From: Actinomycetes bacterium
GTDB taxonomy: Bacteria > Actinomycetota > Acidimicrobiia > Acidimicrobiales > Palsa-688
Direction of reading: 5' to 3'
Assembly: GCA_021838445.1 (NCBI GenBank)
Contig: JAKCDU010000004.1
Span: forward strand, 1 to 64,000
DNA: 64,000 bases
In this document: positions 1 through 64,000 of the stretch, in pieces
How positions within the stretch are numbered: position 1 is the first letter of the stretch
Layout of the letters: the number at the start of each line of letters is the position of its first letter
Program-made: the position numbers and the translations under genes
Notes under the pieces: model-generated
The model's database searches: none
What the model saw: the letters and a program-made list of their open reading frames with translations, nothing else
Told to the model about the DNA's origin: nothing

Positions 1-1220
1 ACCTCGCTGGCGACCACCGCGAAACCCTTGCCTGCCGCGCCTGCCCGGGCGGCTTCGATGGTGGCGTTGAGGGCCAGCATGTTGGTCTGTTCGGCGATGG
101 ACGAGATCAGATGGACCACTCCCTCCACCTCCGCTGACGAGGCAGCCAGACGCTGCACCGTCTGCCCCGTCTCCTCCGACCGGCGGCGGGCGTTGGCGGC
201 GACCTCCGCGGCATGGCTGGCGTTGCGGGCGATCTCGACGATGGAGGCGTTCATCTCCTCGGCGCTGGCGGCCACGGCGGTGATGTTCGTAGCCACCTCG
301 CCCGCCGAGGTCGACACGGTGGTGGCCCGCTCAGCCGAGTGGGACGCGTTGGCGGCCGTGTTGGCGGCGATGGAGCTGAGGGAGTCGGAAGCAGCCATCA
401 TGGACAGGACCGACTGGGAGAACTCCTGCATGAGGCGCTGCATCCGACCTACGAACAGGTTGAACGCCCGACCCAGGTCACCGATCTCGTCGCTTCGGGA
501 CTCGTCGACGCGCGCCGTCAGGTCGCCGTCCCCACCGGCGATCTCGTCCATGCGCCGCCCGAGACCCCGGAGGGGTGACAGGACGAAGCGGCAGAAGGCC
601 AGTACGAGGGCCACGAGAGCGACGAGGATGAGCGCACCCTGCAGCCAGGCGTAGAGCTGGAGGTCTCCCTGCTTGGCCGTGAGGGATGCCAACCCGCTGT
701 CCGCCAGCTTCTGGGCTTGCTCCTGGGCCGTGCCGAGGTCAGCCATGAGCGCATTGGAAACGTCATTGTTGGTGACCGTTATGATGATGGAGGCCCGCTG
801 GACGCGGCCCGCCAGTTCGTCGGCGCGGGCCTGCCGGGCGTAGGCGTCGTAGCCGGAGAAGTCCGTGGCGATCCGGTCCAGAGTGGCGGTCATGTTCGGG
901 GGCGCCAGGCGGCGGGCAGAGGCCAGGTCGGAGCCGAACTGCTTCTGGCCCTGGATGCCCTGCTGGTAGGCGGCCTCGACCAGGGTCTGGTCGTGCGGTG
1001 AGGTGGCCGCCACGAGGATGTACATGTTGTTCTGGTCGTCGTAGAGGTAGAAGTCGACGACCATCGACTGCAGGGCCTGCTGGACCGTCGCCACCCGGCT
1101 CTTGTAGTGGGCGACCTCCGCCGCGCTGGCCCCGGCCCCCGAGATGACCAGGTATCCTCCGACGGCCACCACCAAGGCGACGAGAGCGAACAAGGCAGCG
1201 GCTTTCTTCTTCAGATTCAT
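1..1220 (-). CDS. Methyl-accepting chemotaxis protein, 3' end cut by window edge
   Basis: Transmembrane chemoreceptor that senses an external ligand and controls CheA through its cytoplasmic hairpin. About 406 residues are visible. Residues 1-28 form a membrane anchor after a lysine-rich start (MNLKKK). An extracytoplasmic helical domain follows to about residue 195 (four-helix-bundle type), then a second membrane segment (LILVALVALVLAF), a HAMP domain, and the start of the signalling domain with its conserved tip (EQTNMLALNATIEAARAG, then GKGFAVVASEV), where the window ends. The remaining C-terminal coiled coil and any CheR pentapeptide lie outside. The ATG is supported by GGAGGGTGG about 5 nt upstream. 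No che genes are visible; the two c-di-GMP/two-component genes just upstream on the same strand are the likely functional neighbours. Confidence 0.93.
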   Translation of the reverse strand, partial: MNLKKKAAALFALVALVVAVGGYLVISGAGASAAEVAHYKSRVATVQQALQSMVVDFYLYDDQNNMYILVAATSPHDQTLVEAAYQQGIQGQKQFGSDLASARRLAPPNMTATLDRIATDFSGYDAYARQARADELAGRVQRASIIITVTNNDVSNALMADLGTAQEQAQKLADSGLASLTAKQGDLQLYAWLQGALILVALVALVLAFCRFVLSPLRGLGRRMDEIAGGDGDLTARVDESRSDEIGDLGRAFNLFVGRMQRLMQEFSQSVLSMMAASDSLSSIAANTAANASHSAERATTVSTSAGEVATNITAVAASAEEMNASIVEIARNASHAAEVAANARRRSEETGQTVQRLAASSAEVEGVVHLISSIAEQTNMLALNATIEAARAGAAGKGFAVVASE

Positions 1221-1316
1221 GCCTGCCACCCTCCTCTCATCTGTATCGGTCCGACACAGGCATCGGCAGAGGTCAGCCACTACATGAGCCGCAGGCTCGC
1301 AGCGAAGTACCGACTC

Positions 1317-1334
1317 GAGTCCCGTTCGGGACTC
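1317..1334. other. Perfect 7-bp hairpin in the gap between genes
   Basis: GAGTCCC-GTTC-GGGACTC lies in the 263-bp gap between the four-domain regulator (stop at 1484) and the chemoreceptor (start at 1220). There is no T-run, so it is not a classical terminator on either strand. It could be a processing or attenuation element in the leader of the chemoreceptor mRNA. Nothing else in the gap is recognisable. Confidence 0.4.
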
Positions 1335-1483
1335 CGGGCCCAATCAGCGACGCGAAGCGGGCAACGTCTCGGATCCCGGATCTGGTGAGATGACTACCAG
1401 TGACGCGAACGCGTCAACGCCCGGGAAGGGCCTGTCAAGCCGGTTTCGGCTATTTCCTACTCGTCGGGGTCGGAGCGGTCTTC

Positions 1484-3217
1484 TCAGTTGCGCAGTGAGC
1501 GCTGGGGCGGGGCGATGATGCCCTCCCGGGTGGCCACCGCCACGGCCTCGAGCTTGGAGTGGACGTGCAGCTTGTAGAGGATGCTCTGGACGTGATTGCG
1601 GACCGTGTTGAGGCTCACGTTGAGCTGGCCCGCGATCACCCGGTTGGTGTTCCCGTTGGCCATGAGCCCGAGCACCTCGATCTCACGGGGGCGCAGGTCC
1701 GAGCCGAGCCCCCGGCTCGTCGTCCCGAGGGCTGACAGCAGACCGGACAGGTCGTTGGCATTGGAAGGGTCCTCCCCGGCGTGGGCGGCGCGAACCGCGG
1801 TAACCAACCGGTCGAGCGGGTCGGTCTTGGGCACGAAACCCGAGCACCCCGACGTGAGCGCTTTGACGGCGGCCTGGCGGTCGCTGCGGCCCGTGAGCAT
1901 CACCACCTTGGTGGCCGGCAGGAGGGCCTTCATGGCCCGGGTGGCCGCGGCCCCGTCTCCGTCGGGCAGCTCGAGGTCCATGAGCACCACGTCCGGCTCG
2001 TAGCCCAGGGCGGCTTCGATGGACTCCTTGACGGTCCCGGCGACGCCCACGACGCGCAGGTCGGGGTGGGACCCTAGGGCCCGCACCAGGCTGTGGGCGA
2101 AGATCTCGTGGTCATCGACCACGAGCACCCGGATCCGCACCGGATTGTGCTCGTCGGGGAACGACTCCCTGATCTGTGCGATCTCGTCCCTGATGGACAG
2201 GAACACGTCGACCAGCTCGGGCTGGAAGTAACGGCCACGCTGCTCCACGAGGAAGCTGACGGCCTCGTCGAAGGCCAGGGCCGCCCGGTAGATGCGGTGG
2301 CTGCTCAGGGCATCGAAGACGTCGGCGATGGCGGTGATGCGGGCCGCCTCCGGTATGTCGTGGGCGGCCAGCCCGCTCGGGTAGCCGCTGCCGTCCCACC
2401 GCTCGTGATGACCGAGGGCGATGGTGGCGGCCAGAGCCACCGTGGGCGACGACGACCCGGTCAGCAGCTGGTAGCCGATGACGGCGTGGCGCTGCATCAC
2501 CGTGTACTCCTCGGGCGTGAGGGGACCGGGCTTTTGGAGTATGGCGTCGGGGATGCCGATCTTGCCCACATCGTGCAGGGCGGCCGCCAGACGCACCTCC
2601 TCGCAGTCGCGGGGCCCGTAGCCGAGCTGCTCGGCCAGGGCTGCCGAGTACCGGCTCATCCGCTCGAGGTGTCGCCCCGTCTCCTCGTCGCGCAGCGCGA
2701 TGGCCCGCGACAGCCGGTCGAGGAGGCTCTCGCCGCTTCGGTCGTCGTCAAGGGACCCGTCCTCGATCAGCGACAGCACCCCCCGAACCGAGCGCAGTCG
2801 GGCCAGGCCGTGCTCGATGTCGCGACTGCGTCCGCGGGTGGCCATCTCGAGCTCGCGCCGGCGCAGGGCCCCGGTGGCGGCGATCAGCAGCTCATTCGAG
2901 GTGAACGGCTTGATCAGGTACCCGTAGGCCCCGATGTCGAACGCCGTGCGCGCCACCTCGGGATCGTCCACCGCAGTGGTCATCACGACGGCCACGTCGG
3001 GGTGGTCGGCGGTCACGACCTCGAGCAGCTCCAGCCCGGACTGGCTACCCATCCGGATGTCGAGGAACATCAGCTCGGGGACGGCCCCCGATTCGAGGAG
3101 CTCCTTGGCGGCCGGCAGTGAACCGACCCCGTCGACGGTGTAGCCGGCCCGGGTGAGCATGCGGCCCAGACCGGCCCGGAACGTCTCGTCGTCATCTACC
3201 ACCAGAACCGATGTCAT
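1484..3217 (-). CDS. REC/HD-GYP/REC/LuxR fusion: c-di-GMP phosphodiesterase and response regulator
   Basis: A 577-residue protein with four domains. Receiver 1 is at about 1-120 (phospho-acceptor D53, K103). The HD-GYP domain is at about 165-345, with HD at 215-216 (HDVGKIGIP), HH at 270-271 and GYP at 278-280, so the metal and substrate motifs of active c-di-GMP phosphodiesterases are complete. Receiver 2 is at about 362-480 (D414, K464). A LuxR/NarL-type helix-turn-helix is at about 505-570 (LRPREIEVLGLMANG, NVSLNTVRNHVQSI). It looks like an RpfG-type regulator joined end to end with a NarL-type regulator. The ATG follows GAGGGGGGAT and overlaps the hybrid kinase gene by 26 bp, so the two are probably translationally coupled and the kinase probably phosphorylates one or both receivers (inference). 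The LuxR part predicts direct DNA binding. Confidence 0.93.
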   Translation of the reverse strand: MTSVLVVDDDETFRAGLGRMLTRAGYTVDGVGSLPAAKELLESGAVPELMFLDIRMGSQSGLELLEVVTADHPDVAVVMTTAVDDPEVARTAFDIGAYGYLIKPFTSNELLIAATGALRRRELEMATRGRSRDIEHGLARLRSVRGVLSLIEDGSLDDDRSGESLLDRLSRAIALRDEETGRHLERMSRYSAALAEQLGYGPRDCEEVRLAAALHDVGKIGIPDAILQKPGPLTPEEYTVMQRHAVIGYQLLTGSSSPTVALAATIALGHHERWDGSGYPSGLAAHDIPEAARITAIADVFDALSSHRIYRAALAFDEAVSFLVEQRGRYFQPELVDVFLSIRDEIAQIRESFPDEHNPVRIRVLVVDDHEIFAHSLVRALGSHPDLRVVGVAGTVKESIEAALGYEPDVVLMDLELPDGDGAAATRAMKALLPATKVVMLTGRSDRQAAVKALTSGCSGFVPKTDPLDRLVTAVRAAHAGEDPSNANDLSGLLSALGTTSRGLGSDLRPREIEVLGLMANGNTNRVIAGQLNVSLNTVRNHVQSILYKLHVHSKLEAVAVATREGIIAPPQRSLRN

Positions 3218-5228
3218 ATCCCCCCTCGATTTCCAACACTTCGCAGACGGCCGCCACCAGGCCCTCGGAGGTGAAAGGTTTCTCCAACAACCTCACCCCC
3301 TCCTCGAGCACCCCGTGGTGGACGATCACATCGTGGGTGTAACCGCTCATGTACAGCACCGGGGCGGTGACCCCCATCTCCCGCAGGGTCTGGACCATGG
3401 CCTTGCCGGACCCCCCCGGCATGATCACGTCGGTGAGGACCAGATCGACGAGCCCCGGGTCCCGGCGCACCAGATCGAGGGCCCGCGCCGCGTCAGGAGC
3501 TGGGAGGACCTCGAACCCGTATCGGGTGAGCATGCGCCGGGCCGGCTCGCGCACCATCTCCTCGTCCTCGACGAGCAGGATCGTCCGACCTCGGCCGCTC
3601 GACGAGTGGTGGCTCGCAGCCGCGGCCGGTGTACCCACCGCCTGGTTGGTCCCGGGGAGGAGGATCCTCACCGTGGTACCCACGCCCGGCTCCGAGTAGA
3701 TCATCACGTCGCCGTTGGCTTCGGTGACGATGCCGTAGACCGTGGCCAACCCGAGACCGGTGCCTTCGCCCTTGGGCTTGGTGGTGAAGAACGGCTCGAA
3801 GGCCCGCTCCCGCACCTCGGGGGACATCCCCCGGCCGGTGTCGGAGACGCTGAGGCGAACATAGGACCCGGAGCGAGGGGCGCGCCGGGTGCCCATCTCG
3901 TCGTCCACTTCGAACAGGTCGGTGGTGATCCGGAGGAACCCGCCCGATTCGGCCATGGCGTCGCGGGCGTTCACCGCCAGGTTCATGATCACCTGCTCGA
4001 GTTGACCGGGATCGATGCGGATGTTGGGCAGGTCGGGGGCCAGCGCAGTGGAGAGCTGCACCGACTCGCGGATCATGCGCCGCAGAAGGCTCTCCATCTC
4101 GGTGACCGAGGCATTGAGGTCGACCACCTCCGGTGAGACCCGTTCGCGGCGGCTGAAGATCAGCAGCTGGCGAGTGACCTGGGCGGCGCGCATCGCCACC
4201 TTGGTGATCTGCGCCACGTCCTCGGCCACCAACGCCACGGCGGGGTCGTCGCCCAGGCCGAGGCGGGCGGTCAGCTCGGCCAGGCCGGACGCCACCAACG
4301 TGGCGTAGTTCATGATGCCGGCCAGCAGATTGTTGAAGTCGTGGGCGATCCCCCCGGCGAGCTGGCCGATGCTCTCCAGGCGCTGCGACTGGTGGAGCTG
4401 CGCCTGCAGGACGGCCCGTTCCTCCTCGACCTGGGCCCGCTTGAGCTCGGCCCGTAGCTGAGCCTTCTCGCCCTCGAGGCGGCGGCGCTCGGTAACGTCT
4501 CTCACCGCGGCGACGACGAGCGGGGCGTCGGAGGTCTCGAGAGTCGCCAGGGAAACCTCTACGGGAAAAAGGGAACCGTCCCTGCGCCGGGCTGACAGCC
4601 GCCGCTGATCGCCGATCAGCCGGGTGCTCGGACGGGCCGCGTAGCGGGCCCGCAGCTCCGGGTGGCGGGGCATGACGTCCTCGGGCACGAGGACGTCGAT
4701 GCTGCGGCCGATCAGCTCCTCGCGGTTGTAGCCGAACACCCGCAGGCACTGATGGTTGGCGGCCACGATGATGCCGTCGGGCCTCACGCACATCATGGCG
4801 TCGGGCGAGCCGTCGAGAAGCACCTCGAGGCGGTCCTCGGCCAGCTCCCGCCTCGACACGTCGAGCGTCACCACCTGGAGGTAGGGCGCGTCCCGGTCCG
4901 GATCCCGGACCACGCTCACCCAGCAGTCGGCCCACACCGGGGGTCCGCCGGGACGGGCGTAACGACGGCGGAAGTACAACGGGCTTTCCTGCCCGGTGCC
5001 GAGGCGCCGGAGATGCTCCTCCACCGTCGGGCGCCCGTCGGCCTCGACGAGCTCCACGGCGTGGCGGCCGATCATCTCATCCGGTCGGTGGCCGGTCAGC
5101 GACGCCGCGGCCGGGTTGGCGGCCAGGATGGTGCCGTCCATATCGGTCAGCACGATCCCGATCGGGCTCTGCTCGTAGAGGGTGCGGAGGCTCGCCGTGC
5201 TCACGTAACCATCCGGACCAATCACCAT
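3192..5228 (-). CDS. PAS-PAS hybrid sensor histidine kinase with C-terminal receiver
   Basis: A 678-residue cytoplasmic kinase with no membrane segment. PAS 1 is at about 8-125 and PAS 2 at about 133-250, each followed by a linker; a coiled coil (250-285) leads to the dimerisation domain with H296 ([13 protein letters not shown]). The ATPase domain has an N-box ([10 protein letters not shown], 416-425), G1 (DTGRGM, D463) and G2 ([13 protein letters not shown]). A receiver follows at about 548-665 (D600, K650). The HDFNNLLAG form of the H-box is typical of PAS-containing hybrid kinases sensing intracellular redox or small-molecule signals; the ligand cannot be read. AAGGGTGGTCC precedes the ATG. 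It is the first gene of a pair with the REC/HD-GYP/REC/LuxR gene. Confidence 0.93.
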
Positions 5229-5296
5229 GGACCACCCTTAACCCAGCAAACGCGACGCAACGCTACACACCCTGCGGTATCGGATGCGGTTTACGG

Positions 5297-6094
5297 TCAG
5301 CCGTAGAACGCGATCACCGGGTGGAGAGGCTCGGCGGCGATGGCGACCTCATCGTGGCCGGTGACGGCGCCCACCGCGACCATCCGAGCCAGGACATGAC
5401 GGCGCCGGGCCAGGGCGGCCGAGAGGTGCCCGTGGGGGTCGTAGCGGCTCGGGGCCTGCACCAGGCCGGCCAGCAGGGAGGCCTGGCCCCAGCTCAGCTG
5501 GTCGGCGGCCACCCCGAAGTAGTGGAGGGCGGCGGCGCTCACCCCGTAGGCCCCGTCGCCGAAGTAGGCGGCGTCGAGGTACATGGACAGGATGGTGTTC
5601 TTGGAGAAGTCGTGGTCCAGCTTGGCGGCCAGCGCCACCTGCTCGGCCAGAGCCAGCGGGTCGGTCCGCCCCGGGGTGTAGAGCATCTTGGCCAGTTGCA
5701 CCTCGATGGTGGCCCCGCCGTAGTTGGGGTCGCGGGTCACGAACCCCCACGCCGCCCGCAGCGCACCACGAGGGTCGACAGCCCAGTCGGAGCGGTAGCG
5801 ACTGTCCTCGGTGGCGAGCAGGGCGGCCGCCACCCTCGACGGCACCTGCCCGTCGAGGCCGGGGGCGTGATGGGTCGCCAGCAGGGCCCGCACCTTCTGC
5901 GGGGCGGTGGACACCGAGGGGGTGGCGACCAGGAGGGCAGCGAACGCGGTGGCCGTGAGGCCCAGCACCGCCAGCGCCGAGGCCAGCAGGAGCCGCAGTC
6001 TGCGCCGCAGCCGGCCCCGGCGGGAGGGGTGGCGCGCGGGGACGCCAGGAGAGGGCTCGGACGCCGAGCGGCGGGTATCGACCTGGGCTGCCAT
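5297..6094 (-). CDS. mtgA: Monofunctional peptidoglycan glycosyltransferase (GT51)
   Basis: Polymerises lipid II into glycan strands on the outer face of the membrane. The 265-residue protein has a basic N-terminus and one membrane anchor (about 30-58), then a GT51 domain. Visible motifs are ATEDSRY (catalytic Glu of the EDxxF motif), GGATIEVQLAKML (family GxSTIxQQLxKN; the first Q is V here) and MYLDAAYFGDGAYGV. There is no transpeptidase domain: the protein ends about 30 residues after the GT fold, so it is not a truncated class A PBP in any obvious way. A TAGGGT box ends 11 nt before the ATG, giving a very short leader. It stands alone; the gene upstream on the other strand is unrelated. 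The symbol reflects class, not proven orthology. Confidence 0.85.
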   Translation of the reverse strand: MAAQVDTRRSASEPSPGVPARHPSRRGRLRRRLRLLLASALAVLGLTATAFAALLVATPSVSTAPQKVRALLATHHAPGLDGQVPSRVAAALLATEDSRYRSDWAVDPRGALRAAWGFVTRDPNYGGATIEVQLAKMLYTPGRTDPLALAEQVALAAKLDHDFSKNTILSMYLDAAYFGDGAYGVSAAALHYFGVAADQLSWGQASLLAGLVQAPSRYDPHGHLSAALARRRHVLARMVAVGAVTGHDEVAIAAEPLHPVIAFYG

Positions 6095-6275
6095 GGCGCA
6101 GTTCGACCCTACCCACGGGCCAGCCCGGAGGCTCGCCGCCCGGCCTCGCCCCGAACCACACAGTCAGGACATTCGAGCACTGTCAGTGAAGTTCGGGGGG
6201 GCCGTCAAGTGCCCGCTCCAGGGGTGGGTAAGGTCGGAGGCGGGTCAGCCCCCAGACCAGTCGGAAGTAGGTGTC

Positions 6276-6563
6276 GTGGCCGAGCAAGAGTCGTTGATCG
6301 CGGAGCGGGTCGTGGACCTGCCCCCGGAGAAGCCGTTGAGCGTGAAGATATGGCAGCACGTCGCGGAGGGCTTCTGGCGCGTCGACGTGGGCCGCCACGG
6401 TGGTCCTCCGTGGTCGACCACCACCGTGGGCGACGGTGACAGCTTCATGATGAACCTGATATCGGCCGCCCTGAGCGACGAGGCCCTGGCCTGGCGCCAC
6501 CTGGCTCAGTGGGGCCGCGACCTGACCGCCCACTCCCCCCGTCCCGCTCCCCTCATCCCCTGA
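6276..6563 (+). CDS. Small conserved-looking hypothetical protein
   Basis: Product of 95 residues beginning at a GTG preceded by GGAAGTAGG at a good distance. The sequence has mixed composition with globular character (PPEKPLSVKIWQHVAEGFWR, then VDVGRHGG and DSFMMNLISAALSDEALAWR), unlike the arginine/proline-rich frames on the opposite strand, which is why I take this one as real. No domain recognised, no signal peptide and no membrane segment. It is followed immediately by a GC hairpin and then by another small gene on the same strand. Confidence 0.6.
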   Translation: MAEQESLIAERVVDLPPEKPLSVKIWQHVAEGFWRVDVGRHGGPPWSTTTVGDGDSFMMNLISAALSDEALAWRHLAQWGRDLTAHSPRPAPLIP

Positions 6564-6583
6564 CGCCGGGCTACGGCCCGGCG
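6564..6583 (+). terminator. Perfect 8-bp GC hairpin directly after a stop codon
   Basis: CGCCGGGC-TACG-GCCCGGCG begins at the base after the TGA of the 95-residue gene. The arms are perfectly complementary. There is no U-tract, as is common for actinobacterial terminators, so efficiency is uncertain. A TAGAGT box (6593-6598) 9 nt before the next ATG suggests that gene has its own start. Confidence 0.55.
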
Positions 6584-6607
6584 CAGCGGCGCTAGAGTGC
6601 GGCGGCG

Positions 6608-6892
6608 ATGACGACGACGACCCCCGAACCCCTGGCGGATCTCGCCGCCGAGTTGGTCCGCGCCGGCGCGTCGGTACCCGACGCCGCCGAGGCGCTCACC
6701 GCTGCGGCGGGAGGCGACCGCCGCCGGATCGAGCTGGCCCGCGACCGGGCCGCGGCGCAGGTAGGGGCGAGGGTGGACGACTTCGAGGCCAGCGCCGTGC
6801 TCCAGCTGCTCAACCGGGTCCTGAGCCACGTTCCGGTCAAGGACCCGCTGGACTGGAAGCCCCGCTGGGGTCAGCGTTTCCGCCGACCCTGA
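6608..6892 (+). CDS. Small hypothetical protein, alanine-rich
   Basis: Product of 94 residues, mostly alpha-helical by eye (PEPLADLAAELVRAGASVPD, AAEALTAAAGG, FEASAVLQLLNRVLSHV), ending in a basic tail (KPRWGQRFRRP). No known domain. The start ATG has no Shine-Dalgarno but lies 9 nt after TAGAGT, so the message could be almost leaderless. It converges with the dehydrogenase-like gene that ends 11 bp downstream. Confidence 0.6.
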   Translation: MTTTTPEPLADLAAELVRAGASVPDAAEALTAAAGGDRRRIELARDRAAAQVGARVDDFEASAVLQLLNRVLSHVPVKDPLDWKPRWGQRFRRP

Positions 6893-6903
6893 CCTCCCCC
6901 GCC

Positions 6904-7896
6904 CTAGCGCGAGCTCCCGTCGAAAGCCGAGATCTTCACCCCGCGGGCCATCACGTCGCGCAGGAACCGGCCGGGATCGCTGACCATCTCGGCCAGACCG
7001 GCCGACCCCGAGCGGGCGAGCCACCCCTGACCGGCCCACAGCGCGGCGGTGGCCGACACCACGGCGGCGACCACCGCCGGCGGTGAGGCGGCGCCGAGCA
7101 CTCTCGCCTCGGGCCGGCCGTCGGCCCACCCCCGGACCTCCACCCTGACCGCGCCGAGCAGGCCCTCGGGGTGGGGTGGCCGCAGCATCGGCAACCACGA
7201 GGTGAGCCGGTCACGTCGGGTAGCGGCCAAGCGCGAAGTGATACGCCGGGCGGCGCTGAAGGCCGGAGCGAGGAGGAGGGGATCGGCCAGAGCCGCCCGG
7301 TAGCAGTCGGCACCGCCCACCGGTTCGGGGAACCAGACCAGCTCCCGGCCCGACCCGCTGGCCCGGCGCCGGAAGGTGCCCTCCCGGTAGTCGAAGGCGA
7401 TGCCCGCCAGGGCGGCGTGGTGGCGGCGGGCACAGGCCGGCCCTCCGGTACCGAACGCCGCGACGTGCACCTCGTCGACGGAGTCCAAAGCGGCACCGAT
7501 GTAACGGGCCAGGATGCACGACAGCCCCGGCGCCATGGCCGTTCCGGCCGCCACGCTGCGCCCCCCGGCGCGAGCGTGCCCGTCGAGCTCGACGAGGTGG
7601 CGGACGTCGATCGGGTCGTCGACCGGGCACACCACGTGGCTGCGGGCGTCGATGGCGCCGAGGGCCAGGCGTCGAACGGCTCCAGGCACAGCGATCACCG
7701 TCACGTCGGCCTGCTCGACCGGACCGTCAGGCGGCATCCGCCGGAGGGTGACCGGCCGGTCCAGGCGGCCCAGGCGGGACTGGACCCGTTCGGGGTGACG
7801 GTGCAGAACAGTCAGGCGCTCGACCTCCGGCTCGGCGAGGAGAAGGTCGACGACCCGGGCTCCCACCGCCCCGTAGCCGACCACCGTTACCCGCAC
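6904..7896 (-). CDS. Saccharopine dehydrogenase-like NAD(P)-binding protein
   Basis: A 330-residue protein with an N-terminal Rossmann fold (VRVTVVGYGAVGARVVDLLL, the GxGxxG nucleotide loop), the strand HVVCPVDD where saccharopine-dehydrogenase-like reductases check the substrate, and a later domain including AAFGTGGPAC. The family includes carboxynorspermidine/saccharopine dehydrogenases and trans-acting enoyl reductases of lipid synthesis; the substrate cannot be assigned. I chose the GTG at 7896 because the preceding in-frame residues are basic filler, the Rossmann strand starts right there, and a GGGGGG run precedes it. An upstream in-frame ATG at 8022 would add 42 residues without domain value. 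Confidence 0.75.
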   Translation of the reverse strand: MRVTVVGYGAVGARVVDLLLAEPEVERLTVLHRHPERVQSRLGRLDRPVTLRRMPPDGPVEQADVTVIAVPGAVRRLALGAIDARSHVVCPVDDPIDVRHLVELDGHARAGGRSVAAGTAMAPGLSCILARYIGAALDSVDEVHVAAFGTGGPACARRHHAALAGIAFDYREGTFRRRASGSGRELVWFPEPVGGADCYRAALADPLLLAPAFSAARRITSRLAATRRDRLTSWLPMLRPPHPEGLLGAVRVEVRGWADGRPEARVLGAASPPAVVAAVVSATAALWAGQGWLARSGSAGLAEMVSDPGRFLRDVMARGVKISAFDGSSR

Positions 7897-7988
7897 GACG
7901 ACCCCCCCGTGGTCGTCGGGCAGCGGCGACCGCCACCCCTGGACCCGCCGCCCGAACGGGCCGCGAGGCGCGCCACCCCGGACACGAG

Positions 7989-8126
7989 CTAGCCGATCTC
8001 GTCGGGCGGAAGCTCCCGCCAACCGCCCCGTCGGGGGGGAACGCCTCCCGATCCCCGTAGGCGAACGATGGCGGCGATCACCGCCGTCACGCTCAGCGCG
8101 GCGGCGGCTCTGCGGATGGCCTTCAT
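7989..8126 (-). CDS. 45-residue membrane-anchored small protein, probably leaderless
   Basis: Encodes a short basic start (MKAIRR), one hydrophobic segment (AAAALSVTAVIAAIV) and a cytoplasmic-type tail ending WRELPPDEIG. This layout of anchor plus short acidic tail resembles other tiny actinobacterial membrane proteins, but I cannot name the family. The ATG lies 8 nt downstream of TAGTAT (8135-8140) with no Shine-Dalgarno, which fits leaderless transcription and supports a real gene. Confidence 0.6.
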   Translation of the reverse strand: MKAIRRAAAALSVTAVIAAIVRLRGSGGVPPRRGGWRELPPDEIG

Positions 8127-8134
8127 CGAAGCGG

Positions 8135-8140
8135 ATACTA
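8135..8140 (-). promoter_or_regulatory. -10 box of a leaderless small gene
   Basis: TAGTAT on the minus strand ends 8 nt before the ATG at 8126. No good -35 element is seen at the expected distance, which is common for actinobacterial housekeeping promoters. Confidence 0.5.
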
Positions 8141-8158
8141 GAAGACCCGGGCCGGGGA

Positions 8159-8614
8159 TCAGGACAGGGGCGAGGTGGCCAGCCTCACGGTGTCTACGGG
8201 GTGGCCGTCAGGCGACGAGCCGGTCCAGGTGATGGTGAGCTCGGAGAACTGCGGCCCGCTGCTGGTGGTCACGACCTGTCCCAGCTCGAGGGTGGCGGGG
8301 GCCGGGCCGTGGCCGGTGAGGTCTACCTGCCCCTGTCCCTGAGCGCCCGTCGAGCTCCACGACTGCCAGCTGACCCCGGTGGCCATGGAGGTGGCGACAC
8401 CGCAGGTGATGAGCAACCGGACCGGTTCGTAGGCGCCACCACCGCAGTCATAGACGGTGGGGGTGAGCGGCTGAGCCCCGGCACTGGTGCTCGACGACAG
8501 GGACGAGCTCGTCGGCGCAGCCGGTGCGGAAACCCCGATGTGCGAGCTCGACGAGCAGGCCGCCAGCAGGGCGGACGACGCCACAACCGCCCCGGCGAGC
8601 ACCGTCGCTCTCAC
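8159..8614 (-). CDS. Lipoprotein of unknown function, last gene of Mau-like operon
   Basis: A 151-residue exported lipoprotein. The signal peptide ends in the lipobox LLAAC (C20), followed by a Ser/Thr/Pro-rich linker to about residue 50, then a small globular domain with two cysteines (YDCGGGAYEP, LLITCGVATS) that may form a disulfide. The pattern YDCGGGAYEPVRLLITCG resembles small secreted actinobacterial proteins of unknown role. The start is a GTG overlapping the upstream TGA by 4 bp (GTGA), so it is translationally coupled to the membrane protein gene. As part of the operon it may be an envelope-bound accessory to the Cys-rich exported protein (inference). Confidence 0.8.
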   Translation of the reverse strand: MRATVLAGAVVASSALLAACSSSSHIGVSAPAAPTSSSLSSSTSAGAQPLTPTVYDCGGGAYEPVRLLITCGVATSMATGVSWQSWSSTGAQGQGQVDLTGHGPAPATLELGQVVTTSSGPQFSELTITWTGSSPDGHPVDTVRLATSPLS

Positions 8615-9420
8615 CGCATCGCCCCGGTCCCCGGGGCCACCGCTCGCCGCCGGCCCGCCGACGCGGCTCCGCCGGCCGCGCCCACCAGGACCGTCGCCGC
8701 AGTCAGCCAGGTCGCGTCCGCCGGTCGGCCACCGGCCCCGCCCATGGCCGCGGCGACAGCCAGACCGCCGGCCACCCCGACCTGGACGCCGATGACCGCC
8801 CGGCGCACGACGGCCCCGGCCGCGTCCACCCGCTGGTGCAGGGACCGCAGAGCGGCGGCATCGGCGGCCCGTGAGGTGAGGAACACGGTGCAGCCCCGGG
8901 CCAGGCCGAACACGACGCCCAGCGCCGACGCGACCAGCGGTGACCCGCTCAGCGCCCCGAGGGCCACCACCAGCAGAACCGAAGCGGTCATCATGTAGGT
9001 GGCCACACCCACGCCGATCTGCCACCCGAACCCGGCGCCGTACACCCACGGCCGGTAGCGGGCCATCCAGCGGTCGTCGACCTGACGGCGGATCAGGGGC
9101 AGGACCGCGCCGAACACATCAGCGTCGAGGAGCGCGCCCAGGGCGGCCAGAGCAGCCGCCGCGGCCAGAGCCCATGGCCCGCCCGGGCCGAAGGCCCCTA
9201 CGGCGGCGGCCAGGGCGGCCGACACCGCCCCGAGGGTGGCCCCCCCGGCGGCCGCCCCGACGACGAACCAGGTCGCGGTGGCCCAGTAGCGGTGACCGCG
9301 GCCCTTCTCTCCGAAGGGGGTGATCGACGACATCATGGACAGACCGCAGGGCGAGTAGGTGGATCGGGTCGCCGCCGCGACAGCCACCGCAGCACCGGCG
9401 AGGAGCAGGATCATGGTCAT
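8611..9420 (-). CDS. Polytopic membrane protein of the Mau-like operon
   Basis: A 269-residue integral membrane protein with about seven hydrophobic segments. After the first segment comes the motif STYSPCGLSMMSSITPFGEK, which I recall as recurring in actinobacterial proteins encoded beside MauE-like genes; its single cysteine could serve in thiol transfer. The gene overlaps the Cys-rich protein gene by 4 bp upstream and the lipoprotein gene by 4 bp downstream. Its role is unknown; by position it could be a membrane component handling electrons or maturation of the exported Cys-rich protein (inference). Confidence 0.75.
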   Translation of the reverse strand: MTMILLLAGAAVAVAAATRSTYSPCGLSMMSSITPFGEKGRGHRYWATATWFVVGAAAGGATLGAVSAALAAAVGAFGPGGPWALAAAAALAALGALLDADVFGAVLPLIRRQVDDRWMARYRPWVYGAGFGWQIGVGVATYMMTASVLLVVALGALSGSPLVASALGVVFGLARGCTVFLTSRAADAAALRSLHQRVDAAGAVVRRAVIGVQVGVAGGLAVAAAMGGAGGRPADATWLTAATVLVGAAGGAASAGRRRAVAPGTGAMR

Positions 9421-10781
9421 ATCCCCTGTCCGAAAGACTTGGCGTCACCGAAGTTGTACACGTTGCCGGTCTGGCCGACCATCCAGTAGCCGTTTCCCGT
9501 CGGGGAGGGGGCCATTCCGACGATGGGCGCCGGCAGCGCCAGCCCCCCGAGTGAACCGTGGAACACGGCGTCGCCGAAGGAGAAGATGCCCCCGTCGGAC
9601 GCCACCAGCCAGTAGCCCTTCCCGGTGGGCGTGGCGGCCATGCCCACTATCGGCTGGGCCAGCTGCACACCACCGAGGGAACCATGGAAGTCGGCGTCGC
9701 CGAAGGAGAAGATGCCCCCGTCCGACGCCACCAGCCAGTAGCCCTTCCCGGTGGGCGTGGCGGCCATGCCCACGACGGGCTGCACGAGGGCCACGCCGCC
9801 GGTCGACCCGTAGAACGGGGCGTTGAAGTCGAATACCCCTCCGTCGGAGGCGACGAAGCGGTAACCACCGCTCTGATCGTCGGGGGCGAGACCCACGATG
9901 GGTTGGACCAGCTGCACCGAGCCTGTCGAGCCGTCGAAGGCGGCATCACCGAAGCAGAAGATCCCCCCGTCGGCTCCGACCAGCCAGTATCCCTTGCCGG
10001 TGGGCGTCGATGCCATGCCGACGATCGGTTTGTCCAGCTTGACGCCGGTGAGGGAACCGTAGACGACGGCGTCCCCGTAGGCGAAGACGGCCCCGAGATC
10101 ATCGGTGAGCCAGTAACCGCCGCCGTCGGGGGTCACGGCCATCCCGACCGCGACCGGCACGACGGGATAGCTGGTCGGGCCGTCCTGGCAGGGTGCGTAG
10201 TGGTTGGCGGTGTTCTCGTCGGTCTGGGCCACCGTCGTGCAGGTGCTGTCGAGCTGCCATGGGGGGGTGCACGACACGACCCGGCAGGCGATGCGCCCGC
10301 TGCAGGCGATCTCCATGTGGCACTGGCCGTAACGGAACTCGGTGCAACCGACGTGGCGGTTGTCGCAGGTGCCGAGGGCGCACTCGCAGGTCAGGTTGTC
10401 GCAGGATGGACAGAAGGCCCCGCCCCCGCAGCCGCAGCCCTGGCACTCCCCCTGGCAGTCGATGTAGTAGCGGGGACCGGCGCAGTAGGCCGACCCGTCG
10501 GCCTTCCACCATCCACCGGCGAAGGTTCCGGGGGGGCAGGCGTTGATCCCGTTGGTGATGGTGCAGCAGAACTGGGTGTAGCCGTCGCAGCAGTACGACG
10601 AACAGTCGCAGTTGGTGCCCGGGGCACACTCGCAGATCGCCGCGTAGGCGGTCCCGGGGCGCAGGAGCAGATCGGCGGGGGCCACGGTCACGGCCGTGGC
10701 CGTAACGGTGGCCCTGGCCAGAAAGCCACGACGGGACGTCCGCGACAGGAGCAGGTTGCCGATCCCGGCGGTGATGGTCAT
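9417..10781 (-). CDS. Tat-exported 26-Cys protein, methylamine dehydrogenase light-chain-like, with 42-residue repeats
   Basis: A 454-residue secreted protein. Residues 1-47 are a Tat signal (TSRRGFLARATVTATAV, predicted cleavage after TAYA). Residues 48-200 hold 26 cysteines and resemble the light chain of methylamine dehydrogenase (MauA): paired cysteines (YCCDGYTQFCC), CPPGTFAGGWWK and RYYIDC, with W91/W92 and W175 as candidate partners for a tryptophan tryptophylquinone. Residues 205-454 are six repeats of about 42 residues (GYWLVASDGGIFSFGDA type), probably a beta-propeller-like or wall-associated domain common in Acidimicrobiia. Tat export suggests folding or cofactor handling before export. 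MauE-like and MauD-like genes lie upstream in the same operon, as expected for disulfide maturation. Seen: Tat signal, cysteines, repeats. Inferred: MauA relationship. Quinone formation is unproven. Confidence 0.85.
   Translation of the reverse strand: MTITAGIGNLLLSRTSRRGFLARATVTATAVTVAPADLLLRPGTAYAAICECAPGTNCDCSSYCCDGYTQFCCTITNGINACPPGTFAGGWWKADGSAYCAGPRYYIDCQGECQGCGCGGGAFCPSCDNLTCECALGTCDNRHVGCTEFRYGQCHMEIACSGRIACRVVSCTPPWQLDSTCTTVAQTDENTANHYAPCQDGPTSYPVVPVAVGMAVTPDGGGYWLTDDLGAVFAYGDAVVYGSLTGVKLDKPIVGMASTPTGKGYWLVGADGGIFCFGDAAFDGSTGSVQLVQPIVGLAPDDQSGGYRFVASDGGVFDFNAPFYGSTGGVALVQPVVGMAATPTGKGYWLVASDGGIFSFGDADFHGSLGGVQLAQPIVGMAATPTGKGYWLVASDGGIFSFGDAVFHGSLGGLALPAPIVGMAPSPTGNGYWMVGQTGNVYNFGDAKSFGQGI
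9430..10150 (-). repeat. Six 126-bp coding repeats (42-residue units)
   Basis: The 3' half of the Cys-rich gene consists of tandem 126-bp units. The copies beginning at about 9571 and 9697 are nearly identical in DNA sequence over much of their length, while the outer copies have diverged, suggesting recent duplication or gene conversion in the middle of the array. Each unit encodes a strand-rich motif (PIVGMAATPTGKGYWLVASD followed by GGIFSFGDA). Confidence 0.85.
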
Positions 10782-11293
10782 CGAGCAGGCCTTTCGAGGG
10801 GATTGGTCCAGATCAGATAGGCCAGACCGGCGGTGACCACCGTCACCAGGGCAAGTGGCCAACCCTGCCACGGCCCGCCGGTGAACGCCCGGTCGATACG
10901 CCCCGGCGCGCCCACCGACCACCACACCGAGACGGCGGCGGCCCCGGCGTCGAGGACCAGGTGGGCCAGGCCGGGACGGGCGTCGGGGCGCCCGAAGCAT
11001 CCGCACGACGACAGGGGCCAGCCCCGGGTCAGGGCCAGCCCCACGAACACGGTGAAGGCGGCGTAGGCGGCAGCCACCAGGCCCCCGGTGACCGGTCCGG
11101 GGAAAGCCAAGGCGGCCACCCCCACCACGACCTCGGCCAAGGCCCCGGCCCGGACCAGGTTGCGGTGCGACGGCAGGTGGGCGACCCGCAGGGCCCTCGC
11201 CGTGTCGTCGGGGCGCCACAGCTTGGCGACCCCGGCTCCCGCCAGTAGGACGGCAGCGGCGAGGAACGGGGCGGCCACAGCCGGGGCGCTCAC
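10778..11293 (-). CDS. MauE/DoxX-like membrane protein
   Basis: A 171-residue membrane protein with four to five hydrophobic helices and the motif SSCGCFGRP between helices, which is the signature cysteine pair of the MauE family (required for methylamine dehydrogenase light-chain disulfide formation or stability). The first helix has the form AGVAKLWRPDDTARAL, also typical of MauE/DoxX-like proteins. ATGA overlaps link it to genes on both sides. It probably passes reducing or oxidising equivalents across the membrane with the MauD-like thioredoxin (family knowledge plus inference). Confidence 0.85.
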   Translation of the reverse strand: MSAPAVAAPFLAAAVLLAGAGVAKLWRPDDTARALRVAHLPSHRNLVRAGALAEVVVGVAALAFPGPVTGGLVAAAYAAFTVFVGLALTRGWPLSSCGCFGRPDARPGLAHLVLDAGAAAVSVWWSVGAPGRIDRAFTGGPWQGWPLALVTVVTAGLAYLIWTNPLERPAR

Positions 11294-11757
11294 CCGCCGG
11301 TTTCCACGAAGAAGGTGCCGATGACCTGGTTGGCCCGCGCCGTCAGGGTCACCCGGTTGGCCATGGCCCCGATCACCGAGTACAGGCAGAACGCCCGTCC
11401 CTGAATGGTGAAGAACCGCTGGACTCCCGCCTGGCCGACGATGGTCCGCTGCAGCTGCCGGGGGCGGAACATGTCCGGCGTCAAGCCGGGCACCCCCTGC
11501 AGTCGACCGAACAGCGCCGAGGCGGCCGCGTCGGGCCCGAACTCGAGGAATCCCACGAACACGTCTGTCGGCCCCAGGGTCTCGACCAGGCCCCCGCCGT
11601 AGTCACCCCGTCCGGGGACGAGCGGCACCGTGGCGGCGTGGACGACGGGGTAGGTGACCTCGCCGGCGAGGGGGGGACGCTGGTAGATGGTCGCCTCCCA
11701 ACCCGACGGCGGAGCCAGCGACAGCCCGGCCGAGCTGATGCGCCGGATGGAGCTCAT
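11290..11757 (-). CDS. Unrecognised 155-residue protein of the Mau-like operon
   Basis: No known domain. It has a globular mixed sequence with strand-like segments (GWEATIYQRPPLAGEVTYPV, VFVGFLEFGPDAAASALF, RFFTIQGRAFCLYSVIGA, IGTFFVETGG), one cysteine, no signal peptide and no membrane segment, so it is probably cytoplasmic. It overlaps its neighbours by 4 bp on each side, which places it firmly in the operon. It could be an assembly factor or sensor for the exported protein; there is no direct evidence. Confidence 0.75.
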   Translation of the reverse strand: MSSIRRISSAGLSLAPPSGWEATIYQRPPLAGEVTYPVVHAATVPLVPGRGDYGGGLVETLGPTDVFVGFLEFGPDAAASALFGRLQGVPGLTPDMFRPRQLQRTIVGQAGVQRFFTIQGRAFCLYSVIGAMANRVTLTARANQVIGTFFVETGG

Positions 11758-12515
11758 CCGGCCCCGCCGCCGTCGCTGATCGTCGTGGGGTAGAGGCGCG
11801 GGTCTCCGGGCGCGATGCCCGCGGCGCGCAGCTGGCGGTCCACTGCGTCATCGCGTTGCTGGTCGGCCCGCGACCGCTCGTGGAGACCCCGCCGCGACGA
11901 CGGCGGGGAGGTCGTCCCGTCGGCCACGGCATTGGCCACCAGGGCCTTGACCTCCTCCCAGCCGGCGGCCACCCCCTCGCCGACGACGCGGCCGGCGGGC
12001 CCCGATATGTAGACGAAGTAGGGGGCGTAGGGGATGTCGTAGTGGTCCCACAACTCGCTCGACATCACCACCGGAGTGGCGCCGGCCAAGGCGGCGATGG
12101 CACCAGGCGACTCGGCGTCGGCTCCCCGGGTCACCGCGACCAGACGGGCCCCTCCGGGGACATCGGCCGGGGTGGCCCGGAAGGCCTCCCAGAACGCCCG
12201 ACAGGTTGCGCACCCCGACGTGAGGAAAGCCACCAGGGTGTCATGGCGCACATCGGCCACGGCCAGGCTGATGGCATCCCCGGTGGGGGTGGTGCCGGTG
12301 AGGTCGATCACGTCGGTGACCTCGGGGCGGGCCGGGGTGGGCCGGACGGTGGGCGAGCCGACCGGCACCGCTCCCGGCGCTGACGCCGCGGGGTCGAGGT
12401 CCACGCCCATCTGGTGGAGAGCCCGAAGGACCTCTGCGTGACCGCGCAGGAGCCCGGCGACCAGCAGGGCGAGGAGCGCCACCACCACCGTCAACCCGAC
12501 CACCAGAGCGGTCAT
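11754..12515 (-). CDS. Membrane-anchored MauD/TlpA-like thioredoxin, first gene of operon
   Basis: A 253-residue protein with an N-terminal anchor (ALVVGLTVVVALLALLVAGL), a linker to about residue 85 and a thioredoxin fold facing outside. The redox motif is SGCATCRAFW (CATC), preceded by DTLVAFLT and followed by the usual cis-Pro region (YDIPYAPYFVY). MauD proteins have this layout and serve the disulfide-rich light chain of methylamine dehydrogenase. A C-terminal tail of about 55 residues is acidic/basic and low in hydrophobicity. This is the promoter-proximal gene; the next gene overlaps its stop by 4 bp. Confidence 0.85.
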   Translation of the reverse strand: MTALVVGLTVVVALLALLVAGLLRGHAEVLRALHQMGVDLDPAASAPGAVPVGSPTVRPTPARPEVTDVIDLTGTTPTGDAISLAVADVRHDTLVAFLTSGCATCRAFWEAFRATPADVPGGARLVAVTRGADAESPGAIAALAGATPVVMSSELWDHYDIPYAPYFVYISGPAGRVVGEGVAAGWEEVKALVANAVADGTTSPPSSRRGLHERSRADQQRDDAVDRQLRAAGIAPGDPRLYPTTISDGGGAG

Positions 12516-12612
12516 CGGCCACGCCCGTGACGAGAACTCATGCAGACATTGTTAGCGCACCGGCCCGACGCCGATTCAAGTCACCCCGGGCCGCTTCGGG
12601 TCGGGCCGGCGC

Positions 12613-12711
12613 TCACCCGATCGGTTCCCGCAGGTGCTCGATGGTCCGGGAGAGGACCCTCGAAACCTGCATCTGGCTCACGCCGATCTCCTCCACCACC
12701 TGCCGCTCGGT
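12613..12711 (-). pseudogene. Relic of a SigB/SigF-type sigma factor, region 4.2
   Basis: The minus strand reads TERQVVEEIGVSQMQVSRVL followed by SRTIEHLREPIG and a TGA, which is the C-terminal helix-turn-helix of SigB/SigF/WhiG-like sigma factors (GISQMQVSRLLxR). The codon before TERQ is an in-frame TGA where family members have Leu (FEGLTxxQ); the codons before it still read SFEG. Further upstream no sigma region 2 or 3 can be recognised, so the gene is broken by truncation and nonsense. The 442-bp stretch 12541-12982 holds nothing else convincing apart from the rarA promoter. Confidence 0.75.
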
Positions 12712-12970
12712 TCAGCCTTCGAAGCTGTCCCGGCGCGGCCCGAGGGGCAGGCCACGGATGTCCGCCAGGCTGAACGCCACCGGGCTGATCTCCCGGCGGG
12801 GCGAGGTGAAAGCGTCTACCGGCAGGGCCATACTGCACTCGGGCACAGTCGGGGCGGCCCTGACCGCCGGCTCGGCCGGGCGGAGGGTCGCCCTCGACCG
12901 GGTGAGGGTCACGACGCTGGCGGGGGTGGTCCCGCTAGGCGCTCCCGGTCGACAGTGGAGGCTAGCGACC

Positions 12971-12976
12971 TACGGT
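12971..12976 (+). promoter_or_regulatory. -10 box of leaderless rarA
   Basis: TACGGT ends exactly 6 nt before the ATG of rarA at 12983, so transcription is expected to begin at or beside the start codon. Confidence 0.55.
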
Positions 12977-12982
12977 GGGGGC

Positions 12983-14347
12983 ATGCCTGCGGCACCACCC
13001 CCTGACGACCTATTCGATGCCGCCGTGCGCCAGCGGATCGAGGAGAGGGCGCCCCTGGCGGCGCGCATGAGGCCCCGCCGCATCGACGAGATCGTCGGCC
13101 AGAAACACCTGCTCGGACCGGGGGCACCGTTACGCTCGCTGATCGACACCGACCGGCTGTCATCGGTGGTGCTGTGGGGCCCGCCCGGTACCGGCAAGAC
13201 CACCCTGGCGTCGGTGGTGGCCGGCGTGACCAGGCGGGAGTTCGTCTCCCTCTCGGCGGTGACGGCCGGGGTGAAAGACGTGCGGGAGGTGCTGGAGGCC
13301 GCCCGCCGGCGCCTGGGCGAGCAGGGGCAGGGGACCATCCTGTTCCTCGACGAGGTACACCGGTTCAACAAGGGCCAGCAGGACGCCCTCCTGCCGGGGG
13401 TCGAGTCGGGCCTGATCACCCTGATCGGGGCCACCACCGAGAACCCCTTCTTCGAGGTCAACGCGCCTCTGCTCAGCCGTTCCACGGTGTTCCGCCTGGA
13501 GCCCCTCTCGGAGGAGGAACTGGCCACCCTGATCGACCGGGCGCTCCTCCACGAGGCGGCCGAGATGGACCACGAGGCCCGCGCCCATCTGAGCGACCTA
13601 GCCGGCGGCGACGCCCGGGCGGCGTTGACCACCCTGGAGACGGCTCTGGCCCTCGCCGAGGCTTCCGGTCGACGCCGGGTCACCCTCCACGACGTGGAAC
13701 AGGCCCGCCAGGCCCGGGTGCTGCGCTATGGCGACGACGACCACTACGACGTCATCTCGGCGTTCATCAAGTCCATCCGCGGCTCGGACCCCGACGCGGC
13801 GCTGTACTGGCTGGCCCGGATGCTGCAGGCCGGCGAGGACGCCCGGTTCATCGCCCGCCGGCTGGTGATACTGGCATCCGAGGACGTCGGCATGGCCGAC
13901 CCCATGGGCCTGGTCTTGGCTGATGCCGCGGCCCGGGCGGTGGAGTTCGTGGGCCTGCCCGAGGCGCAGCTCAACCTGGCCCACGCCGTGGTGCACCTGG
14001 CCTGCGCCCCCAAGTCCAACCGGGTGACGGCGGCCCTGGCCCGCGCCGCCGAGGACGTGGCCGAGCGCCCCGCCGGCCCCGTCCCCGCCCCCCTGCGGTC
14101 GGTGCACCCGCAGCAGCGGCGCCAGACGGGTGAGGGAGTGGGGTACGCCTATCCCCACAGCGACCCGAGCGGCTTCGTCGCCCAGCAGTACCGGCCGCAG
14201 GAGGTCGACGGACGGGTCTACTACCGGCCTTCACCGCACGGGGCCGAAGCCGCCGTCGCCGAGCGTCTCAGGCGTCTGTGGGGAGACGAGGCCTACGACT
14301 CGGAGGAGTGGTGGAGATTCGAGAAGTTCCGCGACCCGTCACGGTGA
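12983..14347 (+). CDS. rarA: Replication-associated recombination protein A (MgsA/WRNIP1 family AAA+ ATPase)
   Basis: Clamp-loader-like AAA+ ATPase acting at stalled replication forks. The 454-residue product has DEIVGQKHLLG near the N-terminus, Walker A GPPGTGKTT, Walker B ILFLDEVHRFNKGQQDALLP, sensor GATTENPFFEVN and the Arg-finger region LLSRSTVF. The C-terminal tetramerisation domain is intact (YWLARMLQAGEDARFIARRL, ASEDVGMADP), and the protein ends with the usual YLP-like DNA-binding tail replaced by YDSEEWWRFEKF. Length is normal. The ATG is chosen because in-frame sequence upstream overlaps the sigma relic and is not family-like. The 3' end overlaps the convergent hydrolase gene by 9 bp. 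Confidence 0.95.
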   Translation: MPAAPPPDDLFDAAVRQRIEERAPLAARMRPRRIDEIVGQKHLLGPGAPLRSLIDTDRLSSVVLWGPPGTGKTTLASVVAGVTRREFVSLSAVTAGVKDVREVLEAARRRLGEQGQGTILFLDEVHRFNKGQQDALLPGVESGLITLIGATTENPFFEVNAPLLSRSTVFRLEPLSEEELATLIDRALLHEAAEMDHEARAHLSDLAGGDARAALTTLETALALAEASGRRRVTLHDVEQARQARVLRYGDDDHYDVISAFIKSIRGSDPDAALYWLARMLQAGEDARFIARRLVILASEDVGMADPMGLVLADAAARAVEFVGLPEAQLNLAHAVVHLACAPKSNRVTAALARAAEDVAERPAGPVPAPLRSVHPQQRRQTGEGVGYAYPHSDPSGFVAQQYRPQEVDGRVYYRPSPHGAEAAVAERLRRLWGDEAYDSEEWWRFEKFRDPSR

Positions 14348-15331
14348 CGGGAGCGACGAGGTGAAGCCGTCGAGGATGGAGGCCAGCTCGTAGGGGCGTT
14401 CCTGCATCAGCTGATGGCCGGCCCCGGCCAGCACCTCGAGTCGGGCGTCTGGGAGCAGCCGGGCGATGCGGCGGGCCGCGAACACGGGTGTGAGCAGGTC
14501 CCGGGACCCGACCAGGACCAGGGACGGGGTGCTGACCCGCGGGAGGGTCCGGCGGGCATCGTGGTCGAGCAGGTCCACCCCGCAGGAGAGCACCGTCGAC
14601 TGGGGGGCCTCGGCCCCGCAGCGGCGGACCTCGTCGACGGCGCGCGCCGAGGGCCGGGAGCCGAACGCCAGGCGGGTCACCAGCCACGACAGGTCGCCGT
14701 CGCCGAGGGGCCGCTCGGGTAGCGGCCGTCCCGAATCCTGGCGGCCCTGGGCCCACCGGCCGACGGCGCGCACCGCGGGCCGTAGCGGCTCGGGCGCCAC
14801 CTGGTAGGCCGCGGTGTTCATGAAGACCAGGCCGTCGACCCGCTCGGACAGCTCCCGCCGGTGGCTCCCGGCGAACTCCATGAGGATCATGCCGCCCATG
14901 GAGTGTCCGACCACCACCGCGTGGCGCAGGTCCAAGTGGTCGAGGACGGTGGCCACATCCCTCGCCGCGGCGACCCGGCCCAGTCCGTCCTGACCGCCCA
15001 GGGACCGTCCGTGGCCCCGCACGTCGAGGGCCATCACCCGGTAGCGGTCGGCCATGAGGTGGAACTGGGGGGCCCAGGCCCGGGCCTGGAGGGTGATCCC
15101 GTGGATCAGCAGGAGCGGACGGCCCGTTCCTCGCTCCACCAGGTGCACCGACCCGCCGTCGGCGGCGGCGAGCTCGTGGTGGACCACGTCACCGGGCAAC
15201 TCGTAGAGCGGGTCCAGACCAGGGTCGCTCCGGGCCCGGACCGCCGACGCCGAGCGGGTCAGGGCCAGCCGGCCGGCCAGCCCGACAGCACCAGCGGCCA
15301 GAACGGCCGGCAGCGGGTTGCGGTGGCGCAT
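14339..15331 (-). CDS. Alpha/beta hydrolase
   Basis: A 330-residue hydrolase with an N-terminal hydrophobic segment (about 7-25, possible anchor or signal). Catalytic features are oxyanion motif LLLIHGITL, nucleophile elbow VVGHSMGGM, an acid in VLVGSRDLLTP and the His in AGAGHQLMQERP, so the triad is complete. The substrate is unknown; esterase or lipase-like activity is likely. It is the last gene of the run that begins with the two-component system at 22889, 12 bp after the phosphodiester-glycosidase gene. Confidence 0.88.
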   Translation of the reverse strand: MRHRNPLPAVLAAGAVGLAGRLALTRSASAVRARSDPGLDPLYELPGDVVHHELAAADGGSVHLVERGTGRPLLLIHGITLQARAWAPQFHLMADRYRVMALDVRGHGRSLGGQDGLGRVAAARDVATVLDHLDLRHAVVVGHSMGGMILMEFAGSHRRELSERVDGLVFMNTAAYQVAPEPLRPAVRAVGRWAQGRQDSGRPLPERPLGDGDLSWLVTRLAFGSRPSARAVDEVRRCGAEAPQSTVLSCGVDLLDHDARRTLPRVSTPSLVLVGSRDLLTPVFAARRIARLLPDARLEVLAGAGHQLMQERPYELASILDGFTSSLPSP

Positions 15332-15343
15332 CAGCCCATCCTG

Positions 15344-16570
15344 TCAGCCGGCGAAGGCGACCTCCACGAAGTCCCTGGACTCGAGGGTGGGCGCCACGTA
15401 ACGGTCGGCGGGCCGCTGCATCTGCGGGTACAGCTTGGTGCCGGTCAGGAGGGTCGGCTCCGCCGGGTTGGGGTGGGTGTAGATGTTGAACGTCACCCAC
15501 TCGGGGTTGATGTCGAGGGTCATGGCCCGAACGGCGCCGGCCCGCTGGAGGGCCTCGGCCAGCGTCTTGGCGGTCAGAGCTGGCCCCGCCACGTACACCA
15601 GCGCCCCATCGGCGGTGACGCCCACCCCGGAGCGGGCCACCACAGTCGAGGTGTTGAGAGTGGCGCCCCACACCGCGGTGTCGTAGTAGGTCGCCGACGC
15701 CGACACCTGGCCCTGGTCGACCATGGGCACCAGGTTCTGCAGCACCGACACCACGTTGGGCGTCATGGTCACCTCGCTACCCCAGGCACCCACGTCGACC
15801 TTGCCGTTGCTGTAGAACACCAGCGAGGCGGCTCCGGGGACGAGCGGCACGGCGGTCCGGCCATCGAGGTAGAACCCGCCGTGGGCGTCCTGGAAGCGGA
15901 AACCCCCGTTGAAGGCGGCCAGGATGGACGGCGCCTCAGCCGGGGTGATGTAGGGCGGGTGGGACCAGGTGCCCCCCGGTTCGGTGAGCCCGGGGATGAG
16001 CGACAGGTGCAGCATCAGCGGGTCCATCCACACCGCGCTGGTGATCTCCGAGGTATAGACGTTGTCAGCTCGGAACTGAGCCTCGTACATGGCGGCGTGG
16101 CCGTTGACGATGGGCCCGATGGGCAGCCACTGGCCCTCCCCGGCCAGCGCCGGTGACACGACCAGCGGGACGGAAGCCGGCGTGGGGAGGAACTGCTGCA
16201 CCGGGGTGGTCGGCTGGCTGCCGGCGATCTGCACCTTGGCTTCGGGGTTGAGACCCTTGGGCGCCCCACCCTTGGCCGGCTGGTGGGCGGTGTAGTAGTA
16301 GGACTCGAACTGGCTGACCAACGGCCCCATGCCGTGGGATCTCATCCAGTCGGCCCACTTGGCCGAGAAGCTCTCGTTGCCCGGGGTGCTGTAGGCCGAC
16401 ACCACCGACCAGAGACCGAGCGAGGCGATCACGACCAGCACGGCCCCGGTTACAGCCAGGGCCACCCGGGCCGATGACCGGCGACCCGGCGGACGCCGCC
16501 GCGGTGCTCCGAAGGTGGTCTCGATGGCCTCGTAGGCGGGGGGCAGGATGGAGCGTTCGGTCCGGGTCAT
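15344..16570 (-). CDS. Membrane-anchored phosphodiester glycosidase (NAGPA)-like protein
   Basis: A 408-residue protein with a cytoplasmic tail, one membrane anchor (about 35-58) and an external domain. The core AAFNGGFRFQDAHGGFYLDG, LVFYSNGKVDVGAWG and GVGVTADGALVYVAG is typical of the family that includes N-acetylglucosamine-1-phosphodiester alpha-N-acetylglucosaminidase and YomE-like cell-wall proteins. It is a paralogue of the C-terminal half of the fusion protein at 51971-53902, sharing AAFN(A/G)GF and ARSxxGxTxxG blocks. It overlaps the ferredoxin gene by 4 bp, an odd partner for a glycosidase. It may act on cell-surface glycopolymers. Confidence 0.82.
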   Translation of the reverse strand: MTRTERSILPPAYEAIETTFGAPRRRPPGRRSSARVALAVTGAVLVVIASLGLWSVVSAYSTPGNESFSAKWADWMRSHGMGPLVSQFESYYYTAHQPAKGGAPKGLNPEAKVQIAGSQPTTPVQQFLPTPASVPLVVSPALAGEGQWLPIGPIVNGHAAMYEAQFRADNVYTSEITSAVWMDPLMLHLSLIPGLTEPGGTWSHPPYITPAEAPSILAAFNGGFRFQDAHGGFYLDGRTAVPLVPGAASLVFYSNGKVDVGAWGSEVTMTPNVVSVLQNLVPMVDQGQVSASATYYDTAVWGATLNTSTVVARSGVGVTADGALVYVAGPALTAKTLAEALQRAGAVRAMTLDINPEWVTFNIYTHPNPAEPTLLTGTKLYPQMQRPADRYVAPTLESRDFVEVAFAG

Positions 16571-16806
16571 CGCGCCCGTCCACCGGCCGTCCGGGCCACT
16601 TCTACCTCCGTGGCGAGGAGAGCCAGCGTGGGACAGGCGGCCACGGCCCGGCGGGCGTGCGCCTCGAGGTGGTGCGGGACCGGCTGCTCGGAGACCATCG
16701 GGTAGCCCCAGTCGTCGAGCTGGATCAGCTCCGGGAGCAACTCAGCGCATATCCCGTGGGCGTCGCAGCGGATCGGGTCGACCACGAGTCGACGGGTCCG
16801 GTTCAA
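16567..16806 (-). CDS. Small single-cluster ferredoxin
   Basis: A 79-residue ferredoxin of the actinobacterial P450/redox type: DPIRCDAHGICAELLPE gives Cys-x2-His-x2-Cys, and AACPTLAL gives the last Cys-Pro. With His in the second ligand position this is the CxxHxxC...CP variant, usually binding a [3Fe-4S] or His-ligated [4Fe-4S] cluster. The gene overlaps the NuoF-like gene upstream and the NAGPA-like gene downstream by 4 bp each, so the likely electron donor is the NuoF-like flavoprotein (inference). Confidence 0.9.
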   Translation of the reverse strand: MNRTRRLVVDPIRCDAHGICAELLPELIQLDDWGYPMVSEQPVPHHLEAHARRAVAACPTLALLATEVEVARTAGGRAR

Positions 16807-18053
16807 ACCATTACCTCCGAGTAGCGAGGAAGAGCCAGGGACGGAGGCGGCCTCCGGCAGTCCCCTCCATGACGGTGGCTTTCTATCTCCCTTGCAAATA
16901 CCTGAATGCCACTACGGATCATACGGACTGCACCGTCAGGATGCTTGCATGCCCCACGCCCGTCGATCATCCACAGCCACCGGTCGATCTGGGCGTTCCA
17001 CTTGTTGGGGGCGCCGGCCGACAGCAGGCGACCGAGGCCGTCGGCCACCGTCGGCAGGCCCCGGGCGCACGGACCGCACTGCCCGGCGGACTGACCGGCC
17101 ATCCACGCAGCTATCATGGCCACTGCTTTCAGACCGCAGGTGTGGGGCCCGACCACGACCAGCGAACCGCAGCCCAGGCTGGCCCCGGCCGACCCGAGCC
17201 AGGCGGGATCGAGGCGGGCCGAGGTGGCCGCAGCGGGGCCGAGCCAGGTGCCGGCATACCCCCCGACGAGCACCCCCTGAACGGGCTGGTCGGCGCCGGC
17301 CGGGGCCAGCACGTCGACCAAGGGGGTGCCCATGGCCACCTCGTAGACTGAGGGGTGGCGCACGTCGCCGGTGACGGTGACGAGGGCGGTCCCGGGATGG
17401 GCGTCGGTGCCAAGAGCACCGAACCACGACGATCCGAACCGCCCGATCAGGGCCACGTGGGCGAGGGTCTCGGCGTTCTGGACCAGCGTCGGACGGCCGT
17501 CGACGCCCCGCTCGTAGGGGCGCCGACCGAACGAGGGCAGGGCCGGGTTCCCGTTGATCCAATTGACCAGGGCCGACTCCTCCCCGGTCACGTAGCCGGG
17601 GGGAGCGGCTTCGAGGCGGAACGGGACGGCGTCGAGCCCCCGCCCGGCCCGCTCCGAGATGGCCAACCCGCAGGCCCGCAGCGCCGCCGAGGCGCGGCGA
17701 TCGACGCAGACGATGACCTCCGAGGCCCCGAGGGCGCGGGCCGCCAGGGATGCCCCGTCGAGGACGAGGTGGGGGGCGTGGACCAGCAGCGTCTTGTCCT
17801 TGTTGCTCGCCGGCTCGCCCTCGGTGGCGTTGACCACCACCACGGGTCGGCCGCCGGCGGCGAGGGCCGCCCACTTGCGGGCCGTCGGGAACCCGGCGCC
17901 CCCCCGGCCGCCGAGGCGGCTGCGCCCGAGCTCGTCGAGCAGCTCCGGTCCCCGCCGGGGCGGGCCGCCCCACCGCGACAGGTGGGAGGCGAGGTCGGGA
18001 CGGGCGACGGTGGCCAACAGCCGGGGCAGCTGGCTGGCGTCGGGGGCGGTCAC
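16803..18053 (-). CDS. NuoF-like NADH-binding flavoprotein with altered Fe-S site
   Basis: A 416-residue relative of the 51-kDa subunit of complex I and of NAD-dependent hydrogenase/formate dehydrogenase diaphorases. FMN/NADH motifs are present (LGGRGGAGFPTARKW, NATEGEPASNKDK, YVTGEESALVNW), followed by an SLBB-type region and a C-terminal Fe-S helical domain. The cluster site reads SAGQCGPCARG...RGACKHPDG: the first of four canonical cysteines (ESCGxCxPC) is Ala, leaving three. The GTG start overlaps the ferric-reductase-like gene stop by 4 bp (GTGA). No other complex I subunits are nearby, so it is probably a stand-alone NAD(P)H:ferredoxin or NAD(P)H:membrane electron entry module (inference). 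Confidence 0.88.
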   Translation of the reverse strand: MTAPDASQLPRLLATVARPDLASHLSRWGGPPRRGPELLDELGRSRLGGRGGAGFPTARKWAALAAGGRPVVVVNATEGEPASNKDKTLLVHAPHLVLDGASLAARALGASEVIVCVDRRASAALRACGLAISERAGRGLDAVPFRLEAAPPGYVTGEESALVNWINGNPALPSFGRRPYERGVDGRPTLVQNAETLAHVALIGRFGSSWFGALGTDAHPGTALVTVTGDVRHPSVYEVAMGTPLVDVLAPAGADQPVQGVLVGGYAGTWLGPAAATSARLDPAWLGSAGASLGCGSLVVVGPHTCGLKAVAMIAAWMAGQSAGQCGPCARGLPTVADGLGRLLSAGAPNKWNAQIDRWLWMIDGRGACKHPDGAVRMIRSGIQVFAREIESHRHGGDCRRPPPSLALPRYSEVMV

Positions 18054-18760
18054 GGGTGGCTCCCCGTCGCGCCGACGGCGGGGATGGTAGACACCGGCGG
18101 CGTTCCCGCCCGGCGGGCCCAGCCGGCGCGCAGCGGCCCCTGCTCGGCCCAGACCGCCACGACCAGCAGCAGCACCGCGGCGGAAGCCGCGGCGGTGAGG
18201 CGGTACGAGCCGGGGGCCCGGGCCCAGCGGGTGGTGAGCCGCCAGGCGAGGGCGGCGACCACGAGCGCCGTGCAAACCAGGTAGAGCAGCTGCACCCAGC
18301 CGATCCGGGCGTCGGAGCCGGTGCCGAGGCCGTGGACGAGAGCCACCGGCCAGCAACCGTAGGCCAGCCAGTGCACGGCTCGCCACCCGCGGTGACCGAT
18401 GTACTGGCGGATCAGGCTGGTCACGATCAGGGTCACGAGCAGATCGAAGGCCAAGGCGCCGAGGCCCAGCCAGAACGGGCGGTAGCGGCCGATGAACGGC
18501 ACCACCGCGTCGACGAGGGCGATCGGAGCGAAGGGATCGGCGACGGCGGTGAGGATGTGCACGGCGAGCAGACCGACAGCCACCAGGGAGGCGTTGCGGT
18601 GCAGCCCGGAGATCACGAAGCGGGGCAGCCCGGGACGGGCGTAGCGCGCCAGTTGGGCCACGCCGAGAGCCACCGTGAGGCTGAGCAGGACCAGGCTGAC
18701 CAGCCCGAAACCCCTGGTCAGGTACCACAGCACCTTGGGGTTGGCGGCGCCTAGCAGCAT
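18050..18760 (-). CDS. Ferric-reductase-like transmembrane haem protein
   Basis: A 236-residue membrane protein with six predicted helices. Conserved His pairs (LHRNASLVAVGLLAVH, and IGHRGWRAVHWLAYGCWPVA then LVH) match the bis-haem ferric reductase/NOX transmembrane domain, and ADPF follows the first pair as in the family. No FAD/NAD domain is fused, so electrons must come from another protein, probably the NuoF-like protein or ferredoxin encoded downstream. I chose the ATG at 18760 (preceded by GCGAGG), which overlaps apbE by 10 bp; an ATG 21 bp further upstream is also in frame. Confidence 0.87.
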   Translation of the reverse strand: MLLGAANPKVLWYLTRGFGLVSLVLLSLTVALGVAQLARYARPGLPRFVISGLHRNASLVAVGLLAVHILTAVADPFAPIALVDAVVPFIGRYRPFWLGLGALAFDLLVTLIVTSLIRQYIGHRGWRAVHWLAYGCWPVALVHGLGTGSDARIGWVQLLYLVCTALVVAALAWRLTTRWARAPGSYRLTAAASAAVLLLVVAVWAEQGPLRAGWARRAGTPPVSTIPAVGATGSHP

Positions 18761-19689
18761 GTCGGAACCTCGCTCGGCCATCCGGCCACGGTGACCGGCG
18801 CACCACCCGGCGGCACCAGCCGGGCGGGCAGGCCGAGCCGCACCAGCCACCCCGGCGCGCCCTCTCCCATGACGATGGCGGCGCAGGAGGCGATGTTGGC
18901 GTCCAGGCAGGATGCTGCGGCCACGCTCACCAGCCGCCAGCGCTCTTCGGCGGGCAGGGAGGTGGCCGGGTCGATCAGGTGGTGGACGGATCGACCGCCG
19001 CGCCGCCAGCGGCGCACCGAGGTACTCGAGGTGGCCAGGCCCCCGTCGCGGATGGCCACCACCGGCCCGGGCCCGTCGAGAGGGGCAGCGTGGTCCTCGG
19101 TGATGCGGACCGGCCAGCCCGCGTCGGGGGCCGGTCCGGCCACGGCGATGTCCCCCCCGAGCCCGACCAGCACCCCGACCCCGGTCCGCTCGGCGATACG
19201 GCGCGCCGCCCGGTCCGCGCCCAGAGCCTTGGCCGTCGCCCCCAGGTCGAGATGGACCCCGACCGGCAGGGCGATGGTCGACTGGGCGGTGTCCACAGCG
19301 ACGCATCGCCAGCCCGGGACCGGGCGGACGGCGAACTCGACCGGCGGCCCGTCAGGGGCCAGGGCGGCGAAATCCCGGTCGTAGCCGGCCACCTCGAGGG
19401 CCCGGCCGACCGTCGGATCGACCCTCCCGTCGGTGAGCCGGGCGGCCCGCAGAGCCTGCTGTACCGCCTCGAGCAGGAGCCGCGACACCTGGACCGGTCG
19501 GCGCCCCGACGAGGCGTTGAGACGGTACAGCTCGCTGTCGTCGCGGAAGCGGCTGCAGGCCAGGTCCAGCTGGTCGATCTCGTCGAGCAGGACTTCGAGC
19601 GCCTCCGCCTCGGCCCCGGGGTCGGTGAGCACCAGAGCGGCCGTGGAGCCCAGCGCCGGGAAGGGTTCCACGGCGTGCAGAGAGGTCAC
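18751..19689 (-). CDS. apbE: FAD:protein FMN transferase (ApbE family)
   Basis: Attaches FMN covalently to Ser/Thr of exported flavoproteins using FAD and Mg2+. The 312-residue product shows CSRFRDDSELYRLNAS, the FAD-binding HLDLGATAKALGADRA, GGDIAVAG and HHLIDPATSLPA. No lipobox or signal peptide is visible, so it may be cytoplasmic, unlike many ApbE lipoproteins. The expected FMN-binding-domain substrate is not encoded in this window; the preceding small gene product lacks the D-x-S/T-G-A-S/T acceptor motif. It is in an operon with the ferric-reductase-like protein. Confidence 0.92.
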   Translation of the reverse strand: MTSLHAVEPFPALGSTAALVLTDPGAEAEALEVLLDEIDQLDLACSRFRDDSELYRLNASSGRRPVQVSRLLLEAVQQALRAARLTDGRVDPTVGRALEVAGYDRDFAALAPDGPPVEFAVRPVPGWRCVAVDTAQSTIALPVGVHLDLGATAKALGADRAARRIAERTGVGVLVGLGGDIAVAGPAPDAGWPVRITEDHAAPLDGPGPVVAIRDGGLATSSTSVRRWRRGGRSVHHLIDPATSLPAEERWRLVSVAAASCLDANIASCAAIVMGEGAPGWLVRLGLPARLVPPGGAPVTVAGWPSEVPTCC

Positions 19690-19985
19690 GACCCTCCGGA
19701 GCTGACGACCGGGGGGTTGTAGACCGGCTGCGGGGGTGCCGTAGGGGGGGTGAGGGTCTGGGGTGCCTGGTAGGTGGCCGAGCCGCCGTCGCCGGCCGCC
19801 GTCGCCGGCGCAGCGGTGGTCGGCGTGGCGCTCGTAGCCGGCGACGCCGCCGCCGAGTGCCCCGGAAAGGCCTTGGCCACCCCCACCGAGAACACCCCGG
19901 CCGAGACGAAGGCGCCGGCGGCGAGGAGCCGGGTGCTGGTGGACAGGCGGAGGAGGCCGTCGTCGCGAACCCGCTCCCGCCTCAT
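19686..19985 (-). CDS. Small membrane-anchored Pro/Thr/Ala-rich protein
   Basis: A 99-residue protein with a basic N-terminus (MRRERVRDDG), one hydrophobic segment (LLAAGAFVSAGVFSVGVAKA) and an external low-complexity tail rich in Ala, Thr, Pro and Ser, ending VYNPPVVSSGGS. It overlaps apbE by 4 bp. In comparable operons this position can hold an FMN-binding protein, but no FMN-binding domain or acceptor motif is present. It could be a remnant or a tether; function unknown. Confidence 0.7.
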   Translation of the reverse strand: MRRERVRDDGLLRLSTSTRLLAAGAFVSAGVFSVGVAKAFPGHSAAASPATSATPTTAAPATAAGDGGSATYQAPQTLTPPTAPPQPVYNPPVVSSGGS

Positions 19986-20075
19986 CGCTTCAGCTTCGTG
20001 GACATCGATTCCCAGTGTGGGACGGTCGAGCCCAGAAAAGGATTAGAGGTAGGTAAAGATTCGATCAAGGAAGCC

Positions 20076-20759
20076 TCAGTGTCCGATGAAAGCCGGCAGG
20101 TTGGCCAGGTAGTGAGTGGTGGCGCTCCGCATGGAGAGACCTAGGACCACGCCGACAGCCAGGCTGCTGACGAGCAGCCACTGCCGGGCCGACGCCCCTC
20201 TCACCTGGGAGCGGGTGCGGCGGGCCAGGTCGAGCGGGGCCAGGTGTGCGGTCTCGACGATGTGGCCGAGCACGTGTACGGCCATGGCGCCGAACCAGAG
20301 CACGAAACTGGCCCGGTGCAGAGTCAGCAGGTTCCCGCCGAGGGCCTTGGGGTAGAGGACCGCCCCGACCCCGGAGGCGAACAGGACGACGGTGAGCACC
20401 ACCACCACCGGTCCGAGGAGACGCAGGAGGGCGGGAGGAGGACCTTTGCGGCGGTAGGCGGGAGCCCCGCTGTAGTAGCGGACGAACCGCCAGGTCGTCG
20501 AGGCCATCTTCAGCGCCACGGGAGGGATCAGCAGCATGCCTATGAACACGTGCAGCTGCAGGTGCTGGCGGATCCCGAGGATGGTGAGGCCCTCGGCCAA
20601 CAGCAGCACGAGGAGGACCATGGCGGTGGCACCGGTGAGGCGCGAGTTGGACTCCACCCCGGAGTCGCCCCGACGCCGGCGCTGCACCTGCGGGCGCTGG
20701 CCTACCGGCTGGCGCTGCGCGTACTCGAACCGGGGCCACCCGGAGTCGTCGACGACCAC
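20076..20759 (-). CDS. b-type cytochrome-like membrane protein
   Basis: About 227 residues with an N-terminal basic cytoplasmic stretch and four main hydrophobic helices. Histidines lie near helix ends in a pattern fit for haem b (LQLHVFIGMLLIPP, TLHRASFVLWFGAMAVHVLG then H), resembling cytochrome b561/PepSY-like or DUF4405-like membrane cytochromes. It lies between a two-component system and the ApbE/ferric-reductase genes. The GTG at 20759 is chosen because TACCTT (20767-20772) lies 7 nt before it, as for a leaderless message; a TTG three codons upstream is the alternative. Confidence 0.72.
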   Translation of the reverse strand: MVVDDSGWPRFEYAQRQPVGQRPQVQRRRRGDSGVESNSRLTGATAMVLLVLLLAEGLTILGIRQHLQLHVFIGMLLIPPVALKMASTTWRFVRYYSGAPAYRRKGPPPALLRLLGPVVVVLTVVLFASGVGAVLYPKALGGNLLTLHRASFVLWFGAMAVHVLGHIVETAHLAPLDLARRTRSQVRGASARQWLLVSSLAVGVVLGLSMRSATTHYLANLPAFIGH

Positions 20760-20766
20760 ACTCCGC

Positions 20767-20772
20767 AAGGTA
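20767..20772 (-). promoter_or_regulatory. Possible -10 box of the cytochrome gene
   Basis: TACCTT on the minus strand, 7 nt before the GTG at 20759, in the 55-bp gap after the histidine kinase gene. It suggests the cytochrome/ApbE block has a start of its own in addition to any read-through from the two-component system. Confidence 0.4.
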
Positions 20773-20823
20773 GAGGCCCGATCCCGCCTCCTATGGGCAG
20801 CCGGGCCAAGCTTTGCCGAACCT

Positions 20824-22224
20824 TTACCTGTGCAGCGACCGTGAGCCCGGGCGGGGGGAGGGGGGCAGCGACACGACGGCGTCGAGGCCGCCGCTCGGGA
20901 CGGGTCGGAGGCTCACCTCCAGCCCGTTGCGGTGGGCCAGCTCGGCGACTATGGCCAGGCCGAGCCCGCTGTGACCCGAAGGCCGGGCGGACCCCTGCCA
21001 GAAGCGGTCGAACGCCCGGTGACGGTCCTCCTCCGACATCCCCGGGCCTTCGTCGCTCACGTGGACCTCGGCGCCGCCGGCGGGGCCGGACTGGAGGATC
21101 ATGCGGATAGTGGTCGACGCCGGGCTGATCTCCACGGCGTTGGCCAGCAGATTGTCCAGGATCTGCTCCAGGTCCCCGGGGTTCAGGGGGCAGCGGTAAT
21201 CGTCGGGCAGGCTGCTGCGACATTCGAGCACCACGCCCTTCTCGGCGGTCAGCGGCGCCCACGCCACGCAGCGTTCGTCGAGTACCGAAGCCACGTCGAT
21301 GTCGGCTCGGGAGACGATCTCGTGACCGGCCCGGCCGAGCGTGAGCAGCCCGTCCACCAGCCGCGACAGCCGCTGGACCTCCCGCCCGACGGCGGCGATG
21401 GAATCCTGGCTGGCGACATCGGCGGTCGCTTCGAGATTCTCCAGTCGCAGCCGCAGGGCGGTCAGCGGCGATCTGAGCTGGTGGGAGGCGTCGGCCACGA
21501 AGCGACGCTGGCCCTCGATCAGCCCGTCGAGCCGCCCCGCCATGTGGTTGAACTGGCGGGCCAGGGAGCGGATCTCGTCGGGTCCGACCTGCTCGCTGGC
21601 CCGCAGCCCGAGCTCACCGCGACCGAAGCGGTCGACGGTGGTCTCCAGCCGGGCCAGCGGACGGGCCAGGGAGCGGGCCAGCACGACACCGGCCAGGCCG
21701 GCGATCACGATGGCGCCGAGGGCGAACAGGCCGAGGGCCAGCCAGATCTCGTGGATCCGCCGTTCGGTCAGCTCGGCCGGGGCGGCGAGGACGACGGCCG
21801 CCACGGTCTGGCCGTTCTCCACGATGGGCACCGCGGTCACCGCGAAGGCGTCCCCCTCGTCCTCGCTGAACACCGCGACGGTCTGGCCGGCGAGGGCCCG
21901 GGCCATGAGGCCGCCCCACTCGTTTCGCACCTCGTCGTGGGCCTCGGTGCTCGACGAGGCCAGGACCGCTCCCGACACCGACTCGAGCACGACCTCGCCA
22001 CCGGTGCGGCTGCCGTAGCCGGCCACGGTGGAGCTCAGCCGGCTCCGGTGGGCGGGGCCGAGCGAGTCGTTCACCAAGGCGACGAGCCCCGCCCCCTCCT
22101 TCTCGACCTGGTTGGTGGCGAGCTGCCTCTCGAACCGCTGCGCCAGAGTGGCGAGCGGGGCCTCGAGGACGAGCAGGATGAGCACCGCCAGACCGAGGTA
22201 GGAGATGAGGAGCCGGCGGGTCAA
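20824..22224 (-). CDS. Membrane sensor histidine kinase (OmpR-system type)
   Basis: A 466-residue kinase. Helix 1 (about 4-27), an extracellular sensor of about 130 residues, helix 2 (about 157-182), HAMP, then the phospho-acceptor motif FVADASHQLRSPLTALRLRL, N-box LEQILDNLLANAVE, G1 VSDEGPGMS and G2 GHSGLGLAIVAELA. No known ligand-binding fold was recognised in the sensor. It overlaps the response-regulator gene by 4 bp and precedes the cytochrome/ApbE/ferric-reductase block by 55 bp, so redox or metal sensing is plausible (inference). Confidence 0.93.
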   Translation of the reverse strand: MTRRLLISYLGLAVLILLVLEAPLATLAQRFERQLATNQVEKEGAGLVALVNDSLGPAHRSRLSSTVAGYGSRTGGEVVLESVSGAVLASSSTEAHDEVRNEWGGLMARALAGQTVAVFSEDEGDAFAVTAVPIVENGQTVAAVVLAAPAELTERRIHEIWLALGLFALGAIVIAGLAGVVLARSLARPLARLETTVDRFGRGELGLRASEQVGPDEIRSLARQFNHMAGRLDGLIEGQRRFVADASHQLRSPLTALRLRLENLEATADVASQDSIAAVGREVQRLSRLVDGLLTLGRAGHEIVSRADIDVASVLDERCVAWAPLTAEKGVVLECRSSLPDDYRCPLNPGDLEQILDNLLANAVEISPASTTIRMILQSGPAGGAEVHVSDEGPGMSEEDRHRAFDRFWQGSARPSGHSGLGLAIVAELAHRNGLEVSLRPVPSGGLDAVVSLPPSPRPGSRSLHR

Positions 22225-22889
22225 GCGTTACCGACCAGGGCCCCGCCCAGGCGCAGGCCGACCTTGCGCACGGTCTCGATCCAGTCCGGATTGCCGAGCT
22301 TCTTGCGCAGCGACGCCACGTGCACGTCGACGGTCTTGGTCGGCCCGTACCAGTGGGGATCCCAGACCTCCTCGAGGATCGTCTGGCGGTCGACGACCGC
22401 ACCGGGGTCGGAGGCCAGCAGAGCCAGCAGCTCGTACTCCTTGGGGGACAGGGTCACCTCCGCCCCGTCCACGAGGACCTTGCGGGTCCGGCGGTCGATC
22501 TGGAGAGGACCGAGGTCCTGTACCAGGTCACCGGCCGGCTCGGGCATGCGGCGCATGACCGCCCGGATGCGGGCGACCAGCTCACGAAAGCCGAAAGGCT
22601 TGACTATGTAGTCGTCGGCGCCCAGCTCCAGACCCAACACTTTGTCCCCCTCGTCGGCTCTGGCCGTGACCACCAGGATGGGCACCGCCGAGCGGGAGCG
22701 GATCTGCTGGCAGACGGCGTAGCCGTCCATGTCGGGCAGCCCCAGGTCGAGGATCACCAGGTCGGGGTCGTGCCCCGACAACGCCTCCCGGCCGGTGGCG
22801 ACCCGGGCGACGCTGAATCCCTCCCGGGCCAGCCCCTCGACGAGGGGTTCGGCTATGGAGTCGTCGTCTTCGACCACCAGCACCTGCAC
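22221..22889 (-). CDS. OmpR/PhoB-family response regulator
   Basis: A 222-residue regulator: receiver domain about 1-118 with acidic pocket VVEDDDS, phospho-acceptor Asp in LVILDLGLPDMDGYAV and Lys in DYIVKPFGF; winged-helix domain about 125-220 (LSPKEYELLALLASDPGAVV, VDVHVASLRKKLG). The GTG start is followed directly by the first strand of the receiver. It is the partner of the kinase gene overlapping its 3' end. Likely targets are its own operon and the downstream redox genes (inference). Confidence 0.93.
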   Translation of the reverse strand: MQVLVVEDDDSIAEPLVEGLAREGFSVARVATGREALSGHDPDLVILDLGLPDMDGYAVCQQIRSRSAVPILVVTARADEGDKVLGLELGADDYIVKPFGFRELVARIRAVMRRMPEPAGDLVQDLGPLQIDRRTRKVLVDGAEVTLSPKEYELLALLASDPGAVVDRQTILEEVWDPHWYGPTKTVDVHVASLRKKLGNPDWIETVRKVGLRLGGALVGNA

Positions 22890-22937
22890 CCCGAAAGGAT
22901 GGCATCACCGGGCCTCCGACCGGTACCACGGCGGGGC

Positions 22938-25070
22938 CTAGAGGGCCAGGACGGCCTCCGTGGCGCTCTGGATAGCCCCCTCGATGTAGCCGACCCGCTC
23001 GCAGTCACCTATGGCCACGACCCGCATCCCGGCGCCCTGCAGGGCTTGGGCCAGGCTCGGGTCGGGCCGCACCCCCGACGCCACCACGACGTGGTCGGCG
23101 CCCACCGTGTGCTCCTCGCCGTCGCGCTCGAAGCGGACCCGGTCGAGGGTGATCTCCACCGCCCGGGCCCGACGCTCGATCACCACCCCGTGGCGCCGAG
23201 CCTCGTGGACGGCCCGGAAGCGGCGGGGCATGGCCATCTCGGCCCCCACGTAGGAGCTCTCCTCGAGCACCGTCACCTGACGGCCCCGCTCGGCGAGGAA
23301 CTCGGCCAGCTCGAGGCCCACCAACCCGCCGCCGATCACCACCACCCGCCGGCCGAGGGGCAGCCACCGCCGGGACAGTCGGCGGAGGCGGCCCACGTCG
23401 TCGAGCAGGCCCAGCCGTCGACCGGCGGCCAGGACCAGTCTCTGGTGGGGCGGCAGCGGGGGGCGGCGGCCCCGGCCGGTGAGCAGGGCCCGCAGGTCGT
23501 CCCCGGAGAACACGTGGGCCTGATCGGCGCCGGGCAGCGCCGGACGGTCGCGGCGGGCGCCCGTGGCCACCAGCACCACGTCGGGGCGCTCGGCGCCGAT
23601 CTCCTCCAGGCCCGCCGCCCGACCGAGGCGGATGTCCACCCCCGCCTCGTGCACCGCGGCCGACAGGTAGCGGACCAGCTCGGCGTTGTTCGGGGTGGTG
23701 AGGGACGAGAACCAAGCCGTTCCCCCCAGGCGGTCCTTCTCGAACAGGACCACGCGGTGGCCGGCGGTGGCCGCCAACCGGGCCGCCTCGAGGCCGGCCG
23801 GGCCGCCCCCGACGACCACGACGCGCTGGGGCAGAGCGGGCCGCGCCGGCTGACGGGGCCGGTCGTAGTGACCCAGCCGGGCGTTGACCGCGCAGACCGG
23901 GGTGGCGTCCCAGAAGTTGCGGGCCACGCACACGAAGCAGCTGATGCAGGTCCGGACGAGATCGGGCCGTCCGGCGGCCAGTTTGGCGGGTATGTCGGGG
24001 TCGGCGAGGAGCTGGCGGCCCATGGCCACGAACTGGCAGGTGTCACCGGCGGCCAGGAGCGCTTCGGCCCGGTCGGGGGAGAGGCGGCCGACGGCGATGA
24101 CCGGGACCGAGACGGCCCGGTTCACCGCCCGCGCCAGGTGGACGTACTGACCTTCGGTCCACGGCAGTGGACCGTCGGTGAACCCCACGCTCAGCGAGTC
24201 GGCCGTGGAGGCGCTCACGTGCAGCGCGTCGGCCCCGGCCTGCTCGGCCATCCGGGCGTAGCGACATGCCAGTTCGGGGCCGATCCCTTGACCGCCGTGG
24301 CCGTACTCCGCCCCGTCGAGGCGGACCGTGACGGCGAAACCGGGGCCACAGCGTTGCCGGACGGCTTCCACGACCCGTTCCAGCAGGCGGGCCCGGTTGG
24401 CGTCGGAGCCGCCGTAGTGATCGTCGCGGTGGTTGTAGAGGGGTGAGAGGAACGACGAGATGAGATAGCCGTGCCCGGCGTGGATCTCGACCCCGTCGAG
24501 GCCGGCCCGCTGCACTCGGGCGGCAGCCGCGGCGAAAGCCTCCACCGCCGCATCGAGGTCGTCGACGGTGGCCTCCCGCTGGGTCGGCCGACGAGAGCCG
24601 TTGGCCTTCATGAGAAGCAACAGCTCGTCAGGGGTGATGTTCTCCAGGTCGGTCACCGAGTCCGGCAGGGGCACGGAGGGGACGAGCTGGTCCCTACCCT
24701 CCATGGAATCCACTCGCGCCACCTTCCCGTGGTGGCACATCTGCACGATCATCGCCGCCCCGTGCTCGTGTACGACCTCGGCCAGGCGGCTCAGGCCGGG
24801 GATGCACGAGTCCTCGGAGAGGGCCGGCTGGTGGCGGGAGGTGGCCCCCACCGGGTAGGAGACGGCCGAAGTCTCGAGGATGAGCAGGCCGACCCCGCCG
24901 GCCGCCCGGTCGCGGTAGTGCTCGACCACCGCCTCGGTGATCAGACCATCGCCGGTGCAAGCGTTCTGGTCCATGGCCGGCATCACGATCCGGTTCTTCA
25001 ACTCCATCGGACCGATCCGGCCCGGACCGAGCAGGTGGCGGTGCTTGCCGGTCAGCGCGTCGGCGGCCAT
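22938..25070 (-). CDS. Old-yellow-enzyme reductase with FAD/NAD domain (2,4-dienoyl-CoA reductase type)
   Basis: A 710-residue flavo-iron-sulfur enzyme. An N-terminal FMN TIM barrel (LLGPGRIGPMELKNRIVMPA, GLDGVEIHAGHGYLISSFLS, catalytic region VRLDGAEYG, FVAMGRQLLADPDIPAKL) is followed by the [4Fe-4S] motif CISCFVCVARNFWDATPVC (C-x2-C-x2-C-x11-C) and a C-terminal FAD/NAD(P)H domain with two GxGxxG loops (VVVVGGGPAGLEAAR, VVVIGGGLVGLELAEFLAE). The family includes FadH, trimethylamine dehydrogenase and bile-acid BaiCD enzymes; the substrate is uncertain. TACCTT at 25079-25084 lies 8 nt before the ATG, fitting a leaderless start. Confidence 0.93.
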   Translation of the reverse strand: MAADALTGKHRHLLGPGRIGPMELKNRIVMPAMDQNACTGDGLITEAVVEHYRDRAAGGVGLLILETSAVSYPVGATSRHQPALSEDSCIPGLSRLAEVVHEHGAAMIVQMCHHGKVARVDSMEGRDQLVPSVPLPDSVTDLENITPDELLLLMKANGSRRPTQREATVDDLDAAVEAFAAAAARVQRAGLDGVEIHAGHGYLISSFLSPLYNHRDDHYGGSDANRARLLERVVEAVRQRCGPGFAVTVRLDGAEYGHGGQGIGPELACRYARMAEQAGADALHVSASTADSLSVGFTDGPLPWTEGQYVHLARAVNRAVSVPVIAVGRLSPDRAEALLAAGDTCQFVAMGRQLLADPDIPAKLAAGRPDLVRTCISCFVCVARNFWDATPVCAVNARLGHYDRPRQPARPALPQRVVVVGGGPAGLEAARLAATAGHRVVLFEKDRLGGTAWFSSLTTPNNAELVRYLSAAVHEAGVDIRLGRAAGLEEIGAERPDVVLVATGARRDRPALPGADQAHVFSGDDLRALLTGRGRRPPLPPHQRLVLAAGRRLGLLDDVGRLRRLSRRWLPLGRRVVVIGGGLVGLELAEFLAERGRQVTVLEESSYVGAEMAMPRRFRAVHEARRHGVVIERRARAVEITLDRVRFERDGEEHTVGADHVVVASGVRPDPSLAQALQGAGMRVVAIGDCERVGYIEGAIQSATEAVLAL

Positions 25071-25113
25071 GCGGTGGAAAGGTAGACCGACGGGCGCTCA
25101 GCCCGGGGCTCGC

Positions 25114-25132
25114 CGTCCCGGCCGCCGGGACG
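25114..25132 (-). terminator. Strong 9-bp hairpin directly after pilT
   Basis: CGTCCCGGC-C-GCCGGGACG, perfectly paired, starts at the base after the pilT stop codon on the minus strand. Effective loop is small (3-5 nt after opening the inner pairs). There is no U-run; it is a likely intrinsic-like terminator or 3'-end stabiliser. Confidence 0.6.
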
Positions 25133-26254
25133 TCAGACGGCGGCGGGGGCGGCCGGGACGGCGTACTCGGGGGGCACCGGCAGGCCGCCGGCGGCCTGCA
25201 GGGCCACCCGCAGGTCGTGGGGGTTGGTCGCCGCGGCGAAAGCCGTCTGCAGGGTGATCCGACCGGACTGCACCAGCGTCAGGAGGCTCTGGTCGAAGGT
25301 CATCATCCCGTGGTACTCGCCGTCGGCGATCTGCTCCTCGATGGTGTCGCCGGACGCGGTCGGGTCGACGATGCGGTCGGCGATGCGACCGGTGACCACC
25401 ATGGCTTCGATGGCCGCGGCCCGGCCCTGCCCGTCGGCGAGGGGGACCAGCCGCTGGCTGACCACACCCTTGAGCGCCTCGGCGAGGGTGAGGCGCACCT
25501 GGTGGTGCTGGGTCGGGGGGAAGAAGTCGACGATGCGGTTGACCGTCTCGGTGGCGTTGGTCGTGTGCAACGTGGACAGGACCAGATGGCCCGTCTCGGC
25601 GGCGCTCAGCGCGGCGGCCACCGTCTCGGTGTCGCGCATCTCTCCGATGAAGATCACGTCCGGGTCCTGGCGCAGGACCCGGCGCATGGCCTGCGCGTAG
25701 TTATCGGTGTCGGTGCCGATCTCGCGCTGCCATATGACCGCCCGCTTGTCGTTGTGGACCACCTCGATGGGGTCCTCGAGAGTGACTATCTTGCAGGCCC
25801 GGGTGGTGTTGATGTGGTCGATCATGGCGGCCAGGGTGGTGGTCTTGCCCGAACCGGTGGGGCCGGTCACGAGGATCATCCCTCGCTGCTCCTCGGCCAG
25901 GCGGGTCACCACGGGAGGCAGGCCGAGCTGGTCGGCGGTCACCGCGTTGGGCAGCACCAGCCGCAGGACCACGGCCACGGTGCCGCGCTGGCGGCAGGCG
26001 TTACCCCGGAAGCGCCCGATCCCCGGGACCGACACCGAGAAGTCGGCCTCACCGGTGGTCTCGAACTCCCGAAGGCGATCGGCCGGGAGGAAGTGTTTCA
26101 GACCCTCCCGCATGTCCGCTGCCTCCACCGGCGCGAAAGGTATTGGTCGCAGGTCGCTGTTGACCCGGATACGCGGTGGGCTCCCGGCCCCGACGTGGAG
26201 GTCCGAGCCACCGAACTTGACGAGGTGCGCCAGCATGCCGGCCAGATCCCACAT
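25133..26254 (-). CDS. pilT: Twitching motility / type IV pilus retraction ATPase PilT
   Basis: Hexameric ATPase that drives pilus retraction. The 373-residue product begins MWDLAGMLAHLVKFGGSDLH as PilT proteins do, with GSPPRIRVNSDL, Walker A VTGPTGSGKTTTLAAMI, Asp box, Walker B DPDVIFIGEMRD and the His box GHLVLSTLHTTNA. No other pil genes are in the window. The C-terminus has AVPAAPAAV instead of the AIRNLIRE-type motif's usual context. I chose the ATG at 26254 on family grounds; TATTAC at 26290-26295 on the minus strand is a plausible -10 box and would exclude the in-frame start at 26341. Confidence 0.93.
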   Translation of the reverse strand: MWDLAGMLAHLVKFGGSDLHVGAGSPPRIRVNSDLRPIPFAPVEAADMREGLKHFLPADRLREFETTGEADFSVSVPGIGRFRGNACRQRGTVAVVLRLVLPNAVTADQLGLPPVVTRLAEEQRGMILVTGPTGSGKTTTLAAMIDHINTTRACKIVTLEDPIEVVHNDKRAVIWQREIGTDTDNYAQAMRRVLRQDPDVIFIGEMRDTETVAAALSAAETGHLVLSTLHTTNATETVNRIVDFFPPTQHHQVRLTLAEALKGVVSQRLVPLADGQGRAAAIEAMVVTGRIADRIVDPTASGDTIEEQIADGEYHGMMTFDQSLLTLVQSGRITLQTAFAAATNPHDLRVALQAAGGLPVPPEYAVPAAPAAV

Positions 26255-26410
26255 ATCAGCTTTTTCGGTCGCCGGCACGCCGGAGTGAAGTAATACACCT
26301 TCCCTCCCAGGCTCGAACGGAAGCCGAAGACCGAGAAACACCGGTCGGGCTGCGAAGACGACCCTCCCTTTCCTCTCGAGGGTCGGCGATCACACGGCGA
26401 TACGACTGAC

Positions 26411-26593
26411 ATGGATGTGCTGACCGCCCTGCGTCAATCACCGCAACCGCTCTCCGACGACGAGTTGGCCGAGATGCTCGGCCGGGACAGCCGAACCATC
26501 GGCCAGGAGTGCCGCTCCCTCGCCTTTCGCGGGCTGGTCATAAGGGAACAGAAGCCCGACCGGATGGTCAACCGCGTGTACCGCGGCGACTGA
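26411..26593 (+). CDS. Tiny helix-turn-helix protein
   Basis: A 60-residue product that reads as a single winged helix-turn-helix: MDVLTALRQSPQPLSDDELA, EMLGRDSRTIGQECRSLAFR and GLVIREQKPD. It has no effector domain. It is divergent from pilT (156 bp between starts) and could regulate it (inference). Composition fits coding DNA. It is followed by a 6-bp GC hairpin at 26616-26632 (CCCGCC-N5-GGCGGG). Confidence 0.7.
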   Translation: MDVLTALRQSPQPLSDDELAEMLGRDSRTIGQECRSLAFRGLVIREQKPDRMVNRVYRGD

Positions 26594-26615
26594 CCGGGCG
26601 AACCGTTAGCCTGCA

Positions 26616-26632
26616 CCCGCCGGGCCGGCGGG
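26616..26632 (+). terminator. Weak hairpin after the tiny HTH gene
   Basis: CCCGCC-GGGCC-GGCGGG, 22 bp after the stop codon. No U-run; in such GC-rich DNA a 6-bp GC stem can occur by chance. Confidence 0.35.
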
Positions 26633-26702
26633 ACCTCCGTCGCCGGCGCCGGCCGCACGCCGCGACCGCCGGCCAGACGCCGCTTCGGAGGACCCGACAG
26701 AG

Positions 26703-27815
26703 ATGATCATCGATCCGCTCGACGAATATCCGATCCATCAGGTGCCGATGTCGATGGCTTATGTGGCCACCAGCGACCGAAACGCCTACGACCGCTGCAT
26801 CTTCCAGGGTCTGGACCACGAGGCCGGCACTTACTTCCTGACCGGCCTGGGCGTCTACCCGAATGCCGGCATCACCGACGCTTTCATGTCGGTGCGACGG
26901 GGCAACCGCCAATGGACTTTGCAGACCTCGTCGGTGCGACCCGGCGACCGGATGGAACAGCGGGCGGGCCCCTACCGGATCGAGGTGATCGAGCCGCTGC
27001 GGCGCCTGCACGTGAGCTCGAGCGACGACGAACTGGCGTGCGACCTGACCTTCGTCTCGGACTACGAGCCGCTGCGCGAGCCACAGCACGTCAAGTACAG
27101 CGAACCCACCGGCAAGGTGATGCTCGAGGGGTGCCGGTTTGCGCAGGTCGGTACCTGGGAGGGCGAGATCAACGTGAACGGGCACACCGTGACCGTGGAC
27201 CCCGGCCACTGGACGGCCACGAGGGACCGGTCGTGGGGCATACGGCCCGTCGGCGAGGCCGACCCTCCGGGGCGCCCCGGCCGCGGCCAACCCCACGTCT
27301 GGTGGGTGTGGGCCCCCATCAGGTTCGAGGACTTCGGGGTCCATCTGATGGTCGACTCGGAGCCCGACGGTTACCGCACGGTCAACTACGCGGTCCGGTA
27401 CTGGCCGACGGCGTCGGGGCGGCGCCTGGAACAGCTTGGCTGGCCCGAGATCGATATCCGCTACCGTCCCGGAACCCGCATCCCCGAGGGCGCGACGATC
27501 CATCTGCGGACCGTGGACCGCCGGTCTCTCGACATCGAAGTCGAGTGCCTGACGTCCATACCCCTGCACCTGGGCTGCGGCTACGGCTCCGATCCGGAGT
27601 GGAACCACGGCCGGTGGATGGGCGAGTCATGGCGCCGCCTGATCACCTTCGACTTCGACGACCCCGAGGTGCAGGCCCGGTTGCCGTGGGGCGGCATCGA
27701 CCACCTGGCCCGTGCCACCTGCGACGGCCAGACCGGCTTCGGGATCTTCGAGCACGGCACCATCGGACGCCACGACCCGACCGGCATGGCTGACCTGACA
27801 TCGGTAGCCGACTGA
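26703..27815 (+). CDS. Lipocalin/CrtC-like beta-rich protein of unknown function
   Basis: A 370-residue cytoplasmic protein rich in strands. Segments such as FLTGLGVYPNAGITDAFMSV, HVSSSDDELACDLTF, DRSWGIRPVG, HVWWVWAPIRFEDFGVHLMV and DPEWNHGRWMGESW recall hydroxyneurosporene-synthase/AttH-like and DUF7064/DUF7065-type proteins, which actinobacteria often encode beside steroid, lipid or P450 genes. No catalytic residues can be proposed. GGAGGACCCGACAGAG precedes the ATG. The SDR gene follows on the same strand after 113 bp, and the pair may act on a lipid or terpenoid (inference). Confidence 0.8.
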   Translation: MIIDPLDEYPIHQVPMSMAYVATSDRNAYDRCIFQGLDHEAGTYFLTGLGVYPNAGITDAFMSVRRGNRQWTLQTSSVRPGDRMEQRAGPYRIEVIEPLRRLHVSSSDDELACDLTFVSDYEPLREPQHVKYSEPTGKVMLEGCRFAQVGTWEGEINVNGHTVTVDPGHWTATRDRSWGIRPVGEADPPGRPGRGQPHVWWVWAPIRFEDFGVHLMVDSEPDGYRTVNYAVRYWPTASGRRLEQLGWPEIDIRYRPGTRIPEGATIHLRTVDRRSLDIEVECLTSIPLHLGCGYGSDPEWNHGRWMGESWRRLITFDFDDPEVQARLPWGGIDHLARATCDGQTGFGIFEHGTIGRHDPTGMADLTSVAD

Positions 27816-27928
27816 CCCGGGGCCCTCTGCGGTCGGCCGGCGCCACATCAGGTGGGGGCGGGCCGCCGACCGGGGAGTAATGTCCCGGCGGGTGGTCGCC
27901 GGGTGGCCGCATCAGGAGGGGATGACCG

Positions 27929-28693
27929 ATGAGGATGGACTCCAAAGTCGTGTTGATGGCCGGGGGAGCCGGAGGTATCGGATCGGCCACCTCGCGGCGA
28001 CTCGGCGCCGAGGGCGCCAAAGTGGTGGTGGGCGATCTCAACGAGGAAGCTGCAGCCGAGGTGGCCGCCGATATCGTCGCCGCCGGCGGCACGGCGGTGT
28101 CCGTGGGCATGGACGTCGGCGACGAAGGGTCGGTGGCCGCCGCCATCAAGGCCGCGCTCGATGCCTACGGGGGGATCGACGGGGTGCACGTCAACGCCGC
28201 CGATCTGTCCCCCGGCACCGTCCTTCAGGACAGCGACGCCCTGGGCCTGGACCTCTCGGTGTTCGACCGGACCATCCGCACCGGCCTGCGGGGCCACCTG
28301 TTGTGCACCCAACTGGCCCTCCCCCACCTGCTCGGCCGGGGAAACGGAGCGCTGGTCTACACCAGTTCGGCGGCGGCTTTCATCGGAGAGCCGGAACGAC
28401 CTTCCTACGCCATGGCCAAGGCGGGCATCAACGCCCTGGTCCGGCACGTGGCGTCGAAATGGGGCAAGGACGGTATCCGGGCCAACGCCGTCGCCCCCGG
28501 CCTGGTCGTGACGCCCACTATCGAGAAGACCATGGACGAACGATTCCTGCAGTACGCGCTGGCTGGGACCCGCAGCTCGCGCCTCGGGAGGCCCGAGGAC
28601 ATCGCAGCCATGGTGGCCTTCCTCATGTCCTCCGACGGGGAGTGGGTCAACGGTCAGATCATCAGCGTGGACGGGGGCGCCGTCCTGCGCTGA
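27929..28693 (+). CDS. Classical SDR oxidoreductase
   Basis: A 254-residue NAD(P)-dependent dehydrogenase. The nucleotide loop is GGAGGIGSAT (TGxxxGxG variant with Gly-Gly start), NAADLS stands in the NNAG position, the catalytic Ser is in YTSSAAA, Tyr/Lys in SYAMAKAGI, and PG in NAVAPGLVVTP. The C-terminus DGEWVNGQIISVDGGAVL is typical of FabG-like SDRs. AGGAGGGGATGACCG gives a strong ribosome site. The NNAG-to-NAAD change is mild and seen in some family members. Confidence 0.92.
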   Translation: MRMDSKVVLMAGGAGGIGSATSRRLGAEGAKVVVGDLNEEAAAEVAADIVAAGGTAVSVGMDVGDEGSVAAAIKAALDAYGGIDGVHVNAADLSPGTVLQDSDALGLDLSVFDRTIRTGLRGHLLCTQLALPHLLGRGNGALVYTSSAAAFIGEPERPSYAMAKAGINALVRHVASKWGKDGIRANAVAPGLVVTPTIEKTMDERFLQYALAGTRSSRLGRPEDIAAMVAFLMSSDGEWVNGQIISVDGGAVLR

Positions 28694-28823
28694 GCCTGAC
28701 GGGAGGCCGCCCGAGGTCCGGTGAACGGCCCGATCCACGCCGGGTTTCAGGCGGCCGAGCCGGTCTCGATCCGAGCCCAGCGCCAGCAGCTGAGCCGGTA
28801 GCGGGCCCCGCCCGCCGCGGAGG

Positions 28824-29663
28824 TCATCCCCCGTCGACGGCCAGCTCGCCGACTCCGGCGGGGACCGTCGACGCCTCCAGCGGGACCGATGCCCGCCGGG
28901 GGCGAGGCCACCAGCGATCGGCGCCACGGGCGGCCGCGTAACCGACCACCACGATGCCGGCACCGGCCGCGGTGTCAGTGAAGTAGTGATTGGCGGTGAC
29001 GATCACGCACAGCAGCGTCACTGCGGGATAGGCCAGGGACACGACCTTGGTCCACCAGCGACGGCTGATGCTGAACAGGACGATCCCACACCAAAGCGCC
29101 CAGGCGAAGTGGAGTGACGGCATCGCCGCGTACTGGTCGGACAGGTGGCTCATCGGTCCGGAGTCGAAGTTCCACAAGCCGCCCACCACCTTCAGCGTGT
29201 CGGTGAACCCGTACCGCGAAGGGAGCAGACGGGGCGGCATCAGGGGGAAGAGGGCGAATCCCACCAGAGCCAGGGCGGTGGCCACGGCCAGGGTGTTGCG
29301 CCACAGACGGTAGAGACCGCGACGGCTGAAGAAGAGCAGGACCAGCACGCCCGCGGTGACGATGAAATGCGTGCTGCCGTACCAGTCGTCGAGGAGCCGG
29401 ACGACCAGGCGGTCACCGAGAAAGGCGTGCTGGATGGAAACCTCGTGGAACAGGTCCAGACGCCTTTCCAAGCCGATCACCCGTCGGGCATTGTGGAAGG
29501 CCTGGGCCACCGACACCGGGCGGGTGCCGCGCAGGTCACGTACCGCGCTGTAGACGGCGTAGAAGACGGCGATGACCGCGATCTCCTTCCACCAGCGCAG
29601 CGGACCGGTCCGCAGTCCCGCGGCGGTAACCGGGTCGGCAGCCGCTTCGACGGCTACGGCCAT
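28824..29663 (-). CDS. PAP2-superfamily membrane phosphatase/transferase (Aur1/Ipt1-like)
   Basis: A 279-residue protein with about six helices. Motifs of the inositol-phosphotransferase-like PAP2 branch are present: FPLMPPRLLP, AAMPSLHFAWALWCG (catalytic His of PSLH) and ANHYFTDTAAGAGIV (second catalytic His with Asp). Actinobacterial members act on membrane lipid head groups or polyprenyl phosphates. The start ATG at 29663 has AAGGAG 6 nt upstream, a strong ribosome site, so I prefer it to the TTG at 29714. Confidence 0.88.
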   Translation of the reverse strand: MAVAVEAAADPVTAAGLRTGPLRWWKEIAVIAVFYAVYSAVRDLRGTRPVSVAQAFHNARRVIGLERRLDLFHEVSIQHAFLGDRLVVRLLDDWYGSTHFIVTAGVLVLLFFSRRGLYRLWRNTLAVATALALVGFALFPLMPPRLLPSRYGFTDTLKVVGGLWNFDSGPMSHLSDQYAAMPSLHFAWALWCGIVLFSISRRWWTKVVSLAYPAVTLLCVIVTANHYFTDTAAGAGIVVVGYAAARGADRWWPRPRRASVPLEASTVPAGVGELAVDGG

Positions 29664-29815
29664 GGGCTGCTCCTTGGTCGACGCGTCGGCCGATTCAGGG
29701 GGAGATATACGCAATACAGGGTCATCCTTGAGAGATCGTCGATTGGGAGGCGGCCGGAACGGGCCGCGCGATTGGCACCGGAGGACGACGGGCAGGGCCG
29801 TCCGGGGCGCTTCGA

Positions 29816-30223
29816 TCAGGCTGGGATGGCCCCGGGTGGTCCCCGGCAGCCCGAGCGCCCGGACCCCACACGCTGGTGCAGACCGTCAGACCCGGGCTGG
29901 ACCGGGGTCCCCAGAACCGCCGCGAACAACCGGCTGGAAGCGCTGGGCCACGGGGACGAGCCGCCTCCGGGGGGCGTGGCACGAAGATGGGCGGCCGAGG
30001 GTGTGACCGAGTCAAAGGCCGCACCCGAAGCCGTGCCGGGGACCGGTGAGACGGCGGCGGGAGTCGCACAGGAGACCGTGACGAGGGACGCGTAGGCTCC
30101 CGCTGGCGGCGGTGGGCGTACCCCGAGGACCGCCACCACCAGCAGCGACAGGGACCACGCCAGCCATGACCGCCGCCCGGGCGAGGACCACGGCACGGTC
30201 CGCACCGGGTTAGCTCGCACCAC
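29816..30223 (-). CDS. Possible secreted protein of unknown function
   Basis: A 135-residue reading frame with a convincing signal peptide: basic start, SWLAWSLSLLVVAVLGV and a likely cleavage after AGAYA. The mature part is low-complexity (Ala, Ser, Pro, Gly) with two cysteines. Start is GTG at 30223 or 30220; TAGGCT lies 6 nt before the second GTG. No homology recognised. If it is not a gene, 29664-30364 is about 700 bp of non-coding sequence. Confidence 0.45.
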   Translation of the reverse strand: MVRANPVRTVPWSSPGRRSWLAWSLSLLVVAVLGVRPPPPAGAYASLVTVSCATPAAVSPVPGTASGAAFDSVTPSAAHLRATPPGGGSSPWPSASSRLFAAVLGTPVQPGSDGLHQRVGSGRSGCRGPPGAIPA

Positions 30224-30364
30224 TAGAGCCTAGGCCGCCGGGCGGCCAGTTCGCCGTTGGGTCACCTCCGCGCCATCGGGGCGTCATCCGACGACTCAGC
30301 GGGACCTACGTGGGCGGATCCCAGGGTGGTCGGCCGGCCCGGACTGAGCCAGACTGTGCAACCG

Positions 30365-30961
30365 ATGCCCCGGGCCCGCTCCGCCGAACCGCAGCCCCAA
30401 CCGGCCGCCGTCACACCCGGCGCGGCGCCGGCCCATGAGTGGCTGGTGCTGGTCTACCGCGTTCCTTCCGAACCGACCCGGCTGCGGGCCACCGTGTGGC
30501 GGCGGCTGCGGACCCTCGGGGCGGTGTACCTGCAGAACTCGGTGGCCGCCCTGCCCGCCGGACCGATGGGCGAGCGGGCCATGCGCAAGCTGCGACACGA
30601 CATCATCGAGATGGGAGGCACGGCCGTTCTCCTCGATGCTCGCGCCCTGGTGGGCGAAGCCGACATCCTCTCCCTCTTCCAGACGGCACGCAACGATGAG
30701 TACGAGGAGATCGTGGACCGCTGCCAGGACTTCCTGGTGCAGGTGGAGAAGGAGCACCTCTCGGCCCATTTCTCCTTCGCCGAGTTGGAGGAGAACGAGG
30801 TGGATCTCGTCAAGCTCCAGAACTGGTTCGAGAAGGTGCAGGCCCGTGACGCCTTCGCCGCGCCGGGCCGGGCCGAGGCCGAGGAGTCGCTGGCCCGTTG
30901 CACGGTTGCTCTGGAGGGCTACGCCGCCCGGGTCTACGAGGAGGAGGATGACGCCCACTGA
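30365..30961 (+). CDS. ChrB N-terminal-domain protein
   Basis: A 198-residue protein matching the N-terminal domain of ChrB, the chromate-responsive regulator of chrA operons: WLVLVYRVPSEPTRLRATVW, RRLRTLGAVYLQNSVAALP and RNDEYEEIVDRCQDFLVQVE. The C-terminal rhodanese-like half of full ChrB is absent, and no chrA is nearby. Stand-alone forms exist in actinobacteria; chromate sensing is not certain. The ATG at 30365 is preferred over an in-frame ATG at 30257 because the extra 36 residues are not domain-like. Confidence 0.78.
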   Translation: MPRARSAEPQPQPAAVTPGAAPAHEWLVLVYRVPSEPTRLRATVWRRLRTLGAVYLQNSVAALPAGPMGERAMRKLRHDIIEMGGTAVLLDARALVGEADILSLFQTARNDEYEEIVDRCQDFLVQVEKEHLSAHFSFAELEENEVDLVKLQNWFEKVQARDAFAAPGRAEAEESLARCTVALEGYAARVYEEEDDAH

Positions 30962-31030
30962 CCCGAGGCACCCGGAGCAACCGGCAGAGCCGCAGCGGCG
31001 ACCGGTGGGCCGGCCGTCAGGTGCCGGCCG

Positions 31031-31246
31031 TCAGGTGCGGCGGACGACCCTGAGGAGACTCCAGCTGAGCAGCACCACGACAGCCACGGGGGCGATCCAC
31101 CACGCCGCCACCGAGGTGTGGCTGACGCCGTAGATGGCAGCTAGGGCGACGACCACCCCGACGGCCACCCGCCAGTCGTCGCCGACCACGAAGTCATACC
31201 AGAAGGCCAGGAAGGCCCTCAGTTTGGCGGCGACCGCCGAGATCAC
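31031..31246 (-). CDS. Small two-helix membrane protein
   Basis: A 71-residue product with amphipathic start (MISAVAAKLRAFLAFWYDFV), helix VAVGVVVALAAIYGVSH and helix WWIAPVAVVVLLSWSLLRVV ending in RRT. It overlaps the FTR1-like gene by 4 bp (ATGA), so it is coupled to it and probably works with it at the membrane. It is not a known iron-uptake component I can name. Confidence 0.75.
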   Translation of the reverse strand: MISAVAAKLRAFLAFWYDFVVGDDWRVAVGVVVALAAIYGVSHTSVAAWWIAPVAVVVLLSWSLLRVVRRT

Positions 31247-32001
31247 GACACCACCGCCGACGGAGCTTCAACGGGTTGCTGGGCCGAGCGCAGCAACTGG
31301 GTGAGCCCCAGCCCCAGCACGGCCACCGCCGGTACCAGCACCAACAATGCGGCGTCGGAGCCGGGCCAACGGGCGCCGGCACCTTCGGCCCCCCAGAACA
31401 TCCCGAAGGAGGTGAGCATCACTCCGACCACGAACTTCATGGTGTTCTCCGGGACTCGGGCCAACGGGGCCCGGACGGCGACTCCGGCGGCCGCCACCAC
31501 CACCACCGCAGCTACGGCGGCGACCGCGGCGAGGGGAACATCGTGCTGGTTGGTCCCGAAGGTCAGAGCAATGAAGGCGACCTCGAGGCCTTCGAGGAGC
31601 ACGCCTTTGAAGGAGAGGGTGAAGGCGTACCAGTCGGGGACGGAGAAGCGGCGGTCCGAGGCCGCGGCGCGCGCCGCCGCCAGCTCCCGTTCGAAGATGG
31701 CCTCCTCGTCATGGAGGGCCTTGTGGCCGCTGGCCCTCAGGATGGCCTTGCGCAGCCACTGAAGGCCGAACACCAACAGCAGACCCCCCACAACCAGTCT
31801 CAGACTGCGCAGCGGAATCGCCGAGAGCGCCGGACCGAGAGCGACGATCACCGCGGCCAGCACGACCAGTGCCATCGCCGTCCCGATGAGAGCCGACCGC
31901 CAGTCCCGGGCGGTTCCCGCCGCCAATACGATGGTTGTGGCCTCGACCGCCTCCACCGCGCAGGCGAGGAACACGGCCACGAACAACGCGCCACCGTTCA
32001 C
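31243..32001 (-). CDS. FTR1-like / COG4280-type membrane protein
   Basis: A 252-residue protein with seven or so helices in two halves. Each half carries an acidic intramembrane motif (FLACAVEAVEATTIVLAAG near the start; FKGVLLEGLEVAFIALTFG in the middle) like the REGLE motif of Ftr1 iron permeases or the ExGD motif of UPF0016 transporters. It is probably a cation transporter; iron is suggested by the upstream ABC operon and the shared operator (inference). Ribosome site GAAGGAG is 8 nt upstream of the ATG. TATAAT and the palindrome TAACAGCTGTTA lie just before. Confidence 0.78.
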   Translation of the reverse strand: MNGGALFVAVFLACAVEAVEATTIVLAAGTARDWRSALIGTAMALVVLAAVIVALGPALSAIPLRSLRLVVGGLLLVFGLQWLRKAILRASGHKALHDEEAIFERELAAARAAASDRRFSVPDWYAFTLSFKGVLLEGLEVAFIALTFGTNQHDVPLAAVAAVAAVVVVAAAGVAVRAPLARVPENTMKFVVGVMLTSFGMFWGAEGAGARWPGSDAALLVLVPAVAVLGLGLTQLLRSAQQPVEAPSAVVS

Positions 32002-32033
32002 CGTTCGCTCCTTCGGATGATTGTCACCAGAAG

Positions 32034-32046
32034 ATTATAACAGCTG

Positions 32047-32049
<3 letters not shown>
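32034..32049 (-). promoter_or_regulatory. Promoter with palindromic operator before the FTR1-like gene
   Basis: On the minus strand TAACAGCTGTTA (32038-32049, perfect 12-bp palindrome) runs directly into TATAAT (32034-32039), the best -10 box seen in the window. The start codon is 33 nt downstream. Overlap of palindrome and -10 implies repression when bound. The same TAAC-N4-GTTA pattern occurs before the ABC substrate-binding gene at 36147-36158. Confidence 0.65.
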
Positions 32050-33206
<1,157 letters not shown>

Positions 33207-33210
<4 letters not shown>

Positions 33211-34997
33211 GCCGTGGCCTTTCCGAGGCGCCGCCATCCGGCGGGGGCGAGAAGGCGGAAGGCGCCCCACACCAGAGCAACTACTGTCAGCGAGAACAGC
33301 ACTGCGATCACCTCCATGGCGGTCCCGCCCCCGTAGTCGTAGTTGGCCAGCGCGTGAGTGATGCCGATCGACACAGGCGGGTGGTTGGGCGGATAGAGCA
33401 ACTCCGACACCGGCAGTTCGAGCAGGGTGCCGGCGAATGTCAGGACCCAAGCTGCTATCAGCGGGCGGGCCAGCACTGGGAGGACCGTCCGCATCCACGA
33501 GTGGGCCGCCCCCGACCCGTGCACCCGCGCCGCCTCCTGCAGGGAGTTCTGGACCTGCCCGATGGGACCGAACAGGACGCGGGTCGTCGACGGCAGAGCC
33601 GTGGCGAGGTAGCCCAGCACGAGCAGCGGTGTGGTCTCGTACAGATGTAGGCCCAGATTGTTCACGAAACGCAGGTTGTAGGTGAAGATGTACCCGGCGG
33701 CGAACACGATCCCGGGCAGAGCCACCGCGGTGAGAAGCATCAGGTCGAGGACCCGGGCGCCGAGACGCCCGCCGCGGCCGGCCAGCATCCGGGCCGAGAT
33801 GACCGCCATGGCTACCGTGAGCGTGGCGGTCACGAGGGCCAGGCGCGCCGAGTAGAACAGCGGTCCACGCAGGGCCGAGCTGTCGAACACTCTCCGGTAG
33901 TTGGCCAGGGTGAGGGTGTGGTTGCCCACGAGCGAGCCGAGCCCGTTGATCAAAGAGGCGGACACGGCCCCGAACACCGGGACGCCGAGCGCGATCACCA
34001 TCAGCAGAACCAGCGCCGTCGAGATCTCGTACTTCTTGGCCGCCGACAGCCGGGCCAAGCGGGGCGGCCGGCTGCGACCACCGAGCACCCGGTAGCTACG
34101 CCCCCGCAGAGCCCGGGCCTGAGCGGCCAGCGCCAGCCCGGCCATGGCCATCAGGACCCAGCCCACCGAGGCGGCCACCGGGAAGGAGACGGGGAAGCTG
34201 TCGATGGCGTTGTACAGCGTGTAGGTGGCGATGGGGAAATGCGCGGCGTTGGCCAGGGTGTCGGCCACCCCGAAGTCGCTGATCGACTCGGCGAAGACGA
34301 TGGCGAGGGCCGACCACATGGCCGGGGCCAGAAGGGACAGGACGATGCGCAGGCTCCCCGCCCGGCTGGCCCCGTGGACCCGGGCCGCCACCTCGAATTC
34401 CTCCCCCAGTCCCCGCAGCGCGGCCGATACCGCCAGATAGGAGAACGGAACGCCCTTCAGGGTGAGCACGACGATGACCCCGAACGGGCCGTAGAAGAGC
34501 GTCCTGAAGCCTCCCGGGTGCAGCCCCATCAGGTCGAGAACGCCCATGGGCTCGAGCAGCCGCTGCCAGCCGAGGGCCACCAGGTAGGAGGGAGCCAGCA
34601 GCAGGGCGTACATCGACCCCGCCCACAATCTTCTCCCTGGGACATCGGTGCGGATGACCGCCCAGGCCACACCGAAGCCGATGGCGGTAGCCACCACTGC
34701 GCTGACCGCGCCCACGAATAGGGAGTTGATGCTTCCTCTCAGCAGTTGGCCGGTGAAGGCCTGGCGGAAGCCGGCCAGGGTGAACCACTGGCTCCCCTGA
34801 TCCATGAGCCGGGGCGACACCGCCACCACCAGGAACAGGACGATGGGCAGTACCAGTATCCCGACGATCACCAGCCAGAAGAGCAGCATCGGCGCGGCGC
34901 CGAACCGGGAGAGGGCCATACGCAACCGGTCCCCGCGCCGGGGAGTGGGCGCGAGGACCGGCTGGTCGTGGCCGGCCGGGAGGAGGACGGCCGTCAC
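33207..34997 (-). CDS. ABC transporter permease, two fused domains (FbpB type)
   Basis: A 596-residue permease with about twelve helices in two halves, each with an EAA loop (EFEVAARVHGASRAGSLRIV; SLQEAARVHGSGAAHSWMRT). Fused double-domain permeases are characteristic of Fe3+ and some thiamine/2-aminoethylphosphonate importers. It begins 4 bp after the substrate-binding protein gene and overlaps the ATPase gene, so the three form one operon. Confidence 0.92.
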
Positions 34998-35001
34998 GGA
35001 G

Positions 35002-36114
35002 CTATTTGATATTGGTGTCGAACCAGGTGTTCACCTGGTTCTCCAGAGGTCCCCAGAAGTACGGGTCGATCCGCTGGTAGGCCGTCGGGAAGGTCGGCAC
35101 CGTCGACAGCGGGTCCACTCCGCTGACCACCGGGTAATAGAGCGAGTCGCCGGTGGGATCACCGCCCTGCATCACCTTCTGGCCGGCCGGGGACAGCACG
35201 TACTGGATGAACTGCTGGGCCTCGGCCTGCTCCCCAGCGGGCGCCGCCTTGTCTATGCCGATGACACCGGGTAGCAGGGTGGGCTTGGGCAGGTAGACGA
35301 TCTTGGGGTCGAAGCTCGAGCTCTTGGGAGCCTTGAGCAGCTCGCCGGTGGCCGCCGAGCTCTGGATCAGACCCATGTCGATCTGGCCCGTCTCGAGGGC
35401 GTGGAGGGTGTCCCCATTGGTGGGGAACACCTTGAGACCGTTGGCTTTCAGCTGCGTGAAGTAGGACTCACCGGCAGCCACCCCTCCGCTCTCGCCACCG
35501 AGCTGGTTCATGACCCCGGCGATGAACGGGTAGGTCGGTCCCGACTGCGAAGGGTCGTTCATGCCGATCAGGCCCTTGTAGGTGGGGTTGAGCAGGTCCT
35601 GGTAGCTCGCCGGGACCTGCGTCACCTTGGCGGCGTTGTAGATCAGGGCCGCCATGAGCGTGGTACCGGTGGGGGTGTAGGAGTGGTCCGAGGGGATCAG
35701 GGCCTGCCCGGCGGCGGTGAACGTCACCGGCGGGAGGTAGTCGGCGAGTTGGCCCTGCTTGTCCAGCGAGGCGAACGCGGTGTCACCGTCCACCCAGAGA
35801 ACGCCCCACTGAGGGTTGTTGCGCTCCGCCGCGATCTTGGTCAGCAGGGGCCCGGTGCTGTCGTCGTCGAGGCTCACGGGAATCCCGGTGGCGGCCTGGA
35901 AAGCCTTGGTCACCGCCGAGTCGTAGCCCTGAGCGGAGTACACCACCAGCGGCACCTTGGTCGTCGATGAGGCGGCGGCGGCCGTGTTGGATGAGGCAGC
36001 AACGGTCGTCGCGCTGGCTGCAGGCTTGGAGCTGCTGCTGCAACCCGCGGCCAACAGGGCCGCAGAAACAGACACTATTGCGGCGGTAGCGGCACGGCGC
36101 CGGGCGTGGGTCAT
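35002..36114 (-). CDS. ABC substrate-binding lipoprotein (Fe3+-type)
   Basis: A 370-residue lipoprotein: signal with lipobox LLAAGC, Ser/Ala/Thr linker, then a type II periplasmic-binding fold (VVYSAQGYDSAVTKAFQAAT, VLWVDGDTAFASLDKQG, FTAAGQALIPSDHSYTP, RIDPYFWGPLENQVNTWF). It resembles FbpA/AfuA and 2-aminoethylphosphonate binders; the Tyr pair that ligates Fe3+ in FbpA is not certain here. The ATG at 36114 has GGAGG nine nt upstream, better than the GTG at 36138. The palindrome 36147-36158 precedes it. Confidence 0.88.
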   Translation of the reverse strand: MTHARRRAATAAIVSVSAALLAAGCSSSSKPAASATTVAASSNTAAAASSTTKVPLVVYSAQGYDSAVTKAFQAATGIPVSLDDDSTGPLLTKIAAERNNPQWGVLWVDGDTAFASLDKQGQLADYLPPVTFTAAGQALIPSDHSYTPTGTTLMAALIYNAAKVTQVPASYQDLLNPTYKGLIGMNDPSQSGPTYPFIAGVMNQLGGESGGVAAGESYFTQLKANGLKVFPTNGDTLHALETGQIDMGLIQSSAATGELLKAPKSSSFDPKIVYLPKPTLLPGVIGIDKAAPAGEQAEAQQFIQYVLSPAGQKVMQGGDPTGDSLYYPVVSGVDPLSTVPTFPTAYQRIDPYFWGPLENQVNTWFDTNIK

Positions 36115-36146
36115 CGGGAATAGCCTCCATTGATTCACTCAGGCTC

Positions 36147-36158
36147 TAACGGTCGTTA
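36147..36158 (-). promoter_or_regulatory. Palindromic operator before the iron-type ABC operon
   Basis: CTAACGGTCGTTAG (arms CTAACG/CGTTAG, 36146-36159) contains TAAC-N4-GTTA, matching the site at 32038-32049. Its centre is 38 bp upstream of the chosen ATG, close to the 42-bp distance of the other site, so both probably bind the same regulator. Confidence 0.6.
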
Positions 36159-36159
36159 G

Positions 36160-36595
36160 TCACCATAAGTGGCGACTGTTACCTCCAGGCGACCCCCGGG
36201 TGGATTCGAGGTGAACATCTGGCCAACCCGAGTTGAACCAGTCGGGATCGGGTCAGTCCGAGTGACGTTCGTCCGCTCTGGGGAACGGCTCGATGATCAC
36301 GTCGGGGTGTTCGACCTCGGCCGACGGCCCCGGTTGGCACGGCGGAGACCAGCACAGGAGCGGGGGACGGCGATCGACGACATTCGGACCGGCCCGCATG
36401 GCGCGATGACGGTCGTGACGGTACGTCAGGCCCCGACGGCGGCCACGACCCGCGCGGTCAGGGCTCAGCGCACCGCTCCGGCCTGGGCCCCGCCTGGTCC
36501 GACGCCGCGACAGGATGAGGTGATTGCGTGATATTCACTTCGGGTGAAGATACGGCCGTCAGCCCCGTGGCGGGTTAACGGCCGGCGAATGAGCG
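36160..36595. other. Intergenic region between divergent ABC operon and marR
   Basis: About 436 bp with no gene I can support. It contains an imperfect palindrome TTCAC-TTCGG-GTGAA (36534-36548) about 50 bp before the MarR gene, a candidate MarR autoregulatory site. A 120-codon open frame on the plus strand is arginine-rich and without family features. Confidence 0.5.
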
Positions 36596-37120
36596 ATGAA
36601 TTCCCCGTCGGGGCGGCCTGCGGGGACCGACGGACGTGAAACGATCAGATCGGTGACCACCGGATCATTCGATCAAACCGACCTCGACGACCTCAGCGAT
36701 GAGTTGTACCGGGCAGCTGCGGCCATGGCCATGGTCGCGTCGGACGCACTGAGCCACCTGGCCCCGGGATTGAACCTGTCGGAGTTCAGAGCCCTCACGT
36801 TGATACACGAGCGGGGCACGCAACGGCTGATGGACGTGGCCGACGCCCTCGACGTCACGCCCACCACCGCCACCCGCCTGGCTGACAGCCTGGGAGCCGC
36901 CGGCCTGGTGGAGCGGGTGAGGGTGAGCCGGGATCGACGCGAGGTCCACCTGGCCATATCAGCCCCGGGCCGCGCCCTGGTGGAAGCCGTCAACGGCGAA
37001 CGTCGTCGACACCTGGCCGCCGCTCTCGGCGGGGTCCCGCGACCGACCCTCGCTGGGGCGATAACGACCCTGCAGGCGTTGTCGGGGACCAGTCGAGCGG
37101 CGTGGGTCGCGAGCGCGTGA
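36596..37120 (+). CDS. MarR-family transcriptional regulator
   Basis: A 174-residue winged-helix repressor (about 155 residues if it begins at the GTG at 36653). The domain reads LNLSEFRALTLIHERGTQRL, DVADALDVTPTTATRLADSL and the beta wing GLVERVRVSRDRREVHLAIS, all typical of MarR. It overlaps the following membrane-protein gene by 4 bp (GTGA), so it probably controls that gene in response to a small ligand, and may also act on the divergent iron-type operon (inference). Confidence 0.9.
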   Translation: MNSPSGRPAGTDGRETIRSVTTGSFDQTDLDDLSDELYRAAAAMAMVASDALSHLAPGLNLSEFRALTLIHERGTQRLMDVADALDVTPTTATRLADSLGAAGLVERVRVSRDRREVHLAISAPGRALVEAVNGERRRHLAAALGGVPRPTLAGAITTLQALSGTSRAAWVASA

Positions 37121-37836
37121 CCCCCGACCGGACCTTCTATCTGGCGCTGTCCCCGTGGCTGTGTTTCGTGATCGGAGACCGAACCGACGGTGTCGGACCG
37201 GTGAGCGCCGCCGCCTTCAGCACAGCCGTGGCCGCAGTGATCATCTACCTCGACCGCCGTCACCACCGCCGACCGGTCCTGGGCCTGGCGGCGGCCGCCT
37301 TCTTCTCGCTCCTGGCCGTCACGGCCGAGAGCGGTCTCACCGCGACCGACCGCTACGACCGCACCATGGCCGTGGCGCTATTGGCCGCCATATTCGCCGT
37401 CTCACTCGGTCGGGCTCCCATCACCGAGTTGTACGGACGGTCGTCGGCCTCCAGACGCCAGCGCGACAATCCGGGTTTCCGGCTCCACCACTGCGCCCTC
37501 ACTCGACGCTGGGCCCTGATGAGCCTCGTCGTGGCTGCCTCGTTGGCCATGGGAGCCGGTCCGGTCGGCCCCCTCGATGCGACGGCGTTCAACTGGTTGA
37601 TCCCGCTGACGGCGGTGCTCTACGCGGCCGTAGCCACCCCGGCAGCCAACGGTGATCTCCCCGTCGATGCCGGTGCCCTGGCGGGAACGCTGGAAGCACT
37701 GCTCTCGGCCCGTCGGGGACGTGCGTTCAAGCCACGGTTGCTACCCGGCCCCGACCGCGAGGCCACGCCCCGCCGGGACCGTTCCGTGGCTTCGAGTGGT
37801 GCAGGGATGCCGAGACGCTCGAAGGGCTCCTTCTAG
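37117..37836 (+). CDS. Hypothetical membrane protein coupled to marR
   Basis: A 239-residue protein with about four to six hydrophobic segments (TFYLALSPWLCFVIGD, AAAFSTAVAAVIIYL, VLGLAAAAFFSLLAV, MAVALLAAIFAVSLG, ALMSLVVAASLAMGAG, IPLTAVLYAAVAT) and a basic cytoplasmic C-terminus. Family not recognised. The GTG start overlaps the MarR stop, arguing for one operon. An in-frame ATG at 37102 is the other possible start. Confidence 0.72.
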   Translation: MTPDRTFYLALSPWLCFVIGDRTDGVGPVSAAAFSTAVAAVIIYLDRRHHRRPVLGLAAAAFFSLLAVTAESGLTATDRYDRTMAVALLAAIFAVSLGRAPITELYGRSSASRRQRDNPGFRLHHCALTRRWALMSLVVAASLAMGAGPVGPLDATAFNWLIPLTAVLYAAVATPAANGDLPVDAGALAGTLEALLSARRGRAFKPRLLPGPDREATPRRDRSVASSGAGMPRRSKGSF

Positions 37837-37872
37837 CCAAGGCGCAGGGTGGCAGCCCGTCCCCCGTCCAGC

Positions 37873-38244
37873 TCAGGACACCGGGGTGGTGCGCTGGTCG
37901 ATCTGGCGGCGGATGTCGTCCATGTCGAGCTCTCGCACCTTGCCTACGAGCTCCTCGAGGGCCGGCGCAGGGAGGGCACCGGCCTGGGAGTAGAGCAGGA
38001 TGCCGTCCCGAAAGACCATCAGAGTGGGGATGGACATGATGCCGAGGGCACCGGCCAGCTCGAACTCCGCCTCGGTGTCCACCTTGGCGAACACGATGTC
38101 GTCGTGTCGTTCCGAAGCAGACTCGAAGACCGGGCCGAACATCCGGCACGGGCCGCACCAGCTCGCCCACAGGTCCACGAACACCATCTCGTTGGAGCTC
38201 ACGGTTTCCTCGAACGTCTCCTTGGTCAGCGCTACGGTCGCCAC
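37873..38244 (-). CDS. trxA: Thioredoxin
   Basis: A 123-residue thioredoxin with the standard active site LWASWCGPCRMFGPVFE (C30, C33), cis-Pro in MSIPTLMVFRDG and normal length. It reduces protein disulfides in the cytoplasm. GTG start with GGAG 8 nt upstream. It follows the cysteine desulfurase gene by 90 bp, in which a palindrome ATACCC-N4-GGGTAT overlaps a likely promoter, so it appears to be separately regulated within the sulfur cluster. Confidence 0.93.
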   Translation of the reverse strand: MATVALTKETFEETVSSNEMVFVDLWASWCGPCRMFGPVFESASERHDDIVFAKVDTEAEFELAGALGIMSIPTLMVFRDGILLYSQAGALPAPALEELVGKVRELDMDDIRRQIDQRTTPVS

Positions 38245-38303
38245 GGCTGGGTCTCCTGACTTGGTTCACTCCGACACTCCGCCGGATTCACAAGGAAACA
38301 ACG

Positions 38304-38322
38304 GCTATACCCCCCTGGGTAT
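38304..38322 (-). promoter_or_regulatory. CsoR/CstR-like operator at the thioredoxin promoter
   Basis: ATACCC-CCCT-GGGTAT (38307-38322) is an inverted repeat with a G-tract, the form bound by CsoR-family copper or persulfide sensors (family knowledge). On the minus strand it flows into TATAGC (38304-38309), a plausible -10 box for the thioredoxin gene 60 nt downstream. No CsoR-family gene is in the window. Confidence 0.5.
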
Positions 38323-38334
38323 TCCGGGGGTGCG

Positions 38335-39723
38335 TCAGCCCCTGGCACAGGGGGCACCGACCTGGCGGCCCCGAGCCTCCCATCCCGGCACATCGCATTC
38401 CGGCCAGTAGTCACCGGTGTGGCGGTCCTGCCGGTAGGGAACCGGTCCAGGATGGCCTCCGACCAGGGCCCTCAGCGCGTCCAGCAGGCGTTCGATGTCG
38501 GCCTCCGAAGTGTTGATGCCGGCGCTGGCCCGCACCGCGCCGGGCATGAAGCGGCGGTCACCGGAGCCGACCGCCGAACGGTAGGCGGCCACCTGCGCAT
38601 GGTCCAGGCCCAGCAGCCGGACCAGGTAGGGGTGGGCGCAGAAGCAGCCGTGACGCACACCAATGGCGAACTCCGCGCTCAGACGGGCCGCCACCAGGGC
38701 GTGAGGAAGACCCTCCACGGTGAAAGTGGCCAGGGGAAGCACCGCGGCGGTGGACTCGGGGCCGAGCAGGCGGACCCCTTCGATATCGGCCAGACCCTCG
38801 CGCAGACGTGGGGCCAGGCGACGGTCGTGGTCAGCGATGGCCGCCCAGCCGATCCGGCCCAGCTCCTCGATGGCCGAGTGCATGGCCACCGCTCCCACCA
38901 CATTGGGGGACCCCGCCTCCTCCCGCTCGGGCGGTTCGGTCCAGGCCACCTCGTCGAGGTCCACCAGGTCGACGGCACCCCCACCGGCCAGGAAGGGGTC
39001 GCCGTCGGCGAAAGCCCGGCGCGGTCCCACCAACACACCGGCGCCGAACGGGGCGTACATCTTGTGCCCGCTCCAGGCCACGAAGTCGGCGGCGGTAGGA
39101 AGCGGGACATGGGCGGCCATCTGGGCTCCGTCGACCAACACCGGGACGCCCCGCTCGTGGGCCGCTTCGATGATCGACTCGACAGGTGGCAGCCAGCCCG
39201 ACACGTTGGATGCGCCGCTCAGCGCCAGGAGGCGAGGACGCTCGCCGTCGTCGAGGGCCTCAGCGACGGCGTCGACGCCGAAAGTCCCGTCCGGCTCGCA
39301 CTCCACGAAGCGCCGGCGGCATAAACGGGCCCACGGGAGCAGATTGGCGTGGTGCTCGATCACCGTGGTCACCACCACCTCGTCCCGGCGCAGTCGCAGG
39401 CGGTAGGCCAGATGGTTGATGGCCTCGGTGGTGTTGCGGCAGATGATCGCGGTATCAGGGCCGTCGGGATCGCGCCCGGCGAAGGTCAAGGCTGCCTCAC
39501 GCGCCGCCTCGTAAGCCTCCGTGGCCCGGCGCGACTTGTAACCGGCGCCTCGGTGGACGCTCGAGTACCACGGCAGGAACTCGTGTACCGATCGGGCTAC
39601 CGCCGGCAGGGCCGAAGTCGATGCGGCGGAGTCCAGACTCAGGTAGGGGCGCTCCCGGCCGTCCACGCACGGCACCGCCAGGTCGTCACCGACCAGCGCC
39701 CACGGGAGTCGAGGAGGGCTCAA
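38335..39723 (-). CDS. Class V aminotransferase / cysteine desulfurase-like protein
   Basis: A 462-residue PLP enzyme of the SufS/CsdA fold. PLP lysine K221 in AWSGHKMYAPFG, the pocket VDGAQMAAH, and RHGCFCAHPY (C360/C362) at the mobile active-site loop, where SufS has its sulfur-accepting Cys. It is longer than SufS (about 410) because of a C-terminal extension ending WEARGRQVGAPCARG. No suf or isc scaffold genes are adjacent; instead it overlaps a methyltransferase gene and sits in a persulfide/thioredoxin cluster, so sulfur mobilisation for another purpose is likely (inference). Confidence 0.88.
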   Translation of the reverse strand: MSPPRLPWALVGDDLAVPCVDGRERPYLSLDSAASTSALPAVARSVHEFLPWYSSVHRGAGYKSRRATEAYEAAREAALTFAGRDPDGPDTAIICRNTTEAINHLAYRLRLRRDEVVVTTVIEHHANLLPWARLCRRRFVECEPDGTFGVDAVAEALDDGERPRLLALSGASNVSGWLPPVESIIEAAHERGVPVLVDGAQMAAHVPLPTAADFVAWSGHKMYAPFGAGVLVGPRRAFADGDPFLAGGGAVDLVDLDEVAWTEPPEREEAGSPNVVGAVAMHSAIEELGRIGWAAIADHDRRLAPRLREGLADIEGVRLLGPESTAAVLPLATFTVEGLPHALVAARLSAEFAIGVRHGCFCAHPYLVRLLGLDHAQVAAYRSAVGSGDRRFMPGAVRASAGINTSEADIERLLDALRALVGGHPGPVPYRQDRHTGDYWPECDVPGWEARGRQVGAPCARG

Positions 39724-40316
39724 CGCCGTACGGCCCGAACCAGCGCGTCGAGGGCCCGCCGGCCACCCTCGGCGGTATCCACCATCCTTTCGACCAACTC
39801 CGCCTTCACGACCGAGAGGGATCCGAGATCGGCCGCCACGTCCTCGGCGCTGAACAGCATCTGAGGGTTCTGGGGGCCGCCGTAGCCCTCGGTCAGGTTG
39901 CGGGTGTCATGACCCACGACCAGCATGGTCCCGCCCGGCGCCACCGCTTCGGCCATCCGTCGGTAAATCCGTCGCCGCTCGTCGGCGGGCACCTGTAGGT
40001 AGAAGACGGCCACCAGATCGAAGGCCCCGGCCGGCGGCGACCAATCCCGTAGATCGGCCTCCACCCAGTTCACCTCGACACCTCGATCCGAGGCCAGCCG
40101 GGCCCCCTTGGCCAGGGCCACGGCCGAGAAGTCGACACCTGTCGCGTCCCAGCCCTGGGTGGCCAGCCACACCGCGTTGCGTCCCTCCCCGCAGGCCACA
40201 TCGAGGGACCGGCCCGGGCTCAGGTCGGCGACCTCGCTGACCAGGAACTGGTTGGGGTCGGCTTTCCACACCAGGGTCTCGCCGCGGTAGCGGTCATCCC
40301 AATCGTTTCGGTCCAT
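39720..40316 (-). CDS. SAM-dependent methyltransferase (TehB/thiol-methyltransferase-like)
   Basis: A 198-residue class I methyltransferase: WDDRYRGETLVWKADPNQFL at the start, SAM motif LDVACGEGRNAVWLATQGW, then GVDFSAVALAKG and LVAVFYLQVP. The opening (DRNDWDDRY) and size match TehB-like and small-molecule thiol methyltransferases. GGAAAGGATTCGAC precedes the ATG. It overlaps the cysteine desulfurase by 4 bp, suggesting methylation of a sulfur product or volatile thiol (inference). Confidence 0.88.
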   Translation of the reverse strand: MDRNDWDDRYRGETLVWKADPNQFLVSEVADLSPGRSLDVACGEGRNAVWLATQGWDATGVDFSAVALAKGARLASDRGVEVNWVEADLRDWSPPAGAFDLVAVFYLQVPADERRRIYRRMAEAVAPGGTMLVVGHDTRNLTEGYGGPQNPQMLFSAEDVAADLGSLSVVKAELVERMVDTAEGGRRALDALVRAVRR

Positions 40317-40437
40317 GTCGAATCCTTTCCTGGAGTGCTTCTGGGCGAGCCCACGGGGTCGTACCGGGGCGTCGGCTGGTGCGGGCGACGGCCAGACTCC
40401 CGCCGAGGGCAGATCGGGAGGGACGGCCAGTGCCAGG

Positions 40438-41829
40438 TCAGGCGGGCGCGGCCACGGGCAGACCGGCGGCCGCCCACGCGTCGTAGCCACCGAGAACGTC
40501 GGCCACCTGCTCGAACCCGTGGTGGCGGATCAACGACGCGGCCACCGAGGACCGCTGGCCTGAGGCGCAGACGACCACGACGGGCCGGCCGGGGTCGAGC
40601 GAGCCCAAGCGGTCCCGCAGCAGTGGGAGCGGGAGGAGCATCGATCCGGGTATGACCCCGAGCCGGTGCTCGCCGGGATTGCGGACGTCGACCACCTGGA
40701 CATCGGGGTCATCGCCGGCCCACCCGGCGAGATCGGTGACCGGTATGCGACGGGCGACGGCCGCCTCGTGGGGATGCTCCACGAGGACGGCCAGGATGTC
40801 GGGGAGATGGCCGACCGTGCGGTCGAACCCGATGCGGGCCAGCCGGGTCCGCGCCTCGCCCTCGCGCCCGGGAGGGCTGACGACCACGATGTCGCGGTCG
40901 GGCGCCACCACGTCGCCGGCGTACTCGGCGAAGCGGCCTTCGAGGCTCACGTTGATGGCCCCCCGCAGGTGACCGGACGCAAAGGTCTCGGGGGCCCGGG
41001 CGTCGATCACCACCGCGCCGTCCCGTCGCATCTGGGCCACGTCTTGCATCGTCAGGGCCACGGTCGGGCCGTCGTGGTCGAGGAGCTGATGGCTCCTGCG
41101 GTTGGTCGACGCCGCGAAGCCGAAGTAGGAGGGCGCCGTCGGCTGGTACCGGCTGATATCAGCGACGAAGGCATCCTCGCTCATGGGGGCCAGGGCGTAG
41201 TTGGTGGTCCTCTGCTCGCCGATGGTCGAGCTGGGAGCAGAGGCCATGGCCCGCCCGCACGCCGAGCCGGCGCCGTGGGCCGGGAACACCCGGGTGGCCT
41301 CGGGCAGGGTGAGCAACTGCTCGTGGAGCGAGCGGTACAGGCTACGGGCGAGCGCGTCGGGGCTGACCCCGGCCGCGGCCAGGAGGTCGGGACGTCCGAC
41401 GTCACCGATGAAAAGGGTGTCGCCGGTGAGAACACCCCAGGGCTCGGCGTCGCTCTGGCGTTCCCACACCACCACCGAGATGGACTCAGGGGTGTGACCG
41501 GGTGTGGCCCTGATCTCCAGGACGACCTCGCCCAGGCTGATGCGCTGACCGTGGCTGAGATTCTCCAAGGGGAAGTCCGCCTCGGCACCCGGTCCGTAGG
41601 AGATCACCGCCCCGGTGGCCTCGGACAGCTCCAGATGGCCCGACACGAAGTCGGCGTGGAAGTGGGTCTCGATGATCCGCTCGATGGTGTAGCCGTGGAG
41701 TCGGGCATCGTCGAGGTACAACCCCACGTCACGCTGGGGATCGACCACGACCGCCCGCCCGGTGGTGGGATCGGCAACCATGTAGCTGTACAGCGACAGG
41801 CATCCCAACTCGAACTGTTTGAAGTACAA
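40438..41829 (-). CDS. MBL-fold hydrolase fused to two rhodanese domains (persulfide dioxygenase-like)
   Basis: A 463-residue protein. The metallo-beta-lactamase domain (about 1-240) has ETHFHADFVSGHLEL (metal His/Asp), TPGHTPESI, LTGDTLFIGDVGRPDL and FPAHGAG, as in persulfide dioxygenase-like enzymes. Two rhodanese domains follow. The first (about 265-355) has VVVSPPGREG where the catalytic Cys should be, so it is probably inactive; the second (about 365-460) has VVVCASGQRSSVAA with the Cys. It likely oxidises or transfers persulfide sulfur. TTG start with AAGGA 7 nt upstream. It follows the ArsR gene by 16 bp. Confidence 0.9.
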   Translation of the reverse strand: MYFKQFELGCLSLYSYMVADPTTGRAVVVDPQRDVGLYLDDARLHGYTIERIIETHFHADFVSGHLELSEATGAVISYGPGAEADFPLENLSHGQRISLGEVVLEIRATPGHTPESISVVVWERQSDAEPWGVLTGDTLFIGDVGRPDLLAAAGVSPDALARSLYRSLHEQLLTLPEATRVFPAHGAGSACGRAMASAPSSTIGEQRTTNYALAPMSEDAFVADISRYQPTAPSYFGFAASTNRRSHQLLDHDGPTVALTMQDVAQMRRDGAVVIDARAPETFASGHLRGAINVSLEGRFAEYAGDVVAPDRDIVVVSPPGREGEARTRLARIGFDRTVGHLPDILAVLVEHPHEAAVARRIPVTDLAGWAGDDPDVQVVDVRNPGEHRLGVIPGSMLLPLPLLRDRLGSLDPGRPVVVVCASGQRSSVAASLIRHHGFEQVADVLGGYDAWAAAGLPVAAPA

Positions 41830-41845
41830 CCTCTCGTCCTTTCGC

Positions 41846-42202
41846 TCAGCCGGCCCGCAGCGCTCGACGCCGGTCCAGATCGTCGGTCATGACGGCCCGC
41901 AGCACGTCTATGGCGTCCACCACCCGGGTGTCCCTCAGCGTGTAGATGACCCGGTTGGCCTCCCGCTCGGCGTCGACCAGGCCCCGGTCACGGAGCACGC
42001 CCAGATGCTGGGAGACGTTCGAATGGGACACGTCGATCAGCTCGGCCAGCTCCCCGACCGCTCGGGACTTCTCGGCCAGGGCGTAGAGGATCATCAGTCG
42101 CTTGGGATCGGAAAGGGCGCGGCAGACCCCGGCGGTCAGCTCCTCGAGCTCCGAGCGGAGGCGGCCGTCGAAGCGCCGGGCGGTCTCTTGTTCCTCGATC
42201 AT
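41846..42202 (-). CDS. ArsR-family repressor of the persulfide cluster
   Basis: A 118-residue winged-helix repressor: VCRALSDPKRLMILYALAEK, VGELAELIDVSHSNVSQHLG, VLRDRGLVDAEREANRVIYT. The sequence resembles BigR/SqrR-type sulfide/persulfide sensors in context, but only one cysteine (in TAGVCRAL) is present rather than the usual redox pair, so sensing may differ. The start ATG is 7 nt after TATAGT (42210-42215), fitting a leaderless message, and the -10 overlaps the palindrome 42212-42233, which argues for autoregulation. Confidence 0.9.
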   Translation of the reverse strand: MIEEQETARRFDGRLRSELEELTAGVCRALSDPKRLMILYALAEKSRAVGELAELIDVSHSNVSQHLGVLRDRGLVDAEREANRVIYTLRDTRVVDAIDVLRAVMTDDLDRRRALRAG

Positions 42203-42209
42203 TGGTACG

Positions 42210-42233
42210 ACTATATGCGTATCCCCGCATATA
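42210..42233. promoter_or_regulatory. 22-bp palindrome between arsR and trx2 with arsR -10 box
   Basis: TATATGCG-TATCCC-CGCATATA (42212-42233), perfect 8-bp arms, lies between the divergent genes. On the minus strand TATAGT (42210-42215) overlaps its left arm and is the -10 box of arsR. The size and AT-rich arms suit an ArsR-family dimer operator. It can control both directions. Confidence 0.75.
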
Positions 42234-42293
42234 CGGAACAACCTTCTGGGCGTGGGCGTTGGAACCGGGTGGCAGACACCAAGGAGAACCACA

Positions 42294-42767
42294 GTGACCC
42301 GTCCCGGTCCAACCACGTCCCCCAACCCCGCCTCGATCGTCAGCTGCCCTGCGTGCGGGGTCAAGAACCGGGTGCCGGCCCACGCCACCGGCGTGCCCCG
42401 CTGCGCCAAGTGCCGGGGCGGCCTCCCGTGGTTGGTCGAAGCCGGGGCCTCGGACTTCGACCGGGTGACCGAATCCCGGGTGCCGGTGCTGGTCGATCTC
42501 TGGGCACCGTGGTGCGGACCGTGCCGGATGGTGGCACCCGGCGTCCAGCGGGCGGCGCAGGAGATGGCCGGCCGGTTGAAGGTCGTGAAAGTGAACGTAG
42601 ACCGGGCACCGGGCGTATCGGCCCGCTTCGGAGTCCAGGGGATACCCACCCTGCTCCTGCTCGACCACGGGCGGGTGGTGGCTCGCCAGGTCGGCGCGCT
42701 GGCCGAGCCTCAGCTGCTCGACTGGGTGAGCCGCTCCCTGGCTTCGATACCCGCCGCCACTGGGTAA
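42294..42767 (+). CDS. trxC: Thioredoxin 2 with N-terminal zinc ribbon
   Basis: A 157-residue thioredoxin 2. Zinc ribbon cysteines C18, C21 (SCPACGVKN) and C37, C40 (RCAKCRGG), then the thioredoxin domain with APWCGPCRMV (C74, C77) and GVQGIPTLLLL. GTG start with AAGGAG 7 nt before it. It is divergent from the ArsR/MBL-rhodanese operon and probably under the same repressor, so it may reduce persulfidated proteins (inference). Its 3' end overlaps the convergent membrane-protein gene by 58 bp. Confidence 0.92.
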   Translation: MTRPGPTTSPNPASIVSCPACGVKNRVPAHATGVPRCAKCRGGLPWLVEAGASDFDRVTESRVPVLVDLWAPWCGPCRMVAPGVQRAAQEMAGRLKVVKVNVDRAPGVSARFGVQGIPTLLLLDHGRVVARQVGALAEPQLLDWVSRSLASIPAATG

Positions 42768-44125
42768 CCCGGGCCGGCGACCGGTGGATCCCGGCGGGCG
42801 GCCCGGCCAGAGAGTCCCTCCTTCGGCTTCAGCTTCGCCTTCGGGGAGCGCCAGCTCGCGAACCCGGCCACCACCACCGAGAGGACGGCCGGAACAGGGC
42901 TTCGGATACGAGCCGGAAGACAGACCAGCACGACCAACGAGCCGGTCGCGGCCAGGAACGAGAGGATCAGGACGCGGCGCGACCCTCGGCGGGTCAGGCG
43001 GTCCAGAACCGCCTTGATCTCCGGTCCCGCAGCAAGCGCGCCGACGACCACCGTGCCGATCAGCCCTACCGCCACCCGCCGCGGCGACGCCGCGTCCGGG
43101 GTCACCATGAGCCAACTGGCCAACGCCCACGCCGCCAGTGGTGCGTTGCCGGAGGTGTTGAGCAGGAGCGGGACCGATATCAGCAACAGGTACGAGCTCC
43201 AGACGATCGGGCTGAGCAGCAGGCTGCAGGCCACGGTGAGGCCGAGCAGCTGATCGTCGCGGAGGTGCCGGGGGCTGTCGCGGAGGTTCCACACGAGGAC
43301 GAGAACGGAGCCGACCGCCCCGACCACCATCGCGTCGGCCACGCTGGGCCTGACACCGAGACTGCCTATCAGCGAAGCGAGCGACCAGCTGCTGACCTGT
43401 TCGCGCCCTCCCAGATCGGCCAGGAGGCGCACATAGCCGAGCGGACCGAGAGGCCCGAAGAGTGCTCCGGCGACCAGCAGCGCGACCGCCGAGGCCGCCG
43501 CCCCCGCGCAGCTGCGGTAGCGGCGGGCGAGCGCCGGCCACGCCAGCAGGGGCATCAGGAACAGCTTGGCCGTGGCTACGACACCCAGAAGGACACCGCA
43601 CCAGACCGGGTGGCGGTCCCTCCAGTGCCAGCAGAGGGCCACGCCGAGCAGCAGGGCGGCATTGAGGGTGCCCATCTGGAGGCCGACGATGGTCGTGGAG
43701 GCCGTCAGGATCAGCGCCGATGGTCGAAGCCCCCCTGTGCCGAGCAACCAGCACGAAGCGACCACCGCGGCGACAGAGCCGACGAGGTAGATGACGGTGG
43801 CCAGCCCCGTCGATAGGAGGGCCAAGGGGGCGAAGAGCCAGGCGACGAAGATGGGGTAGACGAAAGCGTGGCCGGAGCGGAACAGCGATGAGGTGGACGC
43901 CGAGTAGGGGCTGGCGCCCGACACGACGGTCCGCCCGGCGTGCAGGAACGTGAGAAGGTCGAACGGCCCGAGCAGGCCGGAAAAAGTGACGACGATCAGC
44001 GCGACCAGGCCCACGACGGCCACTTCCGTGGCGTAGTGACGCGCCTGGGGGGGTGCGCCGCGACGTCCCGCGGTCCGAGCCAACCTCCCGGCGGACAGCG
44101 CTCTCCGAGGCGCCGGCCGGATCAT
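42710..44125 (-). CDS. GT87-like polyprenol-dependent mannosyltransferase
   Basis: A 471-residue membrane protein with about ten helices, basic N-terminus, a first loop with acidic/aromatic residues (FDLLTFLHAGRTVVSGASPY) after helix 1, and LCWHWRDRHPVWCGVLLGVV, as in the GT87 (DUF2029) alpha-mannosyltransferases that build phosphatidylinositol mannosides and wall glycans. The catalytic Asp of GT-C enzymes is probably the one in PFDLLTF. The tail after about residue 430 is basic and overlaps trx2 on the other strand. It starts 10 bp after the acyl-CoA dehydrogenase gene. Confidence 0.8.
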   Translation of the reverse strand: MIRPAPRRALSAGRLARTAGRRGAPPQARHYATEVAVVGLVALIVVTFSGLLGPFDLLTFLHAGRTVVSGASPYSASTSSLFRSGHAFVYPIFVAWLFAPLALLSTGLATVIYLVGSVAAVVASCWLLGTGGLRPSALILTASTTIVGLQMGTLNAALLLGVALCWHWRDRHPVWCGVLLGVVATAKLFLMPLLAWPALARRYRSCAGAAASAVALLVAGALFGPLGPLGYVRLLADLGGREQVSSWSLASLIGSLGVRPSVADAMVVGAVGSVLVLVWNLRDSPRHLRDDQLLGLTVACSLLLSPIVWSSYLLLISVPLLLNTSGNAPLAAWALASWLMVTPDAASPRRVAVGLIGTVVVGALAAGPEIKAVLDRLTRRGSRRVLILSFLAATGSLVVLVCLPARIRSPVPAVLSVVVAGFASWRSPKAKLKPKEGLSGRAARRDPPVAGPGYPVAAGIEARERLTQSSS

Positions 44126-44135
44126 CTGGTCGCCG

Positions 44136-45395
44136 TCAGTTACCGAAGTCCCACGACTGGCCGCGCTCGTAGAGGCCCATGACGTTCTTGGCGATCAGAA
44201 TCTTGTGCACCTCGTCGGGTCCGTCGGCGATCCGCAGGGTCCGGGCCCCGAGGTACATCCCGGCGAGGGGCAGGTCGTTGGTGATCCCCGCCGCCCCCCA
44301 CACCTGGATGGCGCGGTCGACGACACGGTGATAGGCGTCGGGCACCATCACCTTGATGGCCGAGATGTCGGTACGGGCGCCCTCGAGGCCGCGGTCGACC
44401 TTCTCGGCGGCGTGGATGGTCATCAACCGGGCCGACTGAATGTCGATGTAGCTGTCCGCGATGAAGCCCTGTATGAACTGCTTGTCCTTCAGCGGACCAC
44501 CGTGCACCTCACGCTGCATCGCCCGTTCCACCATCAGGTCGAAGGCTCGCCACATCTGGCCTATGGAGTTCATGCAGTGGAAGACCCGACCAGCACCGAG
44601 GCGGTCCTGAGCCGCCTGGTGGCCTTCGCCGACCTGGCCCAGAATGTTCTCCTTGGGTATGCGAACGTTGTCGTAGACGACCTCGCAGTGATCGGATTCC
44701 GCCCGGCCCCACACCCCGATGCCGCGGACGACGTTGACCCCCTTGGTAGCCGTCGGGACTATGAACTGGGCCATCTTCCCGTGGCGTCGCTTGGCCTCCT
44801 CGTCGCTCTCGGCGACCCGGGCCATGACGATGAAGAAATCCGCATCGATCCCGTTGGAGGTGAACCACTTGTGCCCGTTGATCACCCATTCGTCACCGTC
44901 GAGCACGGCCGAGGTGGTGAGCGACCTGGGGTCCGAACCGGCGTTCTCCGGTTCGGTCATCGAGAAGCCGGACTCCATGGTCCCGTCGATGAGCGGGAGC
45001 AGCCACTGCTCCTTCTGTTCATCGGTGCCGTACTTGACCAGAATCTTCTGGTTCCCGGAGTTGGGGGCGACGACGCCGAAGAGGCTGGCCGCTCCGACCG
45101 CGTAGGCGAGCACCTCGTTCATGTAGGCATGGGCGAGGAAGTCGAGCCCCATGCCGCCGTACTCCTTGGGCAGGTGGGGGGCCCACAACCCGGCCTTCCA
45201 GACGACCTCCTTGATCTCCTCACGCAGCAGCACCGCTTCGCGCCGCTCGGCTTCGGTCACCTTGCCGCGGCGGCGCAAGCCCCAGAGCCGAGACTCGTTG
45301 GGAAGCACCCACTCGTTGACGATCTCGGCCGTCCTCATGCGGATGTCGTTGATCCGCTCGTCGAGGGTGGGGATGGGTTTGACGTTCATCGGCAT
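44136..45395 (-). CDS. Acyl-CoA dehydrogenase
   Basis: A 419-residue FAD enzyme for alpha,beta-dehydrogenation of acyl-CoA. Motifs: LPKEYGGMGLDFLAHAYMNE, SGFSMTEPENAGSDPRSL, INGHKWFTSNGIDADFF, and the C-terminal RIADGPDEVHKILIAKNVMG. The length and the RVFHCMNSIGQMW helix fit the long-chain/ACAD10-11-like branch. GGAGGACTACGCGG precedes the ATG at 45395; an in-frame ATG at 45389 is too far from it. It stands alone rather than in a beta-oxidation cluster. Confidence 0.93.
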   Translation of the reverse strand: MPMNVKPIPTLDERINDIRMRTAEIVNEWVLPNESRLWGLRRRGKVTEAERREAVLLREEIKEVVWKAGLWAPHLPKEYGGMGLDFLAHAYMNEVLAYAVGAASLFGVVAPNSGNQKILVKYGTDEQKEQWLLPLIDGTMESGFSMTEPENAGSDPRSLTTSAVLDGDEWVINGHKWFTSNGIDADFFIVMARVAESDEEAKRRHGKMAQFIVPTATKGVNVVRGIGVWGRAESDHCEVVYDNVRIPKENILGQVGEGHQAAQDRLGAGRVFHCMNSIGQMWRAFDLMVERAMQREVHGGPLKDKQFIQGFIADSYIDIQSARLMTIHAAEKVDRGLEGARTDISAIKVMVPDAYHRVVDRAIQVWGAAGITNDLPLAGMYLGARTLRIADGPDEVHKILIAKNVMGLYERGQSWDFGN

Positions 45396-45509
45396 CCGCG
45401 TAGTCCTCCGTTGCCTTCGCCTCAGCACTCTAGGCGGCGGGGCCCCGGCGCCCGGATCGGCCGGGCGCGCCCGCTGGGTCGCCGGATATGGCTTTACTGG
45501 AGCCGTCCT

Positions 45510-46619
45510 ATGGGGCCCACCACACACGACCGATACCCCCAACCCCGGCGGCCGAGACCGCCAGTGGACACGACGCGCCGCTCACGCATAGCCGTTCTGG
45601 CCGGCGTGGCAGTGGTCGCGGCGGTGGTCCTGGCGGTGATCGGCCGGGGCGGGACGGGCCACACCGGTCAGGCCACACCGACCACGCCAGCTGACAACCC
45701 CGCTCGGGGCTCGAGCGCGAGTAGCCCGGGCCCGACGGCCTCCACCTCCCCCACCACCCCGCCCACGACCGCGGTTCCCGCTGCGGTGGTGTGGGCGGTG
45801 CAGACCGGCTCGACGGTGGTCAGCGCCCGCACCGCGAGCGGGGCCACCGTCACGGTGCCCACCGCCCTGTGGGTTCCGACGGGCGCCAGTTCCGGGCCCT
45901 TCCCGCTGCTGGTCTTCTCCCCCGGCTACCAGATCGATCCCTCGGCCTACGCTCCCCTGACCTCGGCGTGGGCCGCCGACGGCTACATCGTGGCCGAACC
46001 CACCTACCCCGACACCGCCCCCGGCGCGCCATTGATCGAGTCGGACATGGTGAACCACCCGGCCGAGCTGACACAGGTGATCACCGCCCTCCTCAGCGAC
46101 TCGAGCCAGGGCGCCCTCCCGGCCCACGACACCATCGAACCCGCCCAGATAGCCGTGGCCGGGCAGTCCGACGGAGGCGACGTGAGCCTGGCGGCGGTCG
46201 CCAACTCCTGCTGTCGCGATCCTCGGATCAAAGCGGCGGTCATCCTCTCAGGAGCCGAGGCCACCCTCTTCGGAGGGACCTACTACAGCACCGGCAGCAC
46301 CCCGCTGCTCGCCGTCCAGGGCTCGGACGACCCCATCAACCCTCCCGGCTGCAGCGAGCAACTCTACGACGGCGCCCCAGCGCCCCGTTACTACCTGAGC
46401 CTGCCGGGAGCCACCCACCTCTCGGCCTACACCGCCGCCGGGCCGCAGCTGTCAGTCGTCGTCGACGTGACCACGGCCTTCCTCGACGGCTACGTGAAAG
46501 GGATCCCCTCACGCCTCGACGAGCTCCCTCAGATCGGCACGCAGACCGACATCAGCCAGCTGAGCAGCGGCTCGGCGACAGTCACGGTCGAGGGAAGCTG
46601 CCTCGGCGCCCCGGCCTGA
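45510..46619 (+). CDS. Membrane-anchored alpha/beta hydrolase (dienelactone-hydrolase/chlorophyllase-like)
   Basis: A 369-residue exported or anchored hydrolase: basic start, membrane segment IAVLAGVAVVAAVVLAVIG, Ser/Thr/Pro linker, then the hydrolase fold. Oxyanion strand LLVFSPGY, nucleophile AVAGQSDGGDVS (Ser), acid in VQGSDDPINP and His in PGATHLSAY. Substrate unknown. Start ATG has GGAG 7 nt upstream. Confidence 0.82.
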   Translation: MGPTTHDRYPQPRRPRPPVDTTRRSRIAVLAGVAVVAAVVLAVIGRGGTGHTGQATPTTPADNPARGSSASSPGPTASTSPTTPPTTAVPAAVVWAVQTGSTVVSARTASGATVTVPTALWVPTGASSGPFPLLVFSPGYQIDPSAYAPLTSAWAADGYIVAEPTYPDTAPGAPLIESDMVNHPAELTQVITALLSDSSQGALPAHDTIEPAQIAVAGQSDGGDVSLAAVANSCCRDPRIKAAVILSGAEATLFGGTYYSTGSTPLLAVQGSDDPINPPGCSEQLYDGAPAPRYYLSLPGATHLSAYTAAGPQLSVVVDVTTAFLDGYVKGIPSRLDELPQIGTQTDISQLSSGSATVTVEGSCLGAPA

Positions 46620-46698
46620 GCCCGGGATGAGCATCGACAGGTCCCCACACCCCCACCTGCGACCCAGCCCTGACATCTTGGTCGCATCTCCGTCGTCC

Positions 46699-46704
46699 TA
46701 AAGT
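46699..46704 (+). promoter_or_regulatory. -10 box of a leaderless methyltransferase-PBP2 operon
   Basis: TAAAGT ends 6 nt before the ATG at 46711, an exact fit for leaderless transcription. There is no Shine-Dalgarno before this start. Confidence 0.6.
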
Positions 46705-46710
46705 GTTGGA

Positions 46711-47430
46711 ATGAAGGTGCCCGCACCCATATCCGACGCCGCCACTCGAAGCATGAGCGGCCTATGGGACCGGCGGGCGGCCAGCTGGGACCACTCGGCC
46801 ATGCCCGGCCTGGGCAAGATTGCCGACGAGGTGGTACGACGGGCCGGATCGGTGACCGACCGTGACGTGGTCGACCTCGGCTGCGGCAGCGGTCAGCTGG
46901 CTCTGCGCCTGGCCGCGACGGCCCGATCGATGGTGGCCGTCGACCTGAGCCGGGCCATGCTGGAGAGGTTGGAGAAGCAGGCCGACGACGCCGGCCTGAC
47001 CAACGTGGAGACCATCCTGGCCGCCCTCCAGACACTGGAGTTGCCCGCCGGCAGCGTCGACGTGATCGTGAGCAACTACGCCTTCCACCATCTGCGCGAC
47101 CCGCAGAAGGCCGAGGTGTTGAAGCGAGCCGCTCGCTGGCTCCGCCCCGGCGGGGTGGTGGTCATCGGGGACATGATGTTCTCGATCCGGGCCGGCTCGG
47201 CCGACCGGGAGATCATCTCTTCCAAGGTCCTCAACATGGCCCGCAAGGGTCCGGCGGGCTGGTGGCGTATCACCAAGAACGCCTGGCGCTTCGTGGTGGC
47301 CCGCAAGGAGTGCCCGGCACCCATCGCCACGTGGGAGACCATGTTCCGCGATGCCGGGTTCACCGTCACCTCCGCCGAGCGTATCGTCGCCGAGGGAGGG
47401 GTAGTGAGCGGTCGCCTGCTGGCGCCTTGA
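46711..47430 (+). CDS. Class I SAM-dependent methyltransferase
   Basis: A 239-residue methyltransferase with SAM motif VVDLGCGSGQLALRLAA, acidic loop VAVDLSRAMLERLEKQ, VSNYAFHHLRDPQKAEVLKR and a post-motif WLRPGGVVVIGDMMF, as in UbiE/Coq5-like enzymes. The C-terminus overlaps a PBP2 gene by 4 bp (TTGA), so it may modify a lipid carrier or envelope precursor (inference from coupling only). Confidence 0.88.
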   Translation: MKVPAPISDAATRSMSGLWDRRAASWDHSAMPGLGKIADEVVRRAGSVTDRDVVDLGCGSGQLALRLAATARSMVAVDLSRAMLERLEKQADDAGLTNVETILAALQTLELPAGSVDVIVSNYAFHHLRDPQKAEVLKRAARWLRPGGVVVIGDMMFSIRAGSADREIISSKVLNMARKGPAGWWRITKNAWRFVVARKECPAPIATWETMFRDAGFTVTSAERIVAEGGVVSGRLLAP

Positions 47431-49367
47431 CCTCTGAAGAACGGACCCCGTCTGTCGCCGTCCGTCTCCAGATCATCATCGTCAGCGTCGTCTGCCTCTT
47501 CGCCGCTCTGTTCGCCCGGCTGTGGTACCTGCAGGTGATCAGCGGCAGCACCGCTCACTCCGTCGCCATCGACAATGGCGTCCGCAACATCTACATCCCG
47601 GCCCGGCGGGGTCTCATCCTCGACCGCAACGGCAACGTCCTGGTCGGCAACGTCCAGCAGATGGTCGTCGACGTGAACAGCCAGGTCGCATCCCGCGACC
47701 CGGCCGTGTCATCACGTCTGGCGGCCCTACTCGGCATGACGGTTCCCCAGCTCAACGCGGCGCTGCGCGATCAGCAGTACAGCCCTTACGCCCCGGTGCC
47801 GGTGAAGACCGATCCCACTCCCGACCAGATCCTCCAGATCAGCGAGAACCCGCACCGCTACCCAGGGGTGAGCATCGGCCAGCAGTGGGTCCGGGTCTAC
47901 AGCCCGGCCGGAGCCCAGGCCGCCAACATCGTCGGCTACGTCGGGCGCATAACGGCATCGCAGTACAAGGCGCTCGCGCCGCAGGGCTACCGGCCCGACT
48001 CGACCGTCGGCCAGACGGGCATCGAAGCCAGCTACCAGAGCGCGCTGCGCGGCCGGCCCGGGGTGGAGAAGGTCCAGGTCGACGCCCAAGGCAACGTCTT
48101 GAGCGTGCTCCAGACCATCCCACCGGTTCCCGGGCAGAACGTCCGGCTGAGCATCGACGGCTCGGTGCAGGCGGCTGCGGTGAACGCCCTGGCCCAGGAG
48201 ACGGCCATCAAGAGGACCCAGGTGGACACCGACGGGAGCGGCAACTACCGGGCCGCCAGCGGAGCGGTGGTCGTAGAGGACCCGACCAACGGCCAGATCA
48301 TCGCCCTGGCGACCTACCCGACCTACAACCCTGCTCTGTTCGCCAAAGGCATCACCGAGGCCCAGTACGCGCAGCTGACCTCTCCCGCCAGCCACTATCC
48401 CCTCGAGGACCGCGCCGTCGGCGGACAGTACTTCCCGGGATCGACCTTCAAGCTGGTCACGGCCACGGCCGGGCTAACCTCCGGCGTGATCACTCCGACC
48501 TCGCTGTATCACGACGTCGGCGGCGGGATCACCGTCGGCGGCCACTTCTTCGCCAACGACGGGCACCAGTCCTTCGGCAACGTGGCCCTGCCCTTCGCCA
48601 TCACCGTTTCCGACGACGCCTACTTCTACAACATCGGGGAGACTCTCTACGACCAGCAGAGCAGGTACGGGCCCAACGTCTTCCAGAACACCGCCTACAG
48701 CTACGGCTTCGCCCGGCCCACCGGGATCGCCCTGCCGGGAGAGGCGACCGGGTACGTCCTCACCCCCCAGCAGAAGCTGTCGCTGCACCAGCGGTACCCG
48801 GCCGCCTACCCCTACGGCACCTATTACACCGGGGACGCCATACAGTCGGCCATCGGAGAGGAGGACGTGGCCGTCACCCCGCTGCAACTGGCCAACGCCT
48901 ACTCTGCCTTCGCCAATGGAGGGACGCTCTACCAGCCGGCCATGGCCCTCGACGCCGAGTCGAGCAACGGGAAGGTGACGGAGCGCTACCAGCCCCGGGT
49001 GCTGGGTCACACCCCGGCTCTCACCGCCGCCGACCGCCAGGCCATGATCGCCGGCTTCGTCGGGGTCACCTCCAACCCCCAGGGCACGGCCTACGGGTCG
49101 TTCGGCAAGACCAACTACCCCATCCAGGTCGCCGGCAAGACAGGAACGGCGCAGGTCGTGTCCGGCATCGCCCACACGTCGCCCGCCTACAAGCAACCGA
49201 CCTCGGTCTTCGCCTCCTTCGCCCCGGCCGCGGCGCCGCAGTACGTGGTCGACTGCTTCATCCCCCAGGGTGGTTACGGCGCCGCCGCAGCGGCGCCGGT
49301 GGTCCGCCAGATGTACGACGTGCTGTTCCACCAACCGGTCCTCGCCACACCATTGAGTGGTTACTGA
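47427..49367 (+). CDS. Penicillin-binding protein 2-type transpeptidase (class B)
   Basis: A 646-residue class B PBP that cross-links peptidoglycan. After a short cytoplasmic stretch and one membrane helix (IIIVSVVCLFAALFARLWY) comes the pedestal domain with RRGLILDRNGNVLV, then the transpeptidase domain: SxxK S339-K342 (FPGSTFKLVT), SDD at 395-397 in place of the SxN/SxD motif, and KTG at 571-573 (VAGKTGTAQV). It is close to MrdA-like PBP2. The start is TTG, overlapping the methyltransferase stop as TTGA. There is no RodA, MreB, MreC or MreD gene nearby, unlike the usual elongasome operon. Confidence 0.92.
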   Translation: MTSEERTPSVAVRLQIIIVSVVCLFAALFARLWYLQVISGSTAHSVAIDNGVRNIYIPARRGLILDRNGNVLVGNVQQMVVDVNSQVASRDPAVSSRLAALLGMTVPQLNAALRDQQYSPYAPVPVKTDPTPDQILQISENPHRYPGVSIGQQWVRVYSPAGAQAANIVGYVGRITASQYKALAPQGYRPDSTVGQTGIEASYQSALRGRPGVEKVQVDAQGNVLSVLQTIPPVPGQNVRLSIDGSVQAAAVNALAQETAIKRTQVDTDGSGNYRAASGAVVVEDPTNGQIIALATYPTYNPALFAKGITEAQYAQLTSPASHYPLEDRAVGGQYFPGSTFKLVTATAGLTSGVITPTSLYHDVGGGITVGGHFFANDGHQSFGNVALPFAITVSDDAYFYNIGETLYDQQSRYGPNVFQNTAYSYGFARPTGIALPGEATGYVLTPQQKLSLHQRYPAAYPYGTYYTGDAIQSAIGEEDVAVTPLQLANAYSAFANGGTLYQPAMALDAESSNGKVTERYQPRVLGHTPALTAADRQAMIAGFVGVTSNPQGTAYGSFGKTNYPIQVAGKTGTAQVVSGIAHTSPAYKQPTSVFASFAPAAAPQYVVDCFIPQGGYGAAAAAPVVRQMYDVLFHQPVLATPLSGY

Positions 49368-49397
49368 CATGCGGCATGACATGCCATCGGTGACCAC

Positions 49398-50060
49398 GTG
49401 ATCGAGGTCAGGTCCCTGCAGCCGGCCGACACCCGACTGTCGGCCGCCCTCCACCAGGAGGTCCTCGGGATGGAGTTCCTGGCCCGTTTCGGCACCGGCT
49501 TCCTCAGCGCCTACCACCGGGTGTGGGCCGACAGCCCCTCGGGCCTGGCTCTGGGGGCGTTCACCCACGACGGGCAGATGGTCGGCGTGATCCTCGCCTC
49601 CCTCGACCCCCCCAGCCACTACCGCTGGATGCTCACCCACGGCGGAGCGGCGCTCGCTGGCCGCATGGTCCTCGCCGCGGGGCGTCGGCCGGCTCTCGCC
49701 CGCGATCTCATCGTGACGAGAGGCCTGCGCTACTCCAGGGCGCTGTGGCGTCAGCTGACCAAGAAGGCGGTGGCCGCAGTACCCACCATCGAGCCTCGGC
49801 GCGGTGAGATCACCCACCTGATGGTGGGTCCCGCAGCGCGCGGCGCGGGGGCCGGCCGGGCCCTGGTCGCTGAGACCGAACGGCGGGCGGCGGCGGCCGG
49901 GGTGGCCGAGATCGAGCTGGTCACGCCCCCCGATTTCGAAGCCCGAGAGTTCTACCAGCACCTCGGGTGGGTCGAGACGGGGACCGTGGTGAGCCGCAGC
50001 GGTGAGGAATTCGTCCGCTTCCGAAGGCCCCTGGCCCCAGACGACAGCCGCGACCGATGA
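49398..50060 (+). CDS. GNAT-family N-acetyltransferase
   Basis: A 220-residue acetyltransferase. The acetyl-CoA-binding loop THLMVGPAARGAGAGRALVA (R/Q-x-x-G-x-G/A) and the final helix EAREFYQHLGWVETGTVV are typical. The middle insertion (about 75-135) is longer than in single-domain GNATs and may shape the acceptor site. GTG start; it lies 30 bp after PBP2 on the same strand. Substrate unknown. Confidence 0.88.
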   Translation: MIEVRSLQPADTRLSAALHQEVLGMEFLARFGTGFLSAYHRVWADSPSGLALGAFTHDGQMVGVILASLDPPSHYRWMLTHGGAALAGRMVLAAGRRPALARDLIVTRGLRYSRALWRQLTKKAVAAVPTIEPRRGEITHLMVGPAARGAGAGRALVAETERRAAAAGVAEIELVTPPDFEAREFYQHLGWVETGTVVSRSGEEFVRFRRPLAPDDSRDR

Positions 50061-50069
50061 CGGGCGCCC

Positions 50070-50945
50070 TCAGGGGCTGAGCTCCCCACCGGCCACGGGC
50101 GGTACCAGCGGGACCTCCAGGCGAGACCGGCGGCTGAGGGCGACCGTCGCCGTGAGGGCCACCGACAGCGACAGAACCTCGAGGGCGACCGAGGCCCCAC
50201 CGGTGCGGAAGCGCTCGTCGAACACGCCCCAGCCGATAGCCACGCTGAGGACCGGGTTCAAGACATTGGTGGCGGGCAGGCTGGCGGTCATGGGCCCGGC
50301 CCGGTAGGCCATCTGGCTCATGGCCAACCCGCTGGCACCCACGGCGACGAGCGCGTAGAGCTGCCAACTCGTGATCAGATCCACACCGCCTTTCGAGGCG
50401 ATGTCGCCGCACACCTTGAGCAGAGCGGCGCTGCCGGCGAGGGCGATACCGGCGGCGGCGCCCAGCAGGGTGGGGGCGGCACGGGGACCCGACGTTCGGG
50501 CTGCGGCCACGCAGACCAGCACCCCGCCGGCGGACAGGACGAAGGCGATCAGCGCCGGAGCGGTGTCGAGATCCTTGGCGGGCTGGGAAGCGGGGGTGGC
50601 GGTGAGGAGGAACACCACGATCGACACGACGAGCAGCCCGGCCCACGAGGTGTCCACGACGTCGAGGGGCGGCGCGCCGACGAATCGACCGGCGGCCAGA
50701 GCGAACAGCAGTCCCAGGATCAGCAGCGGCTGGACCAGGGTGAGAGGACCCTCGTGCAGGGCGAAGGCGTGCAGCCCCAGGCCCCCGGCCAGCACCGCCG
50801 TACCGGCCAGCCACAGCGGGGTGGCCACCGCCTGGCGGAGACTGCGATGACCGGCCGGGCGGACGGCCTTGAACTGGATGGCGTTGCCCGCCGCGAACAG
50901 CGCCGCGGCGGCCAGACCGGCCCCGACTGCGACGGGGGTGCTCAT
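50070..50945 (-). CDS. DMT-family (EamA-like) permease
   Basis: A 291-residue membrane protein with nine or so helices in two related halves (VAVGAGLAAAALFAAGNAIQ; AAGIALAGSAALLKVCGD) and the DMT-like segments TLVQPLLILGLLFALA and MTASLPATNVLNPVLSVAIG. This is the type often called DMT transporter, exporting metabolites or drugs. The ATG at 50945 is preferred; an upstream extension runs through an 18-bp tandem repeat and is not family-like. Convergent with the GNAT gene, 9 bp apart. Confidence 0.85.
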   Translation of the reverse strand: MSTPVAVGAGLAAAALFAAGNAIQFKAVRPAGHRSLRQAVATPLWLAGTAVLAGGLGLHAFALHEGPLTLVQPLLILGLLFALAAGRFVGAPPLDVVDTSWAGLLVVSIVVFLLTATPASQPAKDLDTAPALIAFVLSAGGVLVCVAAARTSGPRAAPTLLGAAAGIALAGSAALLKVCGDIASKGGVDLITSWQLYALVAVGASGLAMSQMAYRAGPMTASLPATNVLNPVLSVAIGWGVFDERFRTGGASVALEVLSLSVALTATVALSRRSRLEVPLVPPVAGGELSP

Positions 50946-50994
50946 GGTCTTGAAACCGCGGTCGCCAGAGCAGGCGATGGCGAGTCGCACGGCC

Positions 50995-51078
50995 GGCAAG
51001 ACCCCACAGCCCGGCAAGACCCTGCGGCCGGGTCAGACCCCACAGCCCGGTCAACCACCGCGACCCGGTCAGCCACCG
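50995..51078. repeat. Tandem 18-bp repeat, 4.7 copies
   Basis: Units at 50995, 51013, 51031, 51049 and a partial one at 51067, of the form GG(C/T)(A/C)AGACCC(C/T)(A/G)C(A/G)GCC(C/G) with decay in the last copies. They lie between the response regulator stop (51069) and the DMT gene and reach a few bases into the regulator's 3' end. A slipped-strand expansion is the simplest origin. Confidence 0.85.
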
Positions 51079-51746
51079 TCTTCGGCCAGTCGGTAGCCGG
51101 ACCCCCGAACCGTCTCCAGGGATTGGCGCCCAAAGGGCAGATCGATCTTGCGGCGCAGGTAGCGGACGTAGACCTCCACGATGTTCTCGTCCCCCTCGAA
51201 GTCGAAATCCCAGACCCGATCGAGAATCTCCGACTTGGAGACGACCTTCCCGGCCCGGCTCATCAGGAACTCGAGAAGGGCGAACTCCCGGGGGCTGAGG
51301 GCGATGTCCTCGTCGCCGCGGCGGCAGCGGTGGGCGGCCGGGTCGATGGTCAGGTCGCCGGTCCTGAGCAGACCGGGCCGGGGATGGGCTCCCCTCCTGA
51401 TGAGGGCCCTTACTTGGGCGATGAGCACCACGAACGAGAAGGGCTTGGCCAGGAAGCCGTCGGCCCCGGTGTCCAAGGCTTCGGCTTCGTCCCATTCACC
51501 GGCTTTGGCGCTCAACATGAGGATCGGCGTCCAGTTCCCCTCGCGGCGCAGAGCGGCGCAGACCTTGTAGCCGTTCATCTTGGGGAGGAGGATGTCGAGG
51601 ATGATGGCGTCGTAGAAGGTCTGGTGGGCCAGGCAGAGTCCTTCTTCGCCGTCGGCGGCCACGTCGACGGCGAACCCCTCCGCCTCCAGCCCCCGCTTAA
51701 TGGCCGAGGCAACCCGTATGTGGTCCTCGACGGCCAGCACCCTCAT
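51069..51746 (-). CDS. Orphan OmpR/PhoB-family response regulator
   Basis: A 225-residue regulator: receiver (MRVLAVEDHIRVASAIKRGL; phospho-acceptor in AIILDILLPKMNGYKV; Lys in GFLAKPFSF) and winged helix (LSPREFALLEFLMSRAGKVV, IVEVYVRYLRRKIDL). No histidine kinase is adjacent. The ATG at 51746 is chosen because the first strand of the receiver begins there and GGAG is 6 nt upstream; an ATG 18 bp upstream is possible. An array of 11-bp repeats lies just before the gene and between it and the divergent amidase fusion. Confidence 0.92.
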   Translation of the reverse strand: MRVLAVEDHIRVASAIKRGLEAEGFAVDVAADGEEGLCLAHQTFYDAIILDILLPKMNGYKVCAALRREGNWTPILMLSAKAGEWDEAEALDTGADGFLAKPFSFVVLIAQVRALIRRGAHPRPGLLRTGDLTIDPAAHRCRRGDEDIALSPREFALLEFLMSRAGKVVSKSEILDRVWDFDFEGDENIVEVYVRYLRRKIDLPFGRQSLETVRGSGYRLAEDGG

Positions 51747-51775
51747 CACGATCTCCATCGACATCCTCGGCCCCT

Positions 51776-51819
51776 CAGCTGAGAGCCAGCTTGGAGTCAG
51801 CTTGGAGCCGGCTGAGAGC
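51776..51819 (-). promoter_or_regulatory. Four tandem 11-bp repeats: OmpR-family operator
   Basis: On the plus strand CAGCTGAGAGC, CAGCTTGGAGT, CAGCTTGGAGC, CGGCTGAGAGC follow one another without gaps (51776, 51787, 51798, 51809). On the minus strand this is TCTCAGC-N4-TCCAAGC-N4-TCCAAGC-N4-TCTCAGC, the 7+4 spacing of mycobacterial PhoP boxes (known consensus TCACAGC-N4-TCACAGC). It ends about 30 bp before the response regulator gene, so autoregulation is likely. Confidence 0.75.
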
Positions 51820-51871
51820 CTCGGCCCAGGAGCGGGGCGCCGGCCGACCCGAGCCGGTGCAGTGCGGTGCG

Positions 51872-51893
51872 GCGTTCAGCCGGCTCTCAGCCG
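51872..51893 (+). promoter_or_regulatory. Two further 11-bp repeats facing the amidase gene
   Basis: GCGTTCAGCCG followed by GCTCTCAGCCG, oriented opposite to the four-repeat block; the unit at 51883-51893 is the exact inverse of that at 51809-51819. TTGACA follows at 51896. Together with the other block this suggests one regulator controls both divergent genes. Confidence 0.65.
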
Positions 51894-51970
51894 CATTTGA
51901 CAGAGTGGGGGCAGGAGGACCGAATGCCTACACCAACCCGACGCCACCGTCGGCAGACCGGATAGCCAGC

Positions 51971-53902
51971 GTGGAACCACCTCCCGTACCGGGAGGTCCG
52001 GGTGAGCCTGACCCGACTCAGAACCGGCGGCTCCGGCGGCTCGGCCGACCGGTGCCGGTGGTGATGGGTGTGGTGGTAGGCGCAGCGGCGTTGATGATCG
52101 CCGCGACACTCCTGTCGACGACGCACCCCTCGAGAAGCGCCAGCGCCGCGGGGCCGGTCGGCCCGTCGGGGACCGCTCGGGGTGGGCGGTCCCCGACTTC
52201 GACCACGGTCCCGGCGCCGGCCGGCCCGCACCCCGTAGACGCCTCCCGCTTCGCGCCCGGGGCGTGCGTGCTGTACCCCCCTACCGCTGGTGACCGCCAC
52301 CGCACCGTGTTCCTCGACGCCGGCCATGGCGGACCCGACCCGGGCGCGGTGGGCACCACTTCTAGCGGGGTCACGGTCCACGAAGCCGACCTCACCCTGG
52401 CCGTCGTGCTCGACGCCGTGCCGCTCCTACGGGCTCAGGGCCTGACCGTGGTGGTGTCGCGGACCGGACCGGGCCTGGTCGGCCGGCTGAACGGCGCCGA
52501 CCTGGCCAACGGCATACTCACCGACCAGGGGGTCCACGACGACGTCGCCGCCCGCGACGCCTGTGCCAACGAATCCGGGGCCCAGGCCCTGGTCGGGGTC
52601 TACTTCGACGCCGGGCCGCCCAACGCCGCCGGCTCCATCACCGGTTACGACACGGCCCGTCCCTTCTCCGAGCAAAACCTCGAGTTGGCTCAGCTCGTGC
52701 AGGGCGACGTGATGGCCCGCTTCGACGCCCAGGCCTGGGGGATCCCCGACGGTGGGGTGGTGAACGACGCCTCGCTCGGGGGACCGCCGGCATCGGCGGC
52801 GGCCGCCGCCTACTCCCACCTGATGCTGCTCGGTCCGCCGGGGGCCGGATACAACCCCACCCCCAGCTCCATGCCCGGCGCCCTCATCGAGCCGCTCTAC
52901 ATCACCGACCCCTTCGAGGCCTCCATCGCCGACACCGAAGTCGGCCAGGAAGCCATGGCCCAAGGGGTCGCCCAGGCCCTCGAGCAGTTCCTGCCCGCCC
53001 CCACCGCCGCGGTTGCGCCCCCCCTGCCGACGGCGGCTGTGGCCGACCAAGCCCTCGTCGCCAGCCAGACCGTCGGAGGCGTGACCGTCGACGAGGTCTG
53101 GCAGGCCCCTCCCGCCGGCCCCGGGCAGGGTTCCATAACGGTGGCCGAGTTCGACCCGTCCCGGACCCGACTCGTGCTGCACGCCGGGACCCTTCAACCC
53201 GGCTCGCCAGGGCCGTGGCTCAACGGCCCCGCTGTGGGCGCCGCCGAGCAGGCCAGCCTGCTGGCCGCCTTCAACGCCGGGTTCAAGATGGCCGACTCCC
53301 GGGGCGGCTGGCTCTCCGAGGGCCATACGGTCGTGCCGCTGGTCGAGGGGGCAGCCAGCGTGGTCATCTACGCCGACGGCGGCGTCGACATAGGCTCGTG
53401 GGGTAAGGAGGTCCCGGCCCCGGGGCGCGTGGTGGCATCAGTGCGTCAGAACCTGCAACTGCTCGTCGACGGTGGGCAACCCCAGCTGCAGAACCCGGCC
53501 AACGAGACCCAGCTCGAGCAGTGGTGGGGAGTGGCGTTCCAGGCCGCACCCCTTGTGGCTCGCAGCTCGCTCGGTATCACCGCCGCCGGCCAGATCGTGT
53601 GGGCCGCCGGGACCGACGTCAGCATCCCGGCGCTGACCAACGCCCTGCTCGCCCACGGGGTGGTGCGGGCTCTCGAACTCGATATGAACGCCCCGCTGGT
53701 GCGTGGCTTCTTGTACCCCGCGCCCGGGACCATCACCTTCGCCGGGGCCGCTCAGAGCACCACGCCGGCCCTGCCCCTCGTCGCCGGCCAGACCCAGACG
53801 CCGGCCGACTACGGGCCCACCGGAAGCGGTGCGGCCGTCGTACCCCACTGCACCTATCTGACGACCTGCAGCCGGGACTTCTTCACGGTCATCACCCGCT
53901 AG
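51971..53902 (+). CDS. Fusion of N-acetylmuramoyl-L-alanine amidase and phosphodiester glycosidase domains
   Basis: About 643 residues. A membrane anchor (about 28-50) and linker lead to an amidase_3 domain (about 111-342): H119 in FLDAGHGGPDPGAVG, E138 in VHEADLTLAVV and catalytic-type E307 in ALIEPLYITD, but the third zinc ligand, normally His in a SIHAD-like strand, is Tyr (Y211, VGVYFDAG). A NAGPA-like domain follows (about 385-640; AAFNAGFKMADSRGGWLSEG, ARSSLGITAAGQIVW), paralogous to the protein at 15344-16570. It probably acts in the cell wall. The GTG at 51971 is my choice; a GTG at 51905 is possible. The next gene starts directly after the stop. Confidence 0.85.
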   Translation: MEPPPVPGGPGEPDPTQNRRLRRLGRPVPVVMGVVVGAAALMIAATLLSTTHPSRSASAAGPVGPSGTARGGRSPTSTTVPAPAGPHPVDASRFAPGACVLYPPTAGDRHRTVFLDAGHGGPDPGAVGTTSSGVTVHEADLTLAVVLDAVPLLRAQGLTVVVSRTGPGLVGRLNGADLANGILTDQGVHDDVAARDACANESGAQALVGVYFDAGPPNAAGSITGYDTARPFSEQNLELAQLVQGDVMARFDAQAWGIPDGGVVNDASLGGPPASAAAAAYSHLMLLGPPGAGYNPTPSSMPGALIEPLYITDPFEASIADTEVGQEAMAQGVAQALEQFLPAPTAAVAPPLPTAAVADQALVASQTVGGVTVDEVWQAPPAGPGQGSITVAEFDPSRTRLVLHAGTLQPGSPGPWLNGPAVGAAEQASLLAAFNAGFKMADSRGGWLSEGHTVVPLVEGAASVVIYADGGVDIGSWGKEVPAPGRVVASVRQNLQLLVDGGQPQLQNPANETQLEQWWGVAFQAAPLVARSSLGITAAGQIVWAAGTDVSIPALTNALLAHGVVRALELDMNAPLVRGFLYPAPGTITFAGAAQSTTPALPLVAGQTQTPADYGPTGSGAAVVPHCTYLTTCSRDFFTVITR

Positions 53903-55111
53903 ATGACCTCCGGCTTGGCCGCCTCGGCCCAGCGACTCGTGTCGTCGCCCCGTGCCGTGGCAGCCACGGTCGGTGTGCTCTACGGCGGGTGGATCATCGC
54001 CGTGCTGCTGGTGCACCCCTCGCCCTACGCCTTCGTCGACCCGGGCCGCCATTACGTGCAACTGGCCGACCAGAAAGGGCTGGGGCTCCCCTCCCTGCCG
54101 GCCCAGTACGGGGCTGGCGCCGCCAACCCGAGCTACTACGGCTATGACGGCCAGTTCACCTGGCTGCTGGCCCTCCACCCCGTCGGCGCCCGGGGCGTGC
54201 TGGACAATCCCCTCTACCGCTACCAGCGGATACTCGAGCCGGTCGTGGTCGCGGCCCTCTCCTTCGGGCAGAAGGCGCTGGTGCCCTGGCTGATGCTCGG
54301 GTTCTCCTGGCTGGCGCCCATCGTGGGAGCGTGGGCCGCGGCCGCCTGGCTGGTGGGGCGCCGCCGGGCGCCGGGGTGGGCGCTGCTGTACGGCCTCTGG
54401 CCCGGCGTCGTCGTGACGGTCCGCAACGACCTGACCGACGGGATCGCCTACAGCCTGGTGGCGGTGGCCTTGCTGCTCATCGACTCACCACGGAAATCGA
54501 GGCCGGTACTGGCTTCTGGGGTCATGGCCGTGGCCATGTTCGCCCGTCAGGAGGTGGCCATCTACACCGCCATGATGGCCCTCGGCCTGGCTCTGGGACT
54601 CTTCGGTGACGAGAGCTCGAGGGTCGCCCCGGTGCGCCACCGGGTCACCGCGGCGGTGCGGTTCGTGGCCACGTCCAGCGTCCCGTTCGGGGCGTACCTG
54701 CTGTTCCTGTCGCACTGGCTGGCTTCCACCCCCAACCCGCCGCCGAACCCCCTTTCCATGCCCGCGCCCGAGGTCGTCGCCGACGTCTTTCTGCTCCTCG
54801 TGCCCTCGGTGGTCGCCTTGTGGGCGCTGCTCCCCTCGGGCTGCGGCTGGCGGTCGGCGACGACCTGGGGTTGGGCCACCTACGCCGTCCATGTAGTGGC
54901 CCTCCTCGGCTTCATGGCGGTGGGACAGGTGGGCGTCTACTACTCGTGGTCGTTCTCGACGGTCTTCCGCTACTACATACCGGCTGCGCTCGGGGTCCTC
55001 GTCTGCTCAGGGTATGCCCGTCGCCCGAGCCGGGCCCGCACCGCGTCACTGCTCGTCGGTGCGGGCCTGGTGGGGATCGCCGTGCCGGTCATCGTCGCCC
55101 GGGGCTTCTGA
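53903..55111 (+). CDS. Polytopic membrane protein, probable GT-C-type glycosyltransferase
   Basis: A 402-residue protein with about ten helices. Loop 1 after the first helix holds YAFVDPGRHYVQLADQKG and PSYYGYDGQFTWLLALHPVG; such acidic/aromatic first loops, including YGYDGQF, are typical of GT-C family enzymes and related DUF-type proteins in actinobacteria. Its ATG immediately follows the TAG of the amidase/NAGPA fusion, so the two are co-translated and probably share a cell-wall glycan role (inference). Confidence 0.8.
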   Translation: MTSGLAASAQRLVSSPRAVAATVGVLYGGWIIAVLLVHPSPYAFVDPGRHYVQLADQKGLGLPSLPAQYGAGAANPSYYGYDGQFTWLLALHPVGARGVLDNPLYRYQRILEPVVVAALSFGQKALVPWLMLGFSWLAPIVGAWAAAAWLVGRRRAPGWALLYGLWPGVVVTVRNDLTDGIAYSLVAVALLLIDSPRKSRPVLASGVMAVAMFARQEVAIYTAMMALGLALGLFGDESSRVAPVRHRVTAAVRFVATSSVPFGAYLLFLSHWLASTPNPPPNPLSMPAPEVVADVFLLLVPSVVALWALLPSGCGWRSATTWGWATYAVHVVALLGFMAVGQVGVYYSWSFSTVFRYYIPAALGVLVCSGYARRPSRARTASLLVGAGLVGIAVPVIVARGF

Positions 55112-55124
55112 GCAGCGGGCACGT

Positions 55125-55152
55125 GAGCCCGGGGCGAGCAGGCACCGGGCTC
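55125..55152. terminator. Bidirectional hairpin between convergent genes
   Basis: GAGCCCGG (55125-55132) and CCGGGCTC (55145-55152) with a 12-nt loop, in the 39-bp gap between the GT-C-like gene and the SDR gene, reaching into the SDR stop codon. It is symmetric and can serve both transcripts. Confidence 0.55.
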
Positions 55153-56143
55153 AGGCGGGGAGGCTCCATCCCGACCGCTCGGAGCACCACTGCCACAGTC
55201 GGGCCCGCTCCTCGGCCGGGTCGGAGGGCCGGGTGCCGGGCCAGCGGTGTTCGACCCGGGCCCGCCGGTCGAGCCAGAAGTCGCCGGAGCGCACCTCGGC
55301 CTCGGGCGCTTGGGACAGCCACACCAGAGTGTCGACCCCTTGTGCGGGAGTGCGCAGGATCGGCCGGGCCAAGCGGTAGAAGCCGGGAAGCGACGAGCGC
55401 ACCCCGGGCGTGTCGGCCCAGCCTGGGTGCATGGTCTGGAAGACCACCTCACGGGGGTCGATCCGGTCGGCCCAAGCGTGCCCCAGGACCACCTGAGCCC
55501 GCTTGGCCCGGGCGTAGGCGCCGGGGCCGTCGAATCCGGTCGGGCCGGCGTCGAAACGGTTGAGGTCGAATCTCTGGAGGTACATGCCACCCGACGACAC
55601 GGTGAGCACCCGGGCCGGGTGGGTGGTCTCGGCGGCCGCTCGGCGCAGCGCCGGCAGGAGCAGCCCGGTCAACAGGAAGGGGCCGAGCACGTGGACCGCC
55701 GCGGTGAGCTCCACGCCGCAGTCGGGCGCCTGCTGGTACTCGCGGGTGAGCATGCCGGCGTTGTGAACGAGGACGTCGAGAGTCGCGATCTGGTCGCAGT
55801 AGGCGGCCGCGGCGCTCCGGATCGAGTCGAGGTCGGCCATGTCGGCCACCAGGAATTCGACCCGGTCGCTTCCCGACCGCTCCGCGATGGACCGGCGGGC
55901 CTCCTCGCAGCGCCCCTGATCCCTACCCACGAAGGTCACCGCCGCACCCAGCCGGGCGAAGCGCAGGGCCGCCTCGAAACCCAGGCCGGAGGTCGCACCG
56001 GTAACCATCACCGATCGGCCGGGCATGGCGGCCGGCTCTGACCAGTCGCCGAGGCGGCGCCTGACCTCGTAGCCGACCCTCGAGAAGCTGCCCACGACCG
56101 AGCCCTCGAGCACCTCGTCGACCACAGCCGACACGGCGCCCAC
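55151..56143 (-). CDS. SDR oxidoreductase (DHRS12-like)
   Basis: A 330-residue SDR with an N-terminal extension (about 40 residues) before the nucleotide loop MVTGATSGLGFEAALRFARL, then DVLVHNAGML, the catalytic Ser in VLTVSSGGMYLQ, and AYARAKRAQV (Tyr/Lys). The layout and MHPGWADTPGV are those of human DHRS12-like and actinobacterial lipid-linked SDRs. GTG start, 5 bp after the STAS gene on the same strand. Confidence 0.9.
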   Translation of the reverse strand: MGAVSAVVDEVLEGSVVGSFSRVGYEVRRRLGDWSEPAAMPGRSVMVTGATSGLGFEAALRFARLGAAVTFVGRDQGRCEEARRSIAERSGSDRVEFLVADMADLDSIRSAAAAYCDQIATLDVLVHNAGMLTREYQQAPDCGVELTAAVHVLGPFLLTGLLLPALRRAAAETTHPARVLTVSSGGMYLQRFDLNRFDAGPTGFDGPGAYARAKRAQVVLGHAWADRIDPREVVFQTMHPGWADTPGVRSSLPGFYRLARPILRTPAQGVDTLVWLSQAPEAEVRSGDFWLDRRARVEHRWPGTRPSDPAEERARLWQWCSERSGWSLPA

Positions 56144-56148
56144 GTCGG

Positions 56149-56439
56149 TCAGGCCGCCGGGGTTAGCTGCGCCGCGCCGAGCACGGCCCGGACCCGGCGC
56201 ACCGGTTCGCTCATCCGGCCGACCCGGGCGGCAACGCCGTTGGCCTGCAGCGCCTCGACCGCCGCATCTACGGCCGCCCAGCCCGATGAGTCGACGAACG
56301 TTACGCCGCTCAGGTCGAGCTCCACGACCCGACCGGGACCAGCCAGGATGGCAGCCAAGTCGGCCATGTGCCTGCGGCTGGAAGCATCCAGCTCGCCCTG
56401 AACCATCACGATCCAGCGGTCCGCTTCAGTCGGTTCCAT
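56149..56439 (-). CDS. STAS-domain anti-anti-sigma-like protein
   Basis: A 96-residue STAS domain: IVMVQGELDASSRRHMADL, VVELDLSGVTFVDSSGWAAV (phosphorylatable Ser in the DSSG motif) and VAARVGRMSEPVRRVRAVLG. Such proteins release sigma factors from anti-sigma kinases or act in signalling relays. No partner kinase is nearby; the only sigma-factor trace in the window is the distant relic at 12613. The start codon lies inside a long inverted repeat. Confidence 0.88.
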   Translation of the reverse strand: MEPTEADRWIVMVQGELDASSRRHMADLAAILAGPGRVVELDLSGVTFVDSSGWAAVDAAVEALQANGVAARVGRMSEPVRRVRAVLGAAQLTPAA

Positions 56440-56465
56440 GTACAGGAGTCAAGCAGGGGTACATG
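56437..56465 (-). promoter_or_regulatory. Inverted repeat enclosing the start codon of the STAS gene
   Basis: CATGTAC-N15-GTACATG, 7-bp perfect arms; the ATG of the STAS gene is part of one arm. In RNA this could hide the start codon; in DNA it could be an operator of a dimeric regulator. There is no Shine-Dalgarno. Confidence 0.45.
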
Positions 56466-56533
56466 AGCCGAACCTGAGAGGGTCATGAAAACCCGCGGAA
56501 CGAAAGTTGCAGCCTCTCTCCGCGACCCGGCGG

Positions 56534-57016
56534 TCACCCGCCGTAATTCATCCCGGTCGATCGCAGCAGCAGCGGAACGGCCTTCTCGTCGCGCACGCCG
56601 GCGTTGACCACCTCGGCCACGAAGACGGTGTGGTCGCCCCGCTCGACCTTGTCAGTCACCTTGGCCTCGAACCAGTAGGGCAGCTCGACAAGGAGCGGGG
56701 CGCCGGTCTCGGGGCCTGGCTCGAAGCGGTGACCGCCGATCTGGTCGCCCTCGAGGGTAACCGTTCGGAAGAACGCCTTGGCGATGTCGAGTTGATCCTC
56801 GGCCAGAACGTTCACCGCGAACCGCCCGGTGGTCTGGATGATCCGGTGGGTGTCACTGTCGGTCTTGACCGCAGCGGCGATCAGGGGAGGCTCGAAGGAG
56901 ACCTGGGTCAGCCAGTTGACTCCGGCCGCCCCGACGTCGTCACCGTCGATGGCGGTCAGCACGTACAGGCCGTAGTTGATGGCCCTCAGGGCCACCTTCT
57001 TGGCTTGGGGATCCAT
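56534..57016 (-). CDS. Flavin reductase-like (FMN-binding) protein
   Basis: A 160-residue flavin-reductase-fold protein: YGLYVLTAIDGDDVGAAGVN, LTQVSFEPPLIAAAVKTDSD, TGRFAVNVLAEDQLDIAKAF and FVAEVVNAGV. Such proteins supply reduced FMN to monooxygenases or act as stand-alone reductases. TAGGGT (57024-57029) 7 nt before the ATG suggests a leaderless message. It lies 70 bp downstream of the P450 gene on the same strand. Confidence 0.9.
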   Translation of the reverse strand: MDPQAKKVALRAINYGLYVLTAIDGDDVGAAGVNWLTQVSFEPPLIAAAVKTDSDTHRIIQTTGRFAVNVLAEDQLDIAKAFFRTVTLEGDQIGGHRFEPGPETGAPLLVELPYWFEAKVTDKVERGDHTVFVAEVVNAGVRDEKAVPLLLRSTGMNYGG

Positions 57017-57086
57017 GACCGCAACCCTACCCCCCGTCCTCCCGTTCGGATCGTCCGTGGCCGGGCGGGGACCCAACGGCGGTCCC

Positions 57087-58343
57087 TCAGCGGGGGTTCA
57101 TCCGGACCGGCAGGTGTTTGAGACCGCCCACGAAGTTGGACCGCACCCGGGAGGGCGGGCCGGTCATCTCGATCGACACGAACCGGGACAGGATTTCCTC
57201 GAACTCGACCCGCAGGGTGAGCCGGGCCAGGTGCACACCGAGGCAGTAATGCTCGCCGTAGGCGAAGCCCAGGTGCCGATTGCCCTCGCGGCGGACATCG
57301 AAGCGGAACGGCTCGTCGAAGTGGTCCTCGTCGCGGTTGGCCGACGGCGACCACACCACCACCCGGTCGCCGTCTCGTAGCACCACACCGCCGAGCTCGG
57401 TCTCCCCGGTGACGGTACGGGCCTCCGAGGTGATCGGACTGGCCCACCGGACGAACTCGTCCACCGCACTCGACAGGAGGGAAGGCTCGTCCTGGAGGAT
57501 CCGCCACTGGTCGGGGTGTTCGATCATCGGCAGCATGGCCCCCGCTGACGCCGCCGCCCGGGTGGTGTCGAGACCGCCGGCGAGGAGCAGCCCGGCTTCG
57601 GCCACGACCTGCTCCCAGGGCAGGGGTTGGCCCTGCACATCTCCGGCGAGGAGCTGGCTGATGAGATCGTCGCCGGGGTCGGTGCGCCGCTGGCCCACCA
57701 GCTCGGCGAAGTAACCGAATAGCTCCATGCCCGCCGCCGCCTGAGCGTCGGCGACGCTGTCGCCGTGGGTGAACTCGGGGTCGGTGCCGCTGACGGTGAT
57801 GTGCTCCAGCTCGGCGAGGCGGTCCCAGTCCTTCGCCGGCACGCCCATGAGGGCGAAGGCGATGGCCGACGGGATGCGGTGGGCTACCTCGGTCACGAAG
57901 TCGACGTCGCGCTTGTCGGCGACATCGTCGAGGCAGGAGCGGGCGTAGCCCCGGATCTGCTCCTCCAGACGGCCCACGGCCCGGGGGGTGAAGTTGTGGG
58001 AGATCACCCGACGCAGTGGCTGGTGACGGGGCGGGTCGGTGTGGATCATCGGCTTGTTGCGCTCGAGCGGATTGTCCGCTCCGGCTTCGGCCAGCGCCAT
58101 GGCTCCGGCGTCGCGCAGGACGATGCCGTGGCGTTCGGAGCTGAACAGCACGGGATTGGCGTGGACGTGCCTGCAGTCGTCGAAGCGGGTGACAGCGTAG
58201 AAGGGCTCGCCGCCCGGGCGGTCGTGATACCAGACGGGGGCCCTGCGCCGCAGCATGGTCCACGCCGCGTGGGGGTCGCCGTCGGCGAACATGTCGAGAT
58301 CCCAGAAGTCGATCTGGTCCAGCGACTGAGGGTTGCGCACCAT
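57087..58343 (-). CDS. Cytochrome P450
   Basis: A 418-residue soluble bacterial P450. I-helix GLLLAGGLDTTRAAAS, the ExxR motif in EFVRWASP, and haem loop LGFAYGEHYCLGVHLARL (Cys thiolate). The sequence MIHTDPPRHQPLRRVISHNF near the middle is typical of CYP142/CYP125-like and other actinobacterial lipid or steroid hydroxylases. It needs ferredoxin and reductase, neither of which is adjacent. It lies 9 bp after the nitronate monooxygenase gene, probably one operon. Confidence 0.94.
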   Translation of the reverse strand: MVRNPQSLDQIDFWDLDMFADGDPHAAWTMLRRRAPVWYHDRPGGEPFYAVTRFDDCRHVHANPVLFSSERHGIVLRDAGAMALAEAGADNPLERNKPMIHTDPPRHQPLRRVISHNFTPRAVGRLEEQIRGYARSCLDDVADKRDVDFVTEVAHRIPSAIAFALMGVPAKDWDRLAELEHITVSGTDPEFTHGDSVADAQAAAGMELFGYFAELVGQRRTDPGDDLISQLLAGDVQGQPLPWEQVVAEAGLLLAGGLDTTRAAASAGAMLPMIEHPDQWRILQDEPSLLSSAVDEFVRWASPITSEARTVTGETELGGVVLRDGDRVVVWSPSANRDEDHFDEPFRFDVRREGNRHLGFAYGEHYCLGVHLARLTLRVEFEEILSRFVSIEMTGPPSRVRSNFVGGLKHLPVRMNPR

Positions 58344-58352
58344 GGCGGTCGC

Positions 58353-59459
58353 CTAGCCGTCCAGTCCCTGCTCCAGCCGCTCCACGGTGGCTATGTACTC
58401 CTCCACGAGGCGGAACATGACGTCGCGTACCGGCTCCACCTTCTTGATGGCCCCGACGATCTGACCGACCGGGGTCACGAACAGCTCGGGGCGGCTGCGC
58501 ATCAGGCGGGCGTTGGCTCCCGCGGTCAGGATGTTCTGAAGCGGCATACCCAGCGGTCCGGGACCGTTCGGATCCTCCCACGCGTCGGTCCACTCGGAGC
58601 GCAGCATCCGAGCCGGCTTGCCGGTGTAGCAGCGGGACCGCACGGTGTCGGACGAGGAGGCCTCGAGGTACCGGGCCATCTGAGCCGGCGACGAGCTGCT
58701 CTCGGCGGTGGCCAGCCACAACGACCCCATCCAGACGCCCTGCGCGCCGAGCGCCAGCGCAGCGGCGATCTGCCGGCCCGAGCCGATGCCCCCCGCGGCC
58801 AGCACCGGGGTGGGGGCCACGGCGTCGACCACCTCGGGAACGAGGACCATGGTCGCAACCTCACCGGTGTGGCCGCCCGCTTCGTAGCCCTGGGCAACGA
58901 TGATGTCCACCCCGTTGTTCACGTGTCTCTGGGCGTGCTGGGACTTACCGGCCAGGGCGGCGACCTTGATGCCCTGCTGATGGGCCTGGTCGATCACGTC
59001 ACGAGGAGGCGAGCCGAGGGCGTTGGCGATCAGCTTGATCGGATGGGCGAAAGCCACCTCTACGTGGCTGCGGGCCACGTCCTCGGCCCAGCCGATGACC
59101 CCGTGCGGATCCTCCCCCTCGGGCAGGGGGGGCACGCCGAAGCGGTCCATGAGCTCGTCCACGAACTGCTGGTGGCGTTCGGGGATCATGGATTTGATCT
59201 GCCCGATCAGGTCTTCAGGGCTCGAACCGTGGACGTCGACGGCCTTTTGGGGCATGACCGTGTCCACCCCGTAGGGCTTGCCGTCGACGTGCTCGTCTAT
59301 CCAGTTGAGCTCGGTCTCGAGCTGCTCCGGGCTGAACCCGACCGCACCGAGGACCCCCATGCCCCCGGCCCGGGACACCGCAACTGCCACGTCCCGGCAG
59401 TGGGTGAAGGCGAATATCGGGTACTCGATGCCGAACATGTCACAAAGTGCGGTGCGCAC
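58353..59459 (-). CDS. Nitronate monooxygenase / 2-nitropropane dioxygenase-like FMN enzyme
   Basis: A 368-residue FMN TIM-barrel protein: FGIEYPIFAFTHCRDVAVAV, AGGMGVLGAVGFSPEQLE, VDIIVAQGYEAGGHTGEV and TPVLAAGGIGSGRQIAAALA, all NPD-family motifs. Actinobacterial members lacking a strict nitronate role are common in fatty-acid or steroid clusters. GTG start with GGGGGAG 6 nt before it. It sits between the TetR gene (12 bp) and the P450 gene. Confidence 0.92.
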   Translation of the reverse strand: MRTALCDMFGIEYPIFAFTHCRDVAVAVSRAGGMGVLGAVGFSPEQLETELNWIDEHVDGKPYGVDTVMPQKAVDVHGSSPEDLIGQIKSMIPERHQQFVDELMDRFGVPPLPEGEDPHGVIGWAEDVARSHVEVAFAHPIKLIANALGSPPRDVIDQAHQQGIKVAALAGKSQHAQRHVNNGVDIIVAQGYEAGGHTGEVATMVLVPEVVDAVAPTPVLAAGGIGSGRQIAAALALGAQGVWMGSLWLATAESSSSPAQMARYLEASSSDTVRSRCYTGKPARMLRSEWTDAWEDPNGPGPLGMPLQNILTAGANARLMRSRPELFVTPVGQIVGAIKKVEPVRDVMFRLVEEYIATVERLEQGLDG

Positions 59460-59471
59460 GGTGCTCTCCCC

Positions 59472-60248
59472 CTATGGTTTGGTTGGTTCCTGAATCTCCG
59501 GGCCGGTCGTCACGGCCGGCCCCGGGTGCTGCCCCGGAAGGCGGCGGGGCGCTTCCGGGAGACGGCAGCCGCCGGCCATGTCGCTCACCGCCGCGACCAC
59601 CCGGTCGACCACGAGCTCGAGTCCCCTGTCACCGAGGGCGCCGAAATGGGGGATGAGAGCCCCGACGCGCGCCGCTTCATCGGCAGTGAGGTGCCCGAGC
59701 GCCCCGTAGAGCCGGGGCAGGGACAGGTACTCGGCCGACGCTGCGGCCACCATGGCCTGGCCGAGGGTGACGGTGCCGACGAGGTAGACCGCGGCGGCCA
59801 GCTCGCCCTCATCGTCGAATCCGGCTTCCTCGAGGATGTCGGCCAGGCGGGCCGAGCAGGTCAACCAGGCGGGCGAGCGACCGGAGGCGGCCAACTCGAA
59901 GAGCGGGCGATGCGAGACCGCCTTGCGGCATACGTTGATCATCCACGACCGGAGCCGCTCCGACCAGGGGGTCCCCTCCTCGGCGTCGACGTCATCCTCG
60001 CGCAGCACGTGCCGGGTCACCGATACGACCAGGTCGTCGCGGTCGGCGAAGTAGCGGTACAGAGACATCGGGGAGGCGTCGACCGCGGCGGCCGCCCGGG
60101 CCATGGTCAAAGGGGCGTCCGGCTCGCGTCGCAGCATCTCCGCTACGGCCTCCAGGATCATCTCGCGGTTGAGCCGGGGGGGCCGGCCCGGACCGGACTG
60201 GGTCCGCGGGTCCGGCCAAGCGGGTCGACCCATTTGCGAGACGGACAT
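59472..60248 (-). CDS. TetR-family regulator of the NPD/P450 operon
   Basis: A 258-residue regulator (253 if it begins at the second ATG, 60233). The N-terminal HTH reads REMILEAVAEMLRREPDAPL, AAAVDASPMSLYRYFADRD; the C-terminal ligand domain is alpha-helical. It is the first gene of a run with NPD and P450. An inverted repeat ATACG-N4-CGTAT (60249-60262) ends directly at its start and may be its operator. Confidence 0.92.
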   Translation of the reverse strand: MSVSQMGRPAWPDPRTQSGPGRPPRLNREMILEAVAEMLRREPDAPLTMARAAAAVDASPMSLYRYFADRDDLVVSVTRHVLREDDVDAEEGTPWSERLRSWMINVCRKAVSHRPLFELAASGRSPAWLTCSARLADILEEAGFDDEGELAAAVYLVGTVTLGQAMVAAASAEYLSLPRLYGALGHLTADEAARVGALIPHFGALGDRGLELVVDRVVAAVSDMAGGCRLPEAPRRLPGQHPGPAVTTGPEIQEPTKP

Positions 60249-60262
60249 ATACGAATCCGTAT
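60249..60262 (-). promoter_or_regulatory. Candidate TetR operator
   Basis: ATACG-AATC-CGTAT, 5-bp arms, immediately upstream of the TetR start and amid an AT-rich patch (ATATACGAATCCGTATCATA) that stands out in this GC-rich DNA. It may control both TetR and the plus-strand DUF1800 gene 160 bp away. Confidence 0.5.
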
Positions 60263-60420
60263 CATAACCATCTCCAGCCCTCGGGACGCCGGGGGTGACC
60301 CGGCCGGACCGAACTCGCGCCGAGGGGACGGCCGGCTGGAGGCGTGGACGGACGGGACCGTTGGACGAAGGTTGGCAAGTAGCTCAAACTTCTCTGACAT
60401 TTGGTGCCGACAATTCGAGT

Positions 60421-61764
60421 GTGGCCGACCAGACCCGAAGCGACATCGCCCTGCTCTACCGACGGGCCGGGTTCGGAATCCGCCCCGATGAGCTCGACGC
60501 CCTAACCGGGGCGGGCTACAACGCCGCCGTGGACGGCCTGCTCGCCGGCCTCGGGTCGGCGCCCGACCCCGGCGGTGACTCGGTCACCGTGCCGGTCTTC
60601 CACATCTACCAGCGACCCCCCAAGAACTTCACCCAGGCTCAGCGCAAAGCTGCCGATGCCGTGTACGCCACCGAGCTGAGGGACCTCCAAGACTGGTGGC
60701 TGAACCGGATGATCAAGACCTCAACGCCCCTACGGGAGAAGCTCACGCTCTTCTGGCACGGCCATTTCGCCACCGGGGTGGTGAAGGTTCGCGACGCCAA
60801 ACTGATGTACCTGCAGAACCAGCTTCTCAGAACTACCGGCGCAGGGCCCTTCGACCAACTCGTCCAGGCCGTGGCCAAGGACGGGGCCATGATGGTCTGG
60901 CTGGACACCGCCACCGATGTGAAGGACCACCCCAACGAGAACTTCGCCCGGGAGATGATGGAGTTGTTCACTCTCGGCGTGAACAACTACACCCAGGACG
61001 ACGTCGTCGCCGGCGCCCGGGCCTTCACCGGCTGGCGCTACGACCGGCTGGCCTACGAGTACCGGTTCGTGCCCCGACTGCACGACTACGGGTCCAAGAC
61101 CTATCTGGGCCAGACCGGCGACTGGAACGGCGAGGACGCGGTGAACATCGCGGTACGCAACCCGGTCTCCCCCCGGTTCGTGATGGCCAAGCTGTGGAGC
61201 CATTTCGCCTACCCGGTCACCCCCGCCGAGCCGGTGATCACTGACCTGGTGGCGGCCTACGGTCCGTCGATGAACCTGACCTCGGCGCTCGAGGCCATGT
61301 TCAAGCACGACGCCTTCAGGACCGCCACGACCCGCACCAATCTGGTCAAACAGCCCATCGAGTATCTGGCCGGGGCGGCCCGGGCCCTCGGCCTCGACGC
61401 CACCGCTGACCGGACCGGCTCGTCCCCGAGCCATGGCTCGGGGAGACCGCTGGCGGTCATCGCCACCGCCCTCGGTCAGACTCCTTTCAATCCACCCAAT
61501 GTCGGGGGCTGGGGACAGAACGCCTACTGGCTCGACACCTCGACAGCCCTCGTACGCCAAGAAGCGGCCCTCTTCCTGGCCATGAGAGCGGACCTGACCA
61601 GTATCGGGTCCATCCCGCCGTCACAGAGACCGGCGGCGGTGGCCCGGATGCTGTCGATAGACGGATTCGGGCCAACCACCATGACCGCCCTGGCTGCGGC
61701 CCAGACCAATCCGGTCCAACTGATGGCCCTGGCCCTGGCCAGCCCCGAGTACGTACTGGCATGA
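60421..61764 (+). CDS. DUF1800 family protein
   Basis: About 447 residues of DUF1800: YRRAGFGIRPDELDALTGAG, LQDWWLNRMIKTSTPLREKL, FWHGHFATGVVKVRDAKLMY, REMMELFTLGVNNYTQDDVV and PPNVGGWGQNAYWLDTSTAL. These proteins almost always pair with a DUF1501 protein and are thought to act in the envelope, often in planctomycetes and actinobacteria; the activity is unknown. No signal peptide is visible with the GTG at 60421, so the true start may be further upstream. The DUF1501 gene follows after 34 bp. Confidence 0.85.
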   Translation: MADQTRSDIALLYRRAGFGIRPDELDALTGAGYNAAVDGLLAGLGSAPDPGGDSVTVPVFHIYQRPPKNFTQAQRKAADAVYATELRDLQDWWLNRMIKTSTPLREKLTLFWHGHFATGVVKVRDAKLMYLQNQLLRTTGAGPFDQLVQAVAKDGAMMVWLDTATDVKDHPNENFAREMMELFTLGVNNYTQDDVVAGARAFTGWRYDRLAYEYRFVPRLHDYGSKTYLGQTGDWNGEDAVNIAVRNPVSPRFVMAKLWSHFAYPVTPAEPVITDLVAAYGPSMNLTSALEAMFKHDAFRTATTRTNLVKQPIEYLAGAARALGLDATADRTGSSPSHGSGRPLAVIATALGQTPFNPPNVGGWGQNAYWLDTSTALVRQEAALFLAMRADLTSIGSIPPSQRPAAVARMLSIDGFGPTTMTALAAAQTNPVQLMALALASPEYVLA

Positions 61765-61798
61765 CCCGAGAACGTCCTGAAAGGAAAGGACAAGTCGC

Positions 61799-63079
61799 AT
61801 GGCGATGATCTCCCGCCGCAAATTTCTCACTGCACTCGGGGCGGCCAGCGGAGCGGCCATGGTCGGAGGAGCGGCGTGGGGCATTGACGCATCCACGCAG
61901 CGCAGCGCACCCCGCACCCAGGCCAGCACCAGCGGCCCACTGGTGCTCATCACCCTCTATGGTGGCAACGACGGCCTCAACACCGTCATCCCCTACACGG
62001 ATCCGGCCTACAAAGCAGCCCGACCGAATCTCGGATATGACCCGTCGGTCGTGCTCGCCATGGCTGACGGCCTCGGGCTGAACCCCAAATTGACCGGCGT
62101 CCACGGCTTGTGGGGCCAAGGCAAGCTGGCCGTCGTCCGCGGTGTCGGCTACCCAAACCCCAACCTCAGTCACTTCGAGTCGATGGACATCTGGCAGACA
62201 GCCAACCCGGCCGACGGGGCCGGAACGGGTTGGCTGGGGCGGTGGCTCGACGCGACCGGAACCGACCCCATGCGGGCCCTCAGCGTCGGCACCACTTTGC
62301 CGCTGGCCCTGCGGGGTCAGAGCCAGTCAGCCAGCGCGGTGACCGCCACGTCCATCAACGTCCCAGGCGGACCTCAGTTCGAGAAACCCTTCACTCTCAT
62401 GCAGGCCCCCGGTCCCGACCGGACCGGCCTGGCCGGCCAGATCGCCGGATCCGGCAACAACCTCATCAAGGTGAAGGGCCAGCTCGACGCTCTGCACACG
62501 CACATCCCTTCGACGACCGGGCCGCCGACCACCGCGAGCACGCCAGGATCACCTTCGGGTGCCGGACGCACCAGATCGGCCGGGCAGGGGACCCTGTCGG
62601 CGTCGGATGTGACCGCTCCGCTCGGCATCGTGGCCGCGCTGATCAACGCCGGGTCGCCGGCGCGGGTGTACCAGGTGAGCCTCGGCAGCTTCGACACCCA
62701 CGCCGACGAGAAGGCCAACCAGGAGAAGCTGCTCGCCAATCTCGACGAGGGCATCACCAGCTTCCTCGACGCCGTGGCGGCGAACCCGGCGGGGCGCAAC
62801 GCCGTGCTCATGACCTACTCCGAGTTCGGTCGGCGCCCGATCGAGAACGCCTCGGGCGGGACCGACCACGGTACGGCGGCCCCCCTGTTCGTGGCCGGCC
62901 ACAACGTCAAAGGGGGCTTCTACGGGGAGGAGCCCTCCCTCACCCACCTCGACGCCAACGGCAACCTGGTGTTCAACGTGGACTTCCGGTCGGTGTACGC
63001 CACCGTCTTGGAGAAAGTGATCGGCTTCGACTCCAAGGACGTACTGGGCGGGACCTTCCCGACCCTCGGCTTCGTCTGA
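61799..63079 (+). CDS. DUF1501 family protein with Tat signal
   Basis: A 426-residue protein of the alkaline-phosphatase-like DUF1501 family. Tat signal ISRRKFLTALGAASGAAMVG, then LVLITLYGGNDGLNTVIPYT, GVGYPNPNLSHFESMDIWQT, VSLGSFDTHADEKANQEKLL, VLMTYSEFGRRPIENASGG and TDHGTAAPLFVAGHNVKGG, the set of conserved acidic, Ser/Thr and His residues of a metal-dependent hydrolase-like core. A Thr/Ser/Pro/Gly-rich insertion (about 245-270) is probably a loop. GGAAAGGACAAGTCGC precedes the ATG. Partner of the DUF1800 gene. Confidence 0.93.
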   Translation: MAMISRRKFLTALGAASGAAMVGGAAWGIDASTQRSAPRTQASTSGPLVLITLYGGNDGLNTVIPYTDPAYKAARPNLGYDPSVVLAMADGLGLNPKLTGVHGLWGQGKLAVVRGVGYPNPNLSHFESMDIWQTANPADGAGTGWLGRWLDATGTDPMRALSVGTTLPLALRGQSQSASAVTATSINVPGGPQFEKPFTLMQAPGPDRTGLAGQIAGSGNNLIKVKGQLDALHTHIPSTTGPPTTASTPGSPSGAGRTRSAGQGTLSASDVTAPLGIVAALINAGSPARVYQVSLGSFDTHADEKANQEKLLANLDEGITSFLDAVAANPAGRNAVLMTYSEFGRRPIENASGGTDHGTAAPLFVAGHNVKGGFYGEEPSLTHLDANGNLVFNVDFRSVYATVLEKVIGFDSKDVLGGTFPTLGFV

Positions 63080-63117
63080 CGGGAATGCCAGGACCCGGCG
63101 GCGGGGTTCTCCCAGAC

Positions 63118-63399
63118 ATGATCCGAGCCACCTGGAACGGCGCTGTCATCGCCGAGAGCGATCGGACAGTCGTGGTCGAAGGCAACCACTACTTCCCCCC
63201 CGAGTCGGTCGACCAGCGGTATCTGTTGTCCAGCGCCACTCAGTCGCGCTGCCCGTGGAAGGGGACCGCGAGCTACTACAGCGTGGTCGTCGACGGCAAG
63301 GAGAATCGCGACGCCGCCTGGTACTACCCGACCCCGAGCGAGGCAGCGGCCAACATCGCCGGCCACGTCGCCTTCTGGCGGGGCGTCGAGGTCGAATAG
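63118..63399 (+). CDS. DUF427 family protein
   Basis: A 93-residue DUF427 domain: MIRATWNGAVIAESDRTVVV, EGNHYFPPESVDQRYLLSSA, CPWKGTASYYSVVVDGKENR. Function unknown; the family is widespread in actinobacteria and often monomeric. I prefer the ATG at 63118 because family members start with this strand; an ATG at 63085, 5 bp after the DUF1501 stop, would add 11 residues. Confidence 0.88.
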   Translation: MIRATWNGAVIAESDRTVVVEGNHYFPPESVDQRYLLSSATQSRCPWKGTASYYSVVVDGKENRDAAWYYPTPSEAAANIAGHVAFWRGVEVE

Positions 63400-63407
63400 C
63401 AGCTGAC

Positions 63408-64000
63408 TCAGCTGCGGTACTCGACGGCCACGTGCTCGTCCAAGGCACGGCGGATCTCCAACAGCTGGTCCAGCGAGGAGGCCGTCCCGTAAACCCCCAC
63501 GACGAACCCGGGGCTTCCGTCGCGCCAGTCGACGGAGTCACCGGCGTGCTTGTTGATCGCCGCCTGCACGACCCCTGGCAGTGCGATGACCCGGTCCACT
63601 CCCGATATCGATACGACTGACCGGGCCTCGGGCGGAGGCTGGACGAGGAGCATGTAGGCCAGACCCGGTGCGGCCGGTCCGCCCCCGATGTCGGGGTCGC
63701 CGCCGAGGGCCAGCTGCATCTGGGCCGACAGCGGGTTGGGACGACCCAGCATGTGGAGCATCCGGGGGACACCGCCGCCGACGCGACCATTGACCTCGAT
63801 GATCCGGGGACCCTCGGCGGTGAGGATCACGTCGACGTTCAACCAGCCCCGGTCGACGCCGAGGGCCGCAACCGCCTCCTCCACGGCGGTCGCCGCGACC
63901 GCCAAATCCGGGTGGTCGGGCTCGGTGATGAGAAACGAACCGGTCCGCCGGAATGGCCAGGCCAAGCCCAGATGACGGGTGAACCCGGCGTGGCGGCACC
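63408..64000 (-). CDS. ATP-grasp domain protein, 5' end cut by window edge
   Basis: The C-terminal 196 or so residues of an ATP-grasp enzyme: FRRTGSFLITEPDHPDLAVA, GWLNVDVILTAEGPRIIEVN (Asp and Glu/Asn Mg2+ ligands) and GRVGGGVPRMLHMLG, the classic end of the ATP-grasp fold in carboxylate-amine ligases. Reading continues open to the window edge, so the ATP-binding N-terminal half lies outside. Convergent with the DUF427 gene, 8 bp apart. Confidence 0.88.
   Translation of the reverse strand, partial: CRHAGFTRHLGLAWPFRRTGSFLITEPDHPDLAVAATAVEEAVAALGVDRGWLNVDVILTAEGPRIIEVNGRVGGGVPRMLHMLGRPNPLSAQMQLALGGDPDIGGGPAAPGLAYMLLVQPPPEARSVVSISGVDRVIALPGVVQAAINKHAGDSVDWRDGSPGFVVGVYGTASSLDQLLEIRRALDEHVAVEYRS

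Follow-up and report, generated by a model that had tools for sequence, protein, structure and literature searches.

The intergenic stretch between an arsR gene and a divergent thioredoxin gene, trx2, in the 64,000-nucleotide stretch of DNA analysed here (the window) holds a palindromic operator, and the adjoining ArsR protein carries a single cysteine. We conclude that this protein is probably an autoregulated repressor of sulfane-sulfur genes and belongs to a one-cysteine ArsR class distinct from the two-cysteine sensors. The best explanation as a whole, to which we give a probability of about 0.58, is a group of ArsR-autorepressed sulfane-sulfur genes governed by a sulfur switch at Cys27. 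The operator, the conservation of its paired arms, the invariant cysteine and the sulfur-gene neighbourhood are each computational observations.

The operator, which we regard as confirmed, is the 22-bp palindrome TATATGCG-N6-CGCATATA at positions 42212-42233. It is exact, with 8/8 arm pairs, as the sequence-only reading had claimed. The arsR ATG (42202) is 9 bp away on one side and the trx2 GTG (42294) 60 bp away on the other. The start given in that reading, 42210, extends the palindrome by two bases, the outer ones of a -10-like box of arsR, TATAGT (42210-42215, minus strand). This box, which the reading placed over the operator, is recognisable at 42215-42210 by eye only, since a sigma-70 consensus promoter scan gave no match. 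A leaderless arsR, also proposed, fits the window's genus only: by eye, arsR in the window and in the near-identical locus L007 has no Shine-Dalgarno-like stretch and an ATG 7 bases past the box, whereas Shine-Dalgarno-like leaders precede arsR in the related genomes G664 and G091. A palindromic operator at the regulator's own promoter is an ArsR/SmtB trait, and binding to it is predicted here.

Inverted repeats of 8 bp are not generally rare, numbering 68 in the 64 kb at spacers of 0-12; when the 91 bp between the two genes were shuffled base by base, one arose in 236 of 20,000 cases and, at a spacer of 6 only, in 21 of 20,000. By chance, the exact pattern, with at most 3 mismatches allowed, is expected 0.01 times per window, and when the whole genome (3.99 Mb in 117 contigs) was searched for the 22-bp pattern at this tolerance, this site alone was found. 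Chance is ruled out as the origin of the palindrome, more through conservation than through its own rarity. A regulon elsewhere in the genome was rejected: the 18-bp core TATKCG-N6-CGMATA, with at most 1 mismatch, occurs at two other places, a near-site on contig C2 and another on C18. This count does not exceed that of the reversed-pattern control, and inspection by eye recognised no sulfur gene at either place. Within the window, the inverted repeat AGTTGTTCAC-N7-GTGAACAACT at 60962-60988 was dismissed as a further site because it lies within coding sequence, in an ORF that is of DUF1800 type by eye.

Conservation of the palindrome upstream of orthologues, the check suggested by the sequence-only reading, was found in close and more distant relatives. 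L007, on a 4218-bp contig, carries TATATGCG-AAGATA-CGCATATA. In G664 (identity over aligned parts 83.5% for ArsR, 68% for the metallo-beta-lactamase (MBL)-rhodanese and 66% for trx2), the arsR-MBL-rhodanese order is kept, a DUF302-trx2 pair is divergent, and the operator reads TATATTCG-TAGATA-CGAATATA, both arms having changed jointly and symmetrically relative to the window. G091, with 69% ArsR identity and a TauE exporter after the MBL-rhodanese gene, has TATATTCG-CAACTG-CGAATGTA. The consensus TATKCG-N6-CGMATA was built from these three copies and that of the window, and was applied to 35 held-out upstream regions (41 minus six near-copies). At a spacer of 6, 11/35 scored at least 10 of 12 letters and 24/35 had no such site, compared with 0-2 regions at each of twelve control spacers (0-5 and 7-12); with dinucleotide shuffles as the background, 8/35 reached p<=0.05 (binomial 2.7e-4; combined p 5.5e-4). 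Over whole loci, sites scoring at least 11 occurred at 0.023 per kb versus 0.005 in control stretches, the counts being 10, of which three fall in training loci, and 1. A site precedes tusA, dsrE2 or a rhodanese-MBL gene in 8 of the 20 loci listed (L045, L049, L051, L052, L063, L124, L125 and L129), and none stands clearly before these genes in the remaining 12. L129 has three sites, including a perfect CATATGCG-N6-CGCATATG between arsR and the rhodanese-MBL gene. The SqrR site, ATTC-N8-GAAT in the available text of PMC9774250, is matched exactly in G664 and G091, and the window half-site has ATGC instead of ATTC.

Profile models (Pfam and NCBIfam) identified the genes on both sides of the operator. 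The arsR gene (41846-42202, minus strand) encodes a 118-aa winged-helix protein placed in the ArsR/SmtB family by HTH_5 (6.5e-16; 58.4 bits against a cut-off of 22), with HTH_metalloreg also over its cut-off. Downstream on the same strand lie genes for an MBL protein with two rhodanese stretches (40438-41829; Lactamase_B, Rhodanese), a TPMT/TehB-like SAM methyltransferase (39720-40322; Methyltransf_25, TPMT, TehB; alternative GTG start upstream at 40490), a SufS/cysteine-desulfurase-like PLP enzyme (38335-39723; Aminotran_5 1.1e-74, SufS subfamily below cut-off) and, last in the presumed operon, a TrxA-like thioredoxin (37873-38244; Thioredoxin 2e-23, TIGR01068 over cut-off). Spacing along the series is 16 bp after arsR, 115 bp after the MBL gene and 90 bp before the trxA-like gene, and the methyltransferase and PLP-enzyme genes overlap by 4 bp; these distances make a single operon from arsR to the trxA-like gene plausible. 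The MBL-double rhodanese is presumably of the persulfide dioxygenase/sulfurtransferase type. By eye, a catalytic Cys seems absent from its first rhodanese domain (VVVSPPGREGE) and is present in its second (CASGQRS). On the plus strand, trx2 (42294-42767; Thioredoxin 1.3e-24) encodes a TrxC-like thioredoxin with N-terminal CxxC pairs, its product passing TIGR01068 and falling below the TrxC model cut-off. The profiles thus agree with the earlier description of a palindrome that faces trx2 and has an MBL-double rhodanese among its targets. In Escherichia coli, trxC (TrxC/Trx2) is under OxyR; the window trx2 is of the TrxC kind but faces an ArsR operator.

Given the family name, the match to the general HTH_metalloreg model and the TehB-like methyltransferase in the operon, the protein could be a classical ArsR/SmtB sensor of a metal or metalloid. 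With one Cys and an alpha5 helix devoid of His, however, none of the known alpha3, alpha4 or alpha5 metal sites can form (motifs in part from the available text of PMC10509353). In addition, the CmtR, BigR and TsoR models score far under cut-off and no metal transporter was found among the eight neighbourhood proteins scanned, and we hold metal sensing to be highly improbable.

The association with sulfur genes extends across relatives, and we regard the sulfur regulon as well supported. At least one of DsrE2, LbpA, HdrBC, TusA, LplA, DsrC, DUF302 or MBL-rhodanese was found in 26/43 homologue loci (443 kb) versus 1/20 control stretches (198 kb) taken from contig starts in 20 of the homologues' genomes. 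Some queries came from L008, L052, L055, L064 and L073 and so match themselves; without these five, the count is 21/38. The loci were collected by ArsR similarity alone, except L112, which was retrieved via its MBL-rhodanese. A Pfam check of example loci confirmed DsrE2, GCV_H (LbpA-like), LplA, TusA, glutaredoxin, CCG/Fe-S, TauE, DUF302 and DsrC. Rhodaneses, sulfurtransferases and sulfur transporters nearby are also a trait of the two-cysteine sensors, and the link to TusA/DsrE/sHdr sulfur-oxidation loci is wider than the sequence-only reading saw. Arrangement of arsR ahead of a window-type operon was seen in four close genomes only (window, L007, G664 and G091), and MBL-rhodanese relatives at ~46-57% identity have no adjacent arsR. 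At the DsrE2/LbpA locus L125, two same-strand arsR homologues lie ~1 kb apart. The window's own genome has, on contig C53 (L134:1026-2454), a DUF302-DsrE2-DsrC cluster with an adjoining flavoprotein-like gene, where no operator match was found; because the genome holds no second operator elsewhere, these putative sulfur genes are not obviously in the regulon.

The same operator and regulon could instead serve a Cys27 that responds to stress from peroxide, hypochlorite or disulfides, for instance by forming a mixed disulfide with a small thiol; trx2 and trxA would then be the main output. Such an arrangement would resemble RexT, a thiol-based ArsR protein described in the accessible sections of PMC8960804 as an H2O2 sensor over a thioredoxin gene, and it would fit the two thioredoxins of the presumed regulon. 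Redoxin genes also accompany relatives beyond the sulfur loci, with a glutaredoxin in six (L065, L067-L071) and a thioredoxin in three (L127, L128 and L130); eight loci (L050, L053, L054, L057, L060, L061, L072 and L126) have none of the sought sulfur or redoxin genes. Against this, 26/43 relatives sit with sulfur genes, and the adjacent pair Cys40-Cys41 of RexT (same source) is missing from the window ArsR. We consider a thiol-stress role rather unlikely.

The sensing residue is probably Cys27, the sole cysteine of the window ArsR. As noted from the sequence alone, the regulator lacks the pair of known persulfide sensors. Its one cysteine lies away from the SqrR/BigR positions. Cysteine occupies the Cys27 position in 44/45 homologues, L072 having Phe, and is the only one in 24 of the 44 Cys27-bearing rows as cut for alignment, which begin ~30 residues ahead of it. 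In an AlphaFold2 monomer model (five-row alignment; pLDDT 80, 58-66 across the first 30 residues), Cys27 falls near the end of the first helix (alpha1, 2-30), and alpha5 spans 92-117; Foldseek matched the model to SmtB, CzrA, YgaV, BigR and HlyU. The SqrR-type alpha2 Cys column is Tyr40 here, there is no cysteine after Cys27, and the BigR equivalog model reaches 56.9 bits against a cut-off of 155. Distant matches L010 and L011 have Met at the Cys27 position and cysteines like those of SqrR; in the PDB, L010 matches SqrR, BigR and HlyU, and its two cysteines align with those of HlyU/SqrR in the five alignments shown. Ten relatives, including the two Chloroflexota rows, carry an extra alpha5 cysteine (DACDI or similar) and form one branch (96/89), the column being Ile, Val, Leu or Phe in 34 others. 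An ancestral alpha5 Cys lost in the window clade was not upheld: the tree indicates one change only, with the root unsure.

Invariance of Cys27 could also reflect packing of alpha1, in which case the residue would be structural and the repressor would either have no sensing function of its own or respond to a different ligand, a situation that may apply to Rv0081-type ArsR proteins. Among PDB sequence matches Rv0081 ranks second (1.8e-12), and the available text of PMC10509353 allows that inducer sites may be missing in some ArsR regulators. Yet Phe takes the place of Cys27 in the Rv0081-like L072 and in paralogues L003-L005, so the cysteine is unnecessary for the fold, and its conservation tracks sulfur context; we judge a structural role unlikely.

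Sulfur sensing by one cysteine, the reading we prefer, is likely but unproved. The window ArsR shares with the group of SqrR, BigR, SoxR, sHdrR, HlyU and YgaV the ArsR fold and nearby rhodanese/MBL and sulfur-transfer genes, and in G664 the operator is of the ATTC-N8-GAAT type; the protein departs from that group in having Tyr40 at the alpha2 Cys place, no C-terminal alpha5 Cys and a lone Cys27 in alpha1. Known persulfide sensors all fall in SSN cluster 4 and have paired cysteines, one in alpha2 and one in alpha5 (PMC10509353, available text). Lacking the pair and sharing their context and a similar operator, the window protein plausibly works like the two-cysteine sensors without being one of them. 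SoxR Cys116Ser, left with one cysteine, retains a weak polysulfide response, and SqrR minus one cysteine gives none (PMC10451225, in part). OhrR offers a precedent for switching a repressor through one cysteine, acting by S-bacillithiolation of its lone Cys15 (PMC4360819, in part); unlike the window ArsR, OhrR belongs to the MarR family and responds to peroxide/hypochlorite stress. In our literature searches, no description of a one-cysteine sulfur-sensing ArsR was recognised.

We propose that an ArsR dimer would bind the one 22-bp palindrome, which lies between its own and the trx2 promoter, and shut both. When sulfane sulfur rises, Cys27 would become persulfidated or form a bridge with either the partner subunit or a small thiol; the modified dimer would leave the DNA and both transcripts would go up. 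The operon products may serve as tools for oxidising, passing on or stripping sulfane sulfur, and the thioredoxins could afterwards reset Cys27. Repression, inducer, cysteine chemistry and reset are all put forward here as a predicted scheme.

More tentatively, and with somewhat less than even confidence, we suggest a broad ArsR class spanning the window's phylum and Chloroflexota that senses sulfane sulfur through one invariant alpha1 Cys and, from a TATKCG-N6-CGMATA operator, governs the TusA/DsrE/sHdr-LbpA route of sulfur oxidation, persulfide removal by MBL-rhodanese proteins, and thioredoxins. If it exists, such a class would give the ArsR family a second cysteine solution and would be the other mode of action suspected for pair-less shdr-linked ArsR proteins. 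Many regulators near shdr genes lack the two conserved cysteines, and ArsR-type regulators that act in other ways may take part in shdr expression (PMC12423496, available portion). The window clade is a candidate for this mode; with a single residue and a single operator belonging to a defined protein, it would allow a direct test of the pair-less gap. Searches that require a cysteine pair will miss sulfur regulators. Among the relatives next to glutaredoxin (L065, L067-L071), the ArsR proteins have alpha1 and alpha5 cysteines and also adjoin a gene that is GroES-like by eye, and in several of these loci TGCGCA-NN-TGCGCA lies over the promoter.

Follow-up and report, generated by a model that had tools for sequence, protein, structure and literature searches.

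A 4+2 array of eleven-bp repeats beside an orphan OmpR/PhoB-family regulator gene as its likely operator

What is the role of an array of eleven-bp repeats, placed between a response regulator gene with no kinase beside it and a divergent gene for an amidase-like protein? The array lies in a 64-kb stretch of actinobacterial DNA, the whole of which is called the window here. A first-pass annotation had read the repeats as PhoP boxes controlling wall remodelling. The features of the locus are the following; G001 is the nearest genome, from a second species of the same genus.

50070..50945, minus strand: DMT-family transporter (NF038012), downstream of the regulator; a kinase gene intervenes in genomes G023 and G014
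51069..51746, minus strand: orphan OmpR/PhoB-family response regulator with a receiver and a winged-helix DNA-binding domain; translation from ATG 51746 or GTG 51749
51763..51768, minus strand: probable -10 of the regulator promoter, GAGGAT, 9 bp past the last box, placed by the spacer rule of 78 relatives
51778..51817, minus strand: four 7-bp boxes in tandem, spaced by 4 bp, facing the regulator; letters identical in G001
51818..51873, no strand: linker separating the blocks; it lacks conservation and serves as contrast region
51874..51891, plus strand: pair of boxes toward the amidase-like/NAGPA gene, GTTCAGC-cggc-TCTCAGC; conserved in G001, with very similar blocks in G023 and G042
51901..51906, plus strand: probable -10 of the amidase-like/NAGPA promoter, CAGAGT, 9 bp past the last box; unchanged in G001
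51971..53902, plus strand: divergent fusion gene, with an N-terminal membrane segment, an Amidase_3-like domain and a C-terminal NAGPA-like domain

The repeat array and its promoters

The repeats are found exactly at 51776-51893, where they had been located, and the proposed arrangement of four units toward the regulator and two toward the amidase-like/NAGPA gene holds, with a 7+4 geometry for which none of 2000 shuffles is comparable. On the minus strand, from 51817 to 51778, the larger block reads TCTCAGC-cggc-TCCAAGC-tgac-TCCAAGC-tggc-TCTCAGC, with a period of exactly 11. The units are thus TCTCAGC or TCCAAGC, as annotated, on this strand, while the first plus-strand unit is GTTCAGC and not TCTCAGC. 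The claim that one unit is identical across the blocks is borne out by GGCTCTCAGCCG, a perfect 12-nt match in opposite orientation. Direct-repeat 7-bp words with a 4-bp spacer are the layout of operators of the PhoB/PhoP type.

At period 11 the best four-unit self-similarity is 52 of 66, against a mean of 27.6 and a maximum of 41 in 2000 intergenic shuffles; scores at every other period of 7 to 15 are 21-31, and period 11 alone stands out. Within the 64-kb window, a degenerate pattern in three consecutive units occurs at the array only (0.08 expected, with at most 3 mismatches). The 4-Mb genome has four exact matches to TCYMAGC-N4-TCYMAGC, and the array accounts for three.

Both blocks end at the same distance from a predicted -10 element: TCTCAGC-N9-GAGGAT on the regulator side, TCTCAGC-N9-CAGAGT on the side of the fusion gene. 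This is close to the 10 bp or so between box end and -10 that is expected of such operators, although both hexamers are weak. The spacing was evaluated on 80 relatives with flanks, plus further relatives from family and order genomes; box pairs were scored leaving out unit bases 1 and 2, and without any use of the -10 spacer. A high-scoring 7-N4-7 pair lies just upstream of 79 out of 113 related regulators, against 0.4% of shuffles, and xAnnnT follows about 74 of 78 box pairs at a spacer of 9 (n = 14) or 10 (n = 60), any other spacer giving at most 4; these counts are not independent, since many loci, above all those of Microbacterium, are close kin. The fixed distance of 9-10 bp, which goes beyond the first-pass reading, would supply a mechanism. 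Translation of the regulator more likely starts at GTG 51749 or ATG 51746, since ATG 51764 overlaps the probable -10.

The repeats are present at orthologous loci, as the first-pass proposal required. In G001, whose regulator is 95% identical, the array is identical at 42 of 42 positions and the regulator leader at 29 of 29; the two-unit block with the stretch after it agrees at 26 of 28, while the linker (51818-51874) retains 36 of 57 (63%). Set against that linker, the conservation around the array is footprint-like in these alignments. The NAGPA-facing block also occurs, in very similar form, as GTTCAGCgcgcTCTCAGC in G023 and CTTAAGCgcgcTCTAAGC in G042. The spacer to the NAGPA -10 is 11 in G023, outside the 9-10 of the rule, and no regulator-facing box pair is seen in that genome. 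A paralogous locus of G001 (C195) has the order NAGPA | regulator-kinase, with boxes toward both genes, and in locus L032 TCTCAGCctccTCTCAGC-N10-CACACT faces a divergent operon that contains a NAGPA gene.

The orphan regulator and its DNA recognition

The regulator has a receiver (PF00072, 2.5e-26) and a Trans_reg_C domain (PF00486, 9.3e-27), with relatives 52-95% identical. Its phosphorylation pocket, D8/D51/S79/K101, is intact, and the gene is under purifying selection (dN 0.022, dS 0.158, dN/dS about 0.14). A kinase next door is typical of OmpR/PhoB regulators, not defining, and orphans are a known subtype. Here no histidine kinase adjoins the regulator, either in the window or in G001. Of the clear OmpR-type regulators of the genome, 11 out of 12 adjoin a HATPase kinase, the window regulator being the exception; the orphan status previously assigned to it is thus upheld.

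The related loci suggest where this status comes from. The kinase lies directly downstream in 76 of 78 relatives (L033-L110), and in the other two the contigs end there. Gene order is DMT-kinase-regulator | NAGPA in G023, whose DMT protein is 53% identical to that of the window, regulator-kinase-DMT in G014 and kinase-regulator | NAGPA in G042; it is DMT-regulator | amidase-like/NAGPA in the window and in G001. Compared with the order NAGPA | regulator-kinase-DMT of the relatives, the window locus corresponds to that same locus minus the kinase, which is kept in relatives of another genus. A tree groups the regulators of the window, G001, L032, G023 and G014, with moderate support (87/64). On this comparison, loss of the kinase gene appears as the simplest reading, and the locus would descend from NAGPA | regulator-kinase-DMT.

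No convincing kinase remnant was found between regulator and DMT genes, the best tblastn matches falling within the regulator gene or being weak. That gap (window 50946-51068), where relatives have the kinase, contains short imperfect repeats, in a number different from G001. The first-pass idea of a partner kinase encoded elsewhere finds no support: no orphan homologue of the ancestral kinase was found in the genome, where the best match (39%) belongs to a complete pair, C80. The receiver is without the usual Asp/Arg pair of the dimer interface (D97G, R111Q; R111H in G001). Loss of this salt bridge was considered as a marker of orphans and rejected: two kinase-paired relatives are also without both residues, so that the loss is not diagnostic. 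Since the phosphorylation pocket is kept, phosphate would probably come from a non-cognate kinase or a small phosphodonor.

For the boxes, the reference is M. tuberculosis PhoP, which reads TCACAGC via Asn212, Val213, Glu215, Ser216, Tyr217 and Tyr220. The last of these bonds C, the second base, while Ser216, with Asn212, reaches the third base via water (PMC4832192). Among relatives with solved structures PhoP ranks second (PDB 5ed4, 9ji3). The corresponding residues of the window regulator are Asn, Ile, Glu, Val, Tyr and Tyr, four of the six equal to PhoP, and its boxes retain T1, C2, A5, G6 and C7. The description as PhoP boxes is mostly supported, the 7+4 geometry included; bases 3-4 differ. 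With these residues, and with TCTCAGC/TCCAAGC as its boxes, the window regulator departs from what marks a PhoP orthologue. It may be called PhoP-like; PhoP identity is not claimed.

Within the clade, regulators with Tyr at the position of PhoP residue 220 have boxes whose base 2 is C in 10 of 12 units; with His, Arg, Ala or Ser there, it is T in 158 of 162. Since the independent lineages with Tyr are few, the correspondence between residue 220 and base 2 is a strong lead and not a proof.

Predicted targets

The divergent gene had been described as a wall hydrolase fusion. Its N-terminal half matches Amidase_3 (PF01520, 2.5e-19), and the His-Glu-His residues of this domain are zinc ligands. 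In all sampled members of the subfamily the second His is replaced by Tyr (LVGVYFDAG vs VSIHLNA). One zinc ligand being absent, hydrolase activity cannot be assumed, and the description as a working hydrolase finds no support here. The C-terminal half gives no Pfam match to NAGPA (PF09992) at E <= 0.1, and is 36% identical over 254 aa (E 4e-40) to a NAGPA-positive protein from L032 that is above the cut-off; by this alignment it is clearly homologous to NAGPA, but divergent. Within the family, the fusion gene was found only in G000 (the genome of the window), G001 and G006, and in G006 no such regulator lies beside it. The proposed link between array and divergent gene is supported.

A leader ORF, MPTPTRRHRRQTG, occupies window positions 51924-51965 (plus strand), with a strong AGGAGG site, and leaves 5 nt between its end and the GTG at which the fusion gene starts; it is kept in G001 with one residue changed, and translational coupling is possible. 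Elsewhere in the window (15347-22889, minus strand) another OmpR regulator and a kinase form a cluster with a NAGPA gene, ApbE and a cytochrome-b561-like protein. At least nine other loci likewise have NAGPA genes next to a regulator of this type.

The genome was searched both by pattern and by stretches. The degenerate motif shows no genome-wide enrichment over control; a regulon drawn from the motif alone was accordingly rejected, and only conserved, promoter-placed sites were kept. The second conserved promoter with boxes is that of an acyltransferase gene (PF01757), found in seven genomes of three genera (G000, G001, G002, G014, G023, G042 with two copies, and G011). Its layout begins with box-N4-box; a third box lies some three turns of 11 bp away from the first box and is followed by N9 and, nearly always, by xAnnnT. 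One G042 copy (C97) has GAGGAT at N9, as the window regulator promoter does. The acyltransferase gene, which the first-pass annotation had not considered, is probably a third target.

Other sites were set aside. TCTCAGCCGGCTCTCAGC (L111 2346-2367; G000:C117:64845-64866), close to where an MFS gene ends (3' side), has two units and three in G001; the site (C117:64846) is conserved, but its orientation is wrong for the next gene and its unit number variable. TCTCAGCcagcCTTCAGC (L111 5048-5064; G000:C117:67547-67563) is unchanged in G001. It precedes by about 60 nt a small gene with a secreted-looking product, after which comes an ApbE gene, but its orientation is the opposite one; this site (C117:67547) was dropped, no -10 being seen at the right spacing. 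At about 4825-4960 of the same L111 segment a methyltransferase gene remnant is present, the gene being intact in G001 (L173 168-890).

A likely operator and its alternatives

The repeats, their conservation and spacing, the orphan status and the synteny are read directly from the DNA; binding by the orphan, activation rather than repression, the signal and the phosphate source are what we infer from them. The array is likely an operator of the PhoB/PhoP-type orphan, serving autoregulation and control of the divergent gene, that is, a bidirectional operator of the adjacent regulator. Head-to-tail dimers would occupy the tandem 7-bp words with their 4-bp spacers. With the last word ending 9 bp upstream of the -10, the protein would stand in place of the -35 box and recruit RNA polymerase, in the PhoB-like, class II manner. 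Four units at its own promoter would allow two cooperative dimers, and thus positive autoregulation; the two opposite units would drive the amidase-like/NAGPA gene, and the conserved three-unit site elsewhere the acyltransferase gene. Against this reading stand the weak -10 hexamers, the G023 spacer of 11 with no pair facing its regulator, the G006 fusion gene with no such regulator at its side, the G002 and G011 drafts discussed below, and the motif's lack of genome-wide enrichment.

A more ambitious reading is put forward tentatively, as rather doubtful: the kinase-free regulator may sustain itself, the four-unit operator giving cooperative, concentration-driven autoactivation over a small envelope regulon, with residue 220 setting base 2 throughout the clade. 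If so, that regulon would comprise the amidase-like/NAGPA protein and the membrane acyltransferase, and no dedicated sensor would be needed.

It is unlikely that the operators, though real, are read mainly by the kinase-paired C80-type regulator, a paralogue with a very similar recognition helix, and that the orphan binds them only in a minor way or as a competitor. At the PhoP-220 position Tyr is found in the C80 regulator as well (L115), and it occurs with its kinase in G002. The acyltransferase boxes persist in the G002 and G011 drafts, where no window-type regulator was found, and this is the main reason for keeping C80 as a rival reader. Yet boxes of this kind are absent from the promoter of C80 in G000, G001 and G002, and the boxes flank the orphan gene, in a clade where autoregulatory boxes are the rule. 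The other genomes with acyltransferase boxes, G000, G001, G014, G023 and G042, all have the window-type regulator, which in G042 was found on a later check, as predicted.

That the orphan binds the array as a repressor, the four units limiting its own level and keeping the divergent gene off, is judged improbable. The orphan status and the many units would allow a blocking complex, and the sign of regulation is not fixed by sequence; however, the boxes do not cover the -10 or the start site, but stop 9-10 bp short of the -10, which is the arrangement of activated promoters of the PhoB type (PMC3413638).

A neutral tandem repeat with no function has very little in its favour. The same genome does contain a look-alike, four copies of CCTCAGCTGGC at period 11 (L112 2551-2593; G000:C17:61050-61089), which lies between convergent genes, on which ground it was rejected as an operator. 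The units of the window array, in contrast, differ among themselves and are nonetheless frozen between species while the linker drifts, which counts against neutrality; both blocks keep spacing and orientation to their promoters, and boxes occupy the corresponding position in related loci. Least credible of all is a nucleic-acid stem (attenuator or terminator) formed by the inverted blocks, suggested by the inverted matches I2 and I11: the plus-strand unit is TCTCAGG in G001 with no compensating change in the array, and neither predicted transcript has both arms, as both lie upstream of the expected starts.

If the operator reading is correct, nature provides here a clean case of a two-component locus in which the kinase was lost and strong selection on the operators persisted. 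The usefulness of an orphaned regulator becomes testable on a before/after pair of loci, the kinase-bearing G023, G014 and G042 versus the window and G001, and for DNA recognition of the PhoP type the clade provides a one-residue/one-base rule that can be tested. It also connects a membrane acyltransferase and the NAGPA proteins, which have been little studied, with one regulator in uncultured actinobacteria.

Each element is known by itself. In the papers searched, no description was found of a NAGPA-linked locus that has become kinase-less and carries a frozen operator of four units, nor of any match to TCTCAGC/TTCAGC boxes. Streptomyces CutR is likewise an OmpR-family actinobacterial regulator of envelope functions, but it binds TAWATAAA (PMC12802291), and a CutR-type motif was rejected on this basis. 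M. tuberculosis PhoP is also an actinobacterial member of the OmpR/PhoB family and shares the tandem 7-bp words with 4-bp spacer, in its operator TCACAGC-N4-TCACAGC (PMC4832192); a third repeat is present at some sites, and cooperative binding, extended to tetramers in vitro, has been reported. It differs in being paired with PhoR, in helix positions 213 and 216 (Ile and Val in the window regulator) and in its autoregulatory repeats, which lie downstream of the start site (PMC3413638). E. coli PhoB shares the 11-bp period and the class II layout, the box replacing the -35 element upstream of the -10 (PMC3413638), and differs in box sequence, cognate kinase (PhoR) and phosphate signal. Among the relatives L033-L110, autoregulated two-component systems with NTTCAGC-N4-NTTCAGC are found in Microbacterium, Nocardioides, Agromyces and others; the regulator of one record titled Acidobacteriota (L031, JAGWSF010000205.1) has nearly all its relatives in actinobacteria, and that label may be wrong. 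The NTTCAGC systems, of which the papers searched gave no description, keep their kinase, combine T at base 2 with His/Arg at PhoP-220, and usually have two units, not four, while sharing with the window locus the clade (60-69% identity), the upstream position of the boxes and their spacing to the -10.
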